Below, in pieces: positions 1 to 64,000 of a stretch of DNA of 64,000 nucleotides. The DNA is taken from positions 21,962 to 85,961 of the IMG/VR virus record IMGVR_UViG_3300042883_000668, one strand, 5' to 3'. Source of the DNA: a virus. Under the pieces are notes generated by a model that ran no database searches, had not been told where the DNA came from, and was given only the letters and a program-made list of their open reading frames with translations. A program made the position numbers and the translations under genes. How positions within the stretch are numbered: position 1 is the first letter of the stretch; each line of letters starts with the position of its first letter.

Positions 1-216
1 TATAGGGTTAGTGTACCACATAGGTGTTGGATTAAAATCAAAAGGTTTAATTGTACCAAAATCTTGTGGTGGTATATAAGGATAATTTGGAGTAATTTTA
101 GTAAATACTAATTTAAGATGATCTTTAATTATTTGAGTTTGTTTTTCATCAATAGATTTAGGATCTGCTGTTTCTATAAATCCTTGTAACCAGTATGTAA
201 ATTGTTCTGCTGTCAT
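1..216 (-). CDS. Hypothetical protein, cut by the window edge
   Basis: The reading frame starts with ATG at 216 and stays open to position 1, giving the first 72 residues of a longer protein. It begins MTAEQFTYWLQGFIE and continues with a polar helical stretch, then a proline-rich segment. This opening resembles a small protein often seen in phages of Bacteroidetes, for which I know no function. It is the last visible gene of the leftward block and follows the 232-750 gene after a 15-nt gap. Confidence 0.7.
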   Translation of the reverse strand, partial: MTAEQFTYWLQGFIETADPKSIDEKQTQIIKDHLKLVFTKITPNYPYIPPQDFGTIKPFDFNPTPMWYTNPI

Positions 217-231
217 ATTTTTATATTTTTA

Positions 232-750
232 TTATCCTTCAAAAAGCCCAAGTGTTGCCTGACCACGAACAGTGTCACCAGATGCTTGCTCCTTTTGGCA
301 GTTATTGAGAGCACTCTGTACAGCTTCCTGCATCTTAGGCATATCTATAATTGCTTTCTGTATTTTAGTAATACTATCTTCATTGTACTCTGCAGTCATA
401 AAGAATTCTTCCATCTTATTAATAGATTCTTGAACAGCTCTAAATAACTTCATTGCTGGAGTAGTATTAATCTTTTCATACATTTTAACACATTCTTCTA
501 ATTCTTTAGTTACCTTAAACTTATCATCTTTAATGATATGACTTAAGATTAACTTAGATCTATCTGTATTACTGTGTTGAAAAAAAGGTGATTTAAATGA
601 AGCATAGTACCAAGTATATTTAATCATATTAAATGCTTGAGTCTTATCTTTAGATTTATCTTTCTCCCAAATAGATTTAAATGGTTCTATAACCAAACAC
701 TCTGGAGCTACTATAATCTTACTATCTATTAAATCTATTATTTTAATCAT
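232..750 (-). CDS. Hypothetical protein of the late block
   Basis: A 172-residue protein without a recognised motif. The first half is mixed alpha/beta; residues about 85-150 look helical and may form a coiled coil, and the C-terminus is short and glycine-rich. Its ATG overlaps the stop of the upstream gene by 4 nt, so the two are probably co-translated. The gene lies in a run of small leftward genes that includes an IHF-like gene, which in crAss-like phages sits near the head/tail genes. A virion or assembly role is therefore possible but unproven. Confidence 0.75.
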   Translation of the reverse strand: MIKIIDLIDSKIIVAPECLVIEPFKSIWEKDKSKDKTQAFNMIKYTWYYASFKSPFFQHSNTDRSKLILSHIIKDDKFKVTKELEECVKMYEKINTTPAMKLFRAVQESINKMEEFFMTAEYNEDSITKIQKAIIDMPKMQEAVQSALNNCQKEQASGDTVRGQATLGLFEG

Positions 751-1151
751 TTAATTTTAACTCTTTTAAATTTAGAATATGCTTGCTCAAAGAACTCAAA
801 GTTTTCTGATATAAAATAACCATACATATAAGCATATGGTTCATTAGGTTGTTTTCTTTGATAGTATATATCTCTAGATTCTAATACTTCCTGTATTAAA
901 TGCATTGTTTCATGAGCAATAGTGGCCCAGTATTCTTTCTTATCTGAAGTATAACCTACTACTAAATAATAGACTTGTCTATCCATTATAGGTGAATTAT
1001 CTGAATTACAGAATCCTCCCATATTAGATAAATCTTCATCTTCTGTAATACCATAAGTATCAGTAAGATGCTTTACTGCTTCATTCATACTATTAGTAAC
1101 TTGAATACTAACTAAACAATCATATATAGGAATTATTAATTCTTTATTCAT
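747..1151 (-). CDS. Small protein with HExxH zincin-like motif
   Basis: A 134-residue protein. Residues 80-84 read HETMH, the HExxH signature of zinc metallopeptidases, inside a hydrophobic helix (WATIAHETMHLIQEVL). Residues 108-117 (YMYGYFISEN) contain a glutamate that could be a third ligand, as in gluzincins, but I cannot confirm this. There is no signal peptide or membrane segment. It overlaps both neighbours by 4 nt, which suggests tight co-expression. It could be an active peptidase processing phage or host proteins, or an inactive relative. The motif is seen directly; the activity is inference. Confidence 0.6.
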   Translation of the reverse strand: MNKELIIPIYDCLVSIQVTNSMNEAVKHLTDTYGITEDEDLSNMGGFCNSDNSPIMDRQVYYLVVGYTSDKKEYWATIAHETMHLIQEVLESRDIYYQRKQPNEPYAYMYGYFISENFEFFEQAYSKFKRVKIK

Positions 1152-1417
1152 TTTCCTAATCCTTTAATTACAATTGGTGTAAAATACTTATCTCTCAATT
1201 CTTTGTAAGGCATGTTAATTTTATAATATTCTGAATCATATTTAACAGTAGTAAATTTTTTGATAGTAGTACCCCTACTATCAATATGTTCTTCTATCTG
1301 CATAGACTCAACTACAAATAACTTTTTTTGAAATACTCTAAGAGGTGCATATCTAGCAATAGATCTACCTGTTTCACGTACAGGATATTGATTTATAACC
1401 TCTAGTTCTATTACCAT
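1148..1417 (-). CDS. Hypothetical protein
   Basis: An 89-residue, basic, beta-rich protein without a recognised domain. Its stop overlaps the HExxH gene start by 4 nt and its start overlaps the end of the zinc-ribbon gene by 7 nt, so it is embedded in one translationally coupled string. Confidence 0.7.
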   Translation of the reverse strand: MVIELEVINQYPVRETGRSIARYAPLRVFQKKLFVVESMQIEEHIDSRGTTIKKFTTVKYDSEYYKINMPYKELRDKYFTPIVIKGLGK

Positions 1418-1614
1418 TTTCCCTCAGGACATTTAGAGTATTCAGATCTAGTCTTAGCAATTAATGGACAACCACAAGCATCACAAGTATTATTTATATT
1501 TTTATCACAAGAACTACAAATAGTAGCTCTGTCTAATGCCATTTTTTCTATCTCTGGTTTTTCCCAAATAACATTTTTCCAGCCATTTAAGATTTCTTGT
1601 AATTTACTCATCAT
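1411..1614 (-). CDS. Small zinc-ribbon protein
   Basis: A 67-residue protein with a four-cysteine knuckle: CSSC at residues 33-36 and CDACGC near residues 44-49, followed by a further cysteine near the C-terminus (SKCPEGKW). The helical N-terminus (KLQEILNGWKNVIW) precedes the ribbon. Proteins of this shape are common beside structural genes in crAss-like and other Bacteroidetes phages, function unknown. The cysteine spacing supports zinc binding; anything further is inference. It overlaps the IHF-like gene by 11 nt. Confidence 0.7.
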   Translation of the reverse strand: MMSKLQEILNGWKNVIWEKPEIEKMALDRATICSSCDKNINNTCDACGCPLIAKTRSEYSKCPEGKW

Positions 1615-1837
1615 TTTTTAATTTTAAGCGTTTAGTATAATCAGTGTTGTACATTGTAGGTCTAAACTTACCTAGGTAAATTAGTTGAATAACTTTACCC
1701 TCTCTGTTAGACATAGTATCTCTTATAACCCTAAATTGTGAGTCACAAATTCTTTCAAGTTCCATCTTAGACAAGTCAAACTCACTCTTAATTTCATCCA
1801 ATACTTCTTCATATATATTACTTTTAGTTGAGTTCAT
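1604..1837 (-). CDS. HU/IHF-like DNA-binding protein (candidate)
   Basis: A 77-residue protein. Two N-terminal helices followed by VIQLIYLGKFRP match the helix-helix-strand start of HU/IHF proteins, where a GxFxP-like turn leads to the DNA-binding arm. It is shorter than the usual 90 residues and the arm is abbreviated. IHF-like genes are part of the conserved structural neighbourhood of crAss-like phages, so a role in bending or packing phage DNA is plausible. I recognise the pattern by eye only; a profile search would be decisive. Starts overlap the neighbour by 1 nt. Confidence 0.5.
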   Translation of the reverse strand: MNSTKSNIYEEVLDEIKSEFDLSKMELERICDSQFRVIRDTMSNREGKVIQLIYLGKFRPTMYNTDYTKRLKLKNDE

Positions 1838-2157
1838 TATTCAAAACTTAAATTAACGGAATCATGTTTTAAAATATGCAATATCCAAGGATTAACTTTA
1901 AGTGTTAATCTATCTACTTGTTGTAATACTTTCTTAGTAACTAGTTTCTTAATATAATTATTAAAATTAAACTTATCCATATTTAAAGTCATACGAACAT
2001 CAGTTCTAGTGTCCTTATTAATAATAGATATTTGCTTATCAGCAATAACAACTAATATATCAATCTCTTTCTCAGTTAAATTACCCATAACAGGATTTAA
2101 CATTCTAATGATATATTCAGTTTTTTTAGATACTGGTAGTTTAAGTATATATTCCAT
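1837..2157 (-). CDS. Winged-helix-like protein
   Basis: A 106-residue protein. After a beta-rich N-terminus, residues about 28-85 (start NLTEKEIDILVVIAD, later NFNNYIKKLVTKKVL) read like a winged helix-turn-helix with a recognition helix and a C-terminal wing. This suggests a DNA-binding regulator or structural DNA-binding protein. A TATATTTG promoter element sits 5 nt before the ATG, so this is probably the first gene of the leftward operon 1-2157. The fold call is inference. Confidence 0.6.
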   Translation of the reverse strand: MEYILKLPVSKKTEYIIRMLNPVMGNLTEKEIDILVVIADKQISIINKDTRTDVRMTLNMDKFNFNNYIKKLVTKKVLQQVDRLTLKVNPWILHILKHDSVNLSFE

Positions 2158-2161
2158 ACTA

Positions 2162-2169
2162 CAAATATA
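2162..2169 (-). promoter_or_regulatory. Bacteroidetes-type -7 promoter element
   Basis: On the minus strand TATATTTG matches the Bacteroidetes -7 consensus TAnnTTTG. It lies only 5 nt before the ATG at 2157, so the transcript would have a very short leader or none. I cannot identify a clear -33 element. The same octamer precedes the RNA polymerase gene and the 731-residue virion gene. Confidence 0.5.
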
Positions 2170-2619
2170 ACTGATTTGATTATAATAACCAAATAAATTA
2201 TATAACTAACTTAGTTATCTACAAGACACAATATTCCCCTTCTAGATTTTACTCTTCTTGATGGATTAATTATAAACTTATATCTATCTGTCTTTAACCG
2301 TTCCTAGTAACTAGGCCACTGCTTACTTTAATCCTGTTAATTCAGGGGGATACTTCATACCTCTTGTAGCAGCTATAGAATTTCACTTATAACCTTTTTT
2401 GTACCTATCGGAGAAACCTCTGTTCACTATCATTATATGCATTTAAATATAAAACCCTGATATTCAGGTAAATTATATGTCATTACATATAGAAGTTACT
2501 TATACTATCCAACTTCTAACCAGGTGTTAACTTATTAGGTATTCCCTGGTGACTAACTGTTTAAGTTAGAGTACACTTAAATATACACTATTTTTAGACA
2601 ATATGCAAATTTATTTTAC
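2170..2619 (-). ncRNA. 450-nt non-coding stretch rich in hairpins
   Basis: No ORF of credible length. Perfect inverted repeats follow each other: 2202-2208/2212-2218 (7 bp), 2490-2497/2511-2518 (8 bp), 2474-2480/2485-2491 (7 bp, partly overlapping the preceding one), 2519-2524/2545-2550 (6 bp) and 2553-2557/2565-2569. It separates the 2620-3147 mini-operon from the 1-2157 operon. It could be an antiterminator, a processed leader or a stable late RNA. I saw no tRNA and no group I intron core in it. Confidence 0.35.
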
Positions 2620-2832
2620 TTATTCTTCAGTTATAGGGGTAAGCCCTGTAAGTAAGTAAAACTTATTAATCTTTTCAGCCATAATTAACTTATCATTAAT
2701 CTGATCCATATCTTCATAATCTAGTTTATCATTATAGTGTTTTTTAGTTACACCCATTTTAAGGTATACTGATCCATCAGGTAAAATACCTTTTACTTGG
2801 GAGTCATTAAAATTCTTTGACTTTGTTCTCAT
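2620..2832 (-). CDS. Hypothetical protein
   Basis: A 70-residue basic protein with a short beta-hairpin start and a helical C-terminal half ending in TPITEE. No recognised family. It is the last gene of a three-gene leftward mini-operon (2620-3147) and its start overlaps the end of the 42-residue gene by 26 nt. Confidence 0.65.
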   Translation of the reverse strand: MRTKSKNFNDSQVKGILPDGSVYLKMGVTKKHYNDKLDYEDMDQINDKLIMAEKINKFYLLTGLTPITEE

Positions 2833-2935
2833 TATTATTATTTGTTAATTCCCAGGAAGAGTTATCCCCTAAAATAACCTCAATAGGTTTATCTTCCCAA
2901 AACTGTTGTTGTTCATATTCTGATGTACTTGCCAT
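2807..2935 (-). CDS. Very small hypothetical protein
   Basis: A 42-residue ORF with ATG at 2935 and TAA at 2807-2809. It is acidic and asparagine-rich at the C-terminus (LTNNNNENKVKEF). The ATG overlaps the stop codon of the upstream gene by 1 nt, and its end overlaps the downstream gene. This tight packing is the main reason to believe it. Function unknown. Confidence 0.55.
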   Translation of the reverse strand: MASTSEYEQQQFWEDKPIEVILGDNSSWELTNNNNENKVKEF

Positions 2936-3147
2936 TACCAACTAAATTGTTCTTTAGGTCCATTAATAAAATACTCTTGTAATATCTTGTTTCTAGCAAT
3001 AATATAATCTGATCCTGAACCTTCAACTCTATTAGCAGGTTTAATTATATCAATATATTCAGCAGTTGTAAGTACATGACTTACATCATTTACAACAATA
3101 GTAATATGATCTACATCTGGTTCTCTATATTTAATCTCTGGTTTCAT
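2935..3147 (-). CDS. Hypothetical protein, first of a leftward mini-operon
   Basis: A 70-residue protein (start MKPEIKYREPDVDHITIVV) with a beta-rich first half and a polar second half ending in FSW. I do not recognise it. It lies next to the divergent control region at 3148-3360, so it probably starts a leftward transcript opposite the early block. Confidence 0.65.
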   Translation of the reverse strand: MKPEIKYREPDVDHITIVVNDVSHVLTTAEYIDIIKPANRVEGSGSDYIIARNKILQEYFINGPKEQFSW

Positions 3148-3210
3148 GTTCTAAAGTTACTTATTAACTATCTAATTACCAAATAAGTATGGTAAATTAA
3201 ATGACATAGA

Positions 3211-3305
3211 ATATAGCTTTTTAATAAATTTTTTGTAAAATATTTTTTAAAAAATTTTGTGTAGTCGAGGATTTGAAAAAATAGTTTTTTAAAAATTTTT
3301 GTGTA
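3211..3305 (+). promoter_or_regulatory. Early control region with AT-rich direct repeats
   Basis: Two nearly identical 28/29-nt units end in TTTTGTGTAG at 3237-3264 and 3277-3305 (41 nt apart). A degenerate third unit covers about 3211-3238. All three are runs of T then A then T ending in TTTTGT. They lie between the leftward genes and the first plus-strand gene, where early promoters of a crAss-like phage are expected. They could be tandem promoters for the virion RNA polymerase or operator sites. They do not match TAnnTTTG exactly. Confidence 0.5.
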
Positions 3306-3312
3306 GGTTAAG

Positions 3313-3328
3313 ATGGGGGACACCCCAT
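3313..3328 (+). promoter_or_regulatory. GC-rich 6-bp hairpin upstream of the first early gene
   Basis: ATGGGG at 3313-3318 pairs with CCCCAT at 3323-3328 around the loop GACA. This is striking in otherwise AT-only surroundings and lies 8 nt after the last direct repeat and 32 nt before the first possible ATG. Phage N4 virion RNA polymerase is known to recognise small hairpins on single-stranded DNA; whether the crAss-like enzyme does is unknown. It may instead be a 5' untranslated hairpin that protects the mRNA. Confidence 0.4.
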
Positions 3329-3387
3329 GAAAGACTACCCCTACTAAACTTTGAGAGAAAATGTTTTCTGCTCATAAAATTATCACA

Positions 3388-3672
3388 ATGAAAATCTTAT
3401 TTAAAGTTTCCGCAATTAATGTTCGTGTTAACACTAAAGATAACACTGAATTCACTTCTATCTCTTTATTCAAAGAAGTAAAGAAAGAGATTAATGGTTC
3501 TGTCTCTGTTGGTAGAAAATATGCAGAGCATGCATGTGTTAGTACTACACTAAAAGTTAATGATACATTTACTTTTGACTCAGATGTGTATGATATGGTT
3601 AAGCAAGCTTACACTGATGATGAAGGTGTTGAGAAGTTTGCTAACAAGATTTACTTAAGAGCTGACGCATAG
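3388..3672 (+). CDS. First early protein, hypothetical
   Basis: A beta-rich protein of 94 residues counted from the ATG at 3388 (MKILFKVSAINVRVNT); an in-frame ATG at 3361 would add nine residues. I prefer 3388 because the extra residues are not part of the compact-looking sequence. Its codons use more C and G at third positions than neighbouring genes, which may mark high expression. It stands alone between the early control region and a strong double terminator. Function unknown. Confidence 0.65.
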   Translation: MKILFKVSAINVRVNTKDNTEFTSISLFKEVKKEINGSVSVGRKYAEHACVSTTLKVNDTFTFDSDVYDMVKQAYTDDEGVEKFANKIYLRADA

Positions 3673-3677
3673 CTCGG

Positions 3678-3735
3678 GGACCTTTGGTCCTTATTTCATA
3701 AAGTTAAACCCAGTTAAATGTAATTGGGTTTAATT
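3678..3735 (+). terminator. Double hairpin terminator
   Basis: Hairpin 1 is GGACC/GGTCC (3678-3682/3686-3690) with a TTT loop. Hairpin 2 pairs 3706-3716 with 3721-3731 (11 bp with one G-T pair, loop of four) and is followed by AATTTTATT. Together they should end the short first early transcript. The following stretch to 3929 contains no ORF or clear structure that I can see. Confidence 0.65.
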
Positions 3736-3929
3736 TTATTGAATATAAATAAATTATTTGTTGTAAATGCTTGTAAAGTGTTGGTATCAGTGGGTTACAC
3801 CTATCACAATATTCAATTCACCTCTTTCTCAATTAACCTCAATATAATAAACCCTATTATATACATAGCTTAAATAAACTCTTTATGTTCCTTTCATAGA
3901 GTATAAACAATGATAAATACAAGGAGTGC

Positions 3930-4187
3930 ATGGTAGCTCAAACTCAAAAAAATTATAAAATTATGAAAATAGCAGCAATTTATTCAAGTCCATATAATAA
4001 TCAACACAAAAGATTAGAATTACTAGAAGTTAATCACTTACCTAAAAATTCTGTTAATCTTGTAGCTGTTGAAAGATTAGATGGTACAAAAGAAACAGGA
4101 GGATTACCTTATTGTATGTATAATAATGAAATTTATCATTATAAAAATGGTCAATATTATCATGAAAAATACATGGAAAAATTCTAA
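3930..4187 (+). CDS. Hypothetical protein
   Basis: An 85-residue protein counted from 3930; an internal ATG at 3963 (MKIAAIYSS) is an equally good start. Upstream of 3930 there is AAGGAG with short spacing, which is unusual here because nearly all genes lack a Shine-Dalgarno sequence. The C-terminal half is rich in tyrosine, asparagine and histidine. No family recognised. A hairpin terminator follows. Confidence 0.55.
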   Translation: MVAQTQKNYKIMKIAAIYSSPYNNQHKRLELLEVNHLPKNSVNLVAVERLDGTKETGGLPYCMYNNEIYHYKNGQYYHEKYMEKF

Positions 4188-4194
4188 ATTCTTT

Positions 4195-4232
4195 GAGTTC
4201 AGGGGAGATTACTTCAATCCTGAACTTATTTT
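4195..4232 (+). terminator. Hairpin terminator
   Basis: AGTTCAGG at 4196-4203 pairs perfectly with CCTGAACT at 4219-4226, followed by TATTTT. It would end the transcript of the 3930-4187 gene. Confidence 0.55.
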
Positions 4233-4279
4233 AACTTAATAACTTTCTAAGTTGTTAAAAACACCAGTTTCCATCACTG

Positions 4280-4457
4280 AACTAACATAGTTATTGTTAG
4301 TTATATGGTTTTAAGTGTAAAACATATTCCTAATGCACTAAAGTTGTAATAGTAGAGAAACGTAAACCTTATACTATACTTAATAGTCGAAAGTAAGGAA
4401 TTACAACTAAGTGCTTAGGATAAATAAAATCTCTTAACGGTGGTCGCCTGGAGATTT
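4280..4457 (+). ncRNA. Strongly structured non-coding RNA candidate
   Basis: Three structured parts. A hairpin pairs 4280-4287 with 4295-4302 (8 bp). A long arm follows: 4329-4339 with 4410-4419 (one bulge), 4342-4350 with 4400-4408 (9 bp), a 16-nt purine-rich internal loop at 4351-4366, then 4367-4372 with 4393-4398 and 4373-4377 with 4383-4387, with CGAAA bulged at 4388-4392. A third hairpin pairs 4427-4433 with 4451-4457. The 91-nt arm looks like a defined RNA fold rather than a terminator. I do not match it to a known family. Confidence 0.45.
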
Positions 4458-4495
4458 AAATTAAATAATTATTAACAATCTAAAACTATCTAACA

Positions 4496-4684
4496 ATGAA
4501 AAACTTAACTAAAATCTTAATCTACATTGCAATGTTCTTTGGAACATTCTTTTTATTAGCATTTCTAATTGGAATAATTAGTCAACAAGACTTAATTCAT
4601 AGTCTACCAACATTCTTATTTTACTCAATATTATTAGGTTGGTGGATACCATTACCTGTAATATCAGATGAATTTAACAAATAA
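4496..4684 (+). CDS. Small membrane protein
   Basis: A 62-residue protein with two hydrophobic segments (about residues 7-29 and 38-55) separated by a polar turn; it should span the inner membrane twice. It opens a run of small early genes that also encodes a lipoprotein and another membrane protein, suggesting modification of the host envelope, for instance exclusion of other phages. That role is inference only. Confidence 0.65.
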   Translation: MKNLTKILIYIAMFFGTFFLLAFLIGIISQQDLIHSLPTFLFYSILLGWWIPLPVISDEFNK

Positions 4685-4704
4685 CAATCTAAAACAAAAA
4701 CCAA

Positions 4705-4848
4705 ATGAAAAAACTAGTGTATTTAACAGTGTGTTACTTAGTAACAATCGTATGTCTTATAGCAATAACTTCATTAACAAGTTGTGCAAGTAAAAAATCT
4801 ATAGTTAAGTATAACGTAGATAAATGTCCTACTTGGGCAAGAAAATAA
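4705..4848 (+). CDS. Small lipoprotein
   Basis: A 47-residue protein with a hydrophobic signal segment (residues 5-24) ending in a lipobox, SLTSC, with the cysteine at residue 27. The mature peptide would be only 21 residues (starting CASKKS). Small phage lipoproteins sometimes block receptors or DNA entry of competing phages, but nothing in this sequence proves that. It lies between two small envelope-type genes. Confidence 0.6.
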   Translation: MKKLVYLTVCYLVTIVCLIAITSLTSCASKKSIVKYNVDKCPTWARK

Positions 4849-4867
4849 TCATAAAAACTATCCAATC

Positions 4868-5062
4868 ATGAATTTACTTCAAAAAACTACAAAGAATGGT
4901 AGGCCTATTATAAATAAGTCTACTAAATTACCTGAGTATCAATTTTCAGTACACAATAGATTAAACACCATTAAGCGTGAATTAGGTTATGTAAATCATA
5001 AACCTAGTCATGACCAAATATGGGCATCAATTTGTGTAAGTGTATCACTTTTAACAACTTAA
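4868..5062 (+). CDS. Hypothetical protein
   Basis: A 64-residue basic protein (start MNLLQKTTKNGRPIIN) with no recognised motif. It ends 3 nt before the next gene, which supports co-transcription with the membrane protein genes around it. Confidence 0.55.
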   Translation: MNLLQKTTKNGRPIINKSTKLPEYQFSVHNRLNTIKRELGYVNHKPSHDQIWASICVSVSLLTT

Positions 5063-5065
5063 TCA

Positions 5066-5305
5066 ATGGAAACAATCTATTTAATTGCATTCATATCAAC
5101 ATCATGGTATGGATGCAATATACTAGCTGATGTAACATATAACAGACATTTATCTGCACATGTTGGATTAGGATTAGTATCAATCATTAGTTTATGGTCA
5201 ATTATTCCAGCCTTAGCAATAGGAATATTAATTATGTTCATAATATATTCAGGTTTAATACTTGGATTATATATTGAATCTAAAAAATCTAAACGTCATG
5301 CTTAA
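5066..5305 (+). CDS. Small membrane protein
   Basis: A 79-residue protein with hydrophobic segments at about residues 3-20, 32-46 and 50-70 and a basic C-terminal tail (KKSKRHA). Probably an inner-membrane protein with two or three spans. Part of the 4496-5393 cluster of small envelope-type genes. Function unknown. Confidence 0.6.
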   Translation: METIYLIAFISTSWYGCNILADVTYNRHLSAHVGLGLVSIISLWSIIPALAIGILIMFIIYSGLILGLYIESKKSKRHA

Positions 5306-5393
5306 TGTAACACCACAAGAAATTGCATATGTAAAATTTGTGCAATATTGGTTAGCTTTAGAAGCTAAACTTAATGTAATAACAATGTCTTAA
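5298..5393 (+). CDS. Very small hypothetical protein
   Basis: A 31-residue ORF whose ATG lies inside the end of the preceding membrane-protein gene (8-nt overlap). It is largely one amphipathic helix. Support is limited to the overlap and the start context. Confidence 0.35.
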   Translation: MLNVTPQEIAYVKFVQYWLALEAKLNVITMS

Positions 5394-5401
5394 CAATATT
5401 C

Positions 5402-5510
5402 AACAATTAATAAGCTCTCATATAATCTAATTAGCTATTTATAGCACTCTGGCATAGCCAATATATTAGTTATATCATCTTATTAATTGTTAAATAGCCC
5501 TTATATGAGC
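5402..5510 (+). ncRNA. Leader RNA able to form a pseudoknot or two alternative stems
   Basis: A perfect 13-bp pairing joins 5402-5414 with 5479-5491. A second perfect 9-bp pairing joins 5417-5425 (inside the first loop) with 5501-5509 (outside it). The order 5'A-5'B-3'A-3'B means both together give a pseudoknot, or they compete as a switch. The element ends 70 nt before the ATG of the 148-residue gene at 5581 and probably belongs to its 5' leader. Confidence 0.45.
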
Positions 5511-5580
5511 TAAAATCATATAACAAAATCAAATAAATAAATCAATTAAAAATCAATTAACAATTTAAAAAACAAAAATT

Positions 5581-6027
5581 ATGAAAAATTCAGTAGTAGT
5601 GATCGCAAACAAAACAACAGGTTTAGTATTTAATTCAACAGGAATCAGTGCAAAAGATGGTAAAGAGTATGGATGGTACACAGTACAATCTACATTTGTA
5701 GACAGAAGTGGTGCATTAGACAAAGTAACTGTATTATCAGCACTTCGTTCAACTAGTGCAGAAGCATTTAATGCAATGCCATTAGTAGCAGGTGAGATTT
5801 TAGATGGTAAAATTGTAATTAAAGAATCTACAACTAAGAATCCATTCCGTGCAAATCAAGAGCCTAAGCGTAAAGGCAAAGATGGTGGTATCTTATTATT
5901 TAATGGTCAACCAATCTATCGTGAAACAGAATTCACAAGTGATTTAAATGCACAAAATGTGTTAGTAGCTTACACAAGTGAAGCACCAGTTGCAGCTTCA
6001 ACAGCTTCAGCAAAACTTAATGCATAA
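5581..6027 (+). CDS. Beta-rich hypothetical protein
   Basis: A 148-residue protein with alternating beta segments, a basic middle (KRKGKDGG) and an alanine-rich C-terminus. The ATG follows an A-rich leader (AAAACAAAAATT), typical of well translated genes in this genome. Codon use is more regular than in its neighbours, which suggests high expression. It might be an OB-fold-type nucleic-acid-binding protein, but I see no diagnostic motif. The structured leader upstream and tRNA-like sequence downstream are worth noting. Confidence 0.6.
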   Translation: MKNSVVVIANKTTGLVFNSTGISAKDGKEYGWYTVQSTFVDRSGALDKVTVLSALRSTSAEAFNAMPLVAGEILDGKIVIKESTTKNPFRANQEPKRKGKDGGILLFNGQPIYRETEFTSDLNAQNVLVAYTSEAPVAASTASAKLNA

Positions 6028-6040
6028 TTAAGTTAAACAG

Positions 6041-6113
6041 TATGATATAGCTCGTTGTGTATGAGCACCTGATATTAATCAGGAGGTAGTGGGTTCAATT
6101 CCCACTATCATAC
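6041..6113 (+). tRNA. tRNA-like gene with six-base anticodon loop, identity unassigned
   Basis: A cloverleaf can be drawn: acceptor 6041-6047 with 6106-6112 (7 bp, plus a possible G at 6040 with C6113), D stem GCTC/GAGC, anticodon stem CCTGA/TCAGG (6068-6072/6079-6083), T stem GTGGG/CCCAC with loop TTCAATT. The anticodon loop has only six bases (TATTAA), and the D loop lacks GG. I therefore cannot assign an anticodon with confidence; ATT is one reading. It may be a degenerate or non-standard tRNA. No CCA is encoded. Confidence 0.55.
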
Positions 6114-6118
6114 CTTAT

Positions 6119-6139
6119 TTGTATAAATAGTTTATACAA
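6119..6139 (+). repeat. Perfect 9-bp inverted repeat
   Basis: TTGTATAAA and TTTATACAA flank a TAG loop. It lies between the tRNA-like gene and the HNH gene and could serve as an RNA 3'-end hairpin or as an operator before the endonuclease gene. Confidence 0.4.
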
Positions 6140-6158
6140 TAATTTAAAAATAATAAAA

Positions 6159-6668
6159 ATGAATACAATTTGGAAACCTTTAAAAAACTTTGAAAATACA
6201 CATTTAATATCTAATAATGGTGATATTAAAAAATTAATAGATGATACAATTTTAAATAAATTAATACATACTAGAGGATATTTAAGTGTATCATTTAGAG
6301 TAAATAATATAAAATATCATTTATTAATACATAGATTATTAGCTATTAATTTTATTAATAATCCTAATAATTATTCTCAAGTTAATCATATTAATGGTAT
6401 TAAAACAGATAACAGATTAGAAAATTTAGAATGGTGTTCACCTAGTCAAAATATGAAACATGCTTTTAAAACAGGACTAAATAAACAATCAGATTTTCAA
6501 AAAGAAGTTTTAAGACAAAGAGTTTCTAAAAAAGTAATAAATATTGAAACAAATGAAATATTTAATTCAGTTAAATTAGCTGCTGAAAAATATAACATAC
6601 ATCCTTCAGTATTAGCGTCTAAATTAAGAGGTGAAAAAAAGAATAATACACCTTTAAAATACTTGTAG
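6159..6668 (+). CDS. Free-standing HNH homing endonuclease (NUMOD4 type)
   Basis: A 169-residue protein in the usual order of this family: N-terminal NUMOD4-like segment (IWKPLKNFENTHLISNNG), HNH core around residues 58-100 (histidine near 58, NH at 76-77, the NRLENLEWC segment at about 87-95) and a C-terminal NUMOD1-like DNA-binding helix region. Such enzymes nick or cut DNA and spread their own gene. It is not inside a recognisable intron; it sits beside a tRNA-like gene. It resembles the 9751-10260 protein in length and layout, so the two are probably paralogues. Confidence 0.85.
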   Translation: MNTIWKPLKNFENTHLISNNGDIKKLIDDTILNKLIHTRGYLSVSFRVNNIKYHLLIHRLLAINFINNPNNYSQVNHINGIKTDNRLENLEWCSPSQNMKHAFKTGLNKQSDFQKEVLRQRVSKKVINIETNEIFNSVKLAAEKYNIHPSVLASKLRGEKKNNTPLKYL

Positions 6669-6991
6669 AATTATTTCGTGATAGTTTTTATTCTACACAG
6701 TTTAAGTATTCTGTAAAAATACTCCTTTGAGGTTAGTTGGTTAAACCTTTATTTAAAATATTAGTTAAGTGTTAGATTAATGTTTGTAGGTAGTCATGTA
6801 CCTTTTGTGCATTAATCTTTCACTTAATTAAATTACTTATAAGTTGTCCTTTAACTAGGCACGATAATATCTGAGAAAGCCAACGCATTTAAAGTTGTGA
6901 TATTATTAAGCATGAAACTTACAATCAGGTGAAAAGCCTGTTCTTTTAAAATAATTAACAATTAATATAAACAATTAAAAACTAAAATTAT
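6669..6991 (+). ncRNA. Structured non-coding stretch
   Basis: Two clear structures. The first, 6765-6827, stacks 7 bp (6765-6771/6821-6827), 8 bp (6775-6782/6810-6817) and 5 bp (6788-6792/6799-6803) in one long arm. The second pairs 6864-6871 with 6899-6906 (8 bp) and encloses CAAC/GTTG. A small CAGG/CCTG hairpin follows near 6935. No tRNA T-loop or intron core was found. It may be the leader of the lipoprotein gene at 6992 or an independent RNA. Confidence 0.4.
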
Positions 6992-7477
6992 ATGAAAACT
7001 CAAATGACAGAATCAGTGAAAATCAAATTATTAGTAACAGGGTTATTAATAGTTTTAATGACAGCATGTGCAATAGCACAAACAGCAGGTTTTGATACTA
7101 ACAAATTAAAATCTAAAAGAGAATTAAAATCATTAGATAGAGAAAAAGTTAAATTAGATTTATCAGTTAAGATTAACAACAAATGTGTACAAGATACATC
7201 ATATGTATTAACAGTATATAATTTTGATACAGAAGAATTTGTAAAAACTTATGTAACTGATAATTTTGTATTATATTTGGACTACGACAATCAATTTGAA
7301 ATATCTGTATCTTACAAAGGAACAAATATTAAAGTTATTACAATTGACACTGAAGCACCATATGATAATTGGTATATTATGGCAGATGTTAATTTAAATA
7401 CAAATAATAACAAAAGAATAATTGCAGGTGGTATCAAGTTTGATAAAAACTTGCAAACATTTAGAAAATACAAATAA
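6992..7477 (+). CDS. Secreted or lipid-anchored protein
   Basis: A 161-residue protein. Residues 11-27 form a signal segment ending LMTAC, which fits a lipobox with the cysteine at about residue 26; cleavage after AIAQ by ordinary signal peptidase is the alternative. The mature part is lysine-rich, then beta-rich (residues 60-155), like a small extracytoplasmic beta domain. An internal ATG at residue 5 is a possible start. A phage envelope protein of this kind could affect receptor use or superinfection; this is speculation. A 10-bp terminator hairpin follows directly. Confidence 0.65.
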   Translation: MKTQMTESVKIKLLVTGLLIVLMTACAIAQTAGFDTNKLKSKRELKSLDREKVKLDLSVKINNKCVQDTSYVLTVYNFDTEEFVKTYVTDNFVLYLDYDNQFEISVSYKGTNIKVITIDTEAPYDNWYIMADVNLNTNNNKRIIAGGIKFDKNLQTFRKYK

Positions 7478-7482
7478 CAATT

Positions 7483-7520
7483 AAACTCTTACTTGTGAAA
7501 TATCTTGTAAGAGTTTATTT
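7483..7520 (+). terminator. Hairpin terminator
   Basis: AAACTCTTAC (7483-7492) pairs perfectly with GTAAGAGTTT (7507-7516), followed by ATTT. It closes the transcript of the secreted-protein gene, 13 nt before the next ATG. Confidence 0.6.
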
Positions 7521-7532
7521 AAAACTTTAATT

Positions 7533-7718
7533 ATGACAGCAAAATTAAAAGCAAAAGAATTAGTAAATAAGTTTTATAAAAAAGGAAAATATATGGAACA
7601 TTCTATATTATGTGCTTTAATATTAGTTGATAAAATATTACAAGTTATAAAACAAAATTCTTTAAATTTAAATAAAAAATATTGGAAAGAAGTTAGACAA
7701 GAAATAATTAAATTATAA
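7533..7718 (+). CDS. Small conserved hypothetical protein
   Basis: A 61-residue helical, basic protein (start MTAKLKAKELVNKFYKK; ends WKEVRQEIIKL). This pattern, with CALILVDKIL in the middle, is familiar from small genes in phages of Bacteroidetes, function unknown. It opens a run of small genes after a terminator. Confidence 0.65.
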   Translation: MTAKLKAKELVNKFYKKGKYMEHSILCALILVDKILQVIKQNSLNLNKKYWKEVRQEIIKL

Positions 7719-7738
7719 ATTAATTAACAAATAATAAC

Positions 7739-7987
7739 ATGAAAAGCAAAGAAGAAATAGAGCAGTTAGCTAAAATAATAGTACCTACACCAATGGAAGG
7801 AACTTCTTATATAAATGTAAGAAATGGTTTTATTCAAGGTTACAACCAATGCCAAGAAGATAACAAGGATAAGAAATACACAAAGGAAGATTTAGAAAAT
7901 GCTTTTAATAGTGGTAGAGGGTATGGTGTACCTGATAATATAAAAGATTTTAACTCATTTATCAACTCACTAAACAAACAAGACTAA
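7739..7987 (+). CDS. Hypothetical protein, paralogue of 8128-8376
   Basis: An 82-residue acidic protein. The middle (GFIQGYNQCQEDNKDKKYT) aligns by eye with GVKLGAKWQQDNSDNKYS of the next-but-one gene, which has the same length. Both end with a short helix and LLNK-like residues. Proteins with this G-x3-G-x-x-x-Q pattern are frequent small phage proteins of unknown role. Confidence 0.65.
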   Translation: MKSKEEIEQLAKIIVPTPMEGTSYINVRNGFIQGYNQCQEDNKDKKYTKEDLENAFNSGRGYGVPDNIKDFNSFINSLNKQD

Positions 7988-7988
7988 T

Positions 7989-8123
7989 ATGAGAAAGATA
8001 ATGTACTATGCCTGGATAGGCTTTTGGATAACACTTGGATTACCTATAGTTCTAGTTCTCTTATTAGGACTATGGGTACAAGATAAGTATCATAAATTAA
8101 CCTGTAAAATCTGTAAAAAATAA
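7989..8123 (+). CDS. Small single-span membrane protein with CxxC tail
   Basis: A 44-residue ORF starting 1 nt after the previous stop codon and ending 4 nt before the next ATG. Residues 7-30 form one hydrophobic helix; the tail ends LTCKICKK, with a CxxC pair. The tight packing and the clear membrane segment support it as a gene. Function unknown. Confidence 0.55.
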   Translation: MRKIMYYAWIGFWITLGLPIVLVLLLGLWVQDKYHKLTCKICKK

Positions 8124-8127
8124 GACT

Positions 8128-8376
8128 ATGAGTAAAGAAGAACTTAAACAAGAAACACTTAAAGAATTTATTAAAAAATCATATTTAAGCAGATTAGAAG
8201 ATTGTTTAAAAGTAGATTTTGAAGATGGTGTAAAATTAGGTGCTAAATGGCAACAAGATAATTCTGACAATAAATATTCAGAACAAGATGTACAAAATAT
8301 ATTAGATGGGTTTACTAACGAAGCTCCGGGAGAATATATTAAAACTAATTTTATTGGGTTATTAAATAAAGAATAA
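8128..8376 (+). CDS. Hypothetical protein, paralogue of 7739-7987
   Basis: An 82-residue acidic protein containing GVKLGAKWQQDNSDNKYS, the segment shared with the gene two places upstream. A likely gene duplication inside the accessory region. No functional motif. Confidence 0.65.
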   Translation: MSKEELKQETLKEFIKKSYLSRLEDCLKVDFEDGVKLGAKWQQDNSDNKYSEQDVQNILDGFTNEAPGEYIKTNFIGLLNKE

Positions 8377-8399
8377 TATAAACTAAAAACAAATAATAT

Positions 8400-8558
8400 A
8401 TGCAAGAATCAAAATTTAAAAAGCTAGAAATTCTTTTTTGTTGGGGAGAATTTTATTCAAATGGTAAAAATTTAGAAGTACCAACTAATCCTGATAAAGT
8501 TAAATTTAATCAGATTCAAAGACAAATTAATGAGTTAAAACAACAAATAATAGATTAA
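8400..8558 (+). CDS. Small hypothetical protein
   Basis: A 52-residue ORF (start MQESKFKKLEILFCWGEFY) with a helical C-terminus (QIQRQINELKQQIID). The neighbours are spaced by 23 and 2 nt, in the same direction. No function recognised. Confidence 0.5.
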   Translation: MQESKFKKLEILFCWGEFYSNGKNLEVPTNPDKVKFNQIQRQINELKQQIID

Positions 8559-8560
8559 TT

Positions 8561-8686
8561 ATGGGAATAATAGTAGAGAAAATAAATATTGATAGATCAG
8601 TGTTTAAAAAAACTAAAGAAGAGAAAGCTAAACTTAAAGAGTTAAAAAGACTTTACAAATTAAGTGTTAAAAACTTTACAAATTAG
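8561..8686 (+). CDS. Very small basic protein
   Basis: A 41-residue, highly lysine-rich ORF (MGIIVEKINIDRSVF then KEEKAKLKELKRLYK) that starts 2 nt after the previous stop. The charge could allow nucleic-acid binding, but length and composition alone prove nothing. Confidence 0.45.
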   Translation: MGIIVEKINIDRSVFKKTKEEKAKLKELKRLYKLSVKNFTN

Positions 8687-8693
8687 TAATAAT

Positions 8694-9017
8694 ATGGATG
8701 ATTCAGGAGAAATTTTTAAATTTAATAATTTAACAGATTATGAAAAATTGTTATTTGCTAATTCTCAAATTAAAGAATTAAAGCAAGAGTTAAAAGAATC
8801 TAATTATAAATTAGGAGAATTACAATCTGAATTTGATTATTATCTAAATTTAAATATAGATAAAGCTAGTATGCATAGTCATAAACAAGAATTAAAAAAT
8901 TGTGTTAATAAAATTAATCATTATAAAGCAAAAATTAAAAATTTTGATGATGATTCTTGGAAAACAAAATACAATAATTTATTTTTAGATTATATTAAAT
9001 TAAAAAACAATTTATAA
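8694..9017 (+). CDS. Coiled-coil protein
   Basis: Counted from the ATG at 8694 (MDDSGEIFKFNNL) the protein has 107 residues. An upstream in-frame ATG at 8664 lies inside the previous gene and is less likely. Residues about 25-60 and 70-105 show heptad-like spacing of leucine, isoleucine and lysine/glutamate, so it is probably an oligomeric coiled coil. The stop overlaps the next start by 1 nt. Confidence 0.6.
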   Translation: MDDSGEIFKFNNLTDYEKLLFANSQIKELKQELKESNYKLGELQSEFDYYLNLNIDKASMHSHKQELKNCVNKINHYKAKIKNFDDDSWKTKYNNLFLDYIKLKNNL

Positions 9018-9331
9018 TGAATGTACCTTGTTTATGTATAAATGATAAAAATAAACCTAATGAAATATTACCTGAAAACTGGATTATTGAAGGAACAAAA
9101 TATACAATAAATTATGTATATTACCATGTTAATCAAGGAATTCAAGGTGTTACTTTAAATGAAGTACAAACTAAATCATTAGAATATACAAGTTATAGAT
9201 TAGATAGATTTGCTTTTACTCAAGATGGTTTAAATCAATTAATAGAACTAATGAAAGAATGTACTGAATTAGGTAAGATTGACATTATGGAATTAATTGA
9301 AGAAAGTAATTTAAAACTAATAGAAAATTAA
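9017..9331 (+). CDS. Conserved hypothetical phage protein
   Basis: A 104-residue protein. The order CINDKNKPNEI, then a beta-rich core, then YRLDRFAFTQDG and a helical C-terminus is one I know from small genes in Bacteroidetes phages, where no role is assigned. Its ATG overlaps the previous stop. A long non-coding structured stretch follows. Confidence 0.65.
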   Translation: MNVPCLCINDKNKPNEILPENWIIEGTKYTINYVYYHVNQGIQGVTLNEVQTKSLEYTSYRLDRFAFTQDGLNQLIELMKECTELGKIDIMELIEESNLKLIEN

Positions 9332-9334
9332 AAT

Positions 9335-9503
9335 ATTCTGCTGGTGGGGTAAGCAGGACAACAGAATGTCCCATTCATACTATTAGTAGTATGTTGTAAA
9401 AGTTGTACTCAGTGTACCCAGAGAATAAATGGGTGCTATTGGTTTCTGAAGAACAGGAAACACGGTTAACTGCAAGTTAAGTTATGACTGATGGAAAGAC
9501 ATC
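9335..9503 (+). ncRNA. Structured stretch upstream of a tRNA-like gene
   Basis: Several pairings are visible: 9335-9340 with 9362-9367; 9370-9375 (CCCATT) with 9428-9433 (AATGGG), enclosing the hairpins CATACTA/TAGTATG and GTAC/GTAC; then GTTTC/GAAAC and TTAAC/GTTAA hairpins. ATGACT at about 9484-9489 could also pair with AGTCAT at 9508-9513, the start of the tRNA-like acceptor stem. I found no second tRNA in this part. Confidence 0.35.
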
Positions 9504-9507
9504 AAAT

Positions 9508-9577
9508 AGTCATATAGCTTAATGTAAAGCCCTAATTTGGATTAGGAAGATGCATGGTTCAAATCCTGCTGTGACTA
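9508..9577 (+). tRNA. tRNA-like sequence, possibly proline type, with irregular arms
   Basis: Acceptor 9508-9514 pairs with 9570-9576 (7 bp, one wobble). D stem is GCTT/AAGC with a six-base loop. The anticodon stem CCTAA/TTAGG encloses only six bases (TTTGGA). The T arm GCATGG/CCTGC needs one bulged T and has the loop TTCAAAT. TGG (proline) is the most natural anticodon reading. The combination of a short anticodon loop and a bulged T stem suggests a degenerate tRNA. No CCA is encoded. Confidence 0.45.
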
Positions 9578-9687
9578 CAATTAAACAAAATAAGTTCTGT
9601 GAATATAGGTACAGAATAATTTAGATCCTCATTATTGAATAATGTGTATAAGCTTAGAGTGTTTAATTATCTCTAGACGTCAGAGTA

Positions 9688-9720
9688 AACCACTTAGGAA
9701 AATCCTAGGTGGTTTTTAAT
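9688..9720 (+). terminator. Strong hairpin terminator
   Basis: AACCACTTAGGA (9688-9699) pairs with TCCTAGGTGGTT (9703-9714) over 12 positions with one G-T pair and a three-base AAA loop, followed by TTTAATTT. It ends the transcript carrying the tRNA-like sequence, just before the HNH gene. The stretch 9578-9687 holds smaller hairpins (TTCTGT/ACAGAA, CATTAT/ATAATG) and no ORF. Confidence 0.65.
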
Positions 9721-9750
9721 TTAAAAAACAATCACTAAAACAAAGAAATT

Positions 9751-10260
9751 ATGAACAGACTATTAGAAAAAAAAATTATTGAATATGAAGATATATACGA
9801 AATTAATAATTTAGGTATAATTAAAAACAAAATTACAAATAAAATTTTAAAATATAAATTACATAATAAAGGTTATTTTAGTATAAATTTATATAAAAAC
9901 AAAATTTCCAAAACTTATTTAGTTCATAGATTAATTGCTATTCATTTTATACCAAATCCTAATAATTATCCATGTGTTAATCATATTGATGGAAATAAAT
10001 TAAATAATAACTTAGAAAATTTGGAATGGTGTAGTTATAAAGAAAATAATCAACATGCTTATAATACAGGATTAAAAAAAATGTCAGATTATAATAAAGC
10101 AATTTTATCTAAAAAAGTAATAGATAATAATACAAAAGTTATTTACAATTCAATAAAAGAAGTAGCTGATTTATATAATATCAATTATGTAACTTTATGT
10201 TTTAAATTAAACGGTAGTTCAAAAAATAATACAAATTTTAAACTTTATACAAATGAATAA
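9751..10260 (+). CDS. Free-standing HNH homing endonuclease (NUMOD4 type)
   Basis: A 169-residue protein with the same layout as the 6159-6668 protein: N-terminal NUMOD4-like part, HNH core with VNHIDGNK and NLENLEWC, and a C-terminal NUMOD1-like helix region. A paralogue of that gene, again next to a tRNA-like sequence and not inside a recognisable intron. Its stop overlaps the next gene by 8 nt. Confidence 0.85.
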   Translation: MNRLLEKKIIEYEDIYEINNLGIIKNKITNKILKYKLHNKGYFSINLYKNKISKTYLVHRLIAIHFIPNPNNYPCVNHIDGNKLNNNLENLEWCSYKENNQHAYNTGLKKMSDYNKAILSKKVIDNNTKVIYNSIKEVADLYNINYVTLCFKLNGSSKNNTNFKLYTNE

Positions 10261-10573
10261 TTTATTAAATAATTATTATAAAATGTTATATTTTATAAAA
10301 GGAAAACCTTCCAGATTAGAAAAACTAAGTAATTGGGAATTAAATGGTATATTGTTACACATTAACAAATATCCTCAAGGATTGCTTAATGGTTATGATA
10401 AATCAGAATACATTAATGCTGTAAAATACATCATTAAATGTAGAGCCAATGTTAAAAATCATAAAGAAGTAATGATTGAAACTAGATTAGCTAACAAAGC
10501 ATTAACTAATGCTGAAACACTATCTAATGAATTATTAAACATGATGATTAAAACAGAAAAACAATATGAATAA
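10253..10573 (+). CDS. Hypothetical helical protein
   Basis: A 106-residue protein, mostly helical. Its ATG at 10253 lies within the end of the HNH gene; an internal ATG at 10283 (MLYFIKGKPS) may be the original start from before the endonuclease gene was inserted. No family recognised. Confidence 0.6.
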   Translation: MNNLLNNYYKMLYFIKGKPSRLEKLSNWELNGILLHINKYPQGLLNGYDKSEYINAVKYIIKCRANVKNHKEVMIETRLANKALTNAETLSNELLNMMIKTEKQYE

Positions 10574-11030
10574 ATTAGCATTTGTAAAAGCATTGTGGTC
10601 ACCATTTAAACCATTTAAATTAAAATGGTATTGTGGTAAAATTGCAATAGGTACACCTTATTTTTATCCAAGAAGATGGAAAAATAATATGCCAATACCT
10701 AAAAAAATAGGATTTGATTTTGTAGAATTAGGATGGAAAACTAAATGGAGTAATACTGATTATAGGTTTGAATGGTATCCACTAATATCATTTGTATTCT
10801 TTGGTTATCAAATAGCTGTAATTATAAATGCTCCACATAGTAGTAATTATTGGGAATCTTGGTTGTATTATGAAAGAAATACTGATAAAACTAAATCTAA
10901 AAAAGAAAGAATTGAACAATGTAAATTAGAATTTTCTCAAAAATATACTTCACATTATTCAGATGGTAAAAAAGAAATAATAGATTATTATAAATTAATA
11001 TTAAAAAAGAAATATTTATGGACACAATAA
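10566..11030 (+). CDS. Conserved hypothetical phage protein
   Basis: A 154-residue protein rich in tryptophan and aromatic residues (FVKALWSPFKPFKLKWY, IGTPYFYPRRW, then WESWLYYERNTDK). I recognise it as a family widespread in Bacteroides and crAss-like phages, without known function. The hydrophobic, aromatic composition may indicate a membrane-peripheral or compact beta protein. It overlaps its upstream neighbour by 8 nt. Confidence 0.7.
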   Translation: MNKLAFVKALWSPFKPFKLKWYCGKIAIGTPYFYPRRWKNNMPIPKKIGFDFVELGWKTKWSNTDYRFEWYPLISFVFFGYQIAVIINAPHSSNYWESWLYYERNTDKTKSKKERIEQCKLEFSQKYTSHYSDGKKEIIDYYKLILKKKYLWTQ

Positions 11031-11107
11031 TTTTATTACAAACAAAATGGTGGGATTCATTTAACTATGAATTGTATAAAAAGTATTTAGAAACTAAAAT
11101 TAAATAA
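11018..11107 (+). CDS. Very small hypothetical protein
   Basis: A 29-residue ORF (MDTIILLQTKWWDSFNYELY start) that overlaps the previous gene by 13 nt and ends 1 nt before the next ATG. The packing makes it a plausible micro-gene; nothing more can be said. Confidence 0.4.
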   Translation: MDTIILLQTKWWDSFNYELYKKYLETKIK

Positions 11108-11108
11108 T

Positions 11109-11333
11109 ATGCAAAACAAAAGACAATCTTTGTCAAATGCTATTAGACAGCATGCTAAATTACATGCTAAGTATAAAGAATATTCTTTAAAAACTATTGA
11201 AGAATTAGAAGAAATGCTACCTATATTAGGTGGTGGTTACAAAGAAGTTTGTCTTTCAGTAATGAAAGAGAAATTTATAGAAAATTTAAAAGATAAACAA
11301 ACTGAAGAATTACCTGAAGGAGGTGTAGAATGA
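11109..11333 (+). CDS. Hypothetical protein
   Basis: A 74-residue protein with a basic helical N-terminal half and an acidic C-terminus ending EELPEGGVE. The last codons contain GAAGGAGG, a rare Shine-Dalgarno-like sequence 7 nt before the ATG of the next gene. Confidence 0.6.
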   Translation: MQNKRQSLSNAIRQHAKLHAKYKEYSLKTIEELEEMLPILGGGYKEVCLSVMKEKFIENLKDKQTEELPEGGVE

Positions 11334-11542
11334 TAAATAAAGATAAAGTATTAGAGATTATATCTAAAGGAAGTCCCGGAGAATTAGAACAAATACAAGT
11401 TATTGTTAAATATATCTTTGATAAAACTAAACAAGATATATCTGATAGACCAATTAATCCTCCTCAAGATCAAGGCATGTTCTTTTTAATGATGCACATG
11501 TATCAAACAGCTAAACAATATTATCAAACTGATGGAAGGTAA
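11330..11542 (+). CDS. Hypothetical protein upstream of DNA polymerase
   Basis: A 70-residue protein, helical at both ends, with a proline-rich middle (DRPINPPQDQG). It overlaps the preceding stop by 4 nt and the polymerase start by 11 nt, so it is the head of the replication operon. Function unknown. Confidence 0.6.
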   Translation: MINKDKVLEIISKGSPGELEQIQVIVKYIFDKTKQDISDRPINPPQDQGMFFLMMHMYQTAKQYYQTDGR

Positions 11543-13364
11543 ATGGCAAAAAGTAATTTATGATGTTGAAGTTTATTCAAACTGTTTTCTTTGTGCTATT
11601 CAAGATGTGGATAGTAAAGAGAAAATAGTTTGGGAAATTTCAGATAGAATAAATGAATATGATAATGTTGTAGAATTTTTTAATAAGTTCAATCAATATC
11701 TTATTTCATTTAATGGAATACATTATGATAACTGTATAATGTTGTATATTATCCACAATAAGTTAGATAATGTGGATAATTATCTACAAAAGCTTAAAGC
11801 ATGGTCAGATTATATAATTAACAATGATTTTTGGTGGAATGACAAAGAATTAAGTAAATACAAATATCATAATAAATGGATAGACATAGATTTATTCTTA
11901 TATTGGAGTAAAATGCTTAGATTAAGTAAAAAGTTAAGCTTAAAAGGTCTTGCTATTCAACTTAATTACCCTGTAGTACAGGAATTACCATTTGATCCTG
12001 CAATGAGCTTAAATCATGCTCAAATTGATGAATTAAGGCACTATAATAGTGTACATGATTTAGGTATAACTGAATTACTATATAATTCAATGTTATCTGA
12101 TGTCAAGTTAAGGCAATATATCAATGAAACATATAACTTAAAATGTTATAGTTGGGATGCACCTAAAATGGCATCTGAATTATTGTTACAAGAATATTGT
12201 AAGATAACTAAAAAAGATCCAAAATATGTTAAATCACTTAAGTTTGAACATACTCACAAATTAGAATTACCTGAGATTAATTTTAAAATGGAATGTTTTA
12301 GAGATTTATATAATGAAATGTCAGATTCTTTAAATGAATTTAGCAAAGAAATTATTATAATTAAAAACAATACTACATTAAAATTAACTTATGGTAAAGG
12401 TGGTTTACATTCAGTTAACAAGAATGAATCTTATTTTGAAGATGATGATAATTGTATAGTAACAAGTGACATAGCTAGTTTATATCCAAATCTTATTATT
12501 AATTATAATCTTTTAAGACAACCTGAAGTATTAACTTTATATACTAATGTTAAATCTGATAGAATTAATGCTAAAAAAAATGGTGATAAATCTAAAGATG
12601 CTTTGTTAAAGTTAATTCTTAATTCAACTTCAGGTATGATTGACAATCAATATTCTTGGTTATATTATCCAGAAGGTGCAATGAAGCTTAGATTAATGGG
12701 TCAACTAATTCTTACTATGACAATAGAAAGATTGGTATTAGCTGATTATCAAGTAATTAGTGCAAATACAGATGGTATAGAAGTTATTGTTCCTAAAGAT
12801 AAAGTATTAGAATATAAAGCAATTGTTGATCAAGTTGGTAAAGAATTTAACTTAGAGTTTGAGCATGATACTTATCAAAAGATTATCTACATGAATGTAA
12901 ATAATTATTTAGCTGAAGGATCTAAACTTAAACAAAAAGGATTATTTGTTGAGAAACCTGAATTAGGTAATAGTGTAGATTATCTTATTATACCTAAAGC
13001 ATTAAAAGCTTATTACATAGATAATGTACCTGTTAAACAATTTGTTGAATTACATACAAATATATTTGACTTTTGTTGTTCACAAAAAGTAGACAAGTCT
13101 TATCATGTTGAATGGACTTCACCTAATTTTATTAAATCTAAACAACAAAGATTAAATAGGTTTTATGCATCAACTAAAGGTGGATACATTTACAAATGTA
13201 GACATGGTAAATCTAATCATTTATTAAAAGATTCAGGTGTAATGATTTACAACAATCATAATCCAGATGTATTTCCTACAGATATTAATTACAAATTTTA
13301 TATATCTCAAATTAACAAAATAATTAAAGATATAAGTAATAAAAATCAACTTAATTTATTTTAA
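11532..13364 (+). CDS. polB: DNA polymerase, family B
   Basis: The replicative DNA polymerase with 3'-5' proofreading, 610 residues, at the short end for the family. Exonuclease motifs: D11/E13 (YDVEVY), N61 to D66 (FNGIHYDN), Y171 to D176. The linker motif YGKGG is at 287-291. Polymerase motif A is D313 in SDIASLYPN, motif B has K360 and NS at 364-365 with G368, motif C reads NTDG at 412-415. In motif C the first aspartate of the usual DTD is asparagine; the second, catalytic one (D414) is kept. It starts the replication module, followed 1 nt later by the next gene. The family is typical for many crAss-like phages. Confidence 0.93.
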   Translation: MEGKWQKVIYDVEVYSNCFLCAIQDVDSKEKIVWEISDRINEYDNVVEFFNKFNQYLISFNGIHYDNCIMLYIIHNKLDNVDNYLQKLKAWSDYIINNDFWWNDKELSKYKYHNKWIDIDLFLYWSKMLRLSKKLSLKGLAIQLNYPVVQELPFDPAMSLNHAQIDELRHYNSVHDLGITELLYNSMLSDVKLRQYINETYNLKCYSWDAPKMASELLLQEYCKITKKDPKYVKSLKFEHTHKLELPEINFKMECFRDLYNEMSDSLNEFSKEIIIIKNNTTLKLTYGKGGLHSVNKNESYFEDDDNCIVTSDIASLYPNLIINYNLLRQPEVLTLYTNVKSDRINAKKNGDKSKDALLKLILNSTSGMIDNQYSWLYYPEGAMKLRLMGQLILTMTIERLVLADYQVISANTDGIEVIVPKDKVLEYKAIVDQVGKEFNLEFEHDTYQKIIYMNVNNYLAEGSKLKQKGLFVEKPELGNSVDYLIIPKALKAYYIDNVPVKQFVELHTNIFDFCCSQKVDKSYHVEWTSPNFIKSKQQRLNRFYASTKGGYIYKCRHGKSNHLLKDSGVMIYNNHNPDVFPTDINYKFYISQINKIIKDISNKNQLNLF

Positions 13365-13365
13365 T

Positions 13366-13812
13366 ATGGAAATAAGAGTTGGAATAGAATATTTATCTAA
13401 ATCAGGTAAAAGTGGTTGTGTATTTGAAGTTGAAAAAGGAAATATTAAAGTTTATTTTAATGATAATAAATCTGATGTAGGAAGTGATACTATTAAAATT
13501 TTTACTAAATATTTTGAAAAAGGAAGTTTTAAATTATTACATTATCCTTATAAAGTAGGAGATTGGGTTTATGATATTAATGATGAATATACTAAAAGTC
13601 ATAATACACCTAAAATTACTCAAATTACTCAAATAAGAGGAGAAGATAATTATTCAAGATATTATGTTAATAATGAAGATTCTGGAGTAACTGAACAATA
13701 TTTTCAATTAGAATACAGACCTTGTTTTGATTATGAAATACCTGGTCAAAAGATTAAAAAAGAAAGTATGACTTATTTAATAAAATTTTTAAAAAAAAGA
13801 GGAATAATATAA
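13366..13812 (+). CDS. Hypothetical beta-rich protein
   Basis: A 148-residue protein made mainly of beta segments, with repeated aromatic-glycine patterns (KVGDWVYDI). Possibly a tandem of small SH3-like or Tudor-like barrels, by eye only. It starts 1 nt after the polymerase stop. Confidence 0.6.
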   Translation: MEIRVGIEYLSKSGKSGCVFEVEKGNIKVYFNDNKSDVGSDTIKIFTKYFEKGSFKLLHYPYKVGDWVYDINDEYTKSHNTPKITQITQIRGEDNYSRYYVNNEDSGVTEQYFQLEYRPCFDYEIPGQKIKKESMTYLIKFLKKRGII

Positions 13813-13821
13813 ACAATAAAT

Positions 13822-14613
13822 ATGGAAAAACAAATGCTTGATGTCCTAAATAAAACCTATGAAAATAGGATATTAAGGAAAAAAACTGTACCTTTATTCA
13901 TGTCAAATCCAGGTATAGGTAAGACTACAATCATTAAAAATTTTGTAGAAGAAAAAGGTGTTAACATGGTTAAGATAACACTAAGTCAAAGAATGCCTAA
14001 TGAGGTAGTAGGTATGGTTATGCCTGATGTAAAAAGTGGTAAATTATTAGTGTATGATAGTTATGAATTAAACTCTTTAAAAGATGGTGATATATTATTT
14101 TTTGACGAAGTATTTAATGGTACTCTAAAACAAACTTTAGATGCTGTATTAAACTTGTTAGAAGATAGAATGTTACCTTCGGGTAAAAAGTTAGCTGATG
14201 TAATGATTGTTGCAGCAAGTAATCCTCAAGGATTAATTAACTTGACTCCTCAGATTAAAGAAAGATTTATTAAATATGATTTGAAATTTGATTCTGCAGA
14301 GTATCAAGTTTTGATGAAAGATAAATATGGTATGCCTAATAGTATTTCTTCTCATTTGTGTACATTAATTAATAAAGAGAAATTTGATAGTGCCTCATGG
14401 GATTATGTAACTCCTAGAAGTGTTGAGAAAGCAATAAACCAAATTGGTTGTGACTTAGAAAGTCCTTATGGAGATTTGTTAATCCCTTATCTTAGTCAGA
14501 AAATAATATCTCCTACAGATATTAAATCTATTAATGTAAGTAAAGGAGATGAAGTTGAATATATAAATTTACTAAAACTAATAATAAAAAATGATAACAA
14601 AAATCACAAGTAA
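13822..14613 (+). CDS. MoxR-like AAA+ ATPase
   Basis: A 263-residue AAA+ ATPase. Walker A is NPGIGKT (29-35), Walker B is ILFFDE with D95/E96, sensor 1 asparagine is N134 (AASNP). The layout fits MoxR-type ATPases, which act with VWA-domain partners to remodel or activate other proteins. The next gene, overlapping by 23 nt, encodes such a VWA protein, as in the bacterial RavA-ViaA pair. A phage role in assembling or remodelling replication or virion complexes is inference. Confidence 0.85.
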   Translation: MEKQMLDVLNKTYENRILRKKTVPLFMSNPGIGKTTIIKNFVEEKGVNMVKITLSQRMPNEVVGMVMPDVKSGKLLVYDSYELNSLKDGDILFFDEVFNGTLKQTLDAVLNLLEDRMLPSGKKLADVMIVAASNPQGLINLTPQIKERFIKYDLKFDSAEYQVLMKDKYGMPNSISSHLCTLINKEKFDSASWDYVTPRSVEKAINQIGCDLESPYGDLLIPYLSQKIISPTDIKSINVSKGDEVEYINLLKLIIKNDNKNHK

Positions 14614-15526
14614 AAAAATAGAAATACCCCCAATATTTCTAATTGAAAATGAGGAAGATTTTAAAAATCTACCTAAGGGAATACCATACATCATAGGTAC
14701 TCAAGCAGAATTAAAGTTTATAACTGTATTCTTAGAATTCCAAGTATTATACAAATCTTGTTTAAATACAGGTATACCAATTAAATGGTTAGATTGTTTA
14801 AGAAAGATTGGATATAATAATGTTAGAGATTATGAACTACATTCTGGTGGATTCTATACTGATGGTGGTTCAGGGCAATATGCAATAAACATAGATAATT
14901 TTGTTGAAGATCAATATTTTGTTGATTTTGATGAATTATCTAAATTAAAAATCTTACCAGTTTGGTTAGAAGATATTAAAGCTAGTATTGAAACTAACAT
15001 CGTTGATGAAGTTACTTTTGATCCTACAGCATTTAATAAACAATTAGGAATAAACATTGGCTATAGTAACATTAAACATAATATGAAGAATCTATTAATA
15101 CTAGATATTTCATCATCTATGCCTCCATCAGTAGTATTAACTATTACTAATTTGGCTAAATTAATGTCTAAGAAATTCTATGCAGATGTAATCTTAACAG
15201 GTAGAAGAAGTTATTTAATAGATTATGATGATGTACCTAATACTGACATTGTAGGAGCTGTAAAGTCATATGGTGGTGGTAATGAAGGAGATATGTATCT
15301 AGAGATTATTAAAGAACACAAAGAATATAACACAGTTATTTCTTTTGGTGATAATGATGCTCCTTCATATTATGCTAAGAATGGAGATATATGTAATTTT
15401 AAAGTTCAAACTTTATATTCATTACATACTGAAAAAACAAGTAACAATATTACTGGCTATGCTAGGTGTTTTGAACCTAAAAATACAAACATAGTGAGAA
15501 GTTGGATTAATACAATAAACAAATAA
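14591..15526 (+). CDS. VWA-domain protein, partner of the MoxR ATPase
   Basis: A 311-residue protein. A C-terminal von Willebrand A domain starts near residue 165; its metal-binding MIDAS motif DxSxS is D172, S174, S176 (LDISSSM). The N-terminal 160 residues contain a helical region and a glycine-rich stretch (GGFYTDGGSGQ). It overlaps the ATPase gene by 23 nt, so the pair is certainly co-expressed. The MIDAS is seen directly; the client of the pair is unknown. Confidence 0.8.
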   Translation: MITKITSKKIEIPPIFLIENEEDFKNLPKGIPYIIGTQAELKFITVFLEFQVLYKSCLNTGIPIKWLDCLRKIGYNNVRDYELHSGGFYTDGGSGQYAINIDNFVEDQYFVDFDELSKLKILPVWLEDIKASIETNIVDEVTFDPTAFNKQLGINIGYSNIKHNMKNLLILDISSSMPPSVVLTITNLAKLMSKKFYADVILTGRRSYLIDYDDVPNTDIVGAVKSYGGGNEGDMYLEIIKEHKEYNTVISFGDNDAPSYYAKNGDICNFKVQTLYSLHTEKTSNNITGYARCFEPKNTNIVRSWINTINK

Positions 15527-15555
15527 ATATAAACCCTAAAACCCAAAAACAAAAA

Positions 15556-16044
15556 ATGGAATTTTTAACAGCAAAACAGTTAGATTTGAATGCAGCAGGT
15601 TACTTAATCAGTAAAGACTCTAAGAAACCAGTAAATCATGAAGCTTTTGTTAGACAACAAAAAGCAGCAGAGTATATTGTTAAATTAGCAGAAGCTATTA
15701 AAGACAAAAACTTTAAACCAGGTAAAGTAGATAACTTGTCAGCAATTAAAGCTGAAGTATTAGCAGCTATTAATGATACAGCTAAATCTTATGTAGCTAT
15801 GCCTGCTAAACCAACTAGTAAAGTACAAGATGAATTAGTTAAATATGCATTAGATTTTGTTAATTATGAAAGTTCTAAAGTAGAAACTTCAAGAATTAAT
15901 GAGATTATGAATGAGTATAACAAAATTGATGATGTAGAATCAGTTGGTGATTACTTTTCTGAAGGTGTAGTAAAATTAAATGCTATCTATAATATTAAAA
16001 CTATTTTAGCAGCAGTTAATATTACAGCAGAAAAATTAAAATAA
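15556..16044 (+). CDS. Hypothetical alanine-rich helical protein
   Basis: A 162-residue, almost wholly helical protein with many alanine and lysine residues. It starts behind an A-rich leader (AAAACCCAAAAACAAAAA), a sign of strong translation here. It may be an abundant DNA-associated or structural accessory protein. No family recognised. Confidence 0.6.
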   Translation: MEFLTAKQLDLNAAGYLISKDSKKPVNHEAFVRQQKAAEYIVKLAEAIKDKNFKPGKVDNLSAIKAEVLAAINDTAKSYVAMPAKPTSKVQDELVKYALDFVNYESSKVETSRINEIMNEYNKIDDVESVGDYFSEGVVKLNAIYNIKTILAAVNITAEKLK

Positions 16045-16048
16045 TATA

Positions 16049-16117
16049 ATAAATTAGGTATTAATCTGCCGGGACAGGGATTAATTAAATGTGATTAATG
16101 ACCACAGCCTATTTATT
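16049..16117 (+). ncRNA. Compact structured element before the nucleotidyltransferase gene
   Basis: The outer stem pairs 16050-16058 with 16108-16115 (8 bp, one bulged T). Inside, ATTAAT with CTG (from 16060) can pair with CAG and GATTAAT (to 16085), with the loop CCGGGA. A third ATTAAT at 16094-16099 can compete for either partner. The GC-rich loop is unusual for this genome. It could be a small regulatory RNA or a switch in the leader of the gene starting at 16132. It does not fold as a tRNA. Confidence 0.35.
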
Positions 16118-16131
16118 TTAAAACAAACTAA

Positions 16132-16869
16132 ATGAAAGAACAAATTGATAGTGCTATTGAAATATTAAAAAAACAAGAGATTAATGGATGTATTACAGGT
16201 TCATGTCTTTTAGATTACTTTGAAGGACAAGACATTGATTTATTTACTTATGATAAAGCTAGTTTTACAAAACTACTTTGGTTTATGTATTATAATCCAA
16301 TGTTTAATATCTTAGATCCTTTAGAAAAACATAAGTTTGATGAGTTTACTAATGAAGATAAATCATCTTTAGATTCATTAGGATTAATTACAATCAAATT
16401 TAAATATAATTTATGTGTAGATGTAAATGTTATATTTAAAAAGTTTAACAAAACTTGTTTTGATGTAGTTAGTAACTTTGACTTAGATATTATAACAACA
16501 GCTTATGATATTAAGACAGGTAAAACAATGACTTTAAGAGAATCTACAGGTAAAGAAGGTACATGGAATAAGTGGAATAGTACATTTTATAGATGTAATT
16601 TCTGGGGTACTAAACGTCTTTTAAGACAGTTTGAAAGAGTAGTTAAATATACACAAAGAGGTTATGACTTAAGTTCTGTAACTGATAAGTATATTGAAAT
16701 TATAGAAGAAATTATTTTAACTGATAATTTTTATAAATCAGAAAAAGGTAATAAGTATTTTGAAGATACTATTGAACAATTTGAAGTTGTACTAAAGATT
16801 CTTAAAGTTTGGAAAAGAGATCTAAGTATTACTCCAGAGCAATTATTAACATTAAAAACAATTATATAA
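16132..16869 (+). CDS. Nucleotidyltransferase-fold protein
   Basis: A 245-residue protein. Residues 20-37 (CITGSCLLDYFEGQDIDL) have the GS-x9-DxD pattern of polymerase-beta-type nucleotidyltransferases, with D34 and D36 as metal ligands and D97 (CVDVNVIF) as the likely third. The C-terminal half is helical. Relatives include tRNA-modifying enzymes, antibiotic nucleotidyltransferases and the toxins of abortive-infection pairs. No antitoxin gene is evident beside it. The substrate cannot be told from sequence. Confidence 0.7.
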   Translation: MKEQIDSAIEILKKQEINGCITGSCLLDYFEGQDIDLFTYDKASFTKLLWFMYYNPMFNILDPLEKHKFDEFTNEDKSSLDSLGLITIKFKYNLCVDVNVIFKKFNKTCFDVVSNFDLDIITTAYDIKTGKTMTLRESTGKEGTWNKWNSTFYRCNFWGTKRLLRQFERVVKYTQRGYDLSSVTDKYIEIIEEIILTDNFYKSEKGNKYFEDTIEQFEVVLKILKVWKRDLSITPEQLLTLKTII

Positions 16870-17588
16870 TGAAACATTTAACAATAAACAATTATAATGA
16901 AGCTGAGTTATTAGCAATACCTGTTCCAGCTAAGACTTTAAGTTATAGTCCTATTTCACATGGGGAAATAATAGAAGGTATTAAAGAGCAGTTAGATATT
17001 AAAGGTTTTAAAATTAAAACTACTAATTATCATGCTAATCATGAAGGTACTAAACTAATAGGTTACTATGGTATAGAACATACTGATAGTGAGTTAGGTA
17101 TTATGATAGCTTTTAGAAATAGTTATAATAAAACTATGTCTGCAGGATTAGCAATAGGTGGACAAGTATGGATTTGTTCAAATGGTATAGTATCAGGAGA
17201 TATTTCTTTAATTAGAAAACATACTGGTGCAGCTAGTTCAGTTGTTAAAAATAAAATTATAGATTCTATCAATGAATTTGATGTTTCATTTAATTCTATT
17301 ATTGCTGATAGAAATTTAATGAAAGAAAGAGATATAACAAAAAAGACTTGTTCTGAATTGTTAGGTAGAATGTATATTGAAGAAAAAATGATAACATCTA
17401 CTCAGTTAGATATTATCAAGAATGAGTTATATTATTCAAAAGATTTTACAAATGATACTGTTTGGGATTTTTATAATAATATTACAGAAAGTTTAAAAAC
17501 AAGTACTCTCAATAACTATTTAGGTGACCATGTTAAAGTACATAACTTTATAAAAAAAGAATTATTAACCTTAAAAACATTAGCATAA
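16869..17588 (+). CDS. DUF932-like protein
   Basis: A 239-residue protein starting at the ATG at 16869 that overlaps the previous stop codon (TAATG); a longer upstream frame lies inside the previous gene and is rejected. The region around residues 75-115 (AFRNSYNKTMSAGLAIGGQVWICSNG) is the hallmark of DUF932, a family common on phages and plasmids, without established function. It sits in the replication operon between a nucleotidyltransferase and a PriPol. Confidence 0.7.
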   Translation: MKHLTINNYNEAELLAIPVPAKTLSYSPISHGEIIEGIKEQLDIKGFKIKTTNYHANHEGTKLIGYYGIEHTDSELGIMIAFRNSYNKTMSAGLAIGGQVWICSNGIVSGDISLIRKHTGAASSVVKNKIIDSINEFDVSFNSIIADRNLMKERDITKKTCSELLGRMYIEEKMITSTQLDIIKNELYYSKDFTNDTVWDFYNNITESLKTSTLNNYLGDHVKVHNFIKKELLTLKTLA

Positions 17589-17770
17589 TGAGTGAAATAG
17601 ATAACTTATTAAATGAATTAAGAAATATGAAAGCTGAGGCTAAAGCACATTTACTTAATAACAAAGAAACATGGAGTAAAATAGGAAACAAAGATTTATC
17701 TGGTTTAGGTTTTAACTCTGTTGATGAATTACAAGCATGGTTGCTTGAAAACCCTTATAGCAATATTTAA
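17588..17770 (+). CDS. Small hypothetical protein
   Basis: A 60-residue, mostly helical protein (start MSEIDNLLNELRNMKAEAKA). It overlaps the DUF932 stop by 1 nt and lies 2 nt before the next gene. No recognised family. Confidence 0.6.
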   Translation: MSEIDNLLNELRNMKAEAKAHLLNNKETWSKIGNKDLSGLGFNSVDELQAWLLENPYSNI

Positions 17771-17772
17771 TT

Positions 17773-18024
17773 ATGAGAAAGTTTATAACAGATAATGATA
17801 TTTCTTTTGAGCCAGGCTCAAGAAATAGTAGTGTAGTAACACTTATTGGATATGCTCAACATTTAGGATTAATGCAAGAGCAATTAGAAGATGAATTAAA
17901 TGATGAAATTAAAGCTGATGGATTTATTGGAACTGAAATAGATAGACTTTGGGATTATTGCAAAGGTAGTAATTACAAAAAGTGGTGGTCAACTAAACAA
18001 GCTAAAGCTCAATATAAATTCTAA
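17773..18024 (+). CDS. Small hypothetical protein
   Basis: An 83-residue protein with a conserved-looking aromatic C-terminus (RLWDYCKGSNYKKWW). Its stop overlaps the next ATG by 1 nt. Function unknown. Confidence 0.6.
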   Translation: MRKFITDNDISFEPGSRNSSVVTLIGYAQHLGLMQEQLEDELNDEIKADGFIGTEIDRLWDYCKGSNYKKWWSTKQAKAQYKF

Positions 18025-18179
18025 TGAAAACTTTTGTATTTATTCAGAAAAATAGTAGTGTTGTAGTAAGTTTATCTGCAGAATCATTTGAAGAAGCTGA
18101 AAAATTATTATTTGAAACAGTTGTTTCAGATTATGGTTGGAAAGTTGAAAATGAAGAAGGTGAAGAACAACAATATTAA
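18024..18179 (+). CDS. Small acidic hypothetical protein
   Basis: A 51-residue ORF whose ATG overlaps the previous stop codon. It has two beta segments, one helix and a very acidic tail (ENEEGEEQQY). Its position, filling the gap between two real genes, supports it. Confidence 0.55.
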   Translation: MKTFVFIQKNSSVVVSLSAESFEEAEKLLFETVVSDYGWKVENEEGEEQQY

Positions 18180-18190
18180 AAACAAATATT

Positions 18191-18664
18191 ATGAAAAGTT
18201 TTCTTTTAAAATCAAATGCTCCTATTGTAAAATGGTCTATGGTTCCAGATAATACATTTTTTGAAGGTTCTGTACCAGAAGGTTATGCGTTAGCAGTAGC
18301 ACCATCAGATAATTATATTATACTAGATATTGATGTTAAGAACGATAAGAATGGTTATGAATTCATACCTGATAATATTTTATCTGAATTACAACAATCA
18401 TTTATGTATAATACTAAATCAGGTGGAGCTCATTGTTGGCTTAATTATACAGGAGATAAGCAACTTTTAAATAAAGCCACTAAGTATGGCTTAGATTTAA
18501 GAGTTGCTAAAGGTTCTTATGCAATGGGTTATGTTAAGTATCCACATAATGTAGATATTAGACAATGTATCCATTTAATCAAGGAAACTTCTTCTGATAT
18601 GAATAATTGGCTAGAATCATTATTTCAAGGAGTAAAAGTAGATAATCAAATAAATAACAAATAA
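18191..18664 (+). CDS. Stand-alone primase-polymerase (PriPol) domain
   Basis: A 157-residue protein matching the N-terminal bifunctional primase/polymerase domain of archaeo-eukaryotic primases. The catalytic ILDIDV motif gives D46 and D48; KSGGAH gives the S-x-G-A-H segment (76-81) that binds nucleotide; LDLR at 101-104 gives the third acidic residue; GYVKYP closes the core. It has no helicase fusion. A TOPRIM primase is also encoded (23920-24930), so the phage seems to carry two primase types, or this protein is a repair or regulatory form. Confidence 0.8.
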   Translation: MKSFLLKSNAPIVKWSMVPDNTFFEGSVPEGYALAVAPSDNYIILDIDVKNDKNGYEFIPDNILSELQQSFMYNTKSGGAHCWLNYTGDKQLLNKATKYGLDLRVAKGSYAMGYVKYPHNVDIRQCIHLIKETSSDMNNWLESLFQGVKVDNQINNK

Positions 18665-18675
18665 AACAAAAACAA

Positions 18676-18906
18676 ATGGAAGATCAAGTAAACACAGTAA
18701 CTGAGGTTACTTCAGTAGCAAAGACTACTACAACAGCTAGAACAATTTCTAAAGTAGAATTAGCTTCAATGGTTGAATCAGGAACTAAGAAAGAAGCTAT
18801 TGCAGCTCATTATGGTTTAAATACTGCTCAAACAACTAAGTTGTTAAAATCAGCAGGTTTAAAAATTCGTAAATTTCATGCACCAGCATTTACTTTAGTA
18901 GACTAA
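18676..18906 (+). CDS. Small helix-turn-helix protein
   Basis: A 76-residue protein. A threonine-rich N-terminus is followed by a helix-turn-helix at about residues 30-62 (SGTKKEAIAAHYGLN, then TAQTTKLLKSAGL). It is probably a DNA-binding regulator or replication accessory protein. It starts behind an AACAAAAACAA leader, which suggests good expression, and lies 1 nt before the helicase gene. Confidence 0.65.
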   Translation: MEDQVNTVTEVTSVAKTTTTARTISKVELASMVESGTKKEAIAAHYGLNTAQTTKLLKSAGLKIRKFHAPAFTLVD

Positions 18907-18907
18907 T

Positions 18908-20002
18908 ATGGTTACTAGAGAAGATATTCAAAATAAAGTACTTTCTATGTTAATTAAAATAGATAGAGGTACAGCAGCACTTTCTGGTGGAACTGGAAAA
19001 ACATTAATTGGTTTAAAGCATATGGATCATATGTTTGTTAAAGGAATAAATGATAAATTTTTAGTAGTTGCACCAAAAAGATCAATTTTTGAATCTTGGA
19101 AAGATGATGCTAAAAAATTTAATCTTGAATTTCTTCTTGAACATATTACTTTTTCCACTTATTTATCTTTAAATAAACAAGCTAATGATTATAATATGAT
19201 TTATTTAGATGAATGTCATTCACTTAAATTAAGTCATAATGAGTGGTTAAGTAAGTTTAAAGGTATAATAATTGGATTAACCGGAACTCCTCCTAAAGAT
19301 GAAAAGTCTGAAAGAGGATTTATGGTAGATAAATATTGTCCTGTAATATATTCATATAATACAGATCAGGCAGTAGATCACTCTATATTAAATGATTATA
19401 GAGTAGTTGTACATTATGTACAATTAGATAAAGAAAAAAATATTAAGGTTGTGAAACCTCAAGCTACTTGGATGACTAGCGAACATGCTATTTATACTTA
19501 TTGGTCAGGAAGAGTAGAAAACTCACATGGTAAGATGAAACAGATTGCAGCTATACAACGCATGAAGGCAATGCAGGGATTTTTCACCAAAGAAGTTAAA
19601 GCTAAGAACCTGTTAGATAGTATAGGATTATACAGTAAATGTTTATGTTTTGCTAGTACCCAAGAACAGGCAGCAAGAATATGTCCTATAACTTATCATT
19701 CTAATAATAAATTCTCTGAATCTAATTTAGAGAAATTTAAAGTTAGTACTGGTATGAATAATAAATTATGTGCAGTAGAACAACTATCAGAAGGTGTTAA
19801 TATACCTAATCTAAAGTTTGGAATTATCTTACACTCTTACGGCAATGAGAGAAAAGCTAGTCAAAAGATATTTAGATTTCTTAGATTAAATCCTGATGAT
19901 TGTAGTACTATACACATACTTTGTTATAAGGATACAATTGATGAACAATGGGTTAAATCTGCATTAGAAGGATTTAACCAAGATAAAATAACATACTTAT
20001 GA
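18908..20002 (+). CDS. Superfamily 2 DNA helicase
   Basis: A 364-residue helicase. Motif I is GGTGKT (27-32), motif II is DECH (101-104), motif III-like TGTPP starts at 125. Near residues 299-332 come motifs V and VI (LSEGVNIPNL, then QKIFRFLRL). This is a complete but short SF2 core. It may unwind DNA at replication or recombination sites. It overlaps the next gene by 4 nt. Confidence 0.85.
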   Translation: MVTREDIQNKVLSMLIKIDRGTAALSGGTGKTLIGLKHMDHMFVKGINDKFLVVAPKRSIFESWKDDAKKFNLEFLLEHITFSTYLSLNKQANDYNMIYLDECHSLKLSHNEWLSKFKGIIIGLTGTPPKDEKSERGFMVDKYCPVIYSYNTDQAVDHSILNDYRVVVHYVQLDKEKNIKVVKPQATWMTSEHAIYTYWSGRVENSHGKMKQIAAIQRMKAMQGFFTKEVKAKNLLDSIGLYSKCLCFASTQEQAARICPITYHSNNKFSESNLEKFKVSTGMNNKLCAVEQLSEGVNIPNLKFGIILHSYGNERKASQKIFRFLRLNPDDCSTIHILCYKDTIDEQWVKSALEGFNQDKITYL

Positions 20003-20601
20003 TGGAAAAATTTAGTGTAGACTTAAGCAAATTATATACTAATAAACTAAAATTAGAAGAATGGTTTATTTTATATTGTTTAGTCAATAAAGAAGAAGAA
20101 ATACTTGTAAAATATGTCCAAAGTTGTGGACCAATTGATACAGAAGTATTTTATAATTTAAGAAATTCTGGATTTATTGTATTGAAAGATGCTTTAAATT
20201 GCACTTTTAATAGTATTATTGTGACTGAAATCACAAAAAACCTATTTAATGTGCAAGATAGTGCACTTTTTGATACATTATTCAGAGAATTGTTGTCTAC
20301 TTATCCTAGTAGTGTTAAAAGAATTACTGGTGGTACAAGAAGATTGCATAATGATTTAGTAAGATGTAAAAAGTTATATAGATCTTGTCTAGTTAACGGT
20401 GAAAATATAAATATAGATTTACATAAGAAAATATTATTATGTGTTCAATTGTATTACAGAGAGCACTTAAAGGATAATAAACAAGAATTTATGCAATTAT
20501 TAGCTACATTTCTTTCTCAAAGAACTTTTGAGCAATATCTAAGTGATGTTACTAAAATAGAAGTATTACCTAAATCAAACACTGACTATGACGCAATTTA
20601 A
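19999..20601 (+). CDS. Hypothetical protein, possible replisome organiser
   Basis: A 200-residue protein. Residues about 15-75 (KLEEWFILYCLVNKEEE to LRNSGFIVL) look like a winged helix; the rest is helical. It sits between an SF2 helicase and the DnaB-like helicase, where phages often encode a replisome organiser or helicase loader, and crAss-like phages are known to have one. No diagnostic motif is visible, so the role is inferred from position. Confidence 0.5.
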   Translation: MMEKFSVDLSKLYTNKLKLEEWFILYCLVNKEEEILVKYVQSCGPIDTEVFYNLRNSGFIVLKDALNCTFNSIIVTEITKNLFNVQDSALFDTLFRELLSTYPSSVKRITGGTRRLHNDLVRCKKLYRSCLVNGENINIDLHKKILLCVQLYYREHLKDNKQEFMQLLATFLSQRTFEQYLSDVTKIEVLPKSNTDYDAI

Positions 20602-21646
20602 GCAAAGAATAGAACAAGGATTATCAGGTGAATACACTGGATTAGCTAACGGCTTTGATAGAATTAACAAGTACATTTATAATATTCAAAGAAGTTGTTA
20701 CACCTTAATAGGTGGACTGTCAGGAAGTTCTAAAACAACTCTTTGTGATTTTATATTATTGAATGGCTTACAAGATGCTAAGGCTAAAGGTATTCCATTT
20801 AATGTTACTTATTACTCTTGGGAGATTGATGAAATTAGTAAGAAAGCTAATTGGTTATCTATTATGATTTATAAAAAGTATGATAGAGTAATATCACCAC
20901 AAACTATTAAAGGTTTAGGTGACTCTAGATTAACTGATGAAGAAAAAGAAATAGTGTATGCTGAATTACCTGAATTAGAAGAACTATTTGCAGAAATAGA
21001 TTGGCATTGGGTTCCAGAAAATCCTACAGGCTTGTATCACTTATGGTGGAAAACAATGTCTGCTAAGGGTGAGTTTACAACAATACCATATACTGATGAG
21101 GAAGGTAATTCTAGAGAAAAAATAATCAGTTGGAAAGCTAATAATAAAGAAGAATACAATATTGTAGTGTTAGATCACATGGCTCTAGGTCGTCTAGAAA
21201 GAGGATTTAATCTTAAACAGAATATTGATAAAATGTCTGAGTATGTTGTTGCTTGTAGAAATATGTTTAATATGACATTTTTTGTAGTGCAACAATTTAA
21301 TCAAGGTTTGAGTTCAGTAGATAGATTGAAGTTTAAAGGTGCAGATATTTCTCCACAACAAACTGATTTCAAAGATTCTACTAATCCTTACCAAGATGCA
21401 GATGTAGTATTAGGTTTGATGAATGCTTATAAGATGGACTTAGAAACAAGTTTAACTTACAATATTAAAGTTGATGGATTTCCAGGTAATTTAAAAGGTA
21501 AATACAGACTTCTTAAAGTAATTAAGAATAGATTAGGTCAAGATAATATATCCATAGGATTATATACTAAACCTGAAGCTGGTTATTTTGAAGAATTACC
21601 TAGAGAAATGACAACAGAAGATTACACAATGTACTTAAACAAATAG
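20588..21646 (+). CDS. DnaB-like replicative helicase
   Basis: A 352-residue RecA-fold ATPase of the DnaB/gp4 type. The P-loop is GLSGSSKT (43-50): the glycine normally found before the lysine is serine (S48), while K49 and T50 are kept. Walker B is NIVVLD near residue 196. The FVVQQFNQG segment near 235 resembles the DnaB sensor region. It is shorter than bacterial DnaB because the N-terminal primase-binding domain is missing. It lies among other replication genes and ends 1 nt before the split ATPase. Confidence 0.8.
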   Translation: MTQFKQRIEQGLSGEYTGLANGFDRINKYIYNIQRSCYTLIGGLSGSSKTTLCDFILLNGLQDAKAKGIPFNVTYYSWEIDEISKKANWLSIMIYKKYDRVISPQTIKGLGDSRLTDEEKEIVYAELPELEELFAEIDWHWVPENPTGLYHLWWKTMSAKGEFTTIPYTDEEGNSREKIISWKANNKEEYNIVVLDHMALGRLERGFNLKQNIDKMSEYVVACRNMFNMTFFVVQQFNQGLSSVDRLKFKGADISPQQTDFKDSTNPYQDADVVLGLMNAYKMDLETSLTYNIKVDGFPGNLKGKYRLLKVIKNRLGQDNISIGLYTKPEAGYFEELPREMTTEDYTMYLNK

Positions 21647-21647
21647 A

Positions 21648-23198
21648 ATGGGAAGAATTATCTTAGCTATCGGTAATCCTGGTAGTGGCAAATCTAGAGC
21701 CATATTAAATTTAGATGAGAATACAACTCTATTAGTTAAACCTAATAGAAAAGAACTACCTTTTAAGGGTGGTGCTGTGAAATACAGTTCAGAAAAAGGT
21801 AATGTAGTAAATTGTTCTACATTTCCAGAGCTTAAAGTTATATTAACTAAAGCTAATGATGGTACAAAATTCAAAACAATTGTTGTTGAGGATTTTACTC
21901 ACTTTTTAACTAATAGAGTTATGGCTGATGCCAAAATTAATGGGTTCTACTAAAATTGAAGCTCAGGATAAACCTATTTAACTGACTGGAAACTCCTTAG
22001 AGTCTTACACACTCCCTACAACAGTGATGATTGTAGTATAGTAAAAGAGGTAAGAATTGGACAATCAGCAGCCAAGCATCTTTATGAGATGAAGGTTCAA
22101 CGACTATCGAAACACATATTTGTGAAAATATGAATGGAGTAGAGTAGACAAATTTTAGTCGAAAATTTGTCGAAAAGGTAGGTTATTATTTTATCTTTGT
22201 AATAAAATAAATAATATGAGAAAAATTAATGGTAAATTAACAAAAGAATATCAAGCTTGGAAAGCAATGAAAGCTAGATGTTATTCTAATTGTCATAAAG
22301 ATAAAAATTATCAATTGAATAATATTCAAGTTTGTGATAGATGGAAAAATTCTTTTAAAAACTTTTTACAAGATATGGGAGTATCTCCTGAAAATCATTC
22401 TTTAGATAGAATTGATAATCTAGGTAATTATGAACCAAATAATTGTAAATGGGCAACAGCTAAAGAACAAACTTCTAATAGAAGTGATTTTAATTTAAAA
22501 TACACTTATAACGGAGAAACAAAAATACTTTCTGAATGGGCTGAATTATATAATTTAGATTATAATAATTTGCATAAAAGAATATTTAGAAGTAATATGT
22601 GTTTTGAAGAAGCTATTGTTTATGACAATTTAAAATTAATTTTTTATAAAAAAGAATTTAAAACTGCTCAAGAATGGAGTAAGTTATTAAATATACCTTT
22701 AAGTATTATTTATGATAGAAAATCAAGAGGTTGGACATCTGAAAGAATGTTTGAACAACCTATTGGTGCAAAGAAAAATGTAATAAAAGATATAGTCTGA
22801 CGTATAATGAAAATTATACGATATTTGTTCAAAAGTGGTCAGATTTAGCAGTTGACGTATTTCAAGGCTTGATTAAGATGGAAGAAAAGTTACGTGATGA
22901 TTTAAATGTGATAGTGATAGGACATACTGAAAGAAGTACTAATATGAATGGTGATACAGAAATTACTCTACAAACTGTAGGTAAATTATTGGATAACCAG
23001 ATTAAGATTCCTTCTTATTTTACTTATGTCTTACATGCTGATGTAAAAGAAGTGAATGGAAAAATGGAATATTCATTTTTAACTAATTATGATGGTCTAA
23101 GACTTGCTAAATCTCCAGAAGGTTGTTTAGATAAGTTTGAACCAAATGATTATAGATTAATTTTGGATAAAATAGCAAAATATCAATTAGGAGAGTAA
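21648..23198 (+). CDS. RecA-like phage ATPase, interrupted by a group I intron
   Basis: Two exons, 21648-21945 and 22828-23198, join in frame to 222 residues. Exon 1 has the Walker A motif GNPGSGKS (9-16) and a Walker B-like IVVEDF near residue 85. Exon 2 carries VIVIGHTER and the C-terminal core. The joined sequence at the junction reads KINGFQKWSDLA, which is continuous with the family pattern. Proteins like this (AAA ATPase, RecA/Sak4-like) in phages support recombination and replication, and here it sits between the replicative helicase and SSB. Without splicing the protein would stop soon after the junction (at 21953). Confidence 0.8.
22192..22199 (+). promoter_or_regulatory. Promoter element for the intron endonuclease gene
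   Basis: TATCTTTG fits the Bacteroidetes -7 consensus TAnnTTTG and lies 16 nt before the ATG at 22216. A TTTG at about 22166-22169 could be the -33 element at a slightly long spacing. A private promoter inside the intron would let the endonuclease be made independently of the spliced host gene. Confidence 0.45.
22216..22800 (+). CDS. Intron-encoded HNH-type homing endonuclease
   Basis: A 194-residue protein. Residues about 1-95 show the pattern W-x2-MKARCYS, VCDRWKNSFKNFLQDMG, SLDRIDNLGNYEPNNC and KWAT of phage HNH-type homing endonucleases. Two C-terminal repeats (ILSEWAELYNL; TAQEWSKLLNI) are helix-turn-helix DNA-binding modules. It probably cuts intron-less copies of the ATPase gene. The final codons and stop TGA lie in the conserved P7 strand of the intron, so protein and ribozyme share sequence. 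Confidence 0.85.
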   Translation: MRKINGKLTKEYQAWKAMKARCYSNCHKDKNYQLNNIQVCDRWKNSFKNFLQDMGVSPENHSLDRIDNLGNYEPNNCKWATAKEQTSNRSDFNLKYTYNGETKILSEWAELYNLDYNNLHKRIFRSNMCFEEAIVYDNLKLIFYKKEFKTAQEWSKLLNIPLSIIYDRKSRGWTSERMFEQPIGAKKNVIKDIV

Positions 23199-23241
23199 TC
23201 CTTTCCTATAATTTAAATTATTAATTATAAAAACAAAAATT

Positions 23242-23835
23242 ATGTTCAATTTTGAAAATGCAGAAGTATCTAAAGGTAATTACAAAGAAACTATTAAACC
23301 AGGAATTAGTGTAGTTAAAACTACAGCTATTACTACTGGTGTTAGTTCACAAAAACAAACTCCTTATTTAGAGTTTGTAGTAGAAGATTCACATGGTGCT
23401 GAATTAAAACAACAGTATTATTTAAGTACTGTAGTTAATCCTGGTAAACAAAAGTCTGCTTGGGATATTTCTAAGAATGCAATTTTAGCATTAGTTGCTG
23501 CATCTAATAACTTAGACGAAGCTACAGCTAAAACTAAAATGCCTAATGCTAAATCTGCTGAAGAATTAGCTCAGAAGTTAGCTATCTTATTAACAGGTAA
23601 AGAATTCAGATTAAAAATTACTGGTGAAGAGAAAATTTCTCAAAAAGGTACTAAGTATGTAGCTTCTTCATTTGGTAATGGTGTATTTTGTGAGTCTAAA
23701 TCAGTATCTGAAGCAGATTCTAAATTATACTTTAGTGCTGATAAGAATGTTAAAAAATTAGCTATTGAACCAGCGAATACTGCAGATGCTCAATCAGCAT
23801 TCTCTAGTCCTGCTGATGATTCAGTTACATTTTAA
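23242..23835 (+). CDS. ssb: Single-stranded DNA-binding protein (candidate)
   Basis: A 197-residue protein. The N-terminal part (IKPGISVVKTTAITTG, then TPYLEFVVED) fits an OB-like fold; the C-terminus ends PADDSVTF, an acidic tail with a terminal phenylalanine, as in SSB proteins where it recruits partners. It lies between the RecA-like ATPase and primase genes. It starts behind the strong leader TAAAAACAAAAATT, and codon use is regular, suggesting abundant protein. The SSB call rests on tail, context and pattern, not on a profile match. Confidence 0.65.
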   Translation: MFNFENAEVSKGNYKETIKPGISVVKTTAITTGVSSQKQTPYLEFVVEDSHGAELKQQYYLSTVVNPGKQKSAWDISKNAILALVAASNNLDEATAKTKMPNAKSAEELAQKLAILLTGKEFRLKITGEEKISQKGTKYVASSFGNGVFCESKSVSEADSKLYFSADKNVKKLAIEPANTADAQSAFSSPADDSVTF

Positions 23836-23836
23836 T

Positions 23837-23908
23837 TTGTCACATATTTGTCTATATTTGTGACAATAAAACAATACTCCTTAACCCCGTAAGGTTAGGG
23901 AGTTTTTT
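23837..23908 (+). terminator. Two hairpins after ssb, with an embedded promoter-like octamer
   Basis: Hairpin 1 pairs TTGTCACA with TGTGACAA (about 23837-23865). Hairpin 2 pairs 23876-23886 with 23893-23903 (11 bp, one G-T) and is followed by a run of T, a classic intrinsic terminator. TATATTTG at 23853-23860, inside hairpin 1, matches the -7 element and could start a transcript that runs through the terminator into the primase gene at 23920. Confidence 0.65.
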
Positions 23909-23919
23909 AATTTAAATTT

Positions 23920-24930
23920 ATGTTCAACTTTGATAGTGCAAGTTTACAGATAACAAAAGATGAAATACTTAAGTATATTACAGAGTTACAGATATTAGAA
24001 AGATATTGTAGTAATTATAAATCAATAGATTCTAGTTTTAAATCAGAATTCTATAATGATAGAAATGCCAGTTGTAGAATAGTAATTAGTGCATCAGGAA
24101 TACCTTATTATAAAGATTTTGGTAATGGAGATTATTTTCTAGCATTTGATTATGTAAGTAGAAAGTATGGATCTAACTATCATGAAACTTGTAATATCAT
24201 TGCTAATGATTTTGGATTAAAAAGTACTAACTTTAATGTTACTCCTCAATTATTAATATCTAATGATACTCCTAAGCTAGTTAAAGTTAAATCTAATATT
24301 CAAGTAGTCGTAAGACCATTTAACATGTTAGATTATTACTATTGGAATCAATATCATATTTCACTAGCAACCTTACAATTATTTAATGTCAAAGCTTGTA
24401 AGAATGTTTATTTAGTCAAAGGAGATAAGCATTATGTGTTTAATCATAAGAATGATAATCCTTTATATTCTTATAAATTCTTTAAAAATAATACAGAATA
24501 TCTTAAAATTTATAGTCCTTATTCAGTTACTAAAGAAGGTAAATGGTTAAGTAATGTAGGTGCAGATTGTTTACAAGGTTATGATCAATTACCTGAAACT
24601 GGAGATTTACTTATTATAACAAAATCAATGAAAGACGTTTTGTGTCTATATGAAATGCAATATAATTCTGTAGCAGTACAAGCTGAAACAAATGACTTAT
24701 CTAAAAAAAGTTATGAAGAATTAAAAAGAAGATTTGGTATTATAATTTCTTTATATGATAATGATGAAGCTGGTAAAAATGGAGCACAAAAACTTTTGGA
24801 AAAGTATAATATTTTACCTATCTTTATACCTGAAATCACAGGTTGTAAAGACATAAGTGATTTTATAAAATCAAATAACTTAGTTAAAGCTAAGAAATTA
24901 ATTATAAAATTATTAAATGGGAAAATTTAA
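23920..24930 (+). CDS. DNA primase, TOPRIM type
   Basis: A 336-residue primase. The N-terminal part (FYNDRNASCRI, then YKDFGNGDYFLAFDYV) corresponds to the DnaG/phage zinc-binding region but has lost the zinc cysteines. The TOPRIM domain begins near residue 230: ITKSMKDVLCL replaces the usual E-G-x-x-D opening with K, a change also seen in other phage primases, and SLYDNDEAG near 275-283 carries the DxD. It makes RNA primers for lagging-strand synthesis. The stop overlaps the HNH gene by 14 nt. Confidence 0.8.
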   Translation: MFNFDSASLQITKDEILKYITELQILERYCSNYKSIDSSFKSEFYNDRNASCRIVISASGIPYYKDFGNGDYFLAFDYVSRKYGSNYHETCNIIANDFGLKSTNFNVTPQLLISNDTPKLVKVKSNIQVVVRPFNMLDYYYWNQYHISLATLQLFNVKACKNVYLVKGDKHYVFNHKNDNPLYSYKFFKNNTEYLKIYSPYSVTKEGKWLSNVGADCLQGYDQLPETGDLLIITKSMKDVLCLYEMQYNSVAVQAETNDLSKKSYEELKRRFGIIISLYDNDEAGKNGAQKLLEKYNILPIFIPEITGCKDISDFIKSNNLVKAKKLIIKLLNGKI

Positions 24931-25495
24931 AGATTTAACAGGAAATGTTTATGGTAGACTTACAGTAATAAAATTAGATAGTAGGAGAATTAAACCAAAA
25001 TCTCAACTTCCATCTATTTATTGGTTATGTAAATGTATTTGTGGTAAAGAAAAAGTTATAGCTGGAAGTTCTCTTAAACAAAATTTAACAAAAAGTTGTG
25101 GATGTATAGTTAAAGAATCAGGATTAAAAATTAGTGGACATCGAAGTTCTACTCGTGGAGCATTTGATGATTTACATAATGTTTATATGCGTGGTGCTAA
25201 AAGAAGAAATCTAATTTTTAATTTGACAATTGATGAATTTAAAAATTTAACAAGCAATAATTGTCATTATTGTGACGTTCCACCTTCACAGGTGAGAAAA
25301 TCTCAATCTAAATATAATTCTGAATCTAAAAATTACACATATAATGGTATAGATAGATTAGACTCTACTAAAGGATATATTTTAGGAAATGTAGTATCTT
25401 GTTGTCATACTTGTAATATTATGAAAAGAGATAAATCGTATTTAGAATTCTTAATTAGAATTGAGAAAATATATGAAAAATTAATTAAAAATTAA
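24917..25495 (+). CDS. Free-standing HNH endonuclease with zinc fingers
   Basis: A 192-residue protein. An N-terminal module (LTGNVYGRLTVIKLD, WLCKCICGKEK, SCGC) is a zinc-binding DNA-recognition unit common in phage HNH enzymes. The C-terminal part has CHYC near residue 117, GIDRLDSTKGY near 148 and CCHTCNIMK near 164, a zinc-supported HNH fold. It overlaps the end of the primase gene by 14 nt without disrupting it, so it is a free-standing mobile gene. Confidence 0.85.
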   Translation: MGKFKDLTGNVYGRLTVIKLDSRRIKPKSQLPSIYWLCKCICGKEKVIAGSSLKQNLTKSCGCIVKESGLKISGHRSSTRGAFDDLHNVYMRGAKRRNLIFNLTIDEFKNLTSNNCHYCDVPPSQVRKSQSKYNSESKNYTYNGIDRLDSTKGYILGNVVSCCHTCNIMKRDKSYLEFLIRIEKIYEKLIKN

Positions 25496-25501
25496 TATAT
25501 T

Positions 25502-25792
25502 ATGATAAATTTAAACTGGCAACAATTTGTTGAAAAGTATTCTCCAATAAAGAATACATTTGTAAAAGATGCTGCATGTGATGGACACTTGTTTCAAGAA
25601 ACTGATCACTTAAAAGATATACCTAAAAATAAAATATGGACATTATTAGATAATAATGATGGTGAAGATATGTTTATTCTTAATGGATTATGGTTTATTA
25701 ATGCATTAGGGTATTTAGTAGCAAGAGAAGAATATGCTTTAGAAGAAAAAACTGAAGTAAGATTAGAAGATGGATATGAAATAAAAGAATAA
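25502..25792 (+). CDS. Conserved hypothetical phage protein
   Basis: A 96-residue acidic protein (start MINLNWQQFVEKYSPIKN). It resembles a small protein frequently found in Bacteroidetes phages, with FILNGLWFINALGYLVA in the middle, of unknown role. It precedes the next gene by 2 nt. Confidence 0.65.
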   Translation: MINLNWQQFVEKYSPIKNTFVKDAACDGHLFQETDHLKDIPKNKIWTLLDNNDGEDMFILNGLWFINALGYLVAREEYALEEKTEVRLEDGYEIKE

Positions 25793-25794
25793 TT

Positions 25795-26235
25795 ATGGAA
25801 ATAATAAAAGTAAGTTTTGATCCCACTGAAATTTGGAATCATGAAGATTTTAGACAATTAATTAAAGCAATTAATGAAAATGATTATTCACATTTAGGAT
25901 TTGAATATGAATTATGGATTATTACTACAAATGATAGTCTTGCTTATATTAATGCCTTAGCTACACAACTTGATATTCCATCAGAAAGAGTTCAAATGTG
26001 TTTAAATGACTCTACTAAAGTAGGTATTATAATATTAAATAGTGACATTCATTTTGATAATGATCAAGTTATTATTAATACTTTAAGACCTAATACTACA
26101 CTTAATCCTGTAGGTATTTTAGTAGATAGAAAAATAGATTATCCAGGTATGGGACTTAAGTATATTAAGAACTTAGATACTTGGACAATGGCAATTATGA
26201 GAGAGAGGAATGGTGATGAGAAGAAAATTTGTTAA
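25795..26235 (+). CDS. Hypothetical alpha/beta protein
   Basis: A 146-residue protein with alternating strands and helices (LWIITTNDSLAYINALATQL, then VGIIILNSD). The order is reminiscent of HAD-like phosphatase or receiver-type Rossmann folds, but no catalytic set is clear. It overlaps the nuclease gene by 26 nt. Confidence 0.5.
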   Translation: MEIIKVSFDPTEIWNHEDFRQLIKAINENDYSHLGFEYELWIITTNDSLAYINALATQLDIPSERVQMCLNDSTKVGIIILNSDIHFDNDQVIINTLRPNTTLNPVGILVDRKIDYPGMGLKYIKNLDTWTMAIMRERNGDEKKIC

Positions 26236-26782
26236 GAAAACTAAAGTTTCTACAAAACCAAAGAAAAAAGCAGTTCCTCATGGAGTTCCAACTGTACATG
26301 ATGGTGTTCAACTAAGATCTGGATTAGAGAAAGTATGTTATCAGGCTTTACAGAAAGCCGGTATAACACACTTTAATTATGAAGATGATGTATTTGAACT
26401 ACAATCTAAATTTACTGCTTCAGGAACTAGTTATCAGCTTTATAAACGTATGATGACTTATGATGAAGCTAAAGCAGAAGGAATAAATGCTAGATTTAAA
26501 GATAAAAATAAAGCAAAGTATGTTTATCAATTTGGAGAAGTTACTAATAAAATGAGAGCAATCACTATTAAACCTGATTTTAGTTGTTTAAACAAAGACA
26601 CTAAAACTGGTTGGATTATAGAAACTAAGGGAGATTATACTAATGAGTATCTTCTTAAGTTAAGATTGTTTAAGTATTGGTGGACTATGAATGGATGGAT
26701 TATAGATTACTTTGCTCCTAACAACTTAACTAATGTAAACAAATGTATTAAATTAATTAAAGAAAAATATTATGGATTATAG
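26210..26782 (+). CDS. Endonuclease I-like Holliday junction resolvase (PDDEXK)
   Basis: A 190-residue nuclease. The order SGLEK (E40), FNYEDD, KPDF (D123) and WIIETKG (E138, K140) matches phage T7 endonuclease I, whose catalytic set is E, D, E, K. Between residues about 65 and 115 there is extra sequence compared with T7. It would resolve branched DNA before packaging or during recombination. A lysine-rich N-terminus precedes the domain. GAGAGGA before the ATG is a Shine-Dalgarno-like exception. Confidence 0.8.
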   Translation: MVMRRKFVKKTKVSTKPKKKAVPHGVPTVHDGVQLRSGLEKVCYQALQKAGITHFNYEDDVFELQSKFTASGTSYQLYKRMMTYDEAKAEGINARFKDKNKAKYVYQFGEVTNKMRAITIKPDFSCLNKDTKTGWIIETKGDYTNEYLLKLRLFKYWWTMNGWIIDYFAPNNLTNVNKCIKLIKEKYYGL

Positions 26783-27251
26783 AGATAAATTTAAAAAAAT
26801 AAAAAGTGTCTACTTTATTACAATGTGTATTTGTAGTGTATTATTAGGTTGGTGTATTGGTAGATTAATTTTTTCAGATTATTCAAAACCTAAACTAATA
26901 CCTAAACCAAGTCCTTGTGCAGATACCGTTAGAATAGAAGGTTTCAGTGAAAACAATTTGATAGAATTTATGATGCTTATTGAAATACAATATCCTGAAA
27001 TTGTATTAGCTCAAGCTAAATTAGAATCTGGTAATTTTACATCTGAAAGATTTAAAAAATATAATGCTTTATTTGGTTTCCAAACATCAGATACAAATAT
27101 TATAAAATATAAATCTTGGAAAGAGTCAGTTATTCATTATAAAGCTTGGCAAATGAAAAGACTTAAAAGTAATGAAAATTATTATGACTTTTTAATTAGA
27201 ATAAAATATGCCTCAGATAGTAATTATATTAACAAATTAAAACAATTTTAA
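26772..27251 (+). CDS. Membrane-anchored glucosaminidase-like protein
   Basis: A 159-residue protein. Residues 13-34 form a signal anchor; residues about 70-155 match the glucosaminidase (FlgJ/GH73-like) fold, with the proposed catalytic glutamate E85 in AQAKLESG, then NALFGFQ and a C-terminal helical part. It should act on peptidoglycan from the outer face of the inner membrane. It could be the phage endolysin or help DNA passage, although it lies in the replication block rather than beside a holin gene. Confidence 0.7.
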   Translation: MDYRDKFKKIKSVYFITMCICSVLLGWCIGRLIFSDYSKPKLIPKPSPCADTVRIEGFSENNLIEFMMLIEIQYPEIVLAQAKLESGNFTSERFKKYNALFGFQTSDTNIIKYKSWKESVIHYKAWQMKRLKSNENYYDFLIRIKYASDSNYINKLKQF

Positions 27252-27252
27252 A

Positions 27253-27435
27253 ATGCCAAAAGTAAACTACGCAGATTTAGAATCTGTAACAAAGTTTTTA
27301 GATAAATTAAGTTATGAACTTGAGATTGGTATTGAACCAGGAATCTGGAGTAAAAAAACAATACTTAAAGCTAAAGAATTATCTAAAATGATTAAAGATA
27401 AATACACTGAAATAAAACCTGATTATGAAAAGTAG
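27253..27435 (+). CDS. Small hypothetical protein
   Basis: A 60-residue helical protein (start MPKVNYADLESVTKFLDK). It begins 1 nt after the previous stop and overlaps the exonuclease gene by 11 nt. No function recognised. Confidence 0.6.
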   Translation: MPKVNYADLESVTKFLDKLSYELEIGIEPGIWSKKTILKAKELSKMIKDKYTEIKPDYEK

Positions 27436-28219
27436 TATTGCAATAATAGATTTAGACTCATTGTGTTATACTGCATTTCATCCTAATAAACAATTAGATG
27501 AATTTGGTATACCAATGAGAACTGATGACAATACAAAGTTTTTGTATATTGATAAATCAGAAGAAGAAATTGAATTATCTTGTGATAATTTAATGAGAAT
27601 GGTTTTAGAAAATTCTAAAGCTACACATTACATTGCTTTTATTAAAGGTAAAAATACTATAGCTAGTAAATTAGCAGTAGATCCTTTATATAAGCAAGAT
27701 AGAACTAAAGAATCTCCTAAAATGTGGGGATTTACAAAAGATTATTTTATTAAAAAACATGGTGCAATAGAAGTAAATAATATTGAAACGGATGATGCTG
27801 TAAATATTGCTAGATTAAATATTCCAAATGCTTTTATTTGTGCCATAGATTCTGATCTATTAGGATTAGAAGGTACTCATTACAATTGGAAAACTGGAAA
27901 TTGGATTACTTGTACTAAAGAAGAAGCTAATTTGAAGTTTTGGCAAGATATGATTAAAGGAACTCACAATAATACTAAAGGAATTCCAAAAAAAGGTCAA
28001 GTGTATGTAAATAAGTTGTTTAATAATGTAAATAATAATTATGCAATTAATGTATTACATGAATATATTGAACATTTTGGTGAAGAAATTGGAATTAAAG
28101 AATACTATAAAAATTATATCTGTTTGTATATACTGGAAAAATATGATAATATGATAATTCCAGAACCAATAAAAAGCACAGAAGTTTATGCAAGAACGCT
28201 TGGAGTGGTTGGAGAATAA
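27425..28219 (+). CDS. FEN/PIN-type 5'-3' exonuclease
   Basis: A 264-residue protein. IDLDSLCY at residues 8-15 gives the first acidic pair (D9, D11), ETDDAVNIA near 121 the central cluster, and AIDSDLLGL near 140 the third; MIKGTHNNTKGIP near 178 corresponds to the helix-hairpin region that binds DNA. This is the layout of phage RNase H/flap endonucleases that remove RNA primers. It overlaps the downstream gene by 32 nt. Confidence 0.75.
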   Translation: MKSSIAIIDLDSLCYTAFHPNKQLDEFGIPMRTDDNTKFLYIDKSEEEIELSCDNLMRMVLENSKATHYIAFIKGKNTIASKLAVDPLYKQDRTKESPKMWGFTKDYFIKKHGAIEVNNIETDDAVNIARLNIPNAFICAIDSDLLGLEGTHYNWKTGNWITCTKEEANLKFWQDMIKGTHNNTKGIPKKGQVYVNKLFNNVNNNYAINVLHEYIEHFGEEIGIKEYYKNYICLYILEKYDNMIIPEPIKSTEVYARTLGVVGE

Positions 28220-28781
28220 TGGTTATATTAATAATAATGTAATTAAAAATACCAAAACTACAACATTTTTAATGCCTTTAATTGGCATATCTGAATTTAG
28301 TATTGAACATCTTAACCCTAAATTGTTAATAAATGCTCATATTAAAAGTAAAGAAGATAAATTAATTTATGTAATTTTGAATAAGTTAGACTTTCCTGAA
28401 CAAGCTAATGATTATGTAATTATTCAAAATTTAAATGAACACTTTGTTGAATACATTGACGAAGAACAAGAATACATATTAATTTATAAAATACCTGAAC
28501 ACTTTTATGATGATTATGATAAAATACTAGATGGACAATATTCTAAAACTAGTATTCATTATAAAGAAATCATGATTAGAGTTTATGGTATACAAACAAA
28601 TAGAGATAATTATTTATCTACAGTTCATGATGTATTATATCCTACAATTATTAAAAGAGAGCAATATGCTGTATTTTTAAATGTAGATGTAAAGTTAATT
28701 CAAGAAGTATGTAGTAAACCTAAATTACCTTATGAAACATATAAAACTATAAAACAATTAAAAGAAAATTATGGAATATAA
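28188..28781 (+). CDS. Hypothetical protein
   Basis: A 197-residue acidic alpha/beta protein (start MQERLEWLENNGYINN). It overlaps the exonuclease gene by 32 nt and the next gene by 11 nt. No motif recognised; the operon suggests a nucleic-acid-related role. Confidence 0.6.
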   Translation: MQERLEWLENNGYINNNVIKNTKTTTFLMPLIGISEFSIEHLNPKLLINAHIKSKEDKLIYVILNKLDFPEQANDYVIIQNLNEHFVEYIDEEQEYILIYKIPEHFYDDYDKILDGQYSKTSIHYKEIMIRVYGIQTNRDNYLSTVHDVLYPTIIKREQYAVFLNVDVKLIQEVCSKPKLPYETYKTIKQLKENYGI

Positions 28782-28983
28782 AGAAAGAGTAGACCAAATT
28801 GTTGAATCTAGTAATCAAAGAACAGAAAGAATGTTTCCAATATTGAATAAAATAGATAGGATTTGGAATCACCATTCAGATTTACAATTTTGTGAATTGG
28901 TTAAATTAATTGTTTTAGATAGTACTGACTTAGAATTTACTAAAAAATTAGATGAATATATAGATGACAATGGAATTAAATAA
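28771..28983 (+). CDS. Small hypothetical protein
   Basis: A 70-residue helical acidic protein (start MEYKERVDQIVESSNQRTE). It overlaps both neighbours (11 and 20 nt). Function unknown. Confidence 0.6.
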   Translation: MEYKERVDQIVESSNQRTERMFPILNKIDRIWNHHSDLQFCELVKLIVLDSTDLEFTKKLDEYIDDNGIK

Positions 28984-29791
28984 TTATACAATAGATGATT
29001 TTATTAAAATAGAACCTGTAATTTTTGAATATTGTGTAAACTTAACACAAAAGAAAACCTCCACTTCTTGGTATAGAGACGTAGCTGATGCTAAAGACCT
29101 ATATCAAGAGGTTTTCTTGTTTGTACATGATACTTATTTCAATAAGCCTAAAGAACCAACATATGAAGGTAGATTTATTCAAATAATGAAAAATGCTACA
29201 TATTGGGCTTATCATAAAAGAATTACTACAGCAAATTCAAGAATTTACAGAAGTTTGAATAGAATTGATGATTCACCTAAAGATTTATTTTTATTTGAAC
29301 AATCAAGTTATGAATCAGGTAAAACATACTTGAATTTTAAAGATAGTATTGACTATCAATATTACACTAAATCATTAGATCCAATAGAATTAAAAGCAGT
29401 AGAATTGTATTTACAAGGATACCCTATTAAAGAAATTGATGAAATGTGTAATAAGCGTAGAGGATTTTTTGAATATCTTATGAGATCTAAAGTAGCTAAA
29501 ATTGCAAAGAAAGATGTTGTTAAGCCATCTAAACCTATTAGAAAAATAGTTGAAAAAAAAATGAAACTAATAGAAGATGATGTTGCTTTTCTTAAAGCTA
29601 AAGTTAAAGATTATGATAAAATATTTACATCTAAAAGAATAAATGAAAAGAATATTAAATTATATTCATTATATTTGCAAGGTATTTGTCTTAAAGATAT
29701 AGGTAAAATATTTAAAAGATCTAAACATCAAGTTGCTGTAGAAATTTTTAGAATTAAACAAAAAATTAAAAAACATGGTACTGGAGAATAA
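28964..29791 (+). CDS. Sigma-factor-like protein with two C-terminal HTH units
   Basis: A 275-residue protein (274 or 273 if it starts at the second ATG, 28970). Residues 41-58 (ADAKDLYQEVFLFVHDTY) match sigma-70 region 2 as in ECF factors, and the following 50 residues fit region 2.3-2.4. Residues about 139-180 (LKAVELYLQGYPIKEIDEM) form a region 4-like HTH, and a second similar HTH with LYSLYLQGICLKDIGKIF lies at about 228-268. Two region 4-like units in tandem are unusual. It may direct host RNA polymerase to phage promoters. Identification is by pattern only. Confidence 0.65.
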   Translation: MTMELNNYTIDDFIKIEPVIFEYCVNLTQKKTSTSWYRDVADAKDLYQEVFLFVHDTYFNKPKEPTYEGRFIQIMKNATYWAYHKRITTANSRIYRSLNRIDDSPKDLFLFEQSSYESGKTYLNFKDSIDYQYYTKSLDPIELKAVELYLQGYPIKEIDEMCNKRRGFFEYLMRSKVAKIAKKDVVKPSKPIRKIVEKKMKLIEDDVAFLKAKVKDYDKIFTSKRINEKNIKLYSLYLQGICLKDIGKIFKRSKHQVAVEIFRIKQKIKKHGTGE

Positions 29792-30143
29792 ACATGAATT
29801 AATTCCTTTAGAAGAAAAAATTGAACATATTAAAGAAACACTTAAATTTGATAATGGTAAACCTTGTATAAGTGATATACCTCAATTAAGTTTAATGTCT
29901 TTAGCTAAAGTGTTTAATTATGGAGCTATAAAATATAGTAAATTTAACTACTCCCATGGCACGGAGTGGTTAAGATACTATGATGCTGCTCAAAGACATA
30001 TGAATGCTTGGATGACTTGTGAAGATATAGATGAATCTACACATCATCATTTAGACCATGCAATAGCTAGTCTTATGATGTTAAGAGAAAATATCCACCT
30101 TGATAAAGGTGTTGATAACAGAAATCCAATATATAAAAAATAA
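29775..30143 (+). CDS. DUF5664-type protein (dATP/dGTP diphosphohydrolase-like)
   Basis: A 122-residue protein. FDNGKPCISDIPQLSLM, YGAIKYSKFNY and HHHLDHAIASLMML follow the pattern of DUF5664, which databases link to dATP/dGTP diphosphohydrolases. The histidine/aspartate segment near residues 95-102 would bind metal. It probably tunes nucleotide pools during replication. It overlaps the sigma-like gene by 17 nt and lies 1 nt before the next gene. Confidence 0.65.
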   Translation: MVLENKHELIPLEEKIEHIKETLKFDNGKPCISDIPQLSLMSLAKVFNYGAIKYSKFNYSHGTEWLRYYDAAQRHMNAWMTCEDIDESTHHHLDHAIASLMMLRENIHLDKGVDNRNPIYKK

Positions 30144-30144
30144 T

Positions 30145-31233
30145 ATGGTATTAAACAAAATACAAAAACCAATTTATGATTGGTTATTATCTAAAACTGG
30201 TTATCTTAAATGTAGTCCTAAAGTAGTTGCTAAGAATTATCCTAAAACAGTAGATATTAAGCATATAATTATTGCATTAGAGCAAGCTAGAATTGAAATT
30301 AAACGCAGAGAGTCTGCTAAATCTTTAGTTAAAAAAGTATCTTTAACACAACAAGTTGAAATACTTAAAAAATCTATGAATTTAGAAACTAGAGCACCTA
30401 AAGTTGTTAGAGATGGTACAGTTAAAATTACTAATGATTTTAAATTATCTAGACTTGCAATTAGAGGTCAAAGATACTTAACTCCAGGTATGTATATTGT
30501 ACTAGGTTGTGTGCATGCACCATTTCACTTAGCTCCAGCATTTAAAGCTGTTGAACAATTGTTACATGATAATAAATCTGAAATAGTTGGATTAGTGTTA
30601 GATGGTGATTTTGCAGATATAAATTCACTTAGCTCTCATGACAAAGGTAGAAAACCTATTCCAGGTGTTACATTAGATTGGGAATATACTGAGTCTGAAA
30701 TTTTATTAGATAGTTTATTAAATCCATTAGCTTCTAATATATCTAAAATATTTATTTATGGAAATCATGAAGATAGATATAACAGATATATGTCTGATAT
30801 TGATAATTCTAAATTAGGGGCAAGTTTAAAATCTCCAATAGAAGGTTTAAACTTAATATCTAAAGGGTTTGACATTTATGAAAATTGGAAAGAAGATTTT
30901 GTTACACTAGGTCATCATTTAGATGTATCACATGGAGAGTTTTATAACATACATTCAGCTAAAAAACATATAGATACTTATAGACGATCTATCTTATATT
31001 ATCATACTCATAGAGTACAACAATATATTGAAGGTGCTGTAGGTGGTTATAATGGTGGTTCTATGGCAGATTTTAGTGCACCTGTATTTGGATATGCTTC
31101 AAGAGCTATGAAAAATAGTTGGCTTAATGGATTTAACACTGTTCATGTAGATGAACAAGGATTTTATCACATTCAACAGATAGTTTGTTATAACAATAGC
31201 TTTGTATTTGGTAATAAAGTTTACAAGTATTAA
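30145..31233 (+). CDS. Calcineurin-like metallophosphoesterase
   Basis: Counted from the ATG at 30145 (MVLNKIQKPIYDWLL) it has 362 residues; an upstream ATG at 30100 lies in the previous gene. The phosphoesterase core is LGCVHAPFH (where D-x-H is replaced by C-V-H), LDGDFADI, IYGNHEDR, LDVSHGEF and YYHTHR, covering nearly all metal ligands. The N-terminal 110 residues look like a separate, helical HTH-type part. Such phage enzymes are often called DNA-repair exonucleases, but the real substrate is unknown. Confidence 0.75.
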   Translation: MVLNKIQKPIYDWLLSKTGYLKCSPKVVAKNYPKTVDIKHIIIALEQARIEIKRRESAKSLVKKVSLTQQVEILKKSMNLETRAPKVVRDGTVKITNDFKLSRLAIRGQRYLTPGMYIVLGCVHAPFHLAPAFKAVEQLLHDNKSEIVGLVLDGDFADINSLSSHDKGRKPIPGVTLDWEYTESEILLDSLLNPLASNISKIFIYGNHEDRYNRYMSDIDNSKLGASLKSPIEGLNLISKGFDIYENWKEDFVTLGHHLDVSHGEFYNIHSAKKHIDTYRRSILYYHTHRVQQYIEGAVGGYNGGSMADFSAPVFGYASRAMKNSWLNGFNTVHVDEQGFYHIQQIVCYNNSFVFGNKVYKY

Positions 31234-31396
31234 AAAACATTGTACCAACAACCTCTGAATATGTTCAAAGTTGAGTGCCTTAGATGCAACTCGAGTGCAG
31301 GTCTAAGTAGCTATATAAGATTGATTATTTTTTATCAGTGTTTATATTAATCCAGAAAGCTAAAGTCGTCTGGTTTATTTTATAAAAAAAATAATT
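31234..31396 (+). ncRNA. Structured intergenic stretch with terminator-like end
   Basis: CTTAGA (about 31279) pairs with TCTAAG around a loop containing a TGCA/TGCA pair; CAAC and GTTG close a further hairpin upstream. Near the end, CCAGA pairs with TCTGG at about 31355-31376 followed by TTTATTTT, a possible terminator. No ORF. It may separate the replication operon from the following small genes. Confidence 0.4.
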
Positions 31397-31792
31397 ATGA
31401 TAAAAGGAACTAGAAATCAATTATATAATGTTAATAATGCCTCTCAAGGAGAAACTAAGAAAGTATTAACAGTATGTTCTGCAGGATTATTAAGATCTGC
31501 AACTCTTCAAAATATGCTTATTAAAGAATATGGATATAATGTTAGAAATTGTGGTACAGTAGAATCTTATGCATTAATACCTATTAGTGAAGCTTTAGTA
31601 AAGTGGGCTGATGAAATTGTATTTGTTAATATGGAAAACTTTAGAGATGTTAAAAAAGATATTGAAGAATTAGGATTATTAGATAAAACTTATGTTTTAG
31701 ATATTCCCGACATGTATGAATTTAATAATCCTGAATTATTAGAAATATGCAAAGAACAATATAATAATAAAACTTTAATTAAAAAAACATGA
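31397..31792 (+). CDS. Low-molecular-weight protein tyrosine phosphatase-like protein
   Basis: A 131-residue protein. VLTVCSAGLLRSATLQNML carries the CX5R phosphate-binding loop (C27 to R33), and LDIPDMYEF near residues 103-111 supplies the acidic loop aspartate. This fits small tyrosine-phosphatase-like or arsenate-reductase-like proteins. A phage might use it to remove phosphate from host regulatory proteins; the target is unknown. Its stop overlaps the next start by 4 nt. Confidence 0.75.
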   Translation: MIKGTRNQLYNVNNASQGETKKVLTVCSAGLLRSATLQNMLIKEYGYNVRNCGTVESYALIPISEALVKWADEIVFVNMENFRDVKKDIEELGLLDKTYVLDIPDMYEFNNPELLEICKEQYNNKTLIKKT

Positions 31793-32124
31793 GTGGAGGA
31801 CATTTTGAATACCAGCAACACAGAATCAATGATATACTTGAGTCAATTGAAGCACAAATTGATAGAAGTGGTAGAGCAAAAACCAAAGAAGAATTAAGAG
31901 AATGGGGTGGATATGATCCTGAATATTATGAAAAATATCCTGAAGAAAAATTCTATTATAAATATTCTGATGAAGTAATTAATGAATTTAAAATAGGTGT
32001 AAAAAAGCTTAAAGAAGCTTATATTTATGCTCAAAGAATAGATTGGTTATTGAGTGGTGATGATGGAGAAGAAACATTTTTAACAAGACTTAAAAAAGAA
32101 TTAAATGAAAATAAAAGTAAATAG
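31789..32124 (+). CDS. Conserved hypothetical protein
   Basis: A 111-residue acidic protein (start MSGGHFEYQQHRINDI; later YAQRIDWLLSGDDGEETF). This pattern is familiar from phages and mobile elements in several phyla, with no function assigned. It overlaps both neighbours (4 and 20 nt). Confidence 0.7.
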   Translation: MSGGHFEYQQHRINDILESIEAQIDRSGRAKTKEELREWGGYDPEYYEKYPEEKFYYKYSDEVINEFKIGVKKLKEAYIYAQRIDWLLSGDDGEETFLTRLKKELNENKSK

Positions 32125-32392
32125 TGAAAAGTTTGTATCTATAGTTGTAGATTACATGTTGAGAGAATTTAATGCTAATTATGAATCAGTTAAAAAGAAA
32201 CCTAAAATTAAAAATGTAGATTGGTTTGAATACTATTGGGATAATCCTGAAAGTAAACAAGAATTTTTAGATTGGTTAAAAAAGTTTTTAAAAGCAAAAG
32301 TTAATTATAGTCCTTACAAAATTAATGATGTTGTATCTCAAATAGATTTAATGTGGGGTTTAAAAGTATATGAAGATGATGTTAAGAAATAG
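32105..32392 (+). CDS. Hypothetical protein
   Basis: A 95-residue lysine-rich protein with a tryptophan-rich middle (VDWFEYYWDNPESKQEF). No family recognised. It overlaps the preceding gene by 20 nt, and the LAGLIDADG gene follows after 61 nt. Confidence 0.6.
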   Translation: MKIKVNSEKFVSIVVDYMLREFNANYESVKKKPKIKNVDWFEYYWDNPESKQEFLDWLKKFLKAKVNYSPYKINDVVSQIDLMWGLKVYEDDVKK

Positions 32393-32442
32393 TATAAAAT
32401 GTTAAATATGTTAAATTATTAGTATTGTTGATGGTAATAATG

Positions 32443-32450
32443 TATATTTG
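32443..32450 (+). promoter_or_regulatory. Promoter element for the LAGLIDADG gene
   Basis: TATATTTG, the exact octamer seen before late genes, lies 3 nt before the ATG at 32454. Transcripts would be leaderless or start at the ATG. No good -33 element at the usual spacing. Confidence 0.4.
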
Positions 32451-32453
32451 TAT

Positions 32454-33260
32454 ATGAAATATACACTAGCACAACTTCAAAAAATAGAAGAGTTGTATTT
32501 GCAACAATATACAGCTAGAGAAATTGCAATATTATTAAATATTAATGTTGGAATTATTTTTAAACAAATAAAAAAAGCAGGAATTTCAAGACCTATTTCC
32601 GAAGCAAAAAGAAAATATACAATTAATGAAAATTTATTTAAAAACATTGATTGTTATTGGAAAGCTTATTTTTTAGGTTGGATGTATTCTGACGGTAATA
32701 TTTATTTAGGAGCAAAAAGAAATTCTGCATCATTATGTTTATCAGAAAAAGATAAAATTGTTTTAGATTATTTTAATAATAAAATCTATAATAATTTAAA
32801 ACCTTTAAATTATAGAAAAAGTAGATATAAAAAAGATACTTTATATTTTTGTAGTCCTCTATATAGATTAACAATTGATTCTAAAATAATATGTAATGAT
32901 TTAATTTTACAAGGAGTTCTTCCAAACAAATCTAAAATAATTGAATCTCCTTTATATTTAAAAGAAGATTTTTTCCCTGCTTTTATTCAAGGTGTATTTG
33001 AAGGTGATGGTTGTATTAAGCAAAATCGAACAATAGCTAATAAAACTATTGAAATATTATCTGCATCTAAACCTTTTTTAATTTGGTTACAAAAAGTATT
33101 ACAAAATAATTACAATATAGTTATGGATATTAGAAATCAAACACCTACATTATATATATTAAAAACATCAAGAAAAGAAACAATAATGCAATTTAAAGAT
33201 TTACTTTATACTAACGCAGAATTTAAACTAAAAAGAAAATATGAAAAATTTAATTATTAA
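32454..33260 (+). CDS. LAGLIDADG homing endonuclease
   Basis: A 268-residue protein starting at the ATG at 32454. An N-terminal HTH (about residues 5-45, TAREIAILLNI) is followed by two LAGLIDADG-type helices: YFLGWMYSDGNI near 72-83 and FIQGVFEGDGCI near 176-188, each with the catalytic aspartate. This is the two-repeat monomeric form. It is not inside an intron or intein I can recognise. It overlaps the next gene by 20 nt and has its own TATATTTG element, both signs of independent mobility. Confidence 0.85.
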   Translation: MKYTLAQLQKIEELYLQQYTAREIAILLNINVGIIFKQIKKAGISRPISEAKRKYTINENLFKNIDCYWKAYFLGWMYSDGNIYLGAKRNSASLCLSEKDKIVLDYFNNKIYNNLKPLNYRKSRYKKDTLYFCSPLYRLTIDSKIICNDLILQGVLPNKSKIIESPLYLKEDFFPAFIQGVFEGDGCIKQNRTIANKTIEILSASKPFLIWLQKVLQNNYNIVMDIRNQTPTLYILKTSRKETIMQFKDLLYTNAEFKLKRKYEKFNY

Positions 33261-33654
33261 AAACTATCTTTTAAATAGTATACAAACACCAGATGGTACA
33301 ATATTAACTAGTACTCATCGTCATGACTATAAAACATATAAAGATAAAAACGGAGAAGAGTACATGGTGGATGGGGGTAATTCCTATTTACGAAGAAATA
33401 TTAATATTGAACCTTATATAGATTTATCAATAGAAGATGATGGTACACATGAACTTAGAAGGCAATATCTTACATGGGGTAAAAACTATGATAAAGATAT
33501 GAATAGATTACCTGAAACAATCTATAGTCCAATTAAAGATATGACTTCTGATCATATTCAAGCAATATTAGATGGTAATTATGCTAAAAATAATCCTTTT
33601 TATGAAGAATTATTTAAAGAAGAATTAATTTTTAGAATTAAAGATTCAGTATAA
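33241..33654 (+). CDS. Conserved hypothetical phage protein
   Basis: A 137-residue protein. NSIQTPDGTILTSTHRHDY and YMVDGGNSYLRR belong to a pattern I know from many phages, without function. The ATG lies in the last 20 nt of the endonuclease gene, so that gene probably inserted directly in front of it. Confidence 0.7.
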   Translation: MKNLIIKNYLLNSIQTPDGTILTSTHRHDYKTYKDKNGEEYMVDGGNSYLRRNINIEPYIDLSIEDDGTHELRRQYLTWGKNYDKDMNRLPETIYSPIKDMTSDHIQAILDGNYAKNNPFYEELFKEELIFRIKDSV

Positions 33655-33854
33655 TGGAAAGACAAGAAGGATATTATTGGGTTAAAATAGTAAATAGAGA
33701 TAAACATGAAATAGTTTATTTTCAAATAAATCAAAAAATGAGTAGAATATCTACAAGTTGGTATTTAGTTGGTGATGAAAGATGTTATTTTGAATCAGAT
33801 TTTGAACACATTAATGAAAATAAAATTAAAGAACCTGGTGAATTACCAGATTAA
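33654..33854 (+). CDS. Small conserved hypothetical protein
   Basis: A 66-residue protein, last gene of the plus-strand block. EGYYWVKIV at the start and FESDFEHINENKI near the end follow a pattern of small phage proteins with a compact beta fold (DUF551-like by eye). Its start overlaps the previous stop by 1 nt. Confidence 0.6.
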   Translation: MERQEGYYWVKIVNRDKHEIVYFQINQKMSRISTSWYLVGDERCYFESDFEHINENKIKEPGELPD

Positions 33855-33858
33855 ATTA

Positions 33859-33897
33859 AAAAGTCCCCTAGAGTTTTTCTAGAGGACTTTTTTTTAT
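33859..33897. terminator. Bidirectional terminator between converging blocks
   Basis: AAAGTCC-CCTAGA pairs with TCTAG-AGGACTTT around GTTTT, with one mismatch. T runs flank it on both strands (AATTAAAAA before, TTTTTTTT after). It stops plus-strand transcripts from 33854 and minus-strand transcripts from the virion genes. Confidence 0.8.
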
Positions 33898-33909
33898 TCA
33901 CCGCAATAT

Positions 33910-36900
33910 TTATTTAATTTTTTCTACATATTTTTTCTCATTAAATAACTCAGGTACATTTTGCCCTAATTGGTTATATCCTGGTATTACTTGACCTAAA
34001 CTTCTATAGAATTTATTTTCTCCTTTATGTGCACCAGATTTAACTTCATACTCTCCACCATATGCAAAATAAGGTATATAAGTTGCAACATCTACTAATT
34101 GACCAACTAATTTTGTTAAAGCAAAAGGATTTTTTACAAAAGAAATAACATTTTTAGGATTAGAAAGAAATAATATATCATTAGATGTTTTATCTAATTG
34201 ATCCATAAGAAATTTATAAGTAGCAGTCTTTTTACGTTTATCATCATCATCATCCATACCCATAGCTATTGCTGTAAGATTTATTGCTGTAAAAATAACA
34301 ATTTCTGTCATAGTTTTTCTTAAATTGTAAATTTCCATTTCAGATAATTCACCTTTATTAAATCTTTCTACAGATTTTTTAAGACTCATAGTTAACTTTA
34401 TAAAAGTTATCCATCTACCTTCTGTTTCAACCATTAACCTATCATTATATTGCTTACGACCTAATCTAGTTTCAACAGCAGCAGGAATCCATTTCTTAAA
34501 TTGAAAAGCCATTCTAAATAAAACATTTTGATTTAATATAGCAGCATCTCTAGTAGAATATCTACCATGAATTTGTTCATTAACTCCCATAATTCTAGTA
34601 GAGTTTCTTAACATATAATCTTTAAATTCTTCTTGAGTACCAAAGTGTTTTAAATGTTCAGGTTTAAGTTCACCTTTATCATCTAACATTTCCCATAAAC
34701 TAGTTTTACCATCTGGTTTAGTATGAAGCATCATTGCAATCATAGTTCTAGTTTGTAAAAAAACTTCACCTGATTTTTGAGGTAAATATATAAAGTTTTT
34801 TAATTTTTCACCAGTTAATCCATAAAAACCTTGTCTAATACTTACATTAGAAGCATATTCATAATCTGTTAATTCTTGAAGCATTGGATATTTTTCAATT
34901 AACATTCTTGTTTTAGAATCTTTTTTATTTATTTGAGCAATAAATATTCCTCCTGCTTTATTTAAATCACTAAGATTAAAAAATCTACCACCTGCAGCTT
35001 CAATAACATTACCTATTTCACCTACAGCTAAGTTGGTAAATGCAGTAATAGGATTTAAACCAATCCTAAGTAAACTATTCCACTTTAAACCAAAGTCAGC
35101 TAATTCACCCATTTTAATATATTTCTTACCTATTTCTTCACCAGTTTTTTCATCATATATTGTACCAATAGTTAATTCATCTACACCTTTTGTTTTTTTA
35201 CCTAAAATTTGCATTTCAATAAATTTATCAACCATATTATAAATATTAGAATCTTCACCTTCAACAGCTTTTCCTCTTTTATGAGGATTAATAAATGTAT
35301 TATCTGCTAAACTACGTTGTAATAATCTAGTTTGTGGTAATATATCAGATAAATTTTCATGTTCAATAGCCATTGCTGCAAACTTAAATAAGCTTTCACC
35401 TAAATCTCTTGATTTTTCTTCACCTGTTAATTTACTAATATATTTTAAAGAAATAACATCTCTTTCTAAAGATTCATCTTTAATAAGATCATCTTTTGTA
35501 ATTCTATATACTTGCATTCCAGTAATATATTTAGCTAAAAACTTTAACTTACCTGTAAATCCTTCAGCTTTAGCAATATCGACTAATGATGTTGCATATA
35601 AATTAGGAATAAAATCTTCAGGATTTATTCTTTCAGTTTGTTCATTATCTGGAAGTCTTTCTAAAGATTGTTTAATTGTTTCTTGATAAAACTTATAGAA
35701 ATTAGCTAATTCTTCATTACCTTTTTTAAATATAGTTTCATAATTAGGATTGACATATTTAGCAGGATTAATTGGTACATGTCTATTAGTTGCACTATCC
35801 CATTTAGCAAAATTTAAATATAATTTATCTTTAGCTTTTAAAGAAGCATTTAACTTTTCATAAAACTCTGTAGTATAAGGTCTAGTTAACACGGTAGTAT
35901 TATTTAAATCTTGTATAAATAAATCATATACTTGTTTTATATTCATATTATGACCTTTAGCATAAACTTTTAAACCTTCAGTATATGCTTTTATTTTTTC
36001 ATAAATAGCACCTTGTTCACCAGATATTTTAATTTGTGTAGTTTTAATTAACATACCAATAGTTCTAGCAATTCTATTATCAGAATTAGCTAAAGCTCCA
36101 GTCATCATATTTAAATAACTAATATCTCTTTTATCAGTTTGTAATTCATCATAAGATAAATCTTCTTTCTTATTAGAAGTTGCATCTACAGAAGTTTTAA
36201 CAATATGTTGCATTACATAAGTATATCTTTTTCTAAGATTATTAACTCTTTCAGGAATACCTTCTTCAGATAATTCATATAAACTATCTAATTTTTCTAA
36301 TAACTCAGAAACAACTTTAACACTAGCTTCTCTATTACCTTTTTCATAAGCTCTAATTAATGCTTCAATGTTATCTAATTCCATATTAGCTAATGCATAT
36401 AAATAAGCTTTGTTTTTAGTAGTTTCATACTTAGATAACATATCTCTCATAGAAACTTCCATTGCTTTAAACCTTTCATACTGTTCAGTTCCAGGTTTAT
36501 ATTTTTTAACAGCAGCTTTAACTCTACCAATACTTCTTTTTAAATTAACTATTTGATTTTTATACTCATTAGCTGATTTAGATTTTTCAAATTCTGCTTT
36601 TTTTTCAGCTTCAGTATAACTCATTTGAGCAGTAGCATCTAACTTTAAAATTTGATAAACATAAGCTGGTTTTTTATTATCAAAGAAATCTTTAATATGT
36701 TGAAGTTTAAGTTCTTCATCAGTAAATTTCTTTTTTAAATAAGCAATATTACCAATATCAGAAGCTTGAGATAAATTAGGATTAACTAATGTTAATTGAT
36801 AAAAAAACTTACCAAACTTATAAACACCAGAAGGATATTTCTTTTGTCTAATAGTTATAGTTTTACTTCTATCTTCTAACTTTGGTAAATTAGAATTTTG

Positions 36901-37110
36901 CATAGGAAATCCTTTACTAGATACAAAACTTCCTGTAGAAGGAGTATTTTCAATATCTTTAATTGATTTTAAATCATTTATATTAGGAAAAGAATCTAAT
37001 CCATTAACTTTTTGCCATAAAGCAATTTTAGCTTTAAGTAGTGGTTCAGACATTTTACTTAATAGTAATAAATGTTTAAACTCTTGTGATGATGTATTTA
37101 TACACGACAT
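33910..37110 (-). CDS. Large virion (cargo/ejection) protein candidate
   Basis: A 1066-residue protein. The N-terminal half is helical and charged (coiled coils near 170-270). The C-terminal third is rich in hydrophobic helices, for example near 905-930 (EIVIFTAINLTAIAMGM followed by five aspartates) and near 1000-1040. It lies at the end of a leftward block after the virion RNA polymerase gene. In crAss-like phages, large proteins at this position are packaged in the capsid and ejected with DNA. Assignment is by size, composition and order. Confidence 0.6.
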   Translation of the reverse strand: MSCINTSSQEFKHLLLLSKMSEPLLKAKIALWQKVNGLDSFPNINDLKSIKDIENTPSTGSFVSSKGFPMQNSNLPKLEDRSKTITIRQKKYPSGVYKFGKFFYQLTLVNPNLSQASDIGNIAYLKKKFTDEELKLQHIKDFFDNKKPAYVYQILKLDATAQMSYTEAEKKAEFEKSKSANEYKNQIVNLKRSIGRVKAAVKKYKPGTEQYERFKAMEVSMRDMLSKYETTKNKAYLYALANMELDNIEALIRAYEKGNREASVKVVSELLEKLDSLYELSEEGIPERVNNLRKRYTYVMQHIVKTSVDATSNKKEDLSYDELQTDKRDISYLNMMTGALANSDNRIARTIGMLIKTTQIKISGEQGAIYEKIKAYTEGLKVYAKGHNMNIKQVYDLFIQDLNNTTVLTRPYTTEFYEKLNASLKAKDKLYLNFAKWDSATNRHVPINPAKYVNPNYETIFKKGNEELANFYKFYQETIKQSLERLPDNEQTERINPEDFIPNLYATSLVDIAKAEGFTGKLKFLAKYITGMQVYRITKDDLIKDESLERDVISLKYISKLTGEEKSRDLGESLFKFAAMAIEHENLSDILPQTRLLQRSLADNTFINPHKRGKAVEGEDSNIYNMVDKFIEMQILGKKTKGVDELTIGTIYDEKTGEEIGKKYIKMGELADFGLKWNSLLRIGLNPITAFTNLAVGEIGNVIEAAGGRFFNLSDLNKAGGIFIAQINKKDSKTRMLIEKYPMLQELTDYEYASNVSIRQGFYGLTGEKLKNFIYLPQKSGEVFLQTRTMIAMMLHTKPDGKTSLWEMLDDKGELKPEHLKHFGTQEEFKDYMLRNSTRIMGVNEQIHGRYSTRDAAILNQNVLFRMAFQFKKWIPAAVETRLGRKQYNDRLMVETEGRWITFIKLTMSLKKSVERFNKGELSEMEIYNLRKTMTEIVIFTAINLTAIAMGMDDDDDKRKKTATYKFLMDQLDKTSNDILFLSNPKNVISFVKNPFALTKLVGQLVDVATYIPYFAYGGEYEVKSGAHKGENKFYRSLGQVIPGYNQLGQNVPELFNEKKYVEKIK

Positions 37111-37111
37111 A

Positions 37112-37492
37112 TTAACAGTTGTTTTTAGATTGCCAAATTATCATTTCTTTTTCAGACTCAGAAGCATTATTCCATTCTTCAGGAGTTACTCCATACTCAT
37201 TAAACATATTAGACTTAGTTTTTTCTTCTTCTTCCTGATAATATTCTTCTTTAGTACCTTCAAGAGTTAACTCATATTTATAATATTCATCAATTAATGA
37301 TTGAGGTATTTTAATATTACTTAAATAAGTATCATCATTTTGTTTAAAAAAATCAACAACAGGTGTTTTAAACCTATTGTTAATTGTAGTTTTTAACTTT
37401 TCAATATATGATGGAGATCTGTTAATATAATTACCAGACATATCATTTATTTCTTTAGTTATATTTTCTTTAATTGTAATTGGACAAGGCAT
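37112..37492 (-). CDS. Hypothetical protein between giant virion genes
   Basis: A 126-residue protein (start MPCPITIKENITKEIND), highly charged, with a glutamate-rich segment near residues 85-93. It is separated from both giant neighbours by 1 nt only, so it must be co-transcribed with the RNA polymerase gene. It may be an assembly or virion factor. Confidence 0.65.
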   Translation of the reverse strand: MPCPITIKENITKEINDMSGNYINRSPSYIEKLKTTINNRFKTPVVDFFKQNDDTYLSNIKIPQSLIDEYYKYELTLEGTKEEYYQEEEEKTKSNMFNEYGVTPEEWNNASESEKEMIIWQSKNNC

Positions 37493-37493
37493 A

Positions 37494-40400
37494 TTATGAA
37501 CAGCTTTCAGGTGAACGATCTATTCCTGGTAGACCATCTGGTTTATTTTGAGTTATTTCAGGATTAATAATTGTTGAAGATACACTTTTTTCTTGACTTG
37601 GTGAAATATTATTTTTAAGTTCATTAATTATATCTTTAAAAGTTCTTTTTATATTATATTTTTGTTGAAGAGCATTGGCTGCTTCAAATTGTCCTAATCT
37701 TGTTCCAGGATCTTTTATATTAGTATCAGTATATAATTGTTGAATTAAAGGATTTAAACCTGCTTTTTCTATATTAGCTTTATCATTAGCTGAGGAATCT
37801 TCTGAGACATAAAAACTAAACTCTCCTTTTTTATTATAATCAGCCCATTTATATAATCTAGTAAAAAGATTTCCTTTTTTTTCTTCTATTTTAACCATCC
37901 ATCTACCAGAAGATCTTTCAAATATTATATAAGGTTTTTCAGATACATCTGGATCAATATTAGTAACTTTAGTTTCACCAATAATAATAGGATTTTTTAA
38001 TTCTGTATCTATAGCATCATGAATACTAAAAACTTTATATGTTCTAGTAATTAGTTTAATATTATTAGCTAACCAATCAGCTTCTTCTTGAGTAAGTTCT
38101 TTACTTTCAACACTAGTAGTTGATTCAGTAGTTTCTTCTTCAAATTCTTCATCGCCCCATTCATCAGCTAAATCTTGTGCAGATAATATTGAACCTTCAG
38201 GTTTAATTTCAGCTTGACCATCAGTAATATTTTCACTATCAGAATTAGTTTCTACTTCTGATGTTTCTGGTACAGAAGTTAATTCATCATCACTAAGAAA
38301 TTCTGCAGCTAAATCTGCTTCAGATCTTCCATTAGTAGTTTTAGTTTTATCTTTATCTACAAATTTTTCATATTCATTATTAGGGAATTTAGTTTTTACT
38401 TCATCAGAATTAGGATTAATTTCTATTTTTTTAGCAGGAGAACCTAAATAGCTAACTTGACGATAAGTAATTTGACCACTTTCTTCAGTAGCTTCAACAT
38501 CTAATTTGTAAATAGGAGTAAATGTATCATTTAAAGTATATCTAATATACATTGGATGTTTATTATCTTCACCTGGTCTATTTAATTCAGTTTTTAATCT
38601 AGAGTCTTTAGAATTCATATCAACAATAATTGTTTTACCTTCTTCAATTTCAGTAAATAACTTTTGATTATTATCATAAACTCTAGTAAACTTCTTAGCA
38701 TTATTTCTAACTAACTGATCAATAATTCTTGCCATTCTTCCTTTATTAGTAGATTCAGATTTAACCATTTCTCTAATTTTTGCTCTAGCTTCAATTAACC
38801 CCATATCTTGTAAAATACTAGGATGAATTAATCCTGAATAAGCATGTAATCCTGAAAAGAATCCTGTATCTTTAAATGCTTGTTCAATTAATCTAACAGC
38901 AAATTCTTTATATTTTGAATTGTAAAGTCTAACTAATTCATCAATCATCATTTCTTTTTGAGCTAACTCATATCTGTTACCTTTTAAAGCAACATAATTT
39001 TGATTAGAGTTTTTAATTGATACTACTTCTAATGATTGAAGTAAAGCTGTAGATTTTAATTGTTCTTGAGCTTTAGCAGTTAATACTTTATCTCCAAATA
39101 TTTTATATTTATAACTTGTAGAAATCTTTTTACTTAATAATACTTTAAGGTCATTAATAAAATCTTCTTCAGGTATTCTATTTTCATCAGTATAAATATT
39201 ATCAAATGTTTCTTCAGCATCTAAGAACATCTGAATAAATCCATTAATAACTTCTCTATCTTCTGCCGGAATTCTTGTAAGATTTGATCTATTACCATAC
39301 TGCATTTTAGCTAATTCATCTTTAATGTTATTAAAGAATGGTGAAGCAAAATTATAATGTTTAGCCATAATCTCAAATTGAGCATCAATAGTATCAATAT
39401 AAGGTTTAATTGCATCACTGTTTAATAATTGTCCAATACCTGAAATAGCAGTATCATCTTTTATCAATGACTCTTTACTAGCTTTTTTACTATTTACATC
39501 TTCAAAGTTAGGTCCAGTTTCTTTGTTAATACTAAACAACTGATTTAATTCTCCTAATTCTTTAATTACATCTTCAGAATCTTTAAACACATTTAAAGCT
39601 ACAATTTGTGATTTTAAATAATTAAGTTTATCTGTACCAGTTAATTCTTCATTTTGTTGACTAAGACTTTTATAAGGTTGCTTTAATTTCTTTTTAGCTA
39701 ATTCTTCAGGGTTTAATGTTGAATATTTTTCTAAATCTTTTAAAGATAATGTATTATATTTACCTATTTTTTCAGAATCATTTTTTTCTAAATATTCTAC
39801 AATCTTTCTACTGTTAATAGAATTTCCTTCATTAAATTTATTTTCTGCATATAAGGCATCATAAGCTTCTTGATATTTTTGTATATATTCTGCTCTTACA
39901 GTATTAACATCTTGTTTAACAAAATCTTTACTTTTTAATTGCTTATCATTATTTTCTAATGCTGCAGATAAATCTTTAATAGCTTGTTGAGATGTAAACT
40001 GACTAGCTGTTCTAGAACCAAAACCTAATCTTACTAAATAAGACCATATTGGTAAAGTTTTCATACTAATACCAATAGAAGGTAACTGATTAGGAGATTT
40101 AACAGCATCTAAGATTACAGCCATCATTGAAGATAATTCTTCAACAATTTTATTACCAGAATCAGAAATAACTTTACTTAAATTCTTTTTAATTTGAGTT
40201 TCATTTTTACCTTCTTCATTTTTACTAAATACTTTTACACCTCTTTCAATAACAATACTTTCTCCATTTTCTTTAATAGTAATAGGTTTAATTTCTAAAT
40301 TACCTTCAGTAGCCCAAGCATGACCTGTAACTTGTAATGCAGATACACCTTTTAACATAGATATTTTATGGAATAAATCTTTTAAATATACTTGATGTCC

Positions 40401-43400
40401 TGGAGTAAAGTAATTACCATGATCTTCAGATTCTTCAACATTTTCATAAACATCAGCAATAGCACCTGGCCCAGAAGGAGTAATTAAAGATTCTAACATA
40501 TTTACAGATCTTAAAATTTGCATATAGTTATCTAAAATCTTATTATCTCTAGCAGGTTTAATATTTTGATCAGCTACAGATAATTTAGCAAAATCTTCAG
40601 GGAATGGAATAATGTTATTGTCTAATAATACTTGAATTTTATCATTATAATCTAATGTATAATCAAATTCTTCAATTTCTTTATTAGCTTGTTTAACTAA
40701 ATCTCTAGCATTTTTATCATTTTTTAAAACATGATTAATTAATGCTTTATATCTATCTAATACATTTTGTTCAGAAGTACCATCAATGTATTTAAATATT
40801 TTAAACTTACCATCTTTAGACATTACAAAGTCTTTAACTATAAAGTAGATTTTGTCAAAGTCAAAGTCAGCTCCAAATTGTTGAGTTACTTCATAAGGTA
40901 ATAACATTGCACCTTTGTATTCTGCAGGTAAAAACCCTACAACTCTAATAACCATTGAAGAGTGAGCTCCCTCATAAGGTATACGATAAATTAACATTTG
41001 TTTTAATTCATCAGGAATATTATCTTTAAATGAACCATCTGGATTAATAAACTCTCTAGCATGTGCTGGTGCATAAGCTTCAATAAAATCAATAGAAGAT
41101 ACTTTACCTGTTTTAGGATCAACTTCTCCTTTTCTTACCCAATTTAAACTAGTTTGTAATTTACTTAATTCTGGAGAAGCTTCTACAGCTTCTTGAAATG
41201 CTTTAGCTGTTTTATAATCAGATTGCTTAGGAGCAATTTGTAGACCTACAGAAGATACTTGTACTGCAGCACCACCTTTAAATTCTTGTCTTACTACACG
41301 CTTACTAAATACTGAAGATATTAATTGAATAGTAGCTTTAGAGTTAATTAAATCTAAAGGATATGAGAATGTACCATCAGGTTTTTGTTCAAATACTGCT
41401 TCAATAATTGAAGTTGAATTTCTAGAAGTAATTGCATTTTGAATAAACTCATTAAACTCTTTATTGTTTCCTTCAAATGCACTAACTACTTTACCTAAAG
41501 CTTCTTCAATATTAGCTTTATCTAACATTGCTATTTCATCTTTAATTTGTCTACCAGTTTTATCACCATACATTAAATCTTTTCCATTAGCATCTTTTTC
41601 TTGAACCATTCCATACATTAACATCTTCATCTGTCTTAGTGAACTATTACTAGAATCTAACATGTGATCAGGATTTGCTACTTGCTCACCAAAGTTATTT
41701 AAATCTAATTCAACAATACTTGTTTCACCAATATTTTCAATCTTAACTCTGTTAGGTAACATTGCTTTCATTGATGATTCAAAAGCTATTACTTGAGGAT
41801 AGTTTTCATCAGCATCCATTAAAGCTTTATGTTCAGCTAATAAAGGATTATTAGCAACATATTTATTACTTAATGGGAATATACTACACTTAACTTGTAT
41901 AGGTACATATCTTTGGTATTCTTCATTCCATTGAACACCATAAAAGAATGGTTTTATAATATCTAAAATTCCTTGTTGAGATTTAGGTACATTATTTAAA
42001 GCATCTGCTAAATCAGCATTACTAAATCCTTCTGTTAATTCTTGAGAAGAAACACCAAATAATCTTTTTAATTCAGCATAAACACCTACTGATACAAATA
42101 ACTGAGCATCTGTAGCATTTAAAGGGTTAACTATTTTACCATCTTCCTCTCTTTGATTATAATGAGCTTCAGCTAATTCTTGTACTTTAGGTAAATTATT
42201 ATCTTTAGCAATGTCTGCTAAATCTTGAGTAGATCTAGTACTTTCTTTAACATCAGCAATAACATTAATTTTCATCTTACCACCTTTAAGGTATTTGTAA
42301 GAATCATCAATAGTTGTTGTATCAGCAAATTTAAGCATTGAAAATCCTTGGTAAAAACGCTTACCATTATCTTCAGCTCCTTTATAAAATGCTGGATCAC
42401 CATTAATTAATAATGATTGAGATACATTAAATAATGTAGAGTTTAAAGCCCATTCTCTAATAAGTTTTTCTACATTATCTGTAGATAATTTATCAGATAC
42501 TAATTTACCTTCTTTAATTTGTATAACATCACTTTCTAAAGCTAATGCAATATGTGATTGTTCAATACTTTCTAAGTTAACCATTATAGAAGTATTAATT
42601 TCTTCCATTAATTTTGCTATTTTTTCATCACTTACATTACTAAGCATTCCTCTTAAATATTCAGAAGGATTTATACCTTTAGCAATAGTTTGATCTAATG
42701 TAGTTTGTAAGAAAGCATCTAATTTAGCTTTTAACTTAGGTGTAATAGCATTAGGTAAATTAAATTGTAAACCTAATTTTTTACCTAAATGAACATTGTT
42801 AATTAATTTATCTGTAGGTAATGTTTTAATATCAATCATTACCTGTCTAATTCTAGCTAACTCATTAAAGAATAGTTGTTGAAATTCTTTAACAATTTGA
42901 GAATCAGCAGGTATTTTATTATCAATTTTATTTACAGATATTTTTATACCAGTAAATCCAAATGATAATCCTTTTTCTGCAGGAATAATAGGAGCATATA
43001 CCCCTACTTCTAGTTCTAATTTATTATCTTTAGCTGTAGGATTATCATACATATTAATAATCATTGCTAAATAATCATCTGCATGTATTTGATTAAACTT
43101 CTTACCTGTAATATTATCTCCTTGCATTTTTAATCCATCTAATGCAAACATTTCTAACTTACCTTTATTATTTAAAATAATGTTATTAAAGTTCATTGGA
43201 TCTCTTTGTAGTTCTTTAACTAAATTATCACTAGCTATTTCTTTAGAGTTTAAAGCTTTAACTAACTTAGAAGCAAAAGATTGATGTTGTACAGCATATA
43301 CTACAGAGTTTTCAACATTATTAAATGATGAAGTAAATAATTCTGTTTGAGCATTAATTTCTAATTTAATTAAATTATTTAATACATTTCTAGCTGGTGT

Positions 43401-46400
43401 AAATTTATTTTTAACATACATTAAGTCACCATAATTTAACAAATCTCTTGTTAAATTTTTTAAATTTTCTTCTTTTAATGATGCATATAATTCAATAGAA
43501 TCAAATGATAAACCTATACCTAATTTTTGTGCTAATTCATATACTTCATCAATAGTTAATTTAGGAACTAATATTGTACCACTTTTTGTTTTTTCACCTT
43601 TAGACCAATAACTATCTAATAAAGCACTTACTTTATTTTTACTTACTTGATATACAGCTAAATCTTCATTAAAAGTTCTAATATCACTAGTAGCAAGATT
43701 AGTAGGATCTGTAATATTATCAGCAGTCCATTTTGTTTTAAGATTTAATGCAACATCTTTTCTATTAGGATCTAACATTTTAAATATATAACCTAATTTA
43801 CTTTTTGCATAAGTAACTAATTTATAATTTAAAACTTGTTTATTAAAGTTTGAAGCAAATTGTTGTTTAAAGTTTTTAGCTATTTGAGGATTAGTTATTT
43901 TTTCAATAGCTTCAATTATTTGTTTCATTTCAGTACTATATGGAGCAAGTTCTTTCATTATTTTCATTTGTTCTACAAATGAAGTAGTACCTACTAATGA
44001 AGTTTCTAACTTATAATATAGTTTTTCATATGAATGATATATTGTAAATCCATAAGAATCTATTTGAACAACACCTTGTTTACTAATTACTGGAATATTA
44101 GATAAAAATAATTTAATATCTTGAGTTGCAGATCTAATACCTGAGATTGTAGTTTGCTCTTGGAACCCTTTAGATTCATTACCCTGCATATTATCAATAT
44201 TTTCAGAATCTTTAGTTACATCTTCAGATCCTTCTGTTTCTGCAGTATCTACAAAATCTCCATCAAGGTTAAGTTTTCTAGTCAATTTAATTAATTTTTT
44301 AGCATTTAAAAGCATTCCTTCAAACTTTAAATCTACACCATAAGCAATTTTTAATAATGGACCATTAAGTTCATCATCAGATTTAGCATCTTCAGTTTCC
44401 CAAACAAGTTTATATTGTGCTCTAATTTTAGAAGCAATTTCATTAACTTTTTTCTTTTTAATCTCAGACATAGGTGTACCTTTAGCTAATTCTTTAGAAA
44501 TACCATCTAATAACTGATTAGCAATAGAGTTTGTTCTTTCTAACTCTACAGATAAAGGAATATTTAAATTGTCTGTATTTAAATATCTACTATAAGCTCC
44601 ACCAAAATCTTCTAAGTTAATAGCTTTATTTGCTAACTTAGCATCAATACTACGTTTAGCAAATTTACCTTTAGTTACTTCTTCAAATAATTTAGTAATT
44701 TGATCTTTGTTAGCATTTTTAAATACTCCAAATAAATCTACAATCTTATTAAAGAAATTAATTATTTTTTGACCTAATGAAGGATTAAATACTCCATCAG
44801 CATGTTTACCAAAATCATCAGCTAATCTTTCTTCATAATGTAATTGTGTAAGAATTTCATCAGATAAATTAGCATTGCCTTTACCTTTTCTTAAAAATTG
44901 TAATCTTGCAGCATTAGGTTTATCATACTTTTTAATAGCTTCATTTAATATTGCTCTACGTTCTTCATCAGATAACATATTTCTAAATACACCATGAAAT
45001 GCTTCATGGAATAAAGTTCTATTAGTTGCACCGTTAAATAAGTAAATTAACATGTTGTGAAACATACCATAAGTATCTTTCATATTTTTACCAACTTCTT
45101 CTGCTAACTTAGCATTAGCTATACTAAGACCTGGTAATATTTTATTTAATGCTTTTAAAGAAGCTTGATTAACAGCTTCACCACCTAATTGAGTTTTACT
45201 TTCAGCAAAGTCATCTCCTGTAACATCAATTTTATTAATATCTCTTTTAGGTTTTGCAGGAGTTATTATTTCTTGTTTAGTAGTTTCAGCAGGTTTAACT
45301 TTTAAAGCAGTTAGTTCTGCATCATATTTAGCATTGATTATATTATCAATACCTAAAAAATCTTTACCAAAATCTTTTTCAGCTTCTTTTTTACTTTCAT
45401 TTATTATATCTAAAGCTCTGGCATAAAGTTTTTTCCATTCTTCTAAAGTTAATCCTTTAGTTGTTCCTTCTTTTATTTTATCAGATAGTTTTGAAAACTC
45501 TTGAGCATCTTTATTTAAAATAGGAACTCCTGCATTTTTTTTACCAAACCAAGAATCTGCACCATGTTCTGAATATTTTTTATCAGTAACTCTTTCATCT
45601 CCTACTTTTTCTCCAAGCCATCCATGTTTAGTTTTTGCCACATCAAATCTTAAACCCATACCTTTTGAAAAGGTAATATCACTACCAGAACCTGAATAAA
45701 TAGATTCATTTTTATCTACAATATTAAAAGTTTGTGTAGATTTATTTTCTTCTAATATATCTCCTAAATTATTTTTTATTAAATTAGATATTTTTAAAGC
45801 ATCTTCACTACTTCCAATATAAATAGTTGCTCCATCATTTGCCATACTATTAAAATATGTTCCACCATCATTGTGAGCTTTAAAATATAAGTTATTATCA
45901 TATAAAAACTTAGCAACTTTAACTACTTCTCCTTTTTTAAATTGAATATGAAGTTTCCATCCTTTAGAAGAATTATCAGCATACTTTTTGTTTTTTGAAG
46001 TTTTAGGTGATTGATATAATCCATTTTTTCCATTTTTAAATATTTCATCTATTTTAGCATACTCTTCTTTTTGAGTTTCTAAATCTGTAGTATCAGCTTT
46101 AGCATCTGTAGAAGAAGTTATTTCTGAAAAATATTTACCAGTAGAAATAACTTTATTTTGATCTAGAGCTGCTATTGTTTTATCAATACTAGATTTCCAA
46201 GATTCTAATTTTGTAACATCATCACCTCTTTCTGTAGTTCTTTTTATAAATGTTTCTTTATCTAAAGTAATTATCTTATCAAAGTCTTTAGCATTTTCTC
46301 TTAAAAACATCATATCAGAAACTACAAGCATTTTACCAGTTTTCTTAGCTTCAGCAACAGCTTCTTTCCATACTTGTCTCATAGCTGTCTCAAATGCAGT

Positions 46401-49400
46401 TTCATTTAGGTCATTTCTCCATTCATTTAAACCTTTACTGTTTTGTTTATCTTTAGGTAATCCAAGTAGTTTTGCAACCTTAGGTTTAAAGTCAGTATCA
46501 AAATCTAATACTTTATTTGGATTCTGTTCTCTAAAAGTAGTTTTTCCTAATCCTGGATGCCCCCAAATAATTTTATCTGTAGAAGAAAGTTTTACATCAG
46601 CTTTAGCATCTGTAGTAGGTTTAACTTCTGATACATCAGTAATTAATTTATTATACTTATCATAAATAGGTTTATATATAGCGTATAAAGCATCAGGCAT
46701 ATCACCTTGATTTTCACCGTATGTATCTTTAAATTTAGCTAAATTTATTTTAGCTTTAACAAGATCTGCTTGCTCATCTGCTCTAAGTTTAGCAATCTGT
46801 TTTTCATCTGTAAAAGTTGTAGTTGTCACAACAGGAGAAATATTAGTTGCTGTAGTTGCACTAATAGGTTCTACTTTAATTTCAGGTTTAACATATCCTT
46901 CAGGATTATTAACTTCAATATAAGGTTGTACATAATATTGTCCTGTAGAATCAGTGTATGCGTTAGTTACTAATACATCATTATTTATTAATTTAGAATC
47001 TTCTTCAGATTTACCTAATTCATTAGCTGATAAATTATGTCTAACTTCACTTATTGCTTTTCTAAGTTCATCAATTTTATTACCAGTTAATATATCATTA
47101 AATGTTAATTTAACTACTCCAACTTTTACTGTACCATTTTCTACATGATCTTTATCTTCATAAATTCTTAATGCTTGAAGATTAGTTTTGTAGTTAGTAG
47201 TGTTAGTTGCAAAAATATATTTATTTAATTGTTGTAATGCTTTATTATAATCAATAGTTTTACCATCAACAATAGCACCTTTTAATATTGAAATAATGTT
47301 ATCAATAACTTCTTTAGAATTACTAACTTCACCAATTAACTTAGTATAAACTGGAATAACAAACCAAGTACCATTAGCAGTTTTAACAGCTTGATAAACT
47401 CTACCTTCAGAAAATGAAATATTTTTAAATTGTTCAGCAACTTTAGATTGAGCTTCAGTTAAATTTTTACTAGTTAATCCTACACCATCATCATATAAAA
47501 ATAAAGGTCTACCTTCAATCATATCTTCTGTTCTTTGAGAAACAGGTTGATCTAAAATTGGTAAGTTACCTGCCATTTTAGTTAATAATTTACCATGTCC
47601 TTTAACTAAAATTGTAGTTTTAAGAGTACCTGATGGCTTAGATAAAACATATTCTCTAATAGCCATTAATTCTTTATAGGCAACAATAACATCTAGACCT
47701 GCTTTAGGTCCTGGTTCATTAGTACCTAATCCTAAGAAACCTACAATTTTTCCATTAGCATCAACTAAAGCAATATCTTTACCATTGTGTACATAAGCTA
47801 CTTCAGATCCTTCTATAGCTACTGTTGGACTATTAACATCAATAGATACTTGTATATTAGATTCATCAATAGATACTTCTGCACTAGAAGCTTCCATTAC
47901 ATAACCTAATAATTCTTTTTTAGTATGTCTTGCCCATTTTTTAGTTCCTGATACAAAATCATAAAACTTCATCATTAAAGCATTTGGTTTTTTACTAACA
48001 AATTCTTTATTAGAAGTTTCATTATTTGTATTATTAGATTCTAATACTTCATCAGTATTTAAATTATCATCAAATGAATTAGTAATACCATTAGATAATT
48101 TTTCAATAACTTCATTTTCAGTAACTTCTGTTTTTGTAAAAGTAGCTCTTTTTTTAGCAATAGTATCTAATAACTCAGGAGTCATTTGAGTATCAACATC
48201 AGCATCAATTTGATCTATAATCTTTTTTAATTCATCACCATTTGCAGCATTATTAATAATGTTATTCCAATCAGTTTTAGAAACAGCTTTAGTAGCTTGT
48301 ATAGCTTCCCAATCACTAACAATAGCATCTTCATCAGCTTGTGTAATTTGTCCTGAAGATTTACCTTGTTGAAGAATATTATCAAGTTCTTTTCTATCAG
48401 TTATATCTTTATACCATCTAGTATCTTCTGCTGGAGCATTTTCTTCATCTTCAAATTCTGAAAAATCAGTAACTTTAGTTTCATCAGTATGTGCTTTCTT
48501 AGCTTCTGCAGCATCAGCATTTTCTCTAATAGTATTTTTATTTTTATTATATTTAGAATACCATTCTTGTAAAGATTTATCATCTTTAATTTTTAATAAC
48601 TCTTTATAATTATCAGTTTGTTCTTGTAATAAAGATTCTTTAGCAATAATTTGTTTATTTAAATCTTGTTCAGCAATAGTTAAAGGTTCAATTTTAATAT
48701 CAACTCCTGCTTCTTTTAATTTAGTTTCTTCAGCTTTTTTAATTTCTTCAAGTTGTTTTAATTTTTCTTCATTAGCTTTAAGTCTAAAAGGAATATTAAA
48801 ACTTTCTTTTGTTCCCATTGGATCAAAAGCTTTTAATTTTTCAACTACATCTTTTTGTTTTTCAATTAAGTCATTAATGTTATTGTAGTTTTTTAATTTA
48901 GGATCATTAATAACATTTTGAACATTATTTCTTTTAACTGTTAAATCAGTTAAATCTTTTTGTTCTCTAGCTAACTGTAAAGAGGTATGAAATAAATTAT
49001 CTTTAACTGCTTTTTTAGCTACTTTTTGTTCAGCAGAATCAAACATTAAAAATGCACCTTTTTTCTCAACTTGATTTACTTGAGATTCAACAGTTTGATA
49101 AGTATCAAATGCTTTTTGAACTTTATCTACTTCTTCTTTAGCTTGTTCTTTAGTAAGAATTTCAGTACCATCTTCATTCTTTTTACCTATTAAGTTTTTA
49201 ACACCTTCAAGTAAATGATGAGTAGTTCCATTTTCAAAATGCTTTTGTAATATCTGATCTTTTAATTTAAAATAATTAGCATCAACATTAAATACTCCAT
49301 CATCTTGTAATTCTTTATTTACTTTTCTATAAGTATTTAAATCTTTAGCTACTTTAGTTGTTGTTTGAATACCACCCATTAATGCAGCTAACATTCCACC

Positions 49401-50717
49401 AGATTCTTCTGCTGTTTGAAATTGTTTATCATCAGCATATCTACCAGAACCTCTAACTTCACCAATAGGACTAAAGTTCATTGAAGATAATACATCTTTA
49501 CTATCTGTTAATAAATTTTTAACAAAACCTTTATCTTCATATTCTCCTGAATTTAATGCAAAATCTTCTTGACGTTTACCAAAAGCATATTGTGCACCTT
49601 CTTCAAATTTTTCAGATTCATATACTGCTCCAAACTTAGCAGCTTTAGTTCCAAGTCTAGTATATTTATTATAATCAATTGCTTTATTTACAGCTTTAGA
49701 AAGTTTATTAGCACCAAACAAATTAAGTTTTGGAGAAAATAATAAAGCTTCTCCAACGTCAGTAGTAGCTAACATCATATTTTTATAATATAATTCTTCT
49801 CTACCTTTATTTGCTTGAATAATAATATCATCCATAGCATCTTGAGGAATTTGATCTTTAGTTATTTCTTGACCTGTTTGATTATAAACATTATCAATAT
49901 ACTCTTGAGACAAAGCATCTTCATTTGCAGTAATTTGTCCACCAACTTCACTTTTACTTTCTAAATGTCTACCTAAAGCAATACCACCTATAGCACCAGT
50001 TACAGCAAATACTCCTCCCATCCAATTACTTTTAGAACCTTTAACTCCAGCTTTAGCTAAAGCAGCAGTAGCGGCAGTTGCTCCTGCTTTAGTAGCAAAA
50101 GTAGCTAATAAATTAGGAACAATTAAACTCATACTACTACCAAGCATACTAGGCATAGTATATTCTAGTTTATCAAAAAATCCTGCTTCAGAACCTTGAC
50201 CTTGTACTAATGCTTCATTTAATTTATATTTTTTACTAACATATTCATTATCAATTTCTTTTTGATTAGCTATTTTATCTTCAGTAGCAGATTCAATTTC
50301 TTTAATTTGATTATCATTATCTCTTAATAATTCATTTCTAGCAGGATCATTAGGATTTAATGTTTGTAATAATTTATTATTATTAGCAATTTTTAATTTA
50401 GCTGCAGATATATCATATTCATTTGCTGACTTTTGAGTTTCATCAATACCTTGTCTAAAATTATTTACAGCATCTGTAAATTCTAATTGATATTTAGTTT
50501 CATATTTAGAAGGATCTAAAGTAAATTCTTCATTATTATTTAAATAAACAGGAGCATCCTGCATTGCAAGATTTACATCTTGTTTAGTTAAAGGTTTTTT
50601 ACCATAATTATTAAAAAAATCTACAGTACTTACTGGTTCATTATTTTTAGGTACATCTGTTTTAGGTTGTGTACTATAATTATTAAAAAAATCTACTGCA
50701 TTTTCTGGTTCTGGCAT
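37494..50717 (-). CDS. Giant virion RNA polymerase polyprotein
   Basis: About 4407 residues. N-terminus: a duplicated VDFFNNY segment, then helical parts and a hydrophobic region near 195-250 typical of ejected proteins; coiled coils near 480-770. A P-loop kinase-like unit has GHPGLGKTT near 1387. HEAFH near 1902 is a HExxH zincin motif. The RNA polymerase part includes RIPYEGAHSSM and QFGADFDFDK near 3283; DFDFD is the metal-binding aspartate motif of two-barrel RNA polymerases such as those of crAss-like phages. The enzyme would enter the cell with DNA and transcribe early genes. Cleavage into smaller proteins is possible but not visible. Confidence 0.85.
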   Translation of the reverse strand: MPEPENAVDFFNNYSTQPKTDVPKNNEPVSTVDFFNNYGKKPLTKQDVNLAMQDAPVYLNNNEEFTLDPSKYETKYQLEFTDAVNNFRQGIDETQKSANEYDISAAKLKIANNNKLLQTLNPNDPARNELLRDNDNQIKEIESATEDKIANQKEIDNEYVSKKYKLNEALVQGQGSEAGFFDKLEYTMPSMLGSSMSLIVPNLLATFATKAGATAATAALAKAGVKGSKSNWMGGVFAVTGAIGGIALGRHLESKSEVGGQITANEDALSQEYIDNVYNQTGQEITKDQIPQDAMDDIIIQANKGREELYYKNMMLATTDVGEALLFSPKLNLFGANKLSKAVNKAIDYNKYTRLGTKAAKFGAVYESEKFEEGAQYAFGKRQEDFALNSGEYEDKGFVKNLLTDSKDVLSSMNFSPIGEVRGSGRYADDKQFQTAEESGGMLAALMGGIQTTTKVAKDLNTYRKVNKELQDDGVFNVDANYFKLKDQILQKHFENGTTHHLLEGVKNLIGKKNEDGTEILTKEQAKEEVDKVQKAFDTYQTVESQVNQVEKKGAFLMFDSAEQKVAKKAVKDNLFHTSLQLAREQKDLTDLTVKRNNVQNVINDPKLKNYNNINDLIEKQKDVVEKLKAFDPMGTKESFNIPFRLKANEEKLKQLEEIKKAEETKLKEAGVDIKIEPLTIAEQDLNKQIIAKESLLQEQTDNYKELLKIKDDKSLQEWYSKYNKNKNTIRENADAAEAKKAHTDETKVTDFSEFEDEENAPAEDTRWYKDITDRKELDNILQQGKSSGQITQADEDAIVSDWEAIQATKAVSKTDWNNIINNAANGDELKKIIDQIDADVDTQMTPELLDTIAKKRATFTKTEVTENEVIEKLSNGITNSFDDNLNTDEVLESNNTNNETSNKEFVSKKPNALMMKFYDFVSGTKKWARHTKKELLGYVMEASSAEVSIDESNIQVSIDVNSPTVAIEGSEVAYVHNGKDIALVDANGKIVGFLGLGTNEPGPKAGLDVIVAYKELMAIREYVLSKPSGTLKTTILVKGHGKLLTKMAGNLPILDQPVSQRTEDMIEGRPLFLYDDGVGLTSKNLTEAQSKVAEQFKNISFSEGRVYQAVKTANGTWFVIPVYTKLIGEVSNSKEVIDNIISILKGAIVDGKTIDYNKALQQLNKYIFATNTTNYKTNLQALRIYEDKDHVENGTVKVGVVKLTFNDILTGNKIDELRKAISEVRHNLSANELGKSEEDSKLINNDVLVTNAYTDSTGQYYVQPYIEVNNPEGYVKPEIKVEPISATTATNISPVVTTTTFTDEKQIAKLRADEQADLVKAKINLAKFKDTYGENQGDMPDALYAIYKPIYDKYNKLITDVSEVKPTTDAKADVKLSSTDKIIWGHPGLGKTTFREQNPNKVLDFDTDFKPKVAKLLGLPKDKQNSKGLNEWRNDLNETAFETAMRQVWKEAVAEAKKTGKMLVVSDMMFLRENAKDFDKIITLDKETFIKRTTERGDDVTKLESWKSSIDKTIAALDQNKVISTGKYFSEITSSTDAKADTTDLETQKEEYAKIDEIFKNGKNGLYQSPKTSKNKKYADNSSKGWKLHIQFKKGEVVKVAKFLYDNNLYFKAHNDGGTYFNSMANDGATIYIGSSEDALKISNLIKNNLGDILEENKSTQTFNIVDKNESIYSGSGSDITFSKGMGLRFDVAKTKHGWLGEKVGDERVTDKKYSEHGADSWFGKKNAGVPILNKDAQEFSKLSDKIKEGTTKGLTLEEWKKLYARALDIINESKKEAEKDFGKDFLGIDNIINAKYDAELTALKVKPAETTKQEIITPAKPKRDINKIDVTGDDFAESKTQLGGEAVNQASLKALNKILPGLSIANAKLAEEVGKNMKDTYGMFHNMLIYLFNGATNRTLFHEAFHGVFRNMLSDEERRAILNEAIKKYDKPNAARLQFLRKGKGNANLSDEILTQLHYEERLADDFGKHADGVFNPSLGQKIINFFNKIVDLFGVFKNANKDQITKLFEEVTKGKFAKRSIDAKLANKAINLEDFGGAYSRYLNTDNLNIPLSVELERTNSIANQLLDGISKELAKGTPMSEIKKKKVNEIASKIRAQYKLVWETEDAKSDDELNGPLLKIAYGVDLKFEGMLLNAKKLIKLTRKLNLDGDFVDTAETEGSEDVTKDSENIDNMQGNESKGFQEQTTISGIRSATQDIKLFLSNIPVISKQGVVQIDSYGFTIYHSYEKLYYKLETSLVGTTSFVEQMKIMKELAPYSTEMKQIIEAIEKITNPQIAKNFKQQFASNFNKQVLNYKLVTYAKSKLGYIFKMLDPNRKDVALNLKTKWTADNITDPTNLATSDIRTFNEDLAVYQVSKNKVSALLDSYWSKGEKTKSGTILVPKLTIDEVYELAQKLGIGLSFDSIELYASLKEENLKNLTRDLLNYGDLMYVKNKFTPARNVLNNLIKLEINAQTELFTSSFNNVENSVVYAVQHQSFASKLVKALNSKEIASDNLVKELQRDPMNFNNIILNNKGKLEMFALDGLKMQGDNITGKKFNQIHADDYLAMIINMYDNPTAKDNKLELEVGVYAPIIPAEKGLSFGFTGIKISVNKIDNKIPADSQIVKEFQQLFFNELARIRQVMIDIKTLPTDKLINNVHLGKKLGLQFNLPNAITPKLKAKLDAFLQTTLDQTIAKGINPSEYLRGMLSNVSDEKIAKLMEEINTSIMVNLESIEQSHIALALESDVIQIKEGKLVSDKLSTDNVEKLIREWALNSTLFNVSQSLLINGDPAFYKGAEDNGKRFYQGFSMLKFADTTTIDDSYKYLKGGKMKINVIADVKESTRSTQDLADIAKDNNLPKVQELAEAHYNQREEDGKIVNPLNATDAQLFVSVGVYAELKRLFGVSSQELTEGFSNADLADALNNVPKSQQGILDIIKPFFYGVQWNEEYQRYVPIQVKCSIFPLSNKYVANNPLLAEHKALMDADENYPQVIAFESSMKAMLPNRVKIENIGETSIVELDLNNFGEQVANPDHMLDSSNSSLRQMKMLMYGMVQEKDANGKDLMYGDKTGRQIKDEIAMLDKANIEEALGKVVSAFEGNNKEFNEFIQNAITSRNSTSIIEAVFEQKPDGTFSYPLDLINSKATIQLISSVFSKRVVRQEFKGGAAVQVSSVGLQIAPKQSDYKTAKAFQEAVEASPELSKLQTSLNWVRKGEVDPKTGKVSSIDFIEAYAPAHAREFINPDGSFKDNIPDELKQMLIYRIPYEGAHSSMVIRVVGFLPAEYKGAMLLPYEVTQQFGADFDFDKIYFIVKDFVMSKDGKFKIFKYIDGTSEQNVLDRYKALINHVLKNDKNARDLVKQANKEIEEFDYTLDYNDKIQVLLDNNIIPFPEDFAKLSVADQNIKPARDNKILDNYMQILRSVNMLESLITPSGPGAIADVYENVEESEDHGNYFTPGHQVYLKDLFHKISMLKGVSALQVTGHAWATEGNLEIKPITIKENGESIVIERGVKVFSKNEEGKNETQIKKNLSKVISDSGNKIVEELSSMMAVILDAVKSPNQLPSIGISMKTLPIWSYLVRLGFGSRTASQFTSQQAIKDLSAALENNDKQLKSKDFVKQDVNTVRAEYIQKYQEAYDALYAENKFNEGNSINSRKIVEYLEKNDSEKIGKYNTLSLKDLEKYSTLNPEELAKKKLKQPYKSLSQQNEELTGTDKLNYLKSQIVALNVFKDSEDVIKELGELNQLFSINKETGPNFEDVNSKKASKESLIKDDTAISGIGQLLNSDAIKPYIDTIDAQFEIMAKHYNFASPFFNNIKDELAKMQYGNRSNLTRIPAEDREVINGFIQMFLDAEETFDNIYTDENRIPEEDFINDLKVLLSKKISTSYKYKIFGDKVLTAKAQEQLKSTALLQSLEVVSIKNSNQNYVALKGNRYELAQKEMMIDELVRLYNSKYKEFAVRLIEQAFKDTGFFSGLHAYSGLIHPSILQDMGLIEARAKIREMVKSESTNKGRMARIIDQLVRNNAKKFTRVYDNNQKLFTEIEEGKTIIVDMNSKDSRLKTELNRPGEDNKHPMYIRYTLNDTFTPIYKLDVEATEESGQITYRQVSYLGSPAKKIEINPNSDEVKTKFPNNEYEKFVDKDKTKTTNGRSEADLAAEFLSDDELTSVPETSEVETNSDSENITDGQAEIKPEGSILSAQDLADEWGDEEFEEETTESTTSVESKELTQEEADWLANNIKLITRTYKVFSIHDAIDTELKNPIIIGETKVTNIDPDVSEKPYIIFERSSGRWMVKIEEKKGNLFTRLYKWADYNKKGEFSFYVSEDSSANDKANIEKAGLNPLIQQLYTDTNIKDPGTRLGQFEAANALQQKYNIKRTFKDIINELKNNISPSQEKSVSSTIINPEITQNKPDGLPGIDRSPESCS

Positions 50718-50740
50718 AGTGTTTAGTTTTATTTGTATTA

Positions 50741-50748
50741 CAAATATA
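50741..50748 (-). promoter_or_regulatory. Promoter element upstream of the RNA polymerase gene
   Basis: TATATTTG on the minus strand, 23 nt upstream of the ATG at 50717, matching the Bacteroidetes -7 consensus TAnnTTTG. It lies in the 60-nt gap after the 590-residue ORF and could start a separate transcript for the giant gene. Confidence 0.5.
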
Positions 50749-50777
50749 ATGTATTATTTTTAAAATATGAAATTTAA

Positions 50778-52550
50778 TTATTCAAAAGACATTCCAGCAC
50801 CTGTATCACCACTTGTATTATAATAATTACTCATAAGTTCTGAATTTGTTATTTTATTATTTCTAGCTCTAGATGCTGCAGAAAATGATCCTGCATCACT
50901 TAAACCAATTGTTAAATCACCACTTTTTAATTTATATTCTTTTTTAATTCTTTCACCTTCTTCTCTAATTGCATTAGGAGAATTAGCAAAGTTTATGTAT
51001 CTAGTTTCACCTTTATATTTAAATATAAATATAACTGCTTGACCACTAGTTTTGTTATAATCATTTGGATCTTTAGCTATTGAAATAGGTATAGTAGCAT
51101 CACCTGTTTTTTTATCTGTCCAATAAGTATGACCTTCAAAATTACGATCTCTTGTCATTGTATTAAAGTTAATATCATCAAACTTTGTTTGTCTAATTAA
51201 AAACTTTTTAGAATTAGCAGAAACATCTTTTTTAGGAACTACTTTTAAATAATTACCATCTTTACGTTCTTCTAATACTCCAACATATTCTTCTGGTTTT
51301 TGATTTTTATAAAAGTTTTTAGTATTAGAATGTTGAAATCCTGTTATTGGATCTTCATCTAAAAAATGCATTAAAGTTCCTTTACCTGGAACTTCAGTTT
51401 TATTATTTCTATTTCTTCTTGTTGAATAAGTATTAATTTTTATAGGATCTGAATTACTAGCAGAATATCTAAATTTTAAATAAGGTGTTGAACTACTTGG
51501 ATTTAAATCTTCATATTTTTTAGTAACTAATTCTTTTTCTTTATTTTTAGTAGCTCTTTCTAAATAACTTTCAAATTTAGGTACATCATAAGGTGTTTTA
51601 ATTACTTCATCTGTAGCTCCTAATTTATTTAAAGCCGTACTTGTAAACATTCCATTTTCAGGTAAATTAGTATTTAAAAAATTATCTATAAAACCAGCTT
51701 CTTTTGCTTTATCAGTATTAATATTATCTATTAATTTTTTTCTAGTATTTAATAATGTAGAATATTTTTCAACTATTTTTTTATTTCCTTTATTTGCAGG
51801 ATTAGTTGCTTCATAATAAGCTTGTTGTAAAGCTTCATCTGTTTTTTTAACTAAATCACTGTTTGATATAGGTTTACCACTTTCTGTTTTTGAAATATTA
51901 TTTTCAATAAGTTTTTTAGTAATTTCTTTATTAGGAACTTTAATAACTGTTTTAGGTTTAACTTCTACTTTAGGTTCTACTTTAGTTTCTACTTTAGTTT
52001 CTACTTTAGGTTTAACTTCTAAATTAGGTTTAACAACATTATTTTGATTTGGTGTAGTTGCAGAAGTACTTGTTGATTGTAATGTAGAACTAGGTTCTTT
52101 ATTTAAATCTCTTAATACTGTAGGATCTTCTGTTTTTAAATGAGCTTTTGTAAAAGCATGATCAGGATCAACACCTACTTCAAGAAGTTTTGATTTAATA
52201 TCTCCTAATGTTGAAGTATTAGATATTACTGTAGAACTACCTGCAGATTTTAAATCAGTATTTAATCTTTCAATCATATGTTGAGTATATGATGCAGGAT
52301 TATTTTGATCTTCTTTAGGTGCAAATTTATGAATATATGCTTCTATTGTAGTTTCAGGTTTTACCCAACTTGAACCTCCATTAAGTTTTAAATGTATATC
52401 GTGATAAATATCATTATACGCATCTATAGGATTATCAAACCTTTTAATAGGATTAATAGACTTACCGTTAACTACAACTTTTTTTGTTAAATCTCTAATA
52501 CCACCAGTGTATTTTACTTCTTTAGGGGAGTTGCTGGTGTTTGTGACCAA
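50778..52550 (-). CDS. Virion protein, probably read by -1 frameshift from the upstream ORF
   Basis: An ORF of 590 residues with no ATG before its first conserved-looking domain (about 30-95: FDNPIDAYNDIYHDIHLKL, then YIHKFAPKEDQ). That domain resembles one often found in phage structural proteins. The middle (about 160-205) has a K-V-E-T/K-P repeat. The frame opens with TTG exactly after the heptamer GGGGGGT in the upstream gene. I therefore think it is the C-terminal part of a fusion of about 1310 residues; a TTG start is the alternative. Confidence 0.7.
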   Translation of the reverse strand: MVTNTSNSPKEVKYTGGIRDLTKKVVVNGKSINPIKRFDNPIDAYNDIYHDIHLKLNGGSSWVKPETTIEAYIHKFAPKEDQNNPASYTQHMIERLNTDLKSAGSSTVISNTSTLGDIKSKLLEVGVDPDHAFTKAHLKTEDPTVLRDLNKEPSSTLQSTSTSATTPNQNNVVKPNLEVKPKVETKVETKVEPKVEVKPKTVIKVPNKEITKKLIENNISKTESGKPISNSDLVKKTDEALQQAYYEATNPANKGNKKIVEKYSTLLNTRKKLIDNINTDKAKEAGFIDNFLNTNLPENGMFTSTALNKLGATDEVIKTPYDVPKFESYLERATKNKEKELVTKKYEDLNPSSSTPYLKFRYSASNSDPIKINTYSTRRNRNNKTEVPGKGTLMHFLDEDPITGFQHSNTKNFYKNQKPEEYVGVLEERKDGNYLKVVPKKDVSANSKKFLIRQTKFDDINFNTMTRDRNFEGHTYWTDKKTGDATIPISIAKDPNDYNKTSGQAVIFIFKYKGETRYINFANSPNAIREEGERIKKEYKLKSGDLTIGLSDAGSFSAASRARNNKITNSELMSNYYNTSGDTGAGMSFE

Positions 52551-54709
52551 CCCCCCTGGCTCTTTCCCACAGTTGCAGGTGGTTGAGCAACTACTCCGTT
52601 ATTTTTATATTTTTTTAATATTTCTTCAGGACCATCTAAATCTAAAGCATTTTTAAAACCAACCCAAGTTTCTTTTGTTGCTTTTGGATTACTTTTTAAT
52701 TCATTTATCATATTAAATAATTCACCTTTAATATCAGCATCTATATTTCGATCAGATGATATATCAGCTACTATATTATTTTTAAAAGTTGTAGGGTTTG
52801 AAGTATATGATTGACCAAAAACTTTATTTCTTCTTTCCATCATTCCTTTACCTAATAAATCATTATAAGATTCAGCAAAATATTCTGATTTTTTAGAAGC
52901 AACTGTAGGTGTATAAAAAGAACTATTGTAATTTTGATTTACAATTTGAGATACTTGAATAGGTTTTTTAATTGGTATTTTAAATTGTTCTATACCATCT
53001 CTTGTTGCAGTATAAGGTTGTATCATACCATTTCCTCCACTAGATTCTAAAAATAATTCTTGCCATTCATCTACCCATGGTGATCCAGTCCAATCTTCTT
53101 CATTACCATATTTTCCATTTTTTACTAATTCTGAATTTATTTGATCTTTAGTCATAATAATATAACCATCTAAAAATGCTTTATCTCCAACATTAGTTTT
53201 GTTATTACCATCTTTTAAGATAAAAGGATAATCTCCTGAAATTTTAAACATTTGTCCCATATCCTCAGCCTCTTTAACTGTTTTAACATTTAATGTTTTT
53301 AAATAATTATCTTTAAATTTAGGATCAGAAATATCTACACCATTTTCTTTAGCTTCTTCTGCAAGTAATTTAAAATTATCTGTAGTTTTTAAATAAGATT
53401 CTTTCATTGTTTCTACAGGTACATTTACAGTTTTAATTGTATTTTTACCATTAACTATTGTAGGACTTGTAACATAAATTTGATTTCCTACAATTTGATA
53501 AGTACTCTTAGGATCTTTTGCTTTTAATTTTTCTAAGAATGTTTCATTATTTTCTATACCTGTAGTCTTTTTAAGATTATTTAATTCGTTACCATAGGTT
53601 ACAACATTGTTAGCTTGAGGATTATCTGGAGTTACTTTAGCAAAGTTAACAATTGCTCCTTGACCATCTGTATTATCTAAAGTAACCATGTGACTTCCTG
53701 GAACATCATCAGGACCTTTAGCCCATCCTAAATGATCTAATTGAGGAGCTGCAACTTGAGCAGTTTTAGCATCAACTAATAATGCATATTGATTTACAAC
53801 ACCATCTTCATCATCACCTGTACCACCTGTTCTAGTTCTACCTGATGCATCTTTTGGTAATGCTGTTACTTTATCAGCTCCTAATTTTTGAATTTCTTTT
53901 TCATTATAATATTCACCTAAAAATGCATTAGCTGTAGCATCTAATTCTTGTTCAGGTGTCCAATCAAGTCCTTGTTTTGCAAATCTTGCTTTATCATACA
54001 TATAAGATTGAGTATTTAAAGCATTAGGATCTTGTTTAATATAATTAGCCATTACGTTTTTAACCTGAGCTCTTCTTAATCCTTCTGCTTCTACACCTTC
54101 TTGTAAAGTTTGAGTATGTTCTTTACCCATTTCATCAATCCAAGTTTTAGTAACAGGTTGTTCATAAATTCTAGAAATAACAGGTTTTATTTGAGCATAT
54201 AAAGGTTTTCTTTCTGCGTTTCTATCACCTGGTGCTACTACATTGTAATAACTTTCATCAAATGGTTGATCAACACCTAATTGTTTAACATTACCTTTTT
54301 CATCAGAATAATTTTGTATAACATAAGGATGATTAGGATCTGTTCTTTGTTTATTAACATCTTTAGTTATCGCAATATCTCTTTGTATACCTTGATATAA
54401 AGGATCATTTTGAACAGCACTAGCTATTTCTTTAACATCTTGAGTTAATCTACCATAGTTACCTGTTTGTTCAGCTCTAGTTTGAGCTTCTGCTAACATA
54501 GCATTTTTTTTAGCATTTAAAGCTTTAGCATGTTCTTGAGTAGCTAGTCCACCTTGAATATCAGTTTTCCACTTTGCTGCTTCAGCATCAGCAGTATCAT
54601 GTTCAAGTTTTACTTGTTCACCCATTTTGGTTATTGTATCAAAAGGTAGTGGTACATGCTGTGGAGTATACTCACTGGTACCTGTTGTACTAAATCTATT
54701 TATTCCCAT
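52514..54709 (-). CDS. Large virion structural protein
   Basis: A 731-residue protein (start MGINRFSTTGTSEYTPQHV) with an alanine- and glutamine-rich helical N-terminus (about residues 25-105) and a mixed middle part. The C-terminus ends SQGGWSQTPATPLKK in the zero frame. It lies in the row of giant leftward virion genes and is probably a capsid cargo or tail protein of crAss-like phages. A fraction of ribosomes would enter the overlapping 590-residue frame at the G run near its end. A TATATTTG element lies just upstream. Confidence 0.65.
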   Translation of the reverse strand: MGINRFSTTGTSEYTPQHVPLPFDTITKMGEQVKLEHDTADAEAAKWKTDIQGGLATQEHAKALNAKKNAMLAEAQTRAEQTGNYGRLTQDVKEIASAVQNDPLYQGIQRDIAITKDVNKQRTDPNHPYVIQNYSDEKGNVKQLGVDQPFDESYYNVVAPGDRNAERKPLYAQIKPVISRIYEQPVTKTWIDEMGKEHTQTLQEGVEAEGLRRAQVKNVMANYIKQDPNALNTQSYMYDKARFAKQGLDWTPEQELDATANAFLGEYYNEKEIQKLGADKVTALPKDASGRTRTGGTGDDEDGVVNQYALLVDAKTAQVAAPQLDHLGWAKGPDDVPGSHMVTLDNTDGQGAIVNFAKVTPDNPQANNVVTYGNELNNLKKTTGIENNETFLEKLKAKDPKSTYQIVGNQIYVTSPTIVNGKNTIKTVNVPVETMKESYLKTTDNFKLLAEEAKENGVDISDPKFKDNYLKTLNVKTVKEAEDMGQMFKISGDYPFILKDGNNKTNVGDKAFLDGYIIMTKDQINSELVKNGKYGNEEDWTGSPWVDEWQELFLESSGGNGMIQPYTATRDGIEQFKIPIKKPIQVSQIVNQNYNSSFYTPTVASKKSEYFAESYNDLLGKGMMERRNKVFGQSYTSNPTTFKNNIVADISSDRNIDADIKGELFNMINELKSNPKATKETWVGFKNALDLDGPEEILKKYKNNGVVAQPPATVGKSQGGWSQTPATPLKK
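52550..52556 (-). promoter_or_regulatory. Predicted -1 ribosomal frameshift site
   Basis: On the minus strand the upstream gene reads CAG GGG GGT TGG. G-GGG-GGT is a perfect X-XXY-YYZ slippery heptamer in the correct phase. After slipping, the next codon is TTG at 52550, which opens the 590-residue frame. A run of six G is very unusual in this AT-rich genome. CACCAG and CTGGTG downstream could form a weak stem; CCCCT downstream could also pair with the G run. Confidence 0.7.
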
Positions 54710-54713
54710 ATTA

Positions 54714-54721
54714 CAAATATA
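54714..54721 (-). promoter_or_regulatory. Promoter element upstream of the 731-residue virion gene
   Basis: TATATTTG on the minus strand, 4 nt before the ATG at 54709. As with the gene at 2157, the transcript would have almost no leader. It is the third occurrence of this exact octamer directly before a leftward gene. Confidence 0.5.
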
Positions 54722-54733
54722 CTAATTTAATTA

Positions 54734-57700
54734 TTAAACTATTGCTTCTCCTGAATTATTTTGAGTACTAAAATTATCAATATATTTTCTAAATCCTGGT
54801 TCATTTTGGTATCTCCATTGGAACATCTTTAAAGTATCTTGATCCATATTATCTTGTCTACCTGATTTAGTCATCTTACCAAATGATTCACCCCCTTTGT
54901 GTATAGCTTGACTTCTAACATTTTCTAAAGCAGCAGCATTAGCAGCTCTAGCAACAGCTTGATCTTTCTTTATACCAGTATTAAATTGATTAGTTTGATT
55001 AGCAATTTGAGCATTAGCATTATCATATGTTTCACGAAGTCTACCAATTCTACTAGCAGTACCTGCTTTATTAGCACCTAATAAATTCATAGCTGCTCCT
55101 GCATTACCACCAACTAATCCTGGTATTGCTTTTCTAGTTTGTCTACCAATATAATTTTCACCTGCTATTGCTTGTGTAGGATCTAAGTATTTTGCAGTCA
55201 TTAAATCATAAGTTTCTAAAGGTTCATTCTTTCTAGTTAAATCATAAATATTACCTGCATTTTGTCCTAAGAAATTAGCACCCTGCATTGCTAATTTACC
55301 CCAATCAAAGTTTTTAGAATTAGGATTCATTTGAGTAAATGAATTATCTGGTATTCTAGCCATACTTTCATTTTCTCTTTTTCTTGATTCTTCTTTAGAA
55401 TACCAATCTGGCCCTAATGCATTAGTATAATCAGTTTCATATTTTGGTACAGGTACACCAGGAACAACAACACCTTCTCCTTCATCTGTCATTGCAGATA
55501 CATTAGGATTACTATATCCAGGATTTTTATTTCCTGTCATTTGATTAAAAGCTAAATTTCTTTGATTTTGTTCTTGGTTAAAAGCTCTTGATCTTTCAAA
55601 GTTAAAATTAGTAGGTAAATTACCATCACCTAATTTATATTTAGGCATTTGGCCACCGTATTTAAATGACATTCCACTTTCTTTAGTGTAAGCATCCATT
55701 TGTTCTTTCATAGTTCCTTTACCTACTTCATATGTAAATTTAGGAATTGCTTCTTTTTGAATTCTAAATGTTCCACTTCCTCCTTCTAAACCACCAACTT
55801 TATTAACAAGATTTACATTTTTTTCATCTATATTTCTATGTTTTTTAGGATCATATTTTTGAAAATATTTACTTACATTTTCATTACTTGTTCCTTCACT
55901 AACAGGAAGTATTTTTTCATTATATGTTTTAGCATCTACAACATATTGTTGACCACCATAAGTAATAGGCATAAATGTATTTTCTTTAGCTTTAGTTTTA
56001 CTTACACTAGAGAAAAAAGGATACCTAAACTGAGTTGTTTTACTTCCTAAGATTCTATCAACTGGTACATTTGGATCTCCTTGATTATAATACTTTTGAA
56101 CTTCTTCTATATCACCTAAACTAACAGATCTTTGTTTATCTGATAAACCTTTGTTATAATCTGAAATAGCTAAATTTGTATAATCATTAGCTAACTTTGT
56201 ATTTCCAGCTTTATTGCCAACAAAATTTTCTCCTGTAGGTAATTTATAAGTACTTAAAAATTTTTGAAAATCATTCCATTTACCAGTATCTATATTTGGA
56301 TTTTGAATAAGGTAATCTGGATTATTATAAACTTCAAATTTTGTATCTTTGTTTTTCATACTAGCTTCATCATATCCAGTTTTTCCATAAGAAGGTATAT
56401 CACTTACTTTTAAAGTACCATTTACAGGTGTTGTTCCATTAGAAGCAGTAGTTAGTGGATCTTCAGGCATATTACCACCATCATCATACATAGGTATACT
56501 ACCTTTAAAGTTATTGTAAGGATTAGTCATTGCAGGATAACCACCACCCATTGCATACATTGGATTACCTGCATTATCAGTATTATAAAAAGGTAGTTGT
56601 ACTCCACCCATTGCCATATAATTCATCATACCACCATATCTTGCCATTGGCATTTCACCTTGAAGTTGTTCAGGCATACCTTGAGATTGCATTTGTTGAT
56701 TATCCATTGGAGGTTGAGGTAACTCTCCTCTATTTATTGCTTTACGTTGTTCTTTATTAGCAATAATTGCATTTTGAATATCGTTAGCTTTATTTTTTAA
56801 TTCAGCAAAACCTTGTAATTTTTTATCAAAAACTAATGATAATAAATCACTACTATTTTTAGAATATCTATCTCCTTTTTCAGCTTTCTTTAAAATATTA
56901 TCTTTTAACTTTGTAATACTGTTTTCATCTTTAGTTAATTTTTGCATATACTCTGAAAAAGTTTCTCCTTTTTTATTAGCCATAAAAGAAGGTACTTTTG
57001 TTTTACCATTAACAATAGAACCTTGTTCCATTTTTATAGGTATACCTGTAGAACCATCAGGATTTACTTCATCGTGAGTAGAACCTTTTGTTTTATAAGT
57101 AGGTGTACCATATGGATTATTAGAAGCTAATTCAACTCCACCATTAGCAAATACTTGAGGAGGTGTATTTGAAGTAATCATTTCATTATCTTCAACTTCA
57201 GAATTAGGTTGTATATTCATACCACCCATTGCAAATCTCATTTGTCCACCATATTTCATTGCTAAAGGAGGTGTACCACTTGGTAAGTTACCCATAAAAC
57301 CAGCACCCATTCCTCCTGAACCTCCACCCATAAAACTATTAAGCATACCACCCATTTGACCATTCATATTTCCTTGATTCATATATTGATTATATTTACC
57401 TAAACCTTGTCCAAAACTAGAAGCATTAAAATTACCTGCTTGAGTTTGCATTCCAGAAGTCATAGGCGATCCTGCTTGACCATAAGCCATAGCACCAATT
57501 TGTCCTGCTGTATTTAAAGCCATACCTGCACCTTGAGCCCAATCTTTACTTTCATTACCTTTACTTATACCTGCACCTAATCCTTTACCAGTTTGACTAA
57601 TAGCTGCACCTGTAGCACCAGGATTAATAATAGCTCCACCAATTGCTCCAGCAGCATTACTAAATCCTCTAATAGAATCTTGTTCTCTCATTTCATCTTG

Positions 57701-57934
57701 AGTAGAATTACCTGCTTTTTGTAAAGCATAATATCCTTGATCAGTAAGTTGATCAGTAGCTCCCATAGTAACTGTATCTAACAATCCTTCTCCTACACCA
57801 TAAGCTGCAGTACCTGCTTGTTTTCCAACTTTCTTCATTTTTTTCTTATCATCCGCATCTGGAGTAAAGATAGTTTTTTCAAATCCTCCAAATTTATATT
57901 TAGGAGTATAAGGTATTTTTTTAGATTTCTTCAT
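54734..57934 (-). CDS. Glycine/methionine-rich virion protein
   Basis: Counted from the ATG at 57934 (MKKSKKIPYTPKYKFGGF) it has 1066 residues; an upstream ATG at 57994 adds an unlikely hydrophobic stretch overlapping the terminator of the previous gene. The region about 150-250 is rich in G, M, Q and N. A short motif, [YF]GG preceded by a basic residue and often followed by QM (MKYGGQM, RYGGMM, FKYGGQM, YKFGG), recurs through the protein. Composition and position suggest a flexible virion or ejected protein. Confidence 0.65.
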   Translation of the reverse strand: MKKSKKIPYTPKYKFGGFEKTIFTPDADDKKKMKKVGKQAGTAAYGVGEGLLDTVTMGATDQLTDQGYYALQKAGNSTQDEMREQDSIRGFSNAAGAIGGAIINPGATGAAISQTGKGLGAGISKGNESKDWAQGAGMALNTAGQIGAMAYGQAGSPMTSGMQTQAGNFNASSFGQGLGKYNQYMNQGNMNGQMGGMLNSFMGGGSGGMGAGFMGNLPSGTPPLAMKYGGQMRFAMGGMNIQPNSEVEDNEMITSNTPPQVFANGGVELASNNPYGTPTYKTKGSTHDEVNPDGSTGIPIKMEQGSIVNGKTKVPSFMANKKGETFSEYMQKLTKDENSITKLKDNILKKAEKGDRYSKNSSDLLSLVFDKKLQGFAELKNKANDIQNAIIANKEQRKAINRGELPQPPMDNQQMQSQGMPEQLQGEMPMARYGGMMNYMAMGGVQLPFYNTDNAGNPMYAMGGGYPAMTNPYNNFKGSIPMYDDGGNMPEDPLTTASNGTTPVNGTLKVSDIPSYGKTGYDEASMKNKDTKFEVYNNPDYLIQNPNIDTGKWNDFQKFLSTYKLPTGENFVGNKAGNTKLANDYTNLAISDYNKGLSDKQRSVSLGDIEEVQKYYNQGDPNVPVDRILGSKTTQFRYPFFSSVSKTKAKENTFMPITYGGQQYVVDAKTYNEKILPVSEGTSNENVSKYFQKYDPKKHRNIDEKNVNLVNKVGGLEGGSGTFRIQKEAIPKFTYEVGKGTMKEQMDAYTKESGMSFKYGGQMPKYKLGDGNLPTNFNFERSRAFNQEQNQRNLAFNQMTGNKNPGYSNPNVSAMTDEGEGVVVPGVPVPKYETDYTNALGPDWYSKEESRKRENESMARIPDNSFTQMNPNSKNFDWGKLAMQGANFLGQNAGNIYDLTRKNEPLETYDLMTAKYLDPTQAIAGENYIGRQTRKAIPGLVGGNAGAAMNLLGANKAGTASRIGRLRETYDNANAQIANQTNQFNTGIKKDQAVARAANAAALENVRSQAIHKGGESFGKMTKSGRQDNMDQDTLKMFQWRYQNEPGFRKYIDNFSTQNNSGEAIV

Positions 57935-57993
57935 GGTATAACTAATTAAGTTATTGTTATTATATAATATAAGGTATTTAAATGGTATATGCA

Positions 57994-58034
57994 AATAAAA
58001 ATCCCAGTATTTTAGAGAATCTAATAACTGGGAT
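57994..58034 (-). terminator. Terminator of the tail gene transcript
   Basis: Reading the minus strand, ATCCCAGT (58034-58027) pairs perfectly with ACTGGGAT (58008-58001), followed by TTTTATTT. It ends leftward transcripts from the 58064-62803 gene before the next virion gene. Confidence 0.65.
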
Positions 58035-58063
58035 AATTATAATAATTTTTTTAATTATATAGA

Positions 58064-61000
58064 TTATCTATCAGATATTCTGAATAATGTTTTAATATTG
58101 TGTATTACAAATCTAAGACCTAGTAAGTTATTGTAACTCAAGTCTATAGTCATCCACTTATCTCTCATTCTTTCTCCAAAAGTTGTTTTAGTTAACTTAG
58201 CAGGATCAAAGATAGATACTGTTGAAGGACTAGTTGTATCATAGTCAAATTTATTTCTAGGTACTTGTACATTAAATTGTTGTTCAACTTTTCTTAAGTT
58301 AGTTCCATAAGTTAAATCAACCCAATCAGTATTTTGATATTCATTATAAAATCTAACTTTGTCAAAAGTAGTATTTTTAATATTTACATTATCAGGATAA
58401 GCAGGTTGAGTAATTGAACCAGGATATAAATTTAAATCATCTGACCACTCAATGTTATCATTTACAGTTTCAGATAACCAAACTAAGTTATCAAATACTT
58501 TAGTATACAAAGGTTGTTCATTAACTATTAATTTTAATAAACTAGGGCTAGGTGCTTGATTATAAAATACTCCATAAGTTCCATAATTATGTAAATACAC
58601 TTTAGAATTATCTATATCATTATCTACTGACCATAAAAATCTATTATTGTTTATATAGATATTAGGACTAAATGAATACATTGATACAAATGCATCTTGA
58701 AACTCTGAATAAGAAATTGTAAGATTTTCATTACTTTTTAAATCTGGAAGTCCAAATTTACCAAAAGAATTATTTTTAAATGTATATAAAAATTCATTAT
58801 TTTGATAATCATAAGTTACAAGTAAACCTTTACCTATAATAGGATTATCATTATCTATTAATGCTTCATGTAATCTTTTGTATAAAAATCCTCTTTGTCC
58901 TTTTAAATCAGAAACAGGATTTACTGCTTCACCATTAAATAATAAAATTTTCTTTTGTCTAATGTCAATATAAGTAATTGCAGATTGAGATCTGTATACT
59001 GACCATTGATGTCTAGAACCAGAATCAATACTTTTGTAATAATGCTTTTGAATAGTAGTACCTATACCTAAACTTAATGGAAATCCTTGTGCATCTCCAG
59101 TTAATGCAGATACTGGATTAATCATTAACACACCAATACCTTTTTCTTGAATATAATACAAGTTTTGATTTAAAGCTATTAATGAAGTTATTCCACCATA
59201 GTTACCTTCTACATCATAGAATTGTGTAATAGGATATACTGACCAAGAATCTTCTACTTCATTATCAATTTTTACATTTGAGTAATAAACTCTACTTCTC
59301 CATTCATCATTAATTACAAAGTTAAATGGTTTAGGAAAAAATGTAGTTACATTCTTTTCATTAGAATTATAAGATTGATAACCAAATTCATCAAATTGAT
59401 TATAAGTATTAGATAATAAAAATTTATCAGCATGATATGTAAATCTAACTGCTTGATTGTTAGAATTTTTACAAGGAAAATAAAATACATTACCTATGTT
59501 AAATTTAACATTAGTTGTAGTACCACTAGGGCTTCCAGGATTACCTGAACCACTAGGAACCCATTGATATATTTTAATAGGTGTACCATTTTTACTTGTA
59601 TCATCAAAAAAATTAATATTTTTACTTACTTTTTGATGATCCCAATAATTAATATGTACATCACCACCATAACATTTAAAATTAATATTTTTATTGTTAA
59701 CTAATATTTGTTGATTTCTATTTAAAGGTACAAAACTACCACAAGCTATATATTCATTTGCACTTCTTGCAGAATAATTATTTCCACCATATTGTAAATT
59801 ATTAGGTCTATAATATAAACCCATTAATTTTTCACCATTATAAACCTGATAATCTCTTGGCCAAATTCCATTAGGATTTTCAAAAGTTAAAAGTGTTGTT
59901 TGAGAACCTATACCTGGAACTGAATCATCAGTATCACCATATGTAAATAAACTATTTTTAAAATTTAAACTACCTAAAACACCAGGAACATCTTGTGCAG
60001 GACTAACTATTTGTCCAGATTTAATTGGTTTATTAAAACCATAAGAAAGTGGATCTGGTAAAGGAACTTGATCTTCTACATAAAATAATAAATAAAAAGG
60101 CATTTCTTCAGAATCAAATCCTGTAGTATATCTACCTGTTCCACTATCAAATCCAGGAACATCATAACTAGGTTCTGTTGCTCTAGTAACAGTATTAGTT
60201 AACCATTGATTTAAATTATCAAATCCTAATCTATATCTAGGATTAGGTAATGCATTATGAGCATTTTCATAATTAATAGGTTTTACACTAGATCTAATTA
60301 ACATTTTATCTCCAGTTTTATAACTATAACTACCAGTCATAAAATCAAAACAATCATATGTTAAAATTAATTTAGATGCATCATCAAAATTAGCAAAACC
60401 AATATCTGGATTTAATGTTTCTAAACTTTGTTGTGCTGGATATGGGTGATAAGGTTTTCCTATAACTCCATAAGGAATAACAGGAAATATCCAAGGAAAA
60501 AAATCATCTTGTAAAAACATACCACCACCTAATACAGCATTTACTTTACTAGATTCTTCTACAAATGTATTAGTTAACATTCCTGTACCTAAGATAGTTT
60601 TATTTTCATCAGTTCTTTCAACTCTAACTATTTGATAACCACTTATGTATTCAGCAATAGCACTAACATCTACTGTAAATTTAATATATAATGTTTGTCC
60701 CCATATTCTACCTCCATGTAAAAATGAATTTCTAAAATCAACAATGTTTTCAAGAACTGATTGAGGACCTCTATTAATAGTATTTGAATCAGATGCAGTA
60801 GGCATTTTAATATCACCAATCCACTCTGTAAAATATGGAGCACCTTGTAAATCAAAAAATTGAATACCAAATCTATAAATTTCTTCATGTTGATAATCTT
60901 TCATTACTGAAGTAAAGTATGGATTTTTAGTTGTACCAACTCCTTCAATAGGATATACTTGATCATCTGAATCAGTAGAACCTAATATTAAATCTTGTGG

Positions 61001-62803
61001 TAAATTTGGAATAACACTATTTAAATCATTTACATTAATAGTTGAATTTGTACTATAACTTTGAGATGCTGATGTATTAGGATTCATTGTCCAAGTATAA
61101 TTAGAACCTGATCCTCCTTCACCTTGTGAACTAACTACATCACTTAATAATATATTTTCAGTACCAAACTCATATTCTATAAATGCACCTTTACCACCTA
61201 ATACTGAACTGTTAGGTTTATAATAACAAGCATTACTTCCTGGTTCACCTGCTGAGTCATAATATTCATTAATCATGTCATCAGTCTTAGGTGTTAATAT
61301 AGCATTTGTTAAAGTATATGGTGTTCCAACATTTTTAACATAAATATCATCATCACCTGAAGTCTTAGCTCTAAATGCTCTAGCATCAAATACCGTACTA
61401 ATTTCTTTTTGTTTAATGGATCTAACATTACCCCAAAATAAAATATTATCTTTAGTTTCAACAGTTTTAGCATGAGTAAATCCTGAAGATAAAGTTAAAA
61501 ATTCTTCTAATGATATTATATCCCAAGTATCTGGAATAGTATTTAATATAAATTCATTAATAATAGCTTCTTCAGGTGTAATATATATAACAGGTAAATC
61601 TGTTTTAGTTGCTCTATAAAGAATTATAAATTCTATTGAATCCCAAGCAGTATCTACATTATTAACTGTCCAAGTAATACTTCTGCCTGAATCAACTATT
61701 GTTGATTGTCCTTGATAATCATTAAATGCTGAATTTTCATCTCCTAAGAGATGAACCATGTTAGATGTTTGAGAATAGTTACTTACTTGTCCAGCAGTCT
61801 TTTTTAATCTATAAGCTAATTCATAAGTACCTTGATTTAATGAACCTGTACCAAATTCTTTTAACAAAGGTAACTCAAAAGTTACTCCAGGAAATACTGA
61901 AATTAATGCAGGATTTAATGCAAATAATTGTGGGTTAGTAACTTCTATAGTTCTAATACTATTATAAAAATCTGTCCAATATAATCTTTGTAAATTACCA
62001 CTTTCATATCTTCCTAATACAGCAGTAGGTGCAATAGGATGAAATTTTGTAAAGTCTAAATAGTTTGCATAGATTAAAGTTAATGTAGATACTCTAGTTA
62101 CATTATCAATAGATAATTTCCATATAGCACCAATGTCTGTAAAACTATCATTAGGTGGAACAACACTTGTATCTTCACAAGTAAATAGATAAATATCTTC
62201 ATCTATAAATTGTGAACCTATAATTATTAAATCTGAAACACCTTCAACATAAGGTGTGCTAGTATTACTAAATTCACCAAGTATACTTACAAATTGTAAA
62301 GTATATCTAATATCTATAACAGTTCTATTTATTACAATAATAGGACTTATTGCAACTCCTTGAGGACCACAATCTTGATAAACAGGTTGTTGATATACAA
62401 CTACATAATCATCAGCCCAAGATACTGCAAATGATTTTGTAACAGTAGTTATAGGGTTTGTTGTTTCATAACAGTTAACTAAATTTTTAAGAGCATTGTA
62501 GATAGTTAAACCTACTACACCACTAGCAATACTAATAGGTGCTGTAGTTTGTCCATTAATAGTTATAGTTACTGTATCATCATTTAAACCATTAAGGTTT
62601 GCAACTTGAATTTTATAAACATTGCACAACTTAGGTAATTGAATATTACATTCATTACCTTTGATATTAACTAAAGAACCATTTGATTCTCCTAGTGTAG
62701 TAACTCCTCTAAAGTTTAATGCTTGTAAATAAGAATCTTTGGAATGAAATATCTTAGAAAGATCTGAATTCATTCCACCTGAAAAGTTATTATTAGTTTC
62801 CAT
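58064..62803 (-). CDS. Large tail protein, tail stabilisation/hub type
   Basis: A 1579-residue, beta-rich protein with almost no long helices, typical of tail hub, stabilisation (P22 gp10-like) or fibre proteins. It begins METNNNFSGGMNSD, which resembles virion proteins that start with a short capsid-facing segment. It follows the tail-tube-type gene by 1 nt, the order seen in crAss-like phages where tail stabilisation and tubular genes are neighbours. Identification is by order and composition rather than motif. Confidence 0.55.
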   Translation of the reverse strand: METNNNFSGGMNSDLSKIFHSKDSYLQALNFRGVTTLGESNGSLVNIKGNECNIQLPKLCNVYKIQVANLNGLNDDTVTITINGQTTAPISIASGVVGLTIYNALKNLVNCYETTNPITTVTKSFAVSWADDYVVVYQQPVYQDCGPQGVAISPIIVINRTVIDIRYTLQFVSILGEFSNTSTPYVEGVSDLIIIGSQFIDEDIYLFTCEDTSVVPPNDSFTDIGAIWKLSIDNVTRVSTLTLIYANYLDFTKFHPIAPTAVLGRYESGNLQRLYWTDFYNSIRTIEVTNPQLFALNPALISVFPGVTFELPLLKEFGTGSLNQGTYELAYRLKKTAGQVSNYSQTSNMVHLLGDENSAFNDYQGQSTIVDSGRSITWTVNNVDTAWDSIEFIILYRATKTDLPVIYITPEEAIINEFILNTIPDTWDIISLEEFLTLSSGFTHAKTVETKDNILFWGNVRSIKQKEISTVFDARAFRAKTSGDDDIYVKNVGTPYTLTNAILTPKTDDMINEYYDSAGEPGSNACYYKPNSSVLGGKGAFIEYEFGTENILLSDVVSSQGEGGSGSNYTWTMNPNTSASQSYSTNSTINVNDLNSVIPNLPQDLILGSTDSDDQVYPIEGVGTTKNPYFTSVMKDYQHEEIYRFGIQFFDLQGAPYFTEWIGDIKMPTASDSNTINRGPQSVLENIVDFRNSFLHGGRIWGQTLYIKFTVDVSAIAEYISGYQIVRVERTDENKTILGTGMLTNTFVEESSKVNAVLGGGMFLQDDFFPWIFPVIPYGVIGKPYHPYPAQQSLETLNPDIGFANFDDASKLILTYDCFDFMTGSYSYKTGDKMLIRSSVKPINYENAHNALPNPRYRLGFDNLNQWLTNTVTRATEPSYDVPGFDSGTGRYTTGFDSEEMPFYLLFYVEDQVPLPDPLSYGFNKPIKSGQIVSPAQDVPGVLGSLNFKNSLFTYGDTDDSVPGIGSQTTLLTFENPNGIWPRDYQVYNGEKLMGLYYRPNNLQYGGNNYSARSANEYIACGSFVPLNRNQQILVNNKNINFKCYGGDVHINYWDHQKVSKNINFFDDTSKNGTPIKIYQWVPSGSGNPGSPSGTTTNVKFNIGNVFYFPCKNSNNQAVRFTYHADKFLLSNTYNQFDEFGYQSYNSNEKNVTTFFPKPFNFVINDEWRSRVYYSNVKIDNEVEDSWSVYPITQFYDVEGNYGGITSLIALNQNLYYIQEKGIGVLMINPVSALTGDAQGFPLSLGIGTTIQKHYYKSIDSGSRHQWSVYRSQSAITYIDIRQKKILLFNGEAVNPVSDLKGQRGFLYKRLHEALIDNDNPIIGKGLLVTYDYQNNEFLYTFKNNSFGKFGLPDLKSNENLTISYSEFQDAFVSMYSFSPNIYINNNRFLWSVDNDIDNSKVYLHNYGTYGVFYNQAPSPSLLKLIVNEQPLYTKVFDNLVWLSETVNDNIEWSDDLNLYPGSITQPAYPDNVNIKNTTFDKVRFYNEYQNTDWVDLTYGTNLRKVEQQFNVQVPRNKFDYDTTSPSTVSIFDPAKLTKTTFGERMRDKWMTIDLSYNNLLGLRFVIHNIKTLFRISDR

Positions 62804-62804
62804 A

Positions 62805-63509
62805 TTATCTTAAGTTTCTTCTTTCTCTAGTTTCTAAATTTCTAAATCCTGTAGCATATTCATTTGGTTTAGGTATAAGTCTAACCCAAACATTTTTAAT
62901 TCTTTCCATCTGAGCAGCATTAGGCATGTAAGCTGCACCTCTTGCAGAATTAACATAAAAATACCAATCTTTTTCAGATAATCTAAATACTACTTCTGGA
63001 AGTAAACCTTTTCTAAATTGTATTCTATCTAACATGTGAGTAACATAAGCTTTTAAAGCTTTGTCAAAATATACTTCATCTGGAACTAAAGGATAACCTT
63101 CTTCATCTACAGGAATACCTAAGTATACCATACACAAATCTCCTGATTCTACAGATGTATTAATATAACCATCTTGTATATAAAAATTATAATCTGTACA
63201 ACAAGTAGGTATATCATTACAATCTGGACAATTATAATTATTTGCTGCAGATTTAGCTGACCAATACATTGGTCTATCTTTATGAGTAAGATCTTTTAAA
63301 TATGCAAAATCACAAGGTAGTTCTACTCTGTGATTAGCTACTGTAAGAACAGTTGATACTTCTTGAAGTTGAGGATAAGAACCTATCATGTTTAAAGCTT
63401 CACCTATCCACTCTACAGTATCTTGTTCATTGATCTCTGTATTTGTTCCTAAGTCCCTGTATAATCCTGCTATTATACTTTTTACTGATTTAAATCTAGT
63501 TATACTCAT
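62805..63509 (-). CDS. Tail tubular/connector protein (P22 gp4-like) candidate
   Basis: A 234-residue protein. The helical start (SVKSIIAGLYRDLG, DTVEWIGEALNMIG) and the later VYLGIPVDEEGYPLVPDE followed by FDKALKAYVTHML match the usual order of head-tail adaptor/tail tubular proteins in podoviruses. A cysteine-rich insertion (NCPDCNDIPTCCTDY) near residues 93-107 may bind metal. It overlaps the next upstream gene by 1 nt and ends 1 nt before the large tail gene. Confidence 0.6.
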   Translation of the reverse strand: MSITRFKSVKSIIAGLYRDLGTNTEINEQDTVEWIGEALNMIGSYPQLQEVSTVLTVANHRVELPCDFAYLKDLTHKDRPMYWSAKSAANNYNCPDCNDIPTCCTDYNFYIQDGYINTSVESGDLCMVYLGIPVDEEGYPLVPDEVYFDKALKAYVTHMLDRIQFRKGLLPEVVFRLSEKDWYFYVNSARGAAYMPNAAQMERIKNVWVRLIPKPNEYATGFRNLETRERRNLR

Positions 63510-64000
63510 TATTGTTTTCTTGCTAATTGTTCATAATAATCAAATCCTGGATTCTTATTTAGATGTTCAGGTATAGATCTTGATGCTTCTCTACAAGGTG
63601 TAAACTTGTAAAACTTTTTACCTGTAAGTTTTAATTTAGTTTTATCCCACTTCCATTTATACCTAAATGGTTGATCATAGTAAATTAATACTCCTTGTTT
63701 TTTAGATTCACCATAATTAACTTTCCAGTTTTTTATTTTATCTATGTCAAAATTAACTTCATATTTAGTAATACCTAAGTATCCTAAATTGTAAGGCATT
63801 TTAAAAGAACCTGCTTCAGCAACTATCTTACGTTGTAATACTTTATTAAAAGCTCTTACTACTTTATAGTATATTGCATAATCTACAGGTATTCTTTTGT
63901 TGTTAAAAGATGCTCTACAATAATCTTTGTAGAAATCTTTAGTTGATAAGTCTTTAGTAAATTTTCCTTTAGTTCTTTTAGTTGCCTTAAATTCTATCAT
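63509..64000 (-). CDS. Hypothetical structural-module protein
   Basis: A 163-residue basic protein whose ATG is the very last codon of the window (63998-64000), so a longer N-terminus outside cannot be excluded. It is rich in lysine, tyrosine and phenylalanine, with SFKMPYNLGYLGI in the middle. It is joined to the tail tubular gene by a 1-nt overlap. crAss-like phages have conserved uncharacterised genes at this place. Confidence 0.6.
   Translation of the reverse strand: MIEFKATKRTKGKFTKDLSTKDFYKDYCRASFNNKRIPVDYAIYYKVVRAFNKVLQRKIVAEAGSFKMPYNLGYLGITKYEVNFDIDKIKNWKVNYGESKKQGVLIYYDQPFRYKWKWDKTKLKLTGKKFYKFTPCREASRSIPEHLNKNPGFDYYEQLARKQ

Follow-up and report, generated by a model that had tools for sequence, protein, structure and literature searches.

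The 64,000-nt window analysed here, from IMG/VR record IMGVR_UViG_3300042883_000668, belongs to a crAss-like virus. On its minus strand lies a junction at which the gene for a 731-residue virion protein overlaps a second open reading frame of 590 codons in the -1 frame (Table 1). Both ORFs are located where an earlier note on this DNA had placed them. ARAGORN reported one odd tRNA-like gene elsewhere in the window (6041-6114, plus strand); its anticodon is incomplete (tt), and the gene may be degenerate or unusual.

The 1579-residue product of a neighbouring gene matches the stabilization (muzzle) protein of crAss-like phages, and the gene order is that of crAss001 gp44 (muzzle), gp45 (cargo C1), gp46 (cargo C2) and gp47 (RNA-polymerase-associated). 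The 731-aa gene sits between the C1 gene and the RNA-polymerase-associated gene, the next gene being a giant ORF of 4407 aa. Its protein family matches cr10_1 gp33 (E 1.2e-8); sequence comparison with gp46 (hhalign E 0.33) and with phi14:2 g068 gave no match, and homology of the upstream gene to gp46 was rejected on that failure. The name cargo is therefore assigned here by position. Homologues of gp46 are reported to be missing from the Suoliviridae, the family of cr10_1, and in crAss001 both gp45 and gp46 have been estimated at up to 12 copies and are expected to form an ejection channel (PMC10172136). The 731-aa product is probably an internal virion protein that is injected.

The same arrangement is found in two relatives. 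In L001 (IMGVR_UViG_3300027732_000035) an upstream protein of 735 aa, 77% identical to that of the window, is joined by a -1 ORF of 925 aa, and in L003 (IMGVR_UViG_3300043438_001225) the upstream protein has 723 aa at 49% identity and the -1 ORF remains open to the contig end. Despite this upstream divergence both share the heptamers, the spacing and the -1 ORF with the window, and the G run with its phase, central to the earlier note, is kept in both; conservation thus rests on three sequences, with L001 identical to the window across the cassette. The protein encoded at the C1 position (54734-57922, minus strand) carries recurring glycine motifs of the YGGQM / AMGGM type, present also in L001, L003 and L010, and much of the sequence between these motifs differs among the four.

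Table 1. Features of the overlap and of the reading frames on either side, in window coordinates
Feature	Position	Strand	Basis or remark
0-frame gene, 731 aa, virion protein at the crassvirus cargo (C2/gp46) position	52514..54709	-	ORF, synteny, family match
-1-frame ORF, 590 codons from TTG to stop; a slip at GGGAAAG would add 594 residues	50778..52550	-	
Proposed slip heptamer GGGAAAG (G GGA AAG), in phase	52562..52568	-	conserved in L001, L003
Spacer AGCC (TCAC in L003)	52558..52561	-	
Predicted stem 1, 5' arm AGGGGGGTTG, contains the G6 run	52548..52557	-	
GGGGGGT, heptamer of the earlier note; possible secondary slip site	52550..52556	-	heptamer scan
Predicted stem 2, 5' arm CACCAG	52534..52539	-	
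Predicted stem 1, 3' arm CAACTCCCCT	52524..52533	-	
Predicted loop 3, A-rich, 16 nt, includes the 0-frame TAA stop (52516-52514)	52508..52523	-	
Predicted stem 2, 3' arm CTGGTG	52502..52507	-	unchanged in L003
First conserved domain, possibly lytic-transglycosylase-like (weak)	52086..52520	-	85% identical in L003 over 97 residues
Variable C-terminal part; last ~140-residue segment still related	50778..51950	-	-1 ORF of 590 codons here vs 925 in L001

Slip heptamers and a predicted pseudoknot at the junction

A -1 slip would join the two ORFs into one protein of 1310 residues, as the earlier note had it, and this length was computed for either of the two candidate slip sites. The predicted masses are ~146 kDa for the long form and 81 kDa for the short form. 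In the window, all ATG-initiated ORFs with 100 codons or more (18,093 codons together) were scanned for in-phase XXXYYYZ heptamers, and 192 were found. The -1 frame stays open for more than 60 codons at two of these, GGGAAAG at 52568 and GGGGGGT at 52556, both of which belong to this junction. The second is the heptamer on which the earlier note relied: CAG GGG GGT TGG does occupy 52558-52547, and G GGG GGT was checked to be in X XXY YYZ phase. The rarity claimed for six consecutive G holds as a count, since neither the window nor the full record of 85,961 b has more than one such run, but about 1.7 copies are expected from dinucleotide shuffles of the window, which makes the count not significant, and rarity by itself therefore proves nothing. 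Beyond chance expectation are the retention of the arrangement in two independent contigs and the long open -1 frame, which among the 192 heptamers is peculiar to the two at this junction.

The other in-phase heptamer, GGGAAAG, and a predicted pseudoknot that holds the G run are both absent from the earlier note. No second GGGAAAG exists in the window, and of the 192 in-phase heptamers this one is followed by the strongest fold. The site makes use of rare codons (GTG, 1.4% of Val; AAG, 10% of Lys). In L003 the codon before GGA is GAG (Glu, 6.1% of Glu codons) instead of Val and the spacer differs, and GGGAAAG is retained at equal distance. According to a review, G_GGA_AAG is highly shift-prone in E. 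coli and is the heptamer of HCTV-5 (PMC5009743). The distance from slip site to structure is 4 nt, or 5 nt if the outer A-U pair opens, which is at the short end: spacers of 5-9 nt are the most studied, and shorter and longer ones are also known (PMC5009743).

The simple hairpin downstream is by itself weakly significant (z -1.9 over 58 nt, with no significance over 111 nt), and a pseudoknot was therefore tested. The predicted structure is of the H type, with stem 1 AGGGGGGUUG/CAACUCCCCU (10 bp) and stem 2 CACCAG/CUGGUG, where CACCAG takes up 6 of the 14 bases in the loop of stem 1 and would pair with CUGGUG 16 bases past the stem, leaving loops of 8, 0 and 16 nt. Its energy score, a simple stacking sum, ranks first among 21,304 coding-strand positions in the window and was reached by none of 2,000 dinucleotide shuffles. 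The identical knot can form in L001 and L003, in the latter with an altered spacer and loop 3. The stems are invariant and show no covariation in these three sequences. Nearly every base of the overlap is fixed by dual coding, so that an unchanged stem 1 and an unchanged 5' arm of stem 2 do not count as separate evidence and were rejected as proof of RNA structure; the 3' arm of stem 2 falls beyond the overlap. The case for the predicted knot is instead its strength and placement. A search of Rfam gave no match. Scanning for the pattern GGGAAAG-N3-7-GGGGGGTTGGT recovered both known relatives together with three contigs of 48-60% GC, which were judged to be chance, their surroundings being unlike the frameshift locus.

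Because the strongest predicted structure of the window starts 4 nt beyond GGGAAAG and has the G run as its 5' arm, GGGAAAG is the more likely main slip site and the G run would belong to the stimulator. The earlier note had assigned the slip to G GGG GGT, and a slip mainly there, with the upstream GGGAAAG incidental, would agree with an in-phase heptamer that is invariant in three genomes and is written in rare codons (CAG, 6.2% of Gln; GGG, 1.7% of Gly). But a ribosome positioned on the G6 run would already have melted stem 1, so that just a weak downstream hairpin is left (-7.0 vs -16.4 kcal/mol), and by the usual rules of decoding the tRNA for GGT would pair badly after shifting to GGG. 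Such a slip also leaves the retention of GGGAAAG unexplained, whereas a slip upstream would make the G run a necessary outcome of dual coding alone. We therefore regard the assignment to G GGG GGT as unlikely and probably mistaken. The better candidate is G GGA AAG, which lies 12 nt upstream, and with the slip moved there the predicted junction peptide changes from SQGG-LVTNTS to ATVGK-EPGG-LVTNTS.

Start codons and selection in the -1 frame

The -1 frame has a single TTG, at 52550 inside stem 1, which is conserved in the three genomes, and in each of them the first ATG of this frame is codon 93, counting from the G run, or codon 97, counting from GGGAAAG. The relatives thus do not have the conserved early ATG of its own that the earlier note had considered for the second part. 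At other junctions of a heptamer with a -1 ORF, in the window and its relatives, an ATG stands 4-12 codons past the heptamer, as in ordinary overlapping genes. In the -1 frame dN/dS was 0.020/0.063 between the window and L001 (residues 15-190) and 0.094/0.19 between the window and L003 (residues 15-97), and substitution patterns indicate purifying selection on the first ~190 codons. The last 107 codons of the upstream protein compared before the overlap are far more diverged against L003 (dN 0.73).

An internal start by translational coupling, at the TTG or at a later non-ATG codon, which would make the 590-aa ORF a gene of its own, appears very improbable. Overlapping genes are common in phages and the TTG is there in all three genomes, but it directly abuts the G run, which leaves no space for a ribosome-binding spacer, ATG is the start codon of the other large ORFs in the module, and the protein is conserved from the overlap onward even though no ATG precedes codon 93. 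A single-base difference beside a homopolymer is a classic sign of an indel from assembly or sequencing, but the reading that such an error, or gene decay, split one continuous gene can practically be dismissed: the same frame relation is kept by both relatives (three contigs, with upstream proteins 49-77% identical), and the -1 frame runs uninterrupted through 590 codons in the window and 925 in L001, dN being below dS in its conserved part.

What the sequence data establish is the frame relation, the phase, the conservation, the predicted pseudoknot, the missing independent ATG and the purifying selection in the -1 frame. The principal claim of the earlier note, that a programmed -1 frameshift joins both ORFs, is well supported by the phase, the three-genome conservation, the lack of an upstream ATG and the purifying selection. 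We consider it highly probable that a programmed -1 frameshift cassette lies near the 3' end of this crAss-like cargo-position gene, with the slip at GGGAAAG and a pseudoknot as predicted.

The extension and its distribution

The fusion would add a module of 594 residues (in the window) or 929 residues to the cargo-position protein. Its first conserved domain has a weak match to phrog_2276 (tape measure; E 0.02), and the matched stretch of that family overlaps the SLT transglycosylase domain (PF01464) in SPbeta YomI. Pfam, direct profile comparison and fold searches were all negative as support for a transglycosylase, two AlphaFold models of the domain (pLDDT 54 and 61) gave no significant fold match in the PDB, and Pfam and NCBIfam searches returned nothing useful. 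A murein-hydrolase role for this domain is possible, at somewhat less than even confidence. Matches of the domain in Mycobacterium phage Mercurio and in Klebsiella, Acinetobacter and Enterococcus phages were set aside as chance because their E-values were 1 or more; Mercurio gp22 was read through. PDB sequence matches of A4 to AdoMet decarboxylase fell short of significance and disappeared once the queries were trimmed.

Past about residue 190 the window and L001 align poorly, except for the last ~140 residues (28% identity, E 4e-12). The C-terminal part thus differs between close relatives (window 50778-51950, minus strand; L001 7770-9949), whereas few differences are seen in the first ~190 residues, which are almost the same in both. 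This comparison indicates that modules were recently exchanged downstream of the proposed frameshift. A degenerate repeat, (E/K)VKPKVETKVETKVEPKVEVKPK, at ~51940-52030 (minus strand) joins the conserved first domain to the variable part, and the similarity between the window and L001 breaks down at about this repeat.

Through the neighbouring muzzle gene 13 loci were found. The junction is covered and the extension absent in five of them (L018, L020, L021, L022 and L027), where the counterpart gene is followed directly by the next large ORF; in the remaining loci the junction is not covered. The GenBank crAss-like phages examined have no annotated ORF between the counterpart and the next gene. 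A tblastn search of GenBank phages with both ORFs and the L010 counterpart returned no relatives, and scans of genome contigs with A2 and A5 found nothing. Because neither the five covered relatives nor the GenBank crAss-like phages have the extension, it is, as judged from these genomes, an accessory module of one lineage. One of the five, L018 (13945-16143), is 91% identical to the window in the C-terminus of the muzzle protein, but its protein at the 731-aa position is only 14% identical and has no -1 extension; from this contrast the gene at that position seems to have been exchanged as a block.

Comparison with known systems and a possible role

The gpG/gpGT slip of phage lambda uses the heptamer G_GGA_AAG. 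The proposed cassette resembles it in heptamer, in the -1 direction, in lying near the end of a late morphogenesis gene and in a long product that would be minor. It differs in that the lambda proteins act as chaperones of assembly and are not part of the mature virion, whereas the gene here is at a cargo position beside a polymerase-associated gene, and in the extension of 594-929 residues and the predicted pseudoknot. No Pfam or PHROG match to a lambda-type tail chaperone was found, and the next gene is the 4407-aa ORF.

Virion proteins extended by frameshifting are known from T3/T7 gene 10, Lactobacillus phage A2 and Listeria phages A118, A500 and PSA (PMC5009743). As proposed here, one virion gene in those phages yields a short and a C-terminally extended form, and pseudoknot stimulators are known there. 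The proteins concerned there form the capsid or the tail tube, and several of them bear short Ig-like extensions, whereas here a cargo-position protein would receive a module of nearly its own size with an end that varies between relatives. The genes for crAss001 gp46 and cr10_1 gp33 have the same position, but their genomes lack a frameshift extension. T7 gp16 is an ejection protein with a transglycosylase domain (PMC8954989). It would be a functional analogue, with no homology shown, if the extension domain is a murein hydrolase; its domain is N-terminal and on every copy, whereas the one described here would be C-terminal on a minority. Disrupted frames mentioned for Zeta-group polymerase genes (PMC7886860) are a different matter from the cassette. 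The type of signal is classical, and no programmed frameshift of this kind was found described for crAss-like phages in the open-access literature. We know of no frameshift-metered payload on a phage ejection protein.

We infer the slip, its efficiency, the fixed ratio of the two products proposed in the earlier note, the packaging of the long form and any enzymatic role; the course of events would be as follows. Most ribosomes would complete the 731-residue protein, while some would pause at the pseudoknot, where the Gly and Lys tRNAs could re-pair from G GGA AAG to GGG AAA, and the slipped ribosomes would continue in the -1 frame to yield the 1310-residue protein. The G6 run would act mainly as the 5' arm of stem 1 and may serve as a weaker second slip site. 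The long form would presumably be packaged through the N-terminal part it shares with the short form, so that the extension, made up of the conserved first domain, possibly a cell-wall hydrolase, and the variable C-terminal module, is present on some copies only; should the short form make multimers in the capsid, its long counterpart would be present there in limited copies. It is a tentative proposal, rated as less likely than not, that the frameshift sets the copy number of an ejected cargo with an exchangeable C-terminal payload (a putative cell-wall hydrolase plus a variable domain).

In the abundant crassviruses, the locus bears on how internal cargo is ejected. If the proposed frameshift is real, a single product is annotated as two genes by gene callers in genomes of this kind, and the locus offers a worked example in which an eye-catching homopolymer is probably an arm of the stimulator and not the slip site. 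It would also illustrate a way of setting the number of copies in which a domain is injected.
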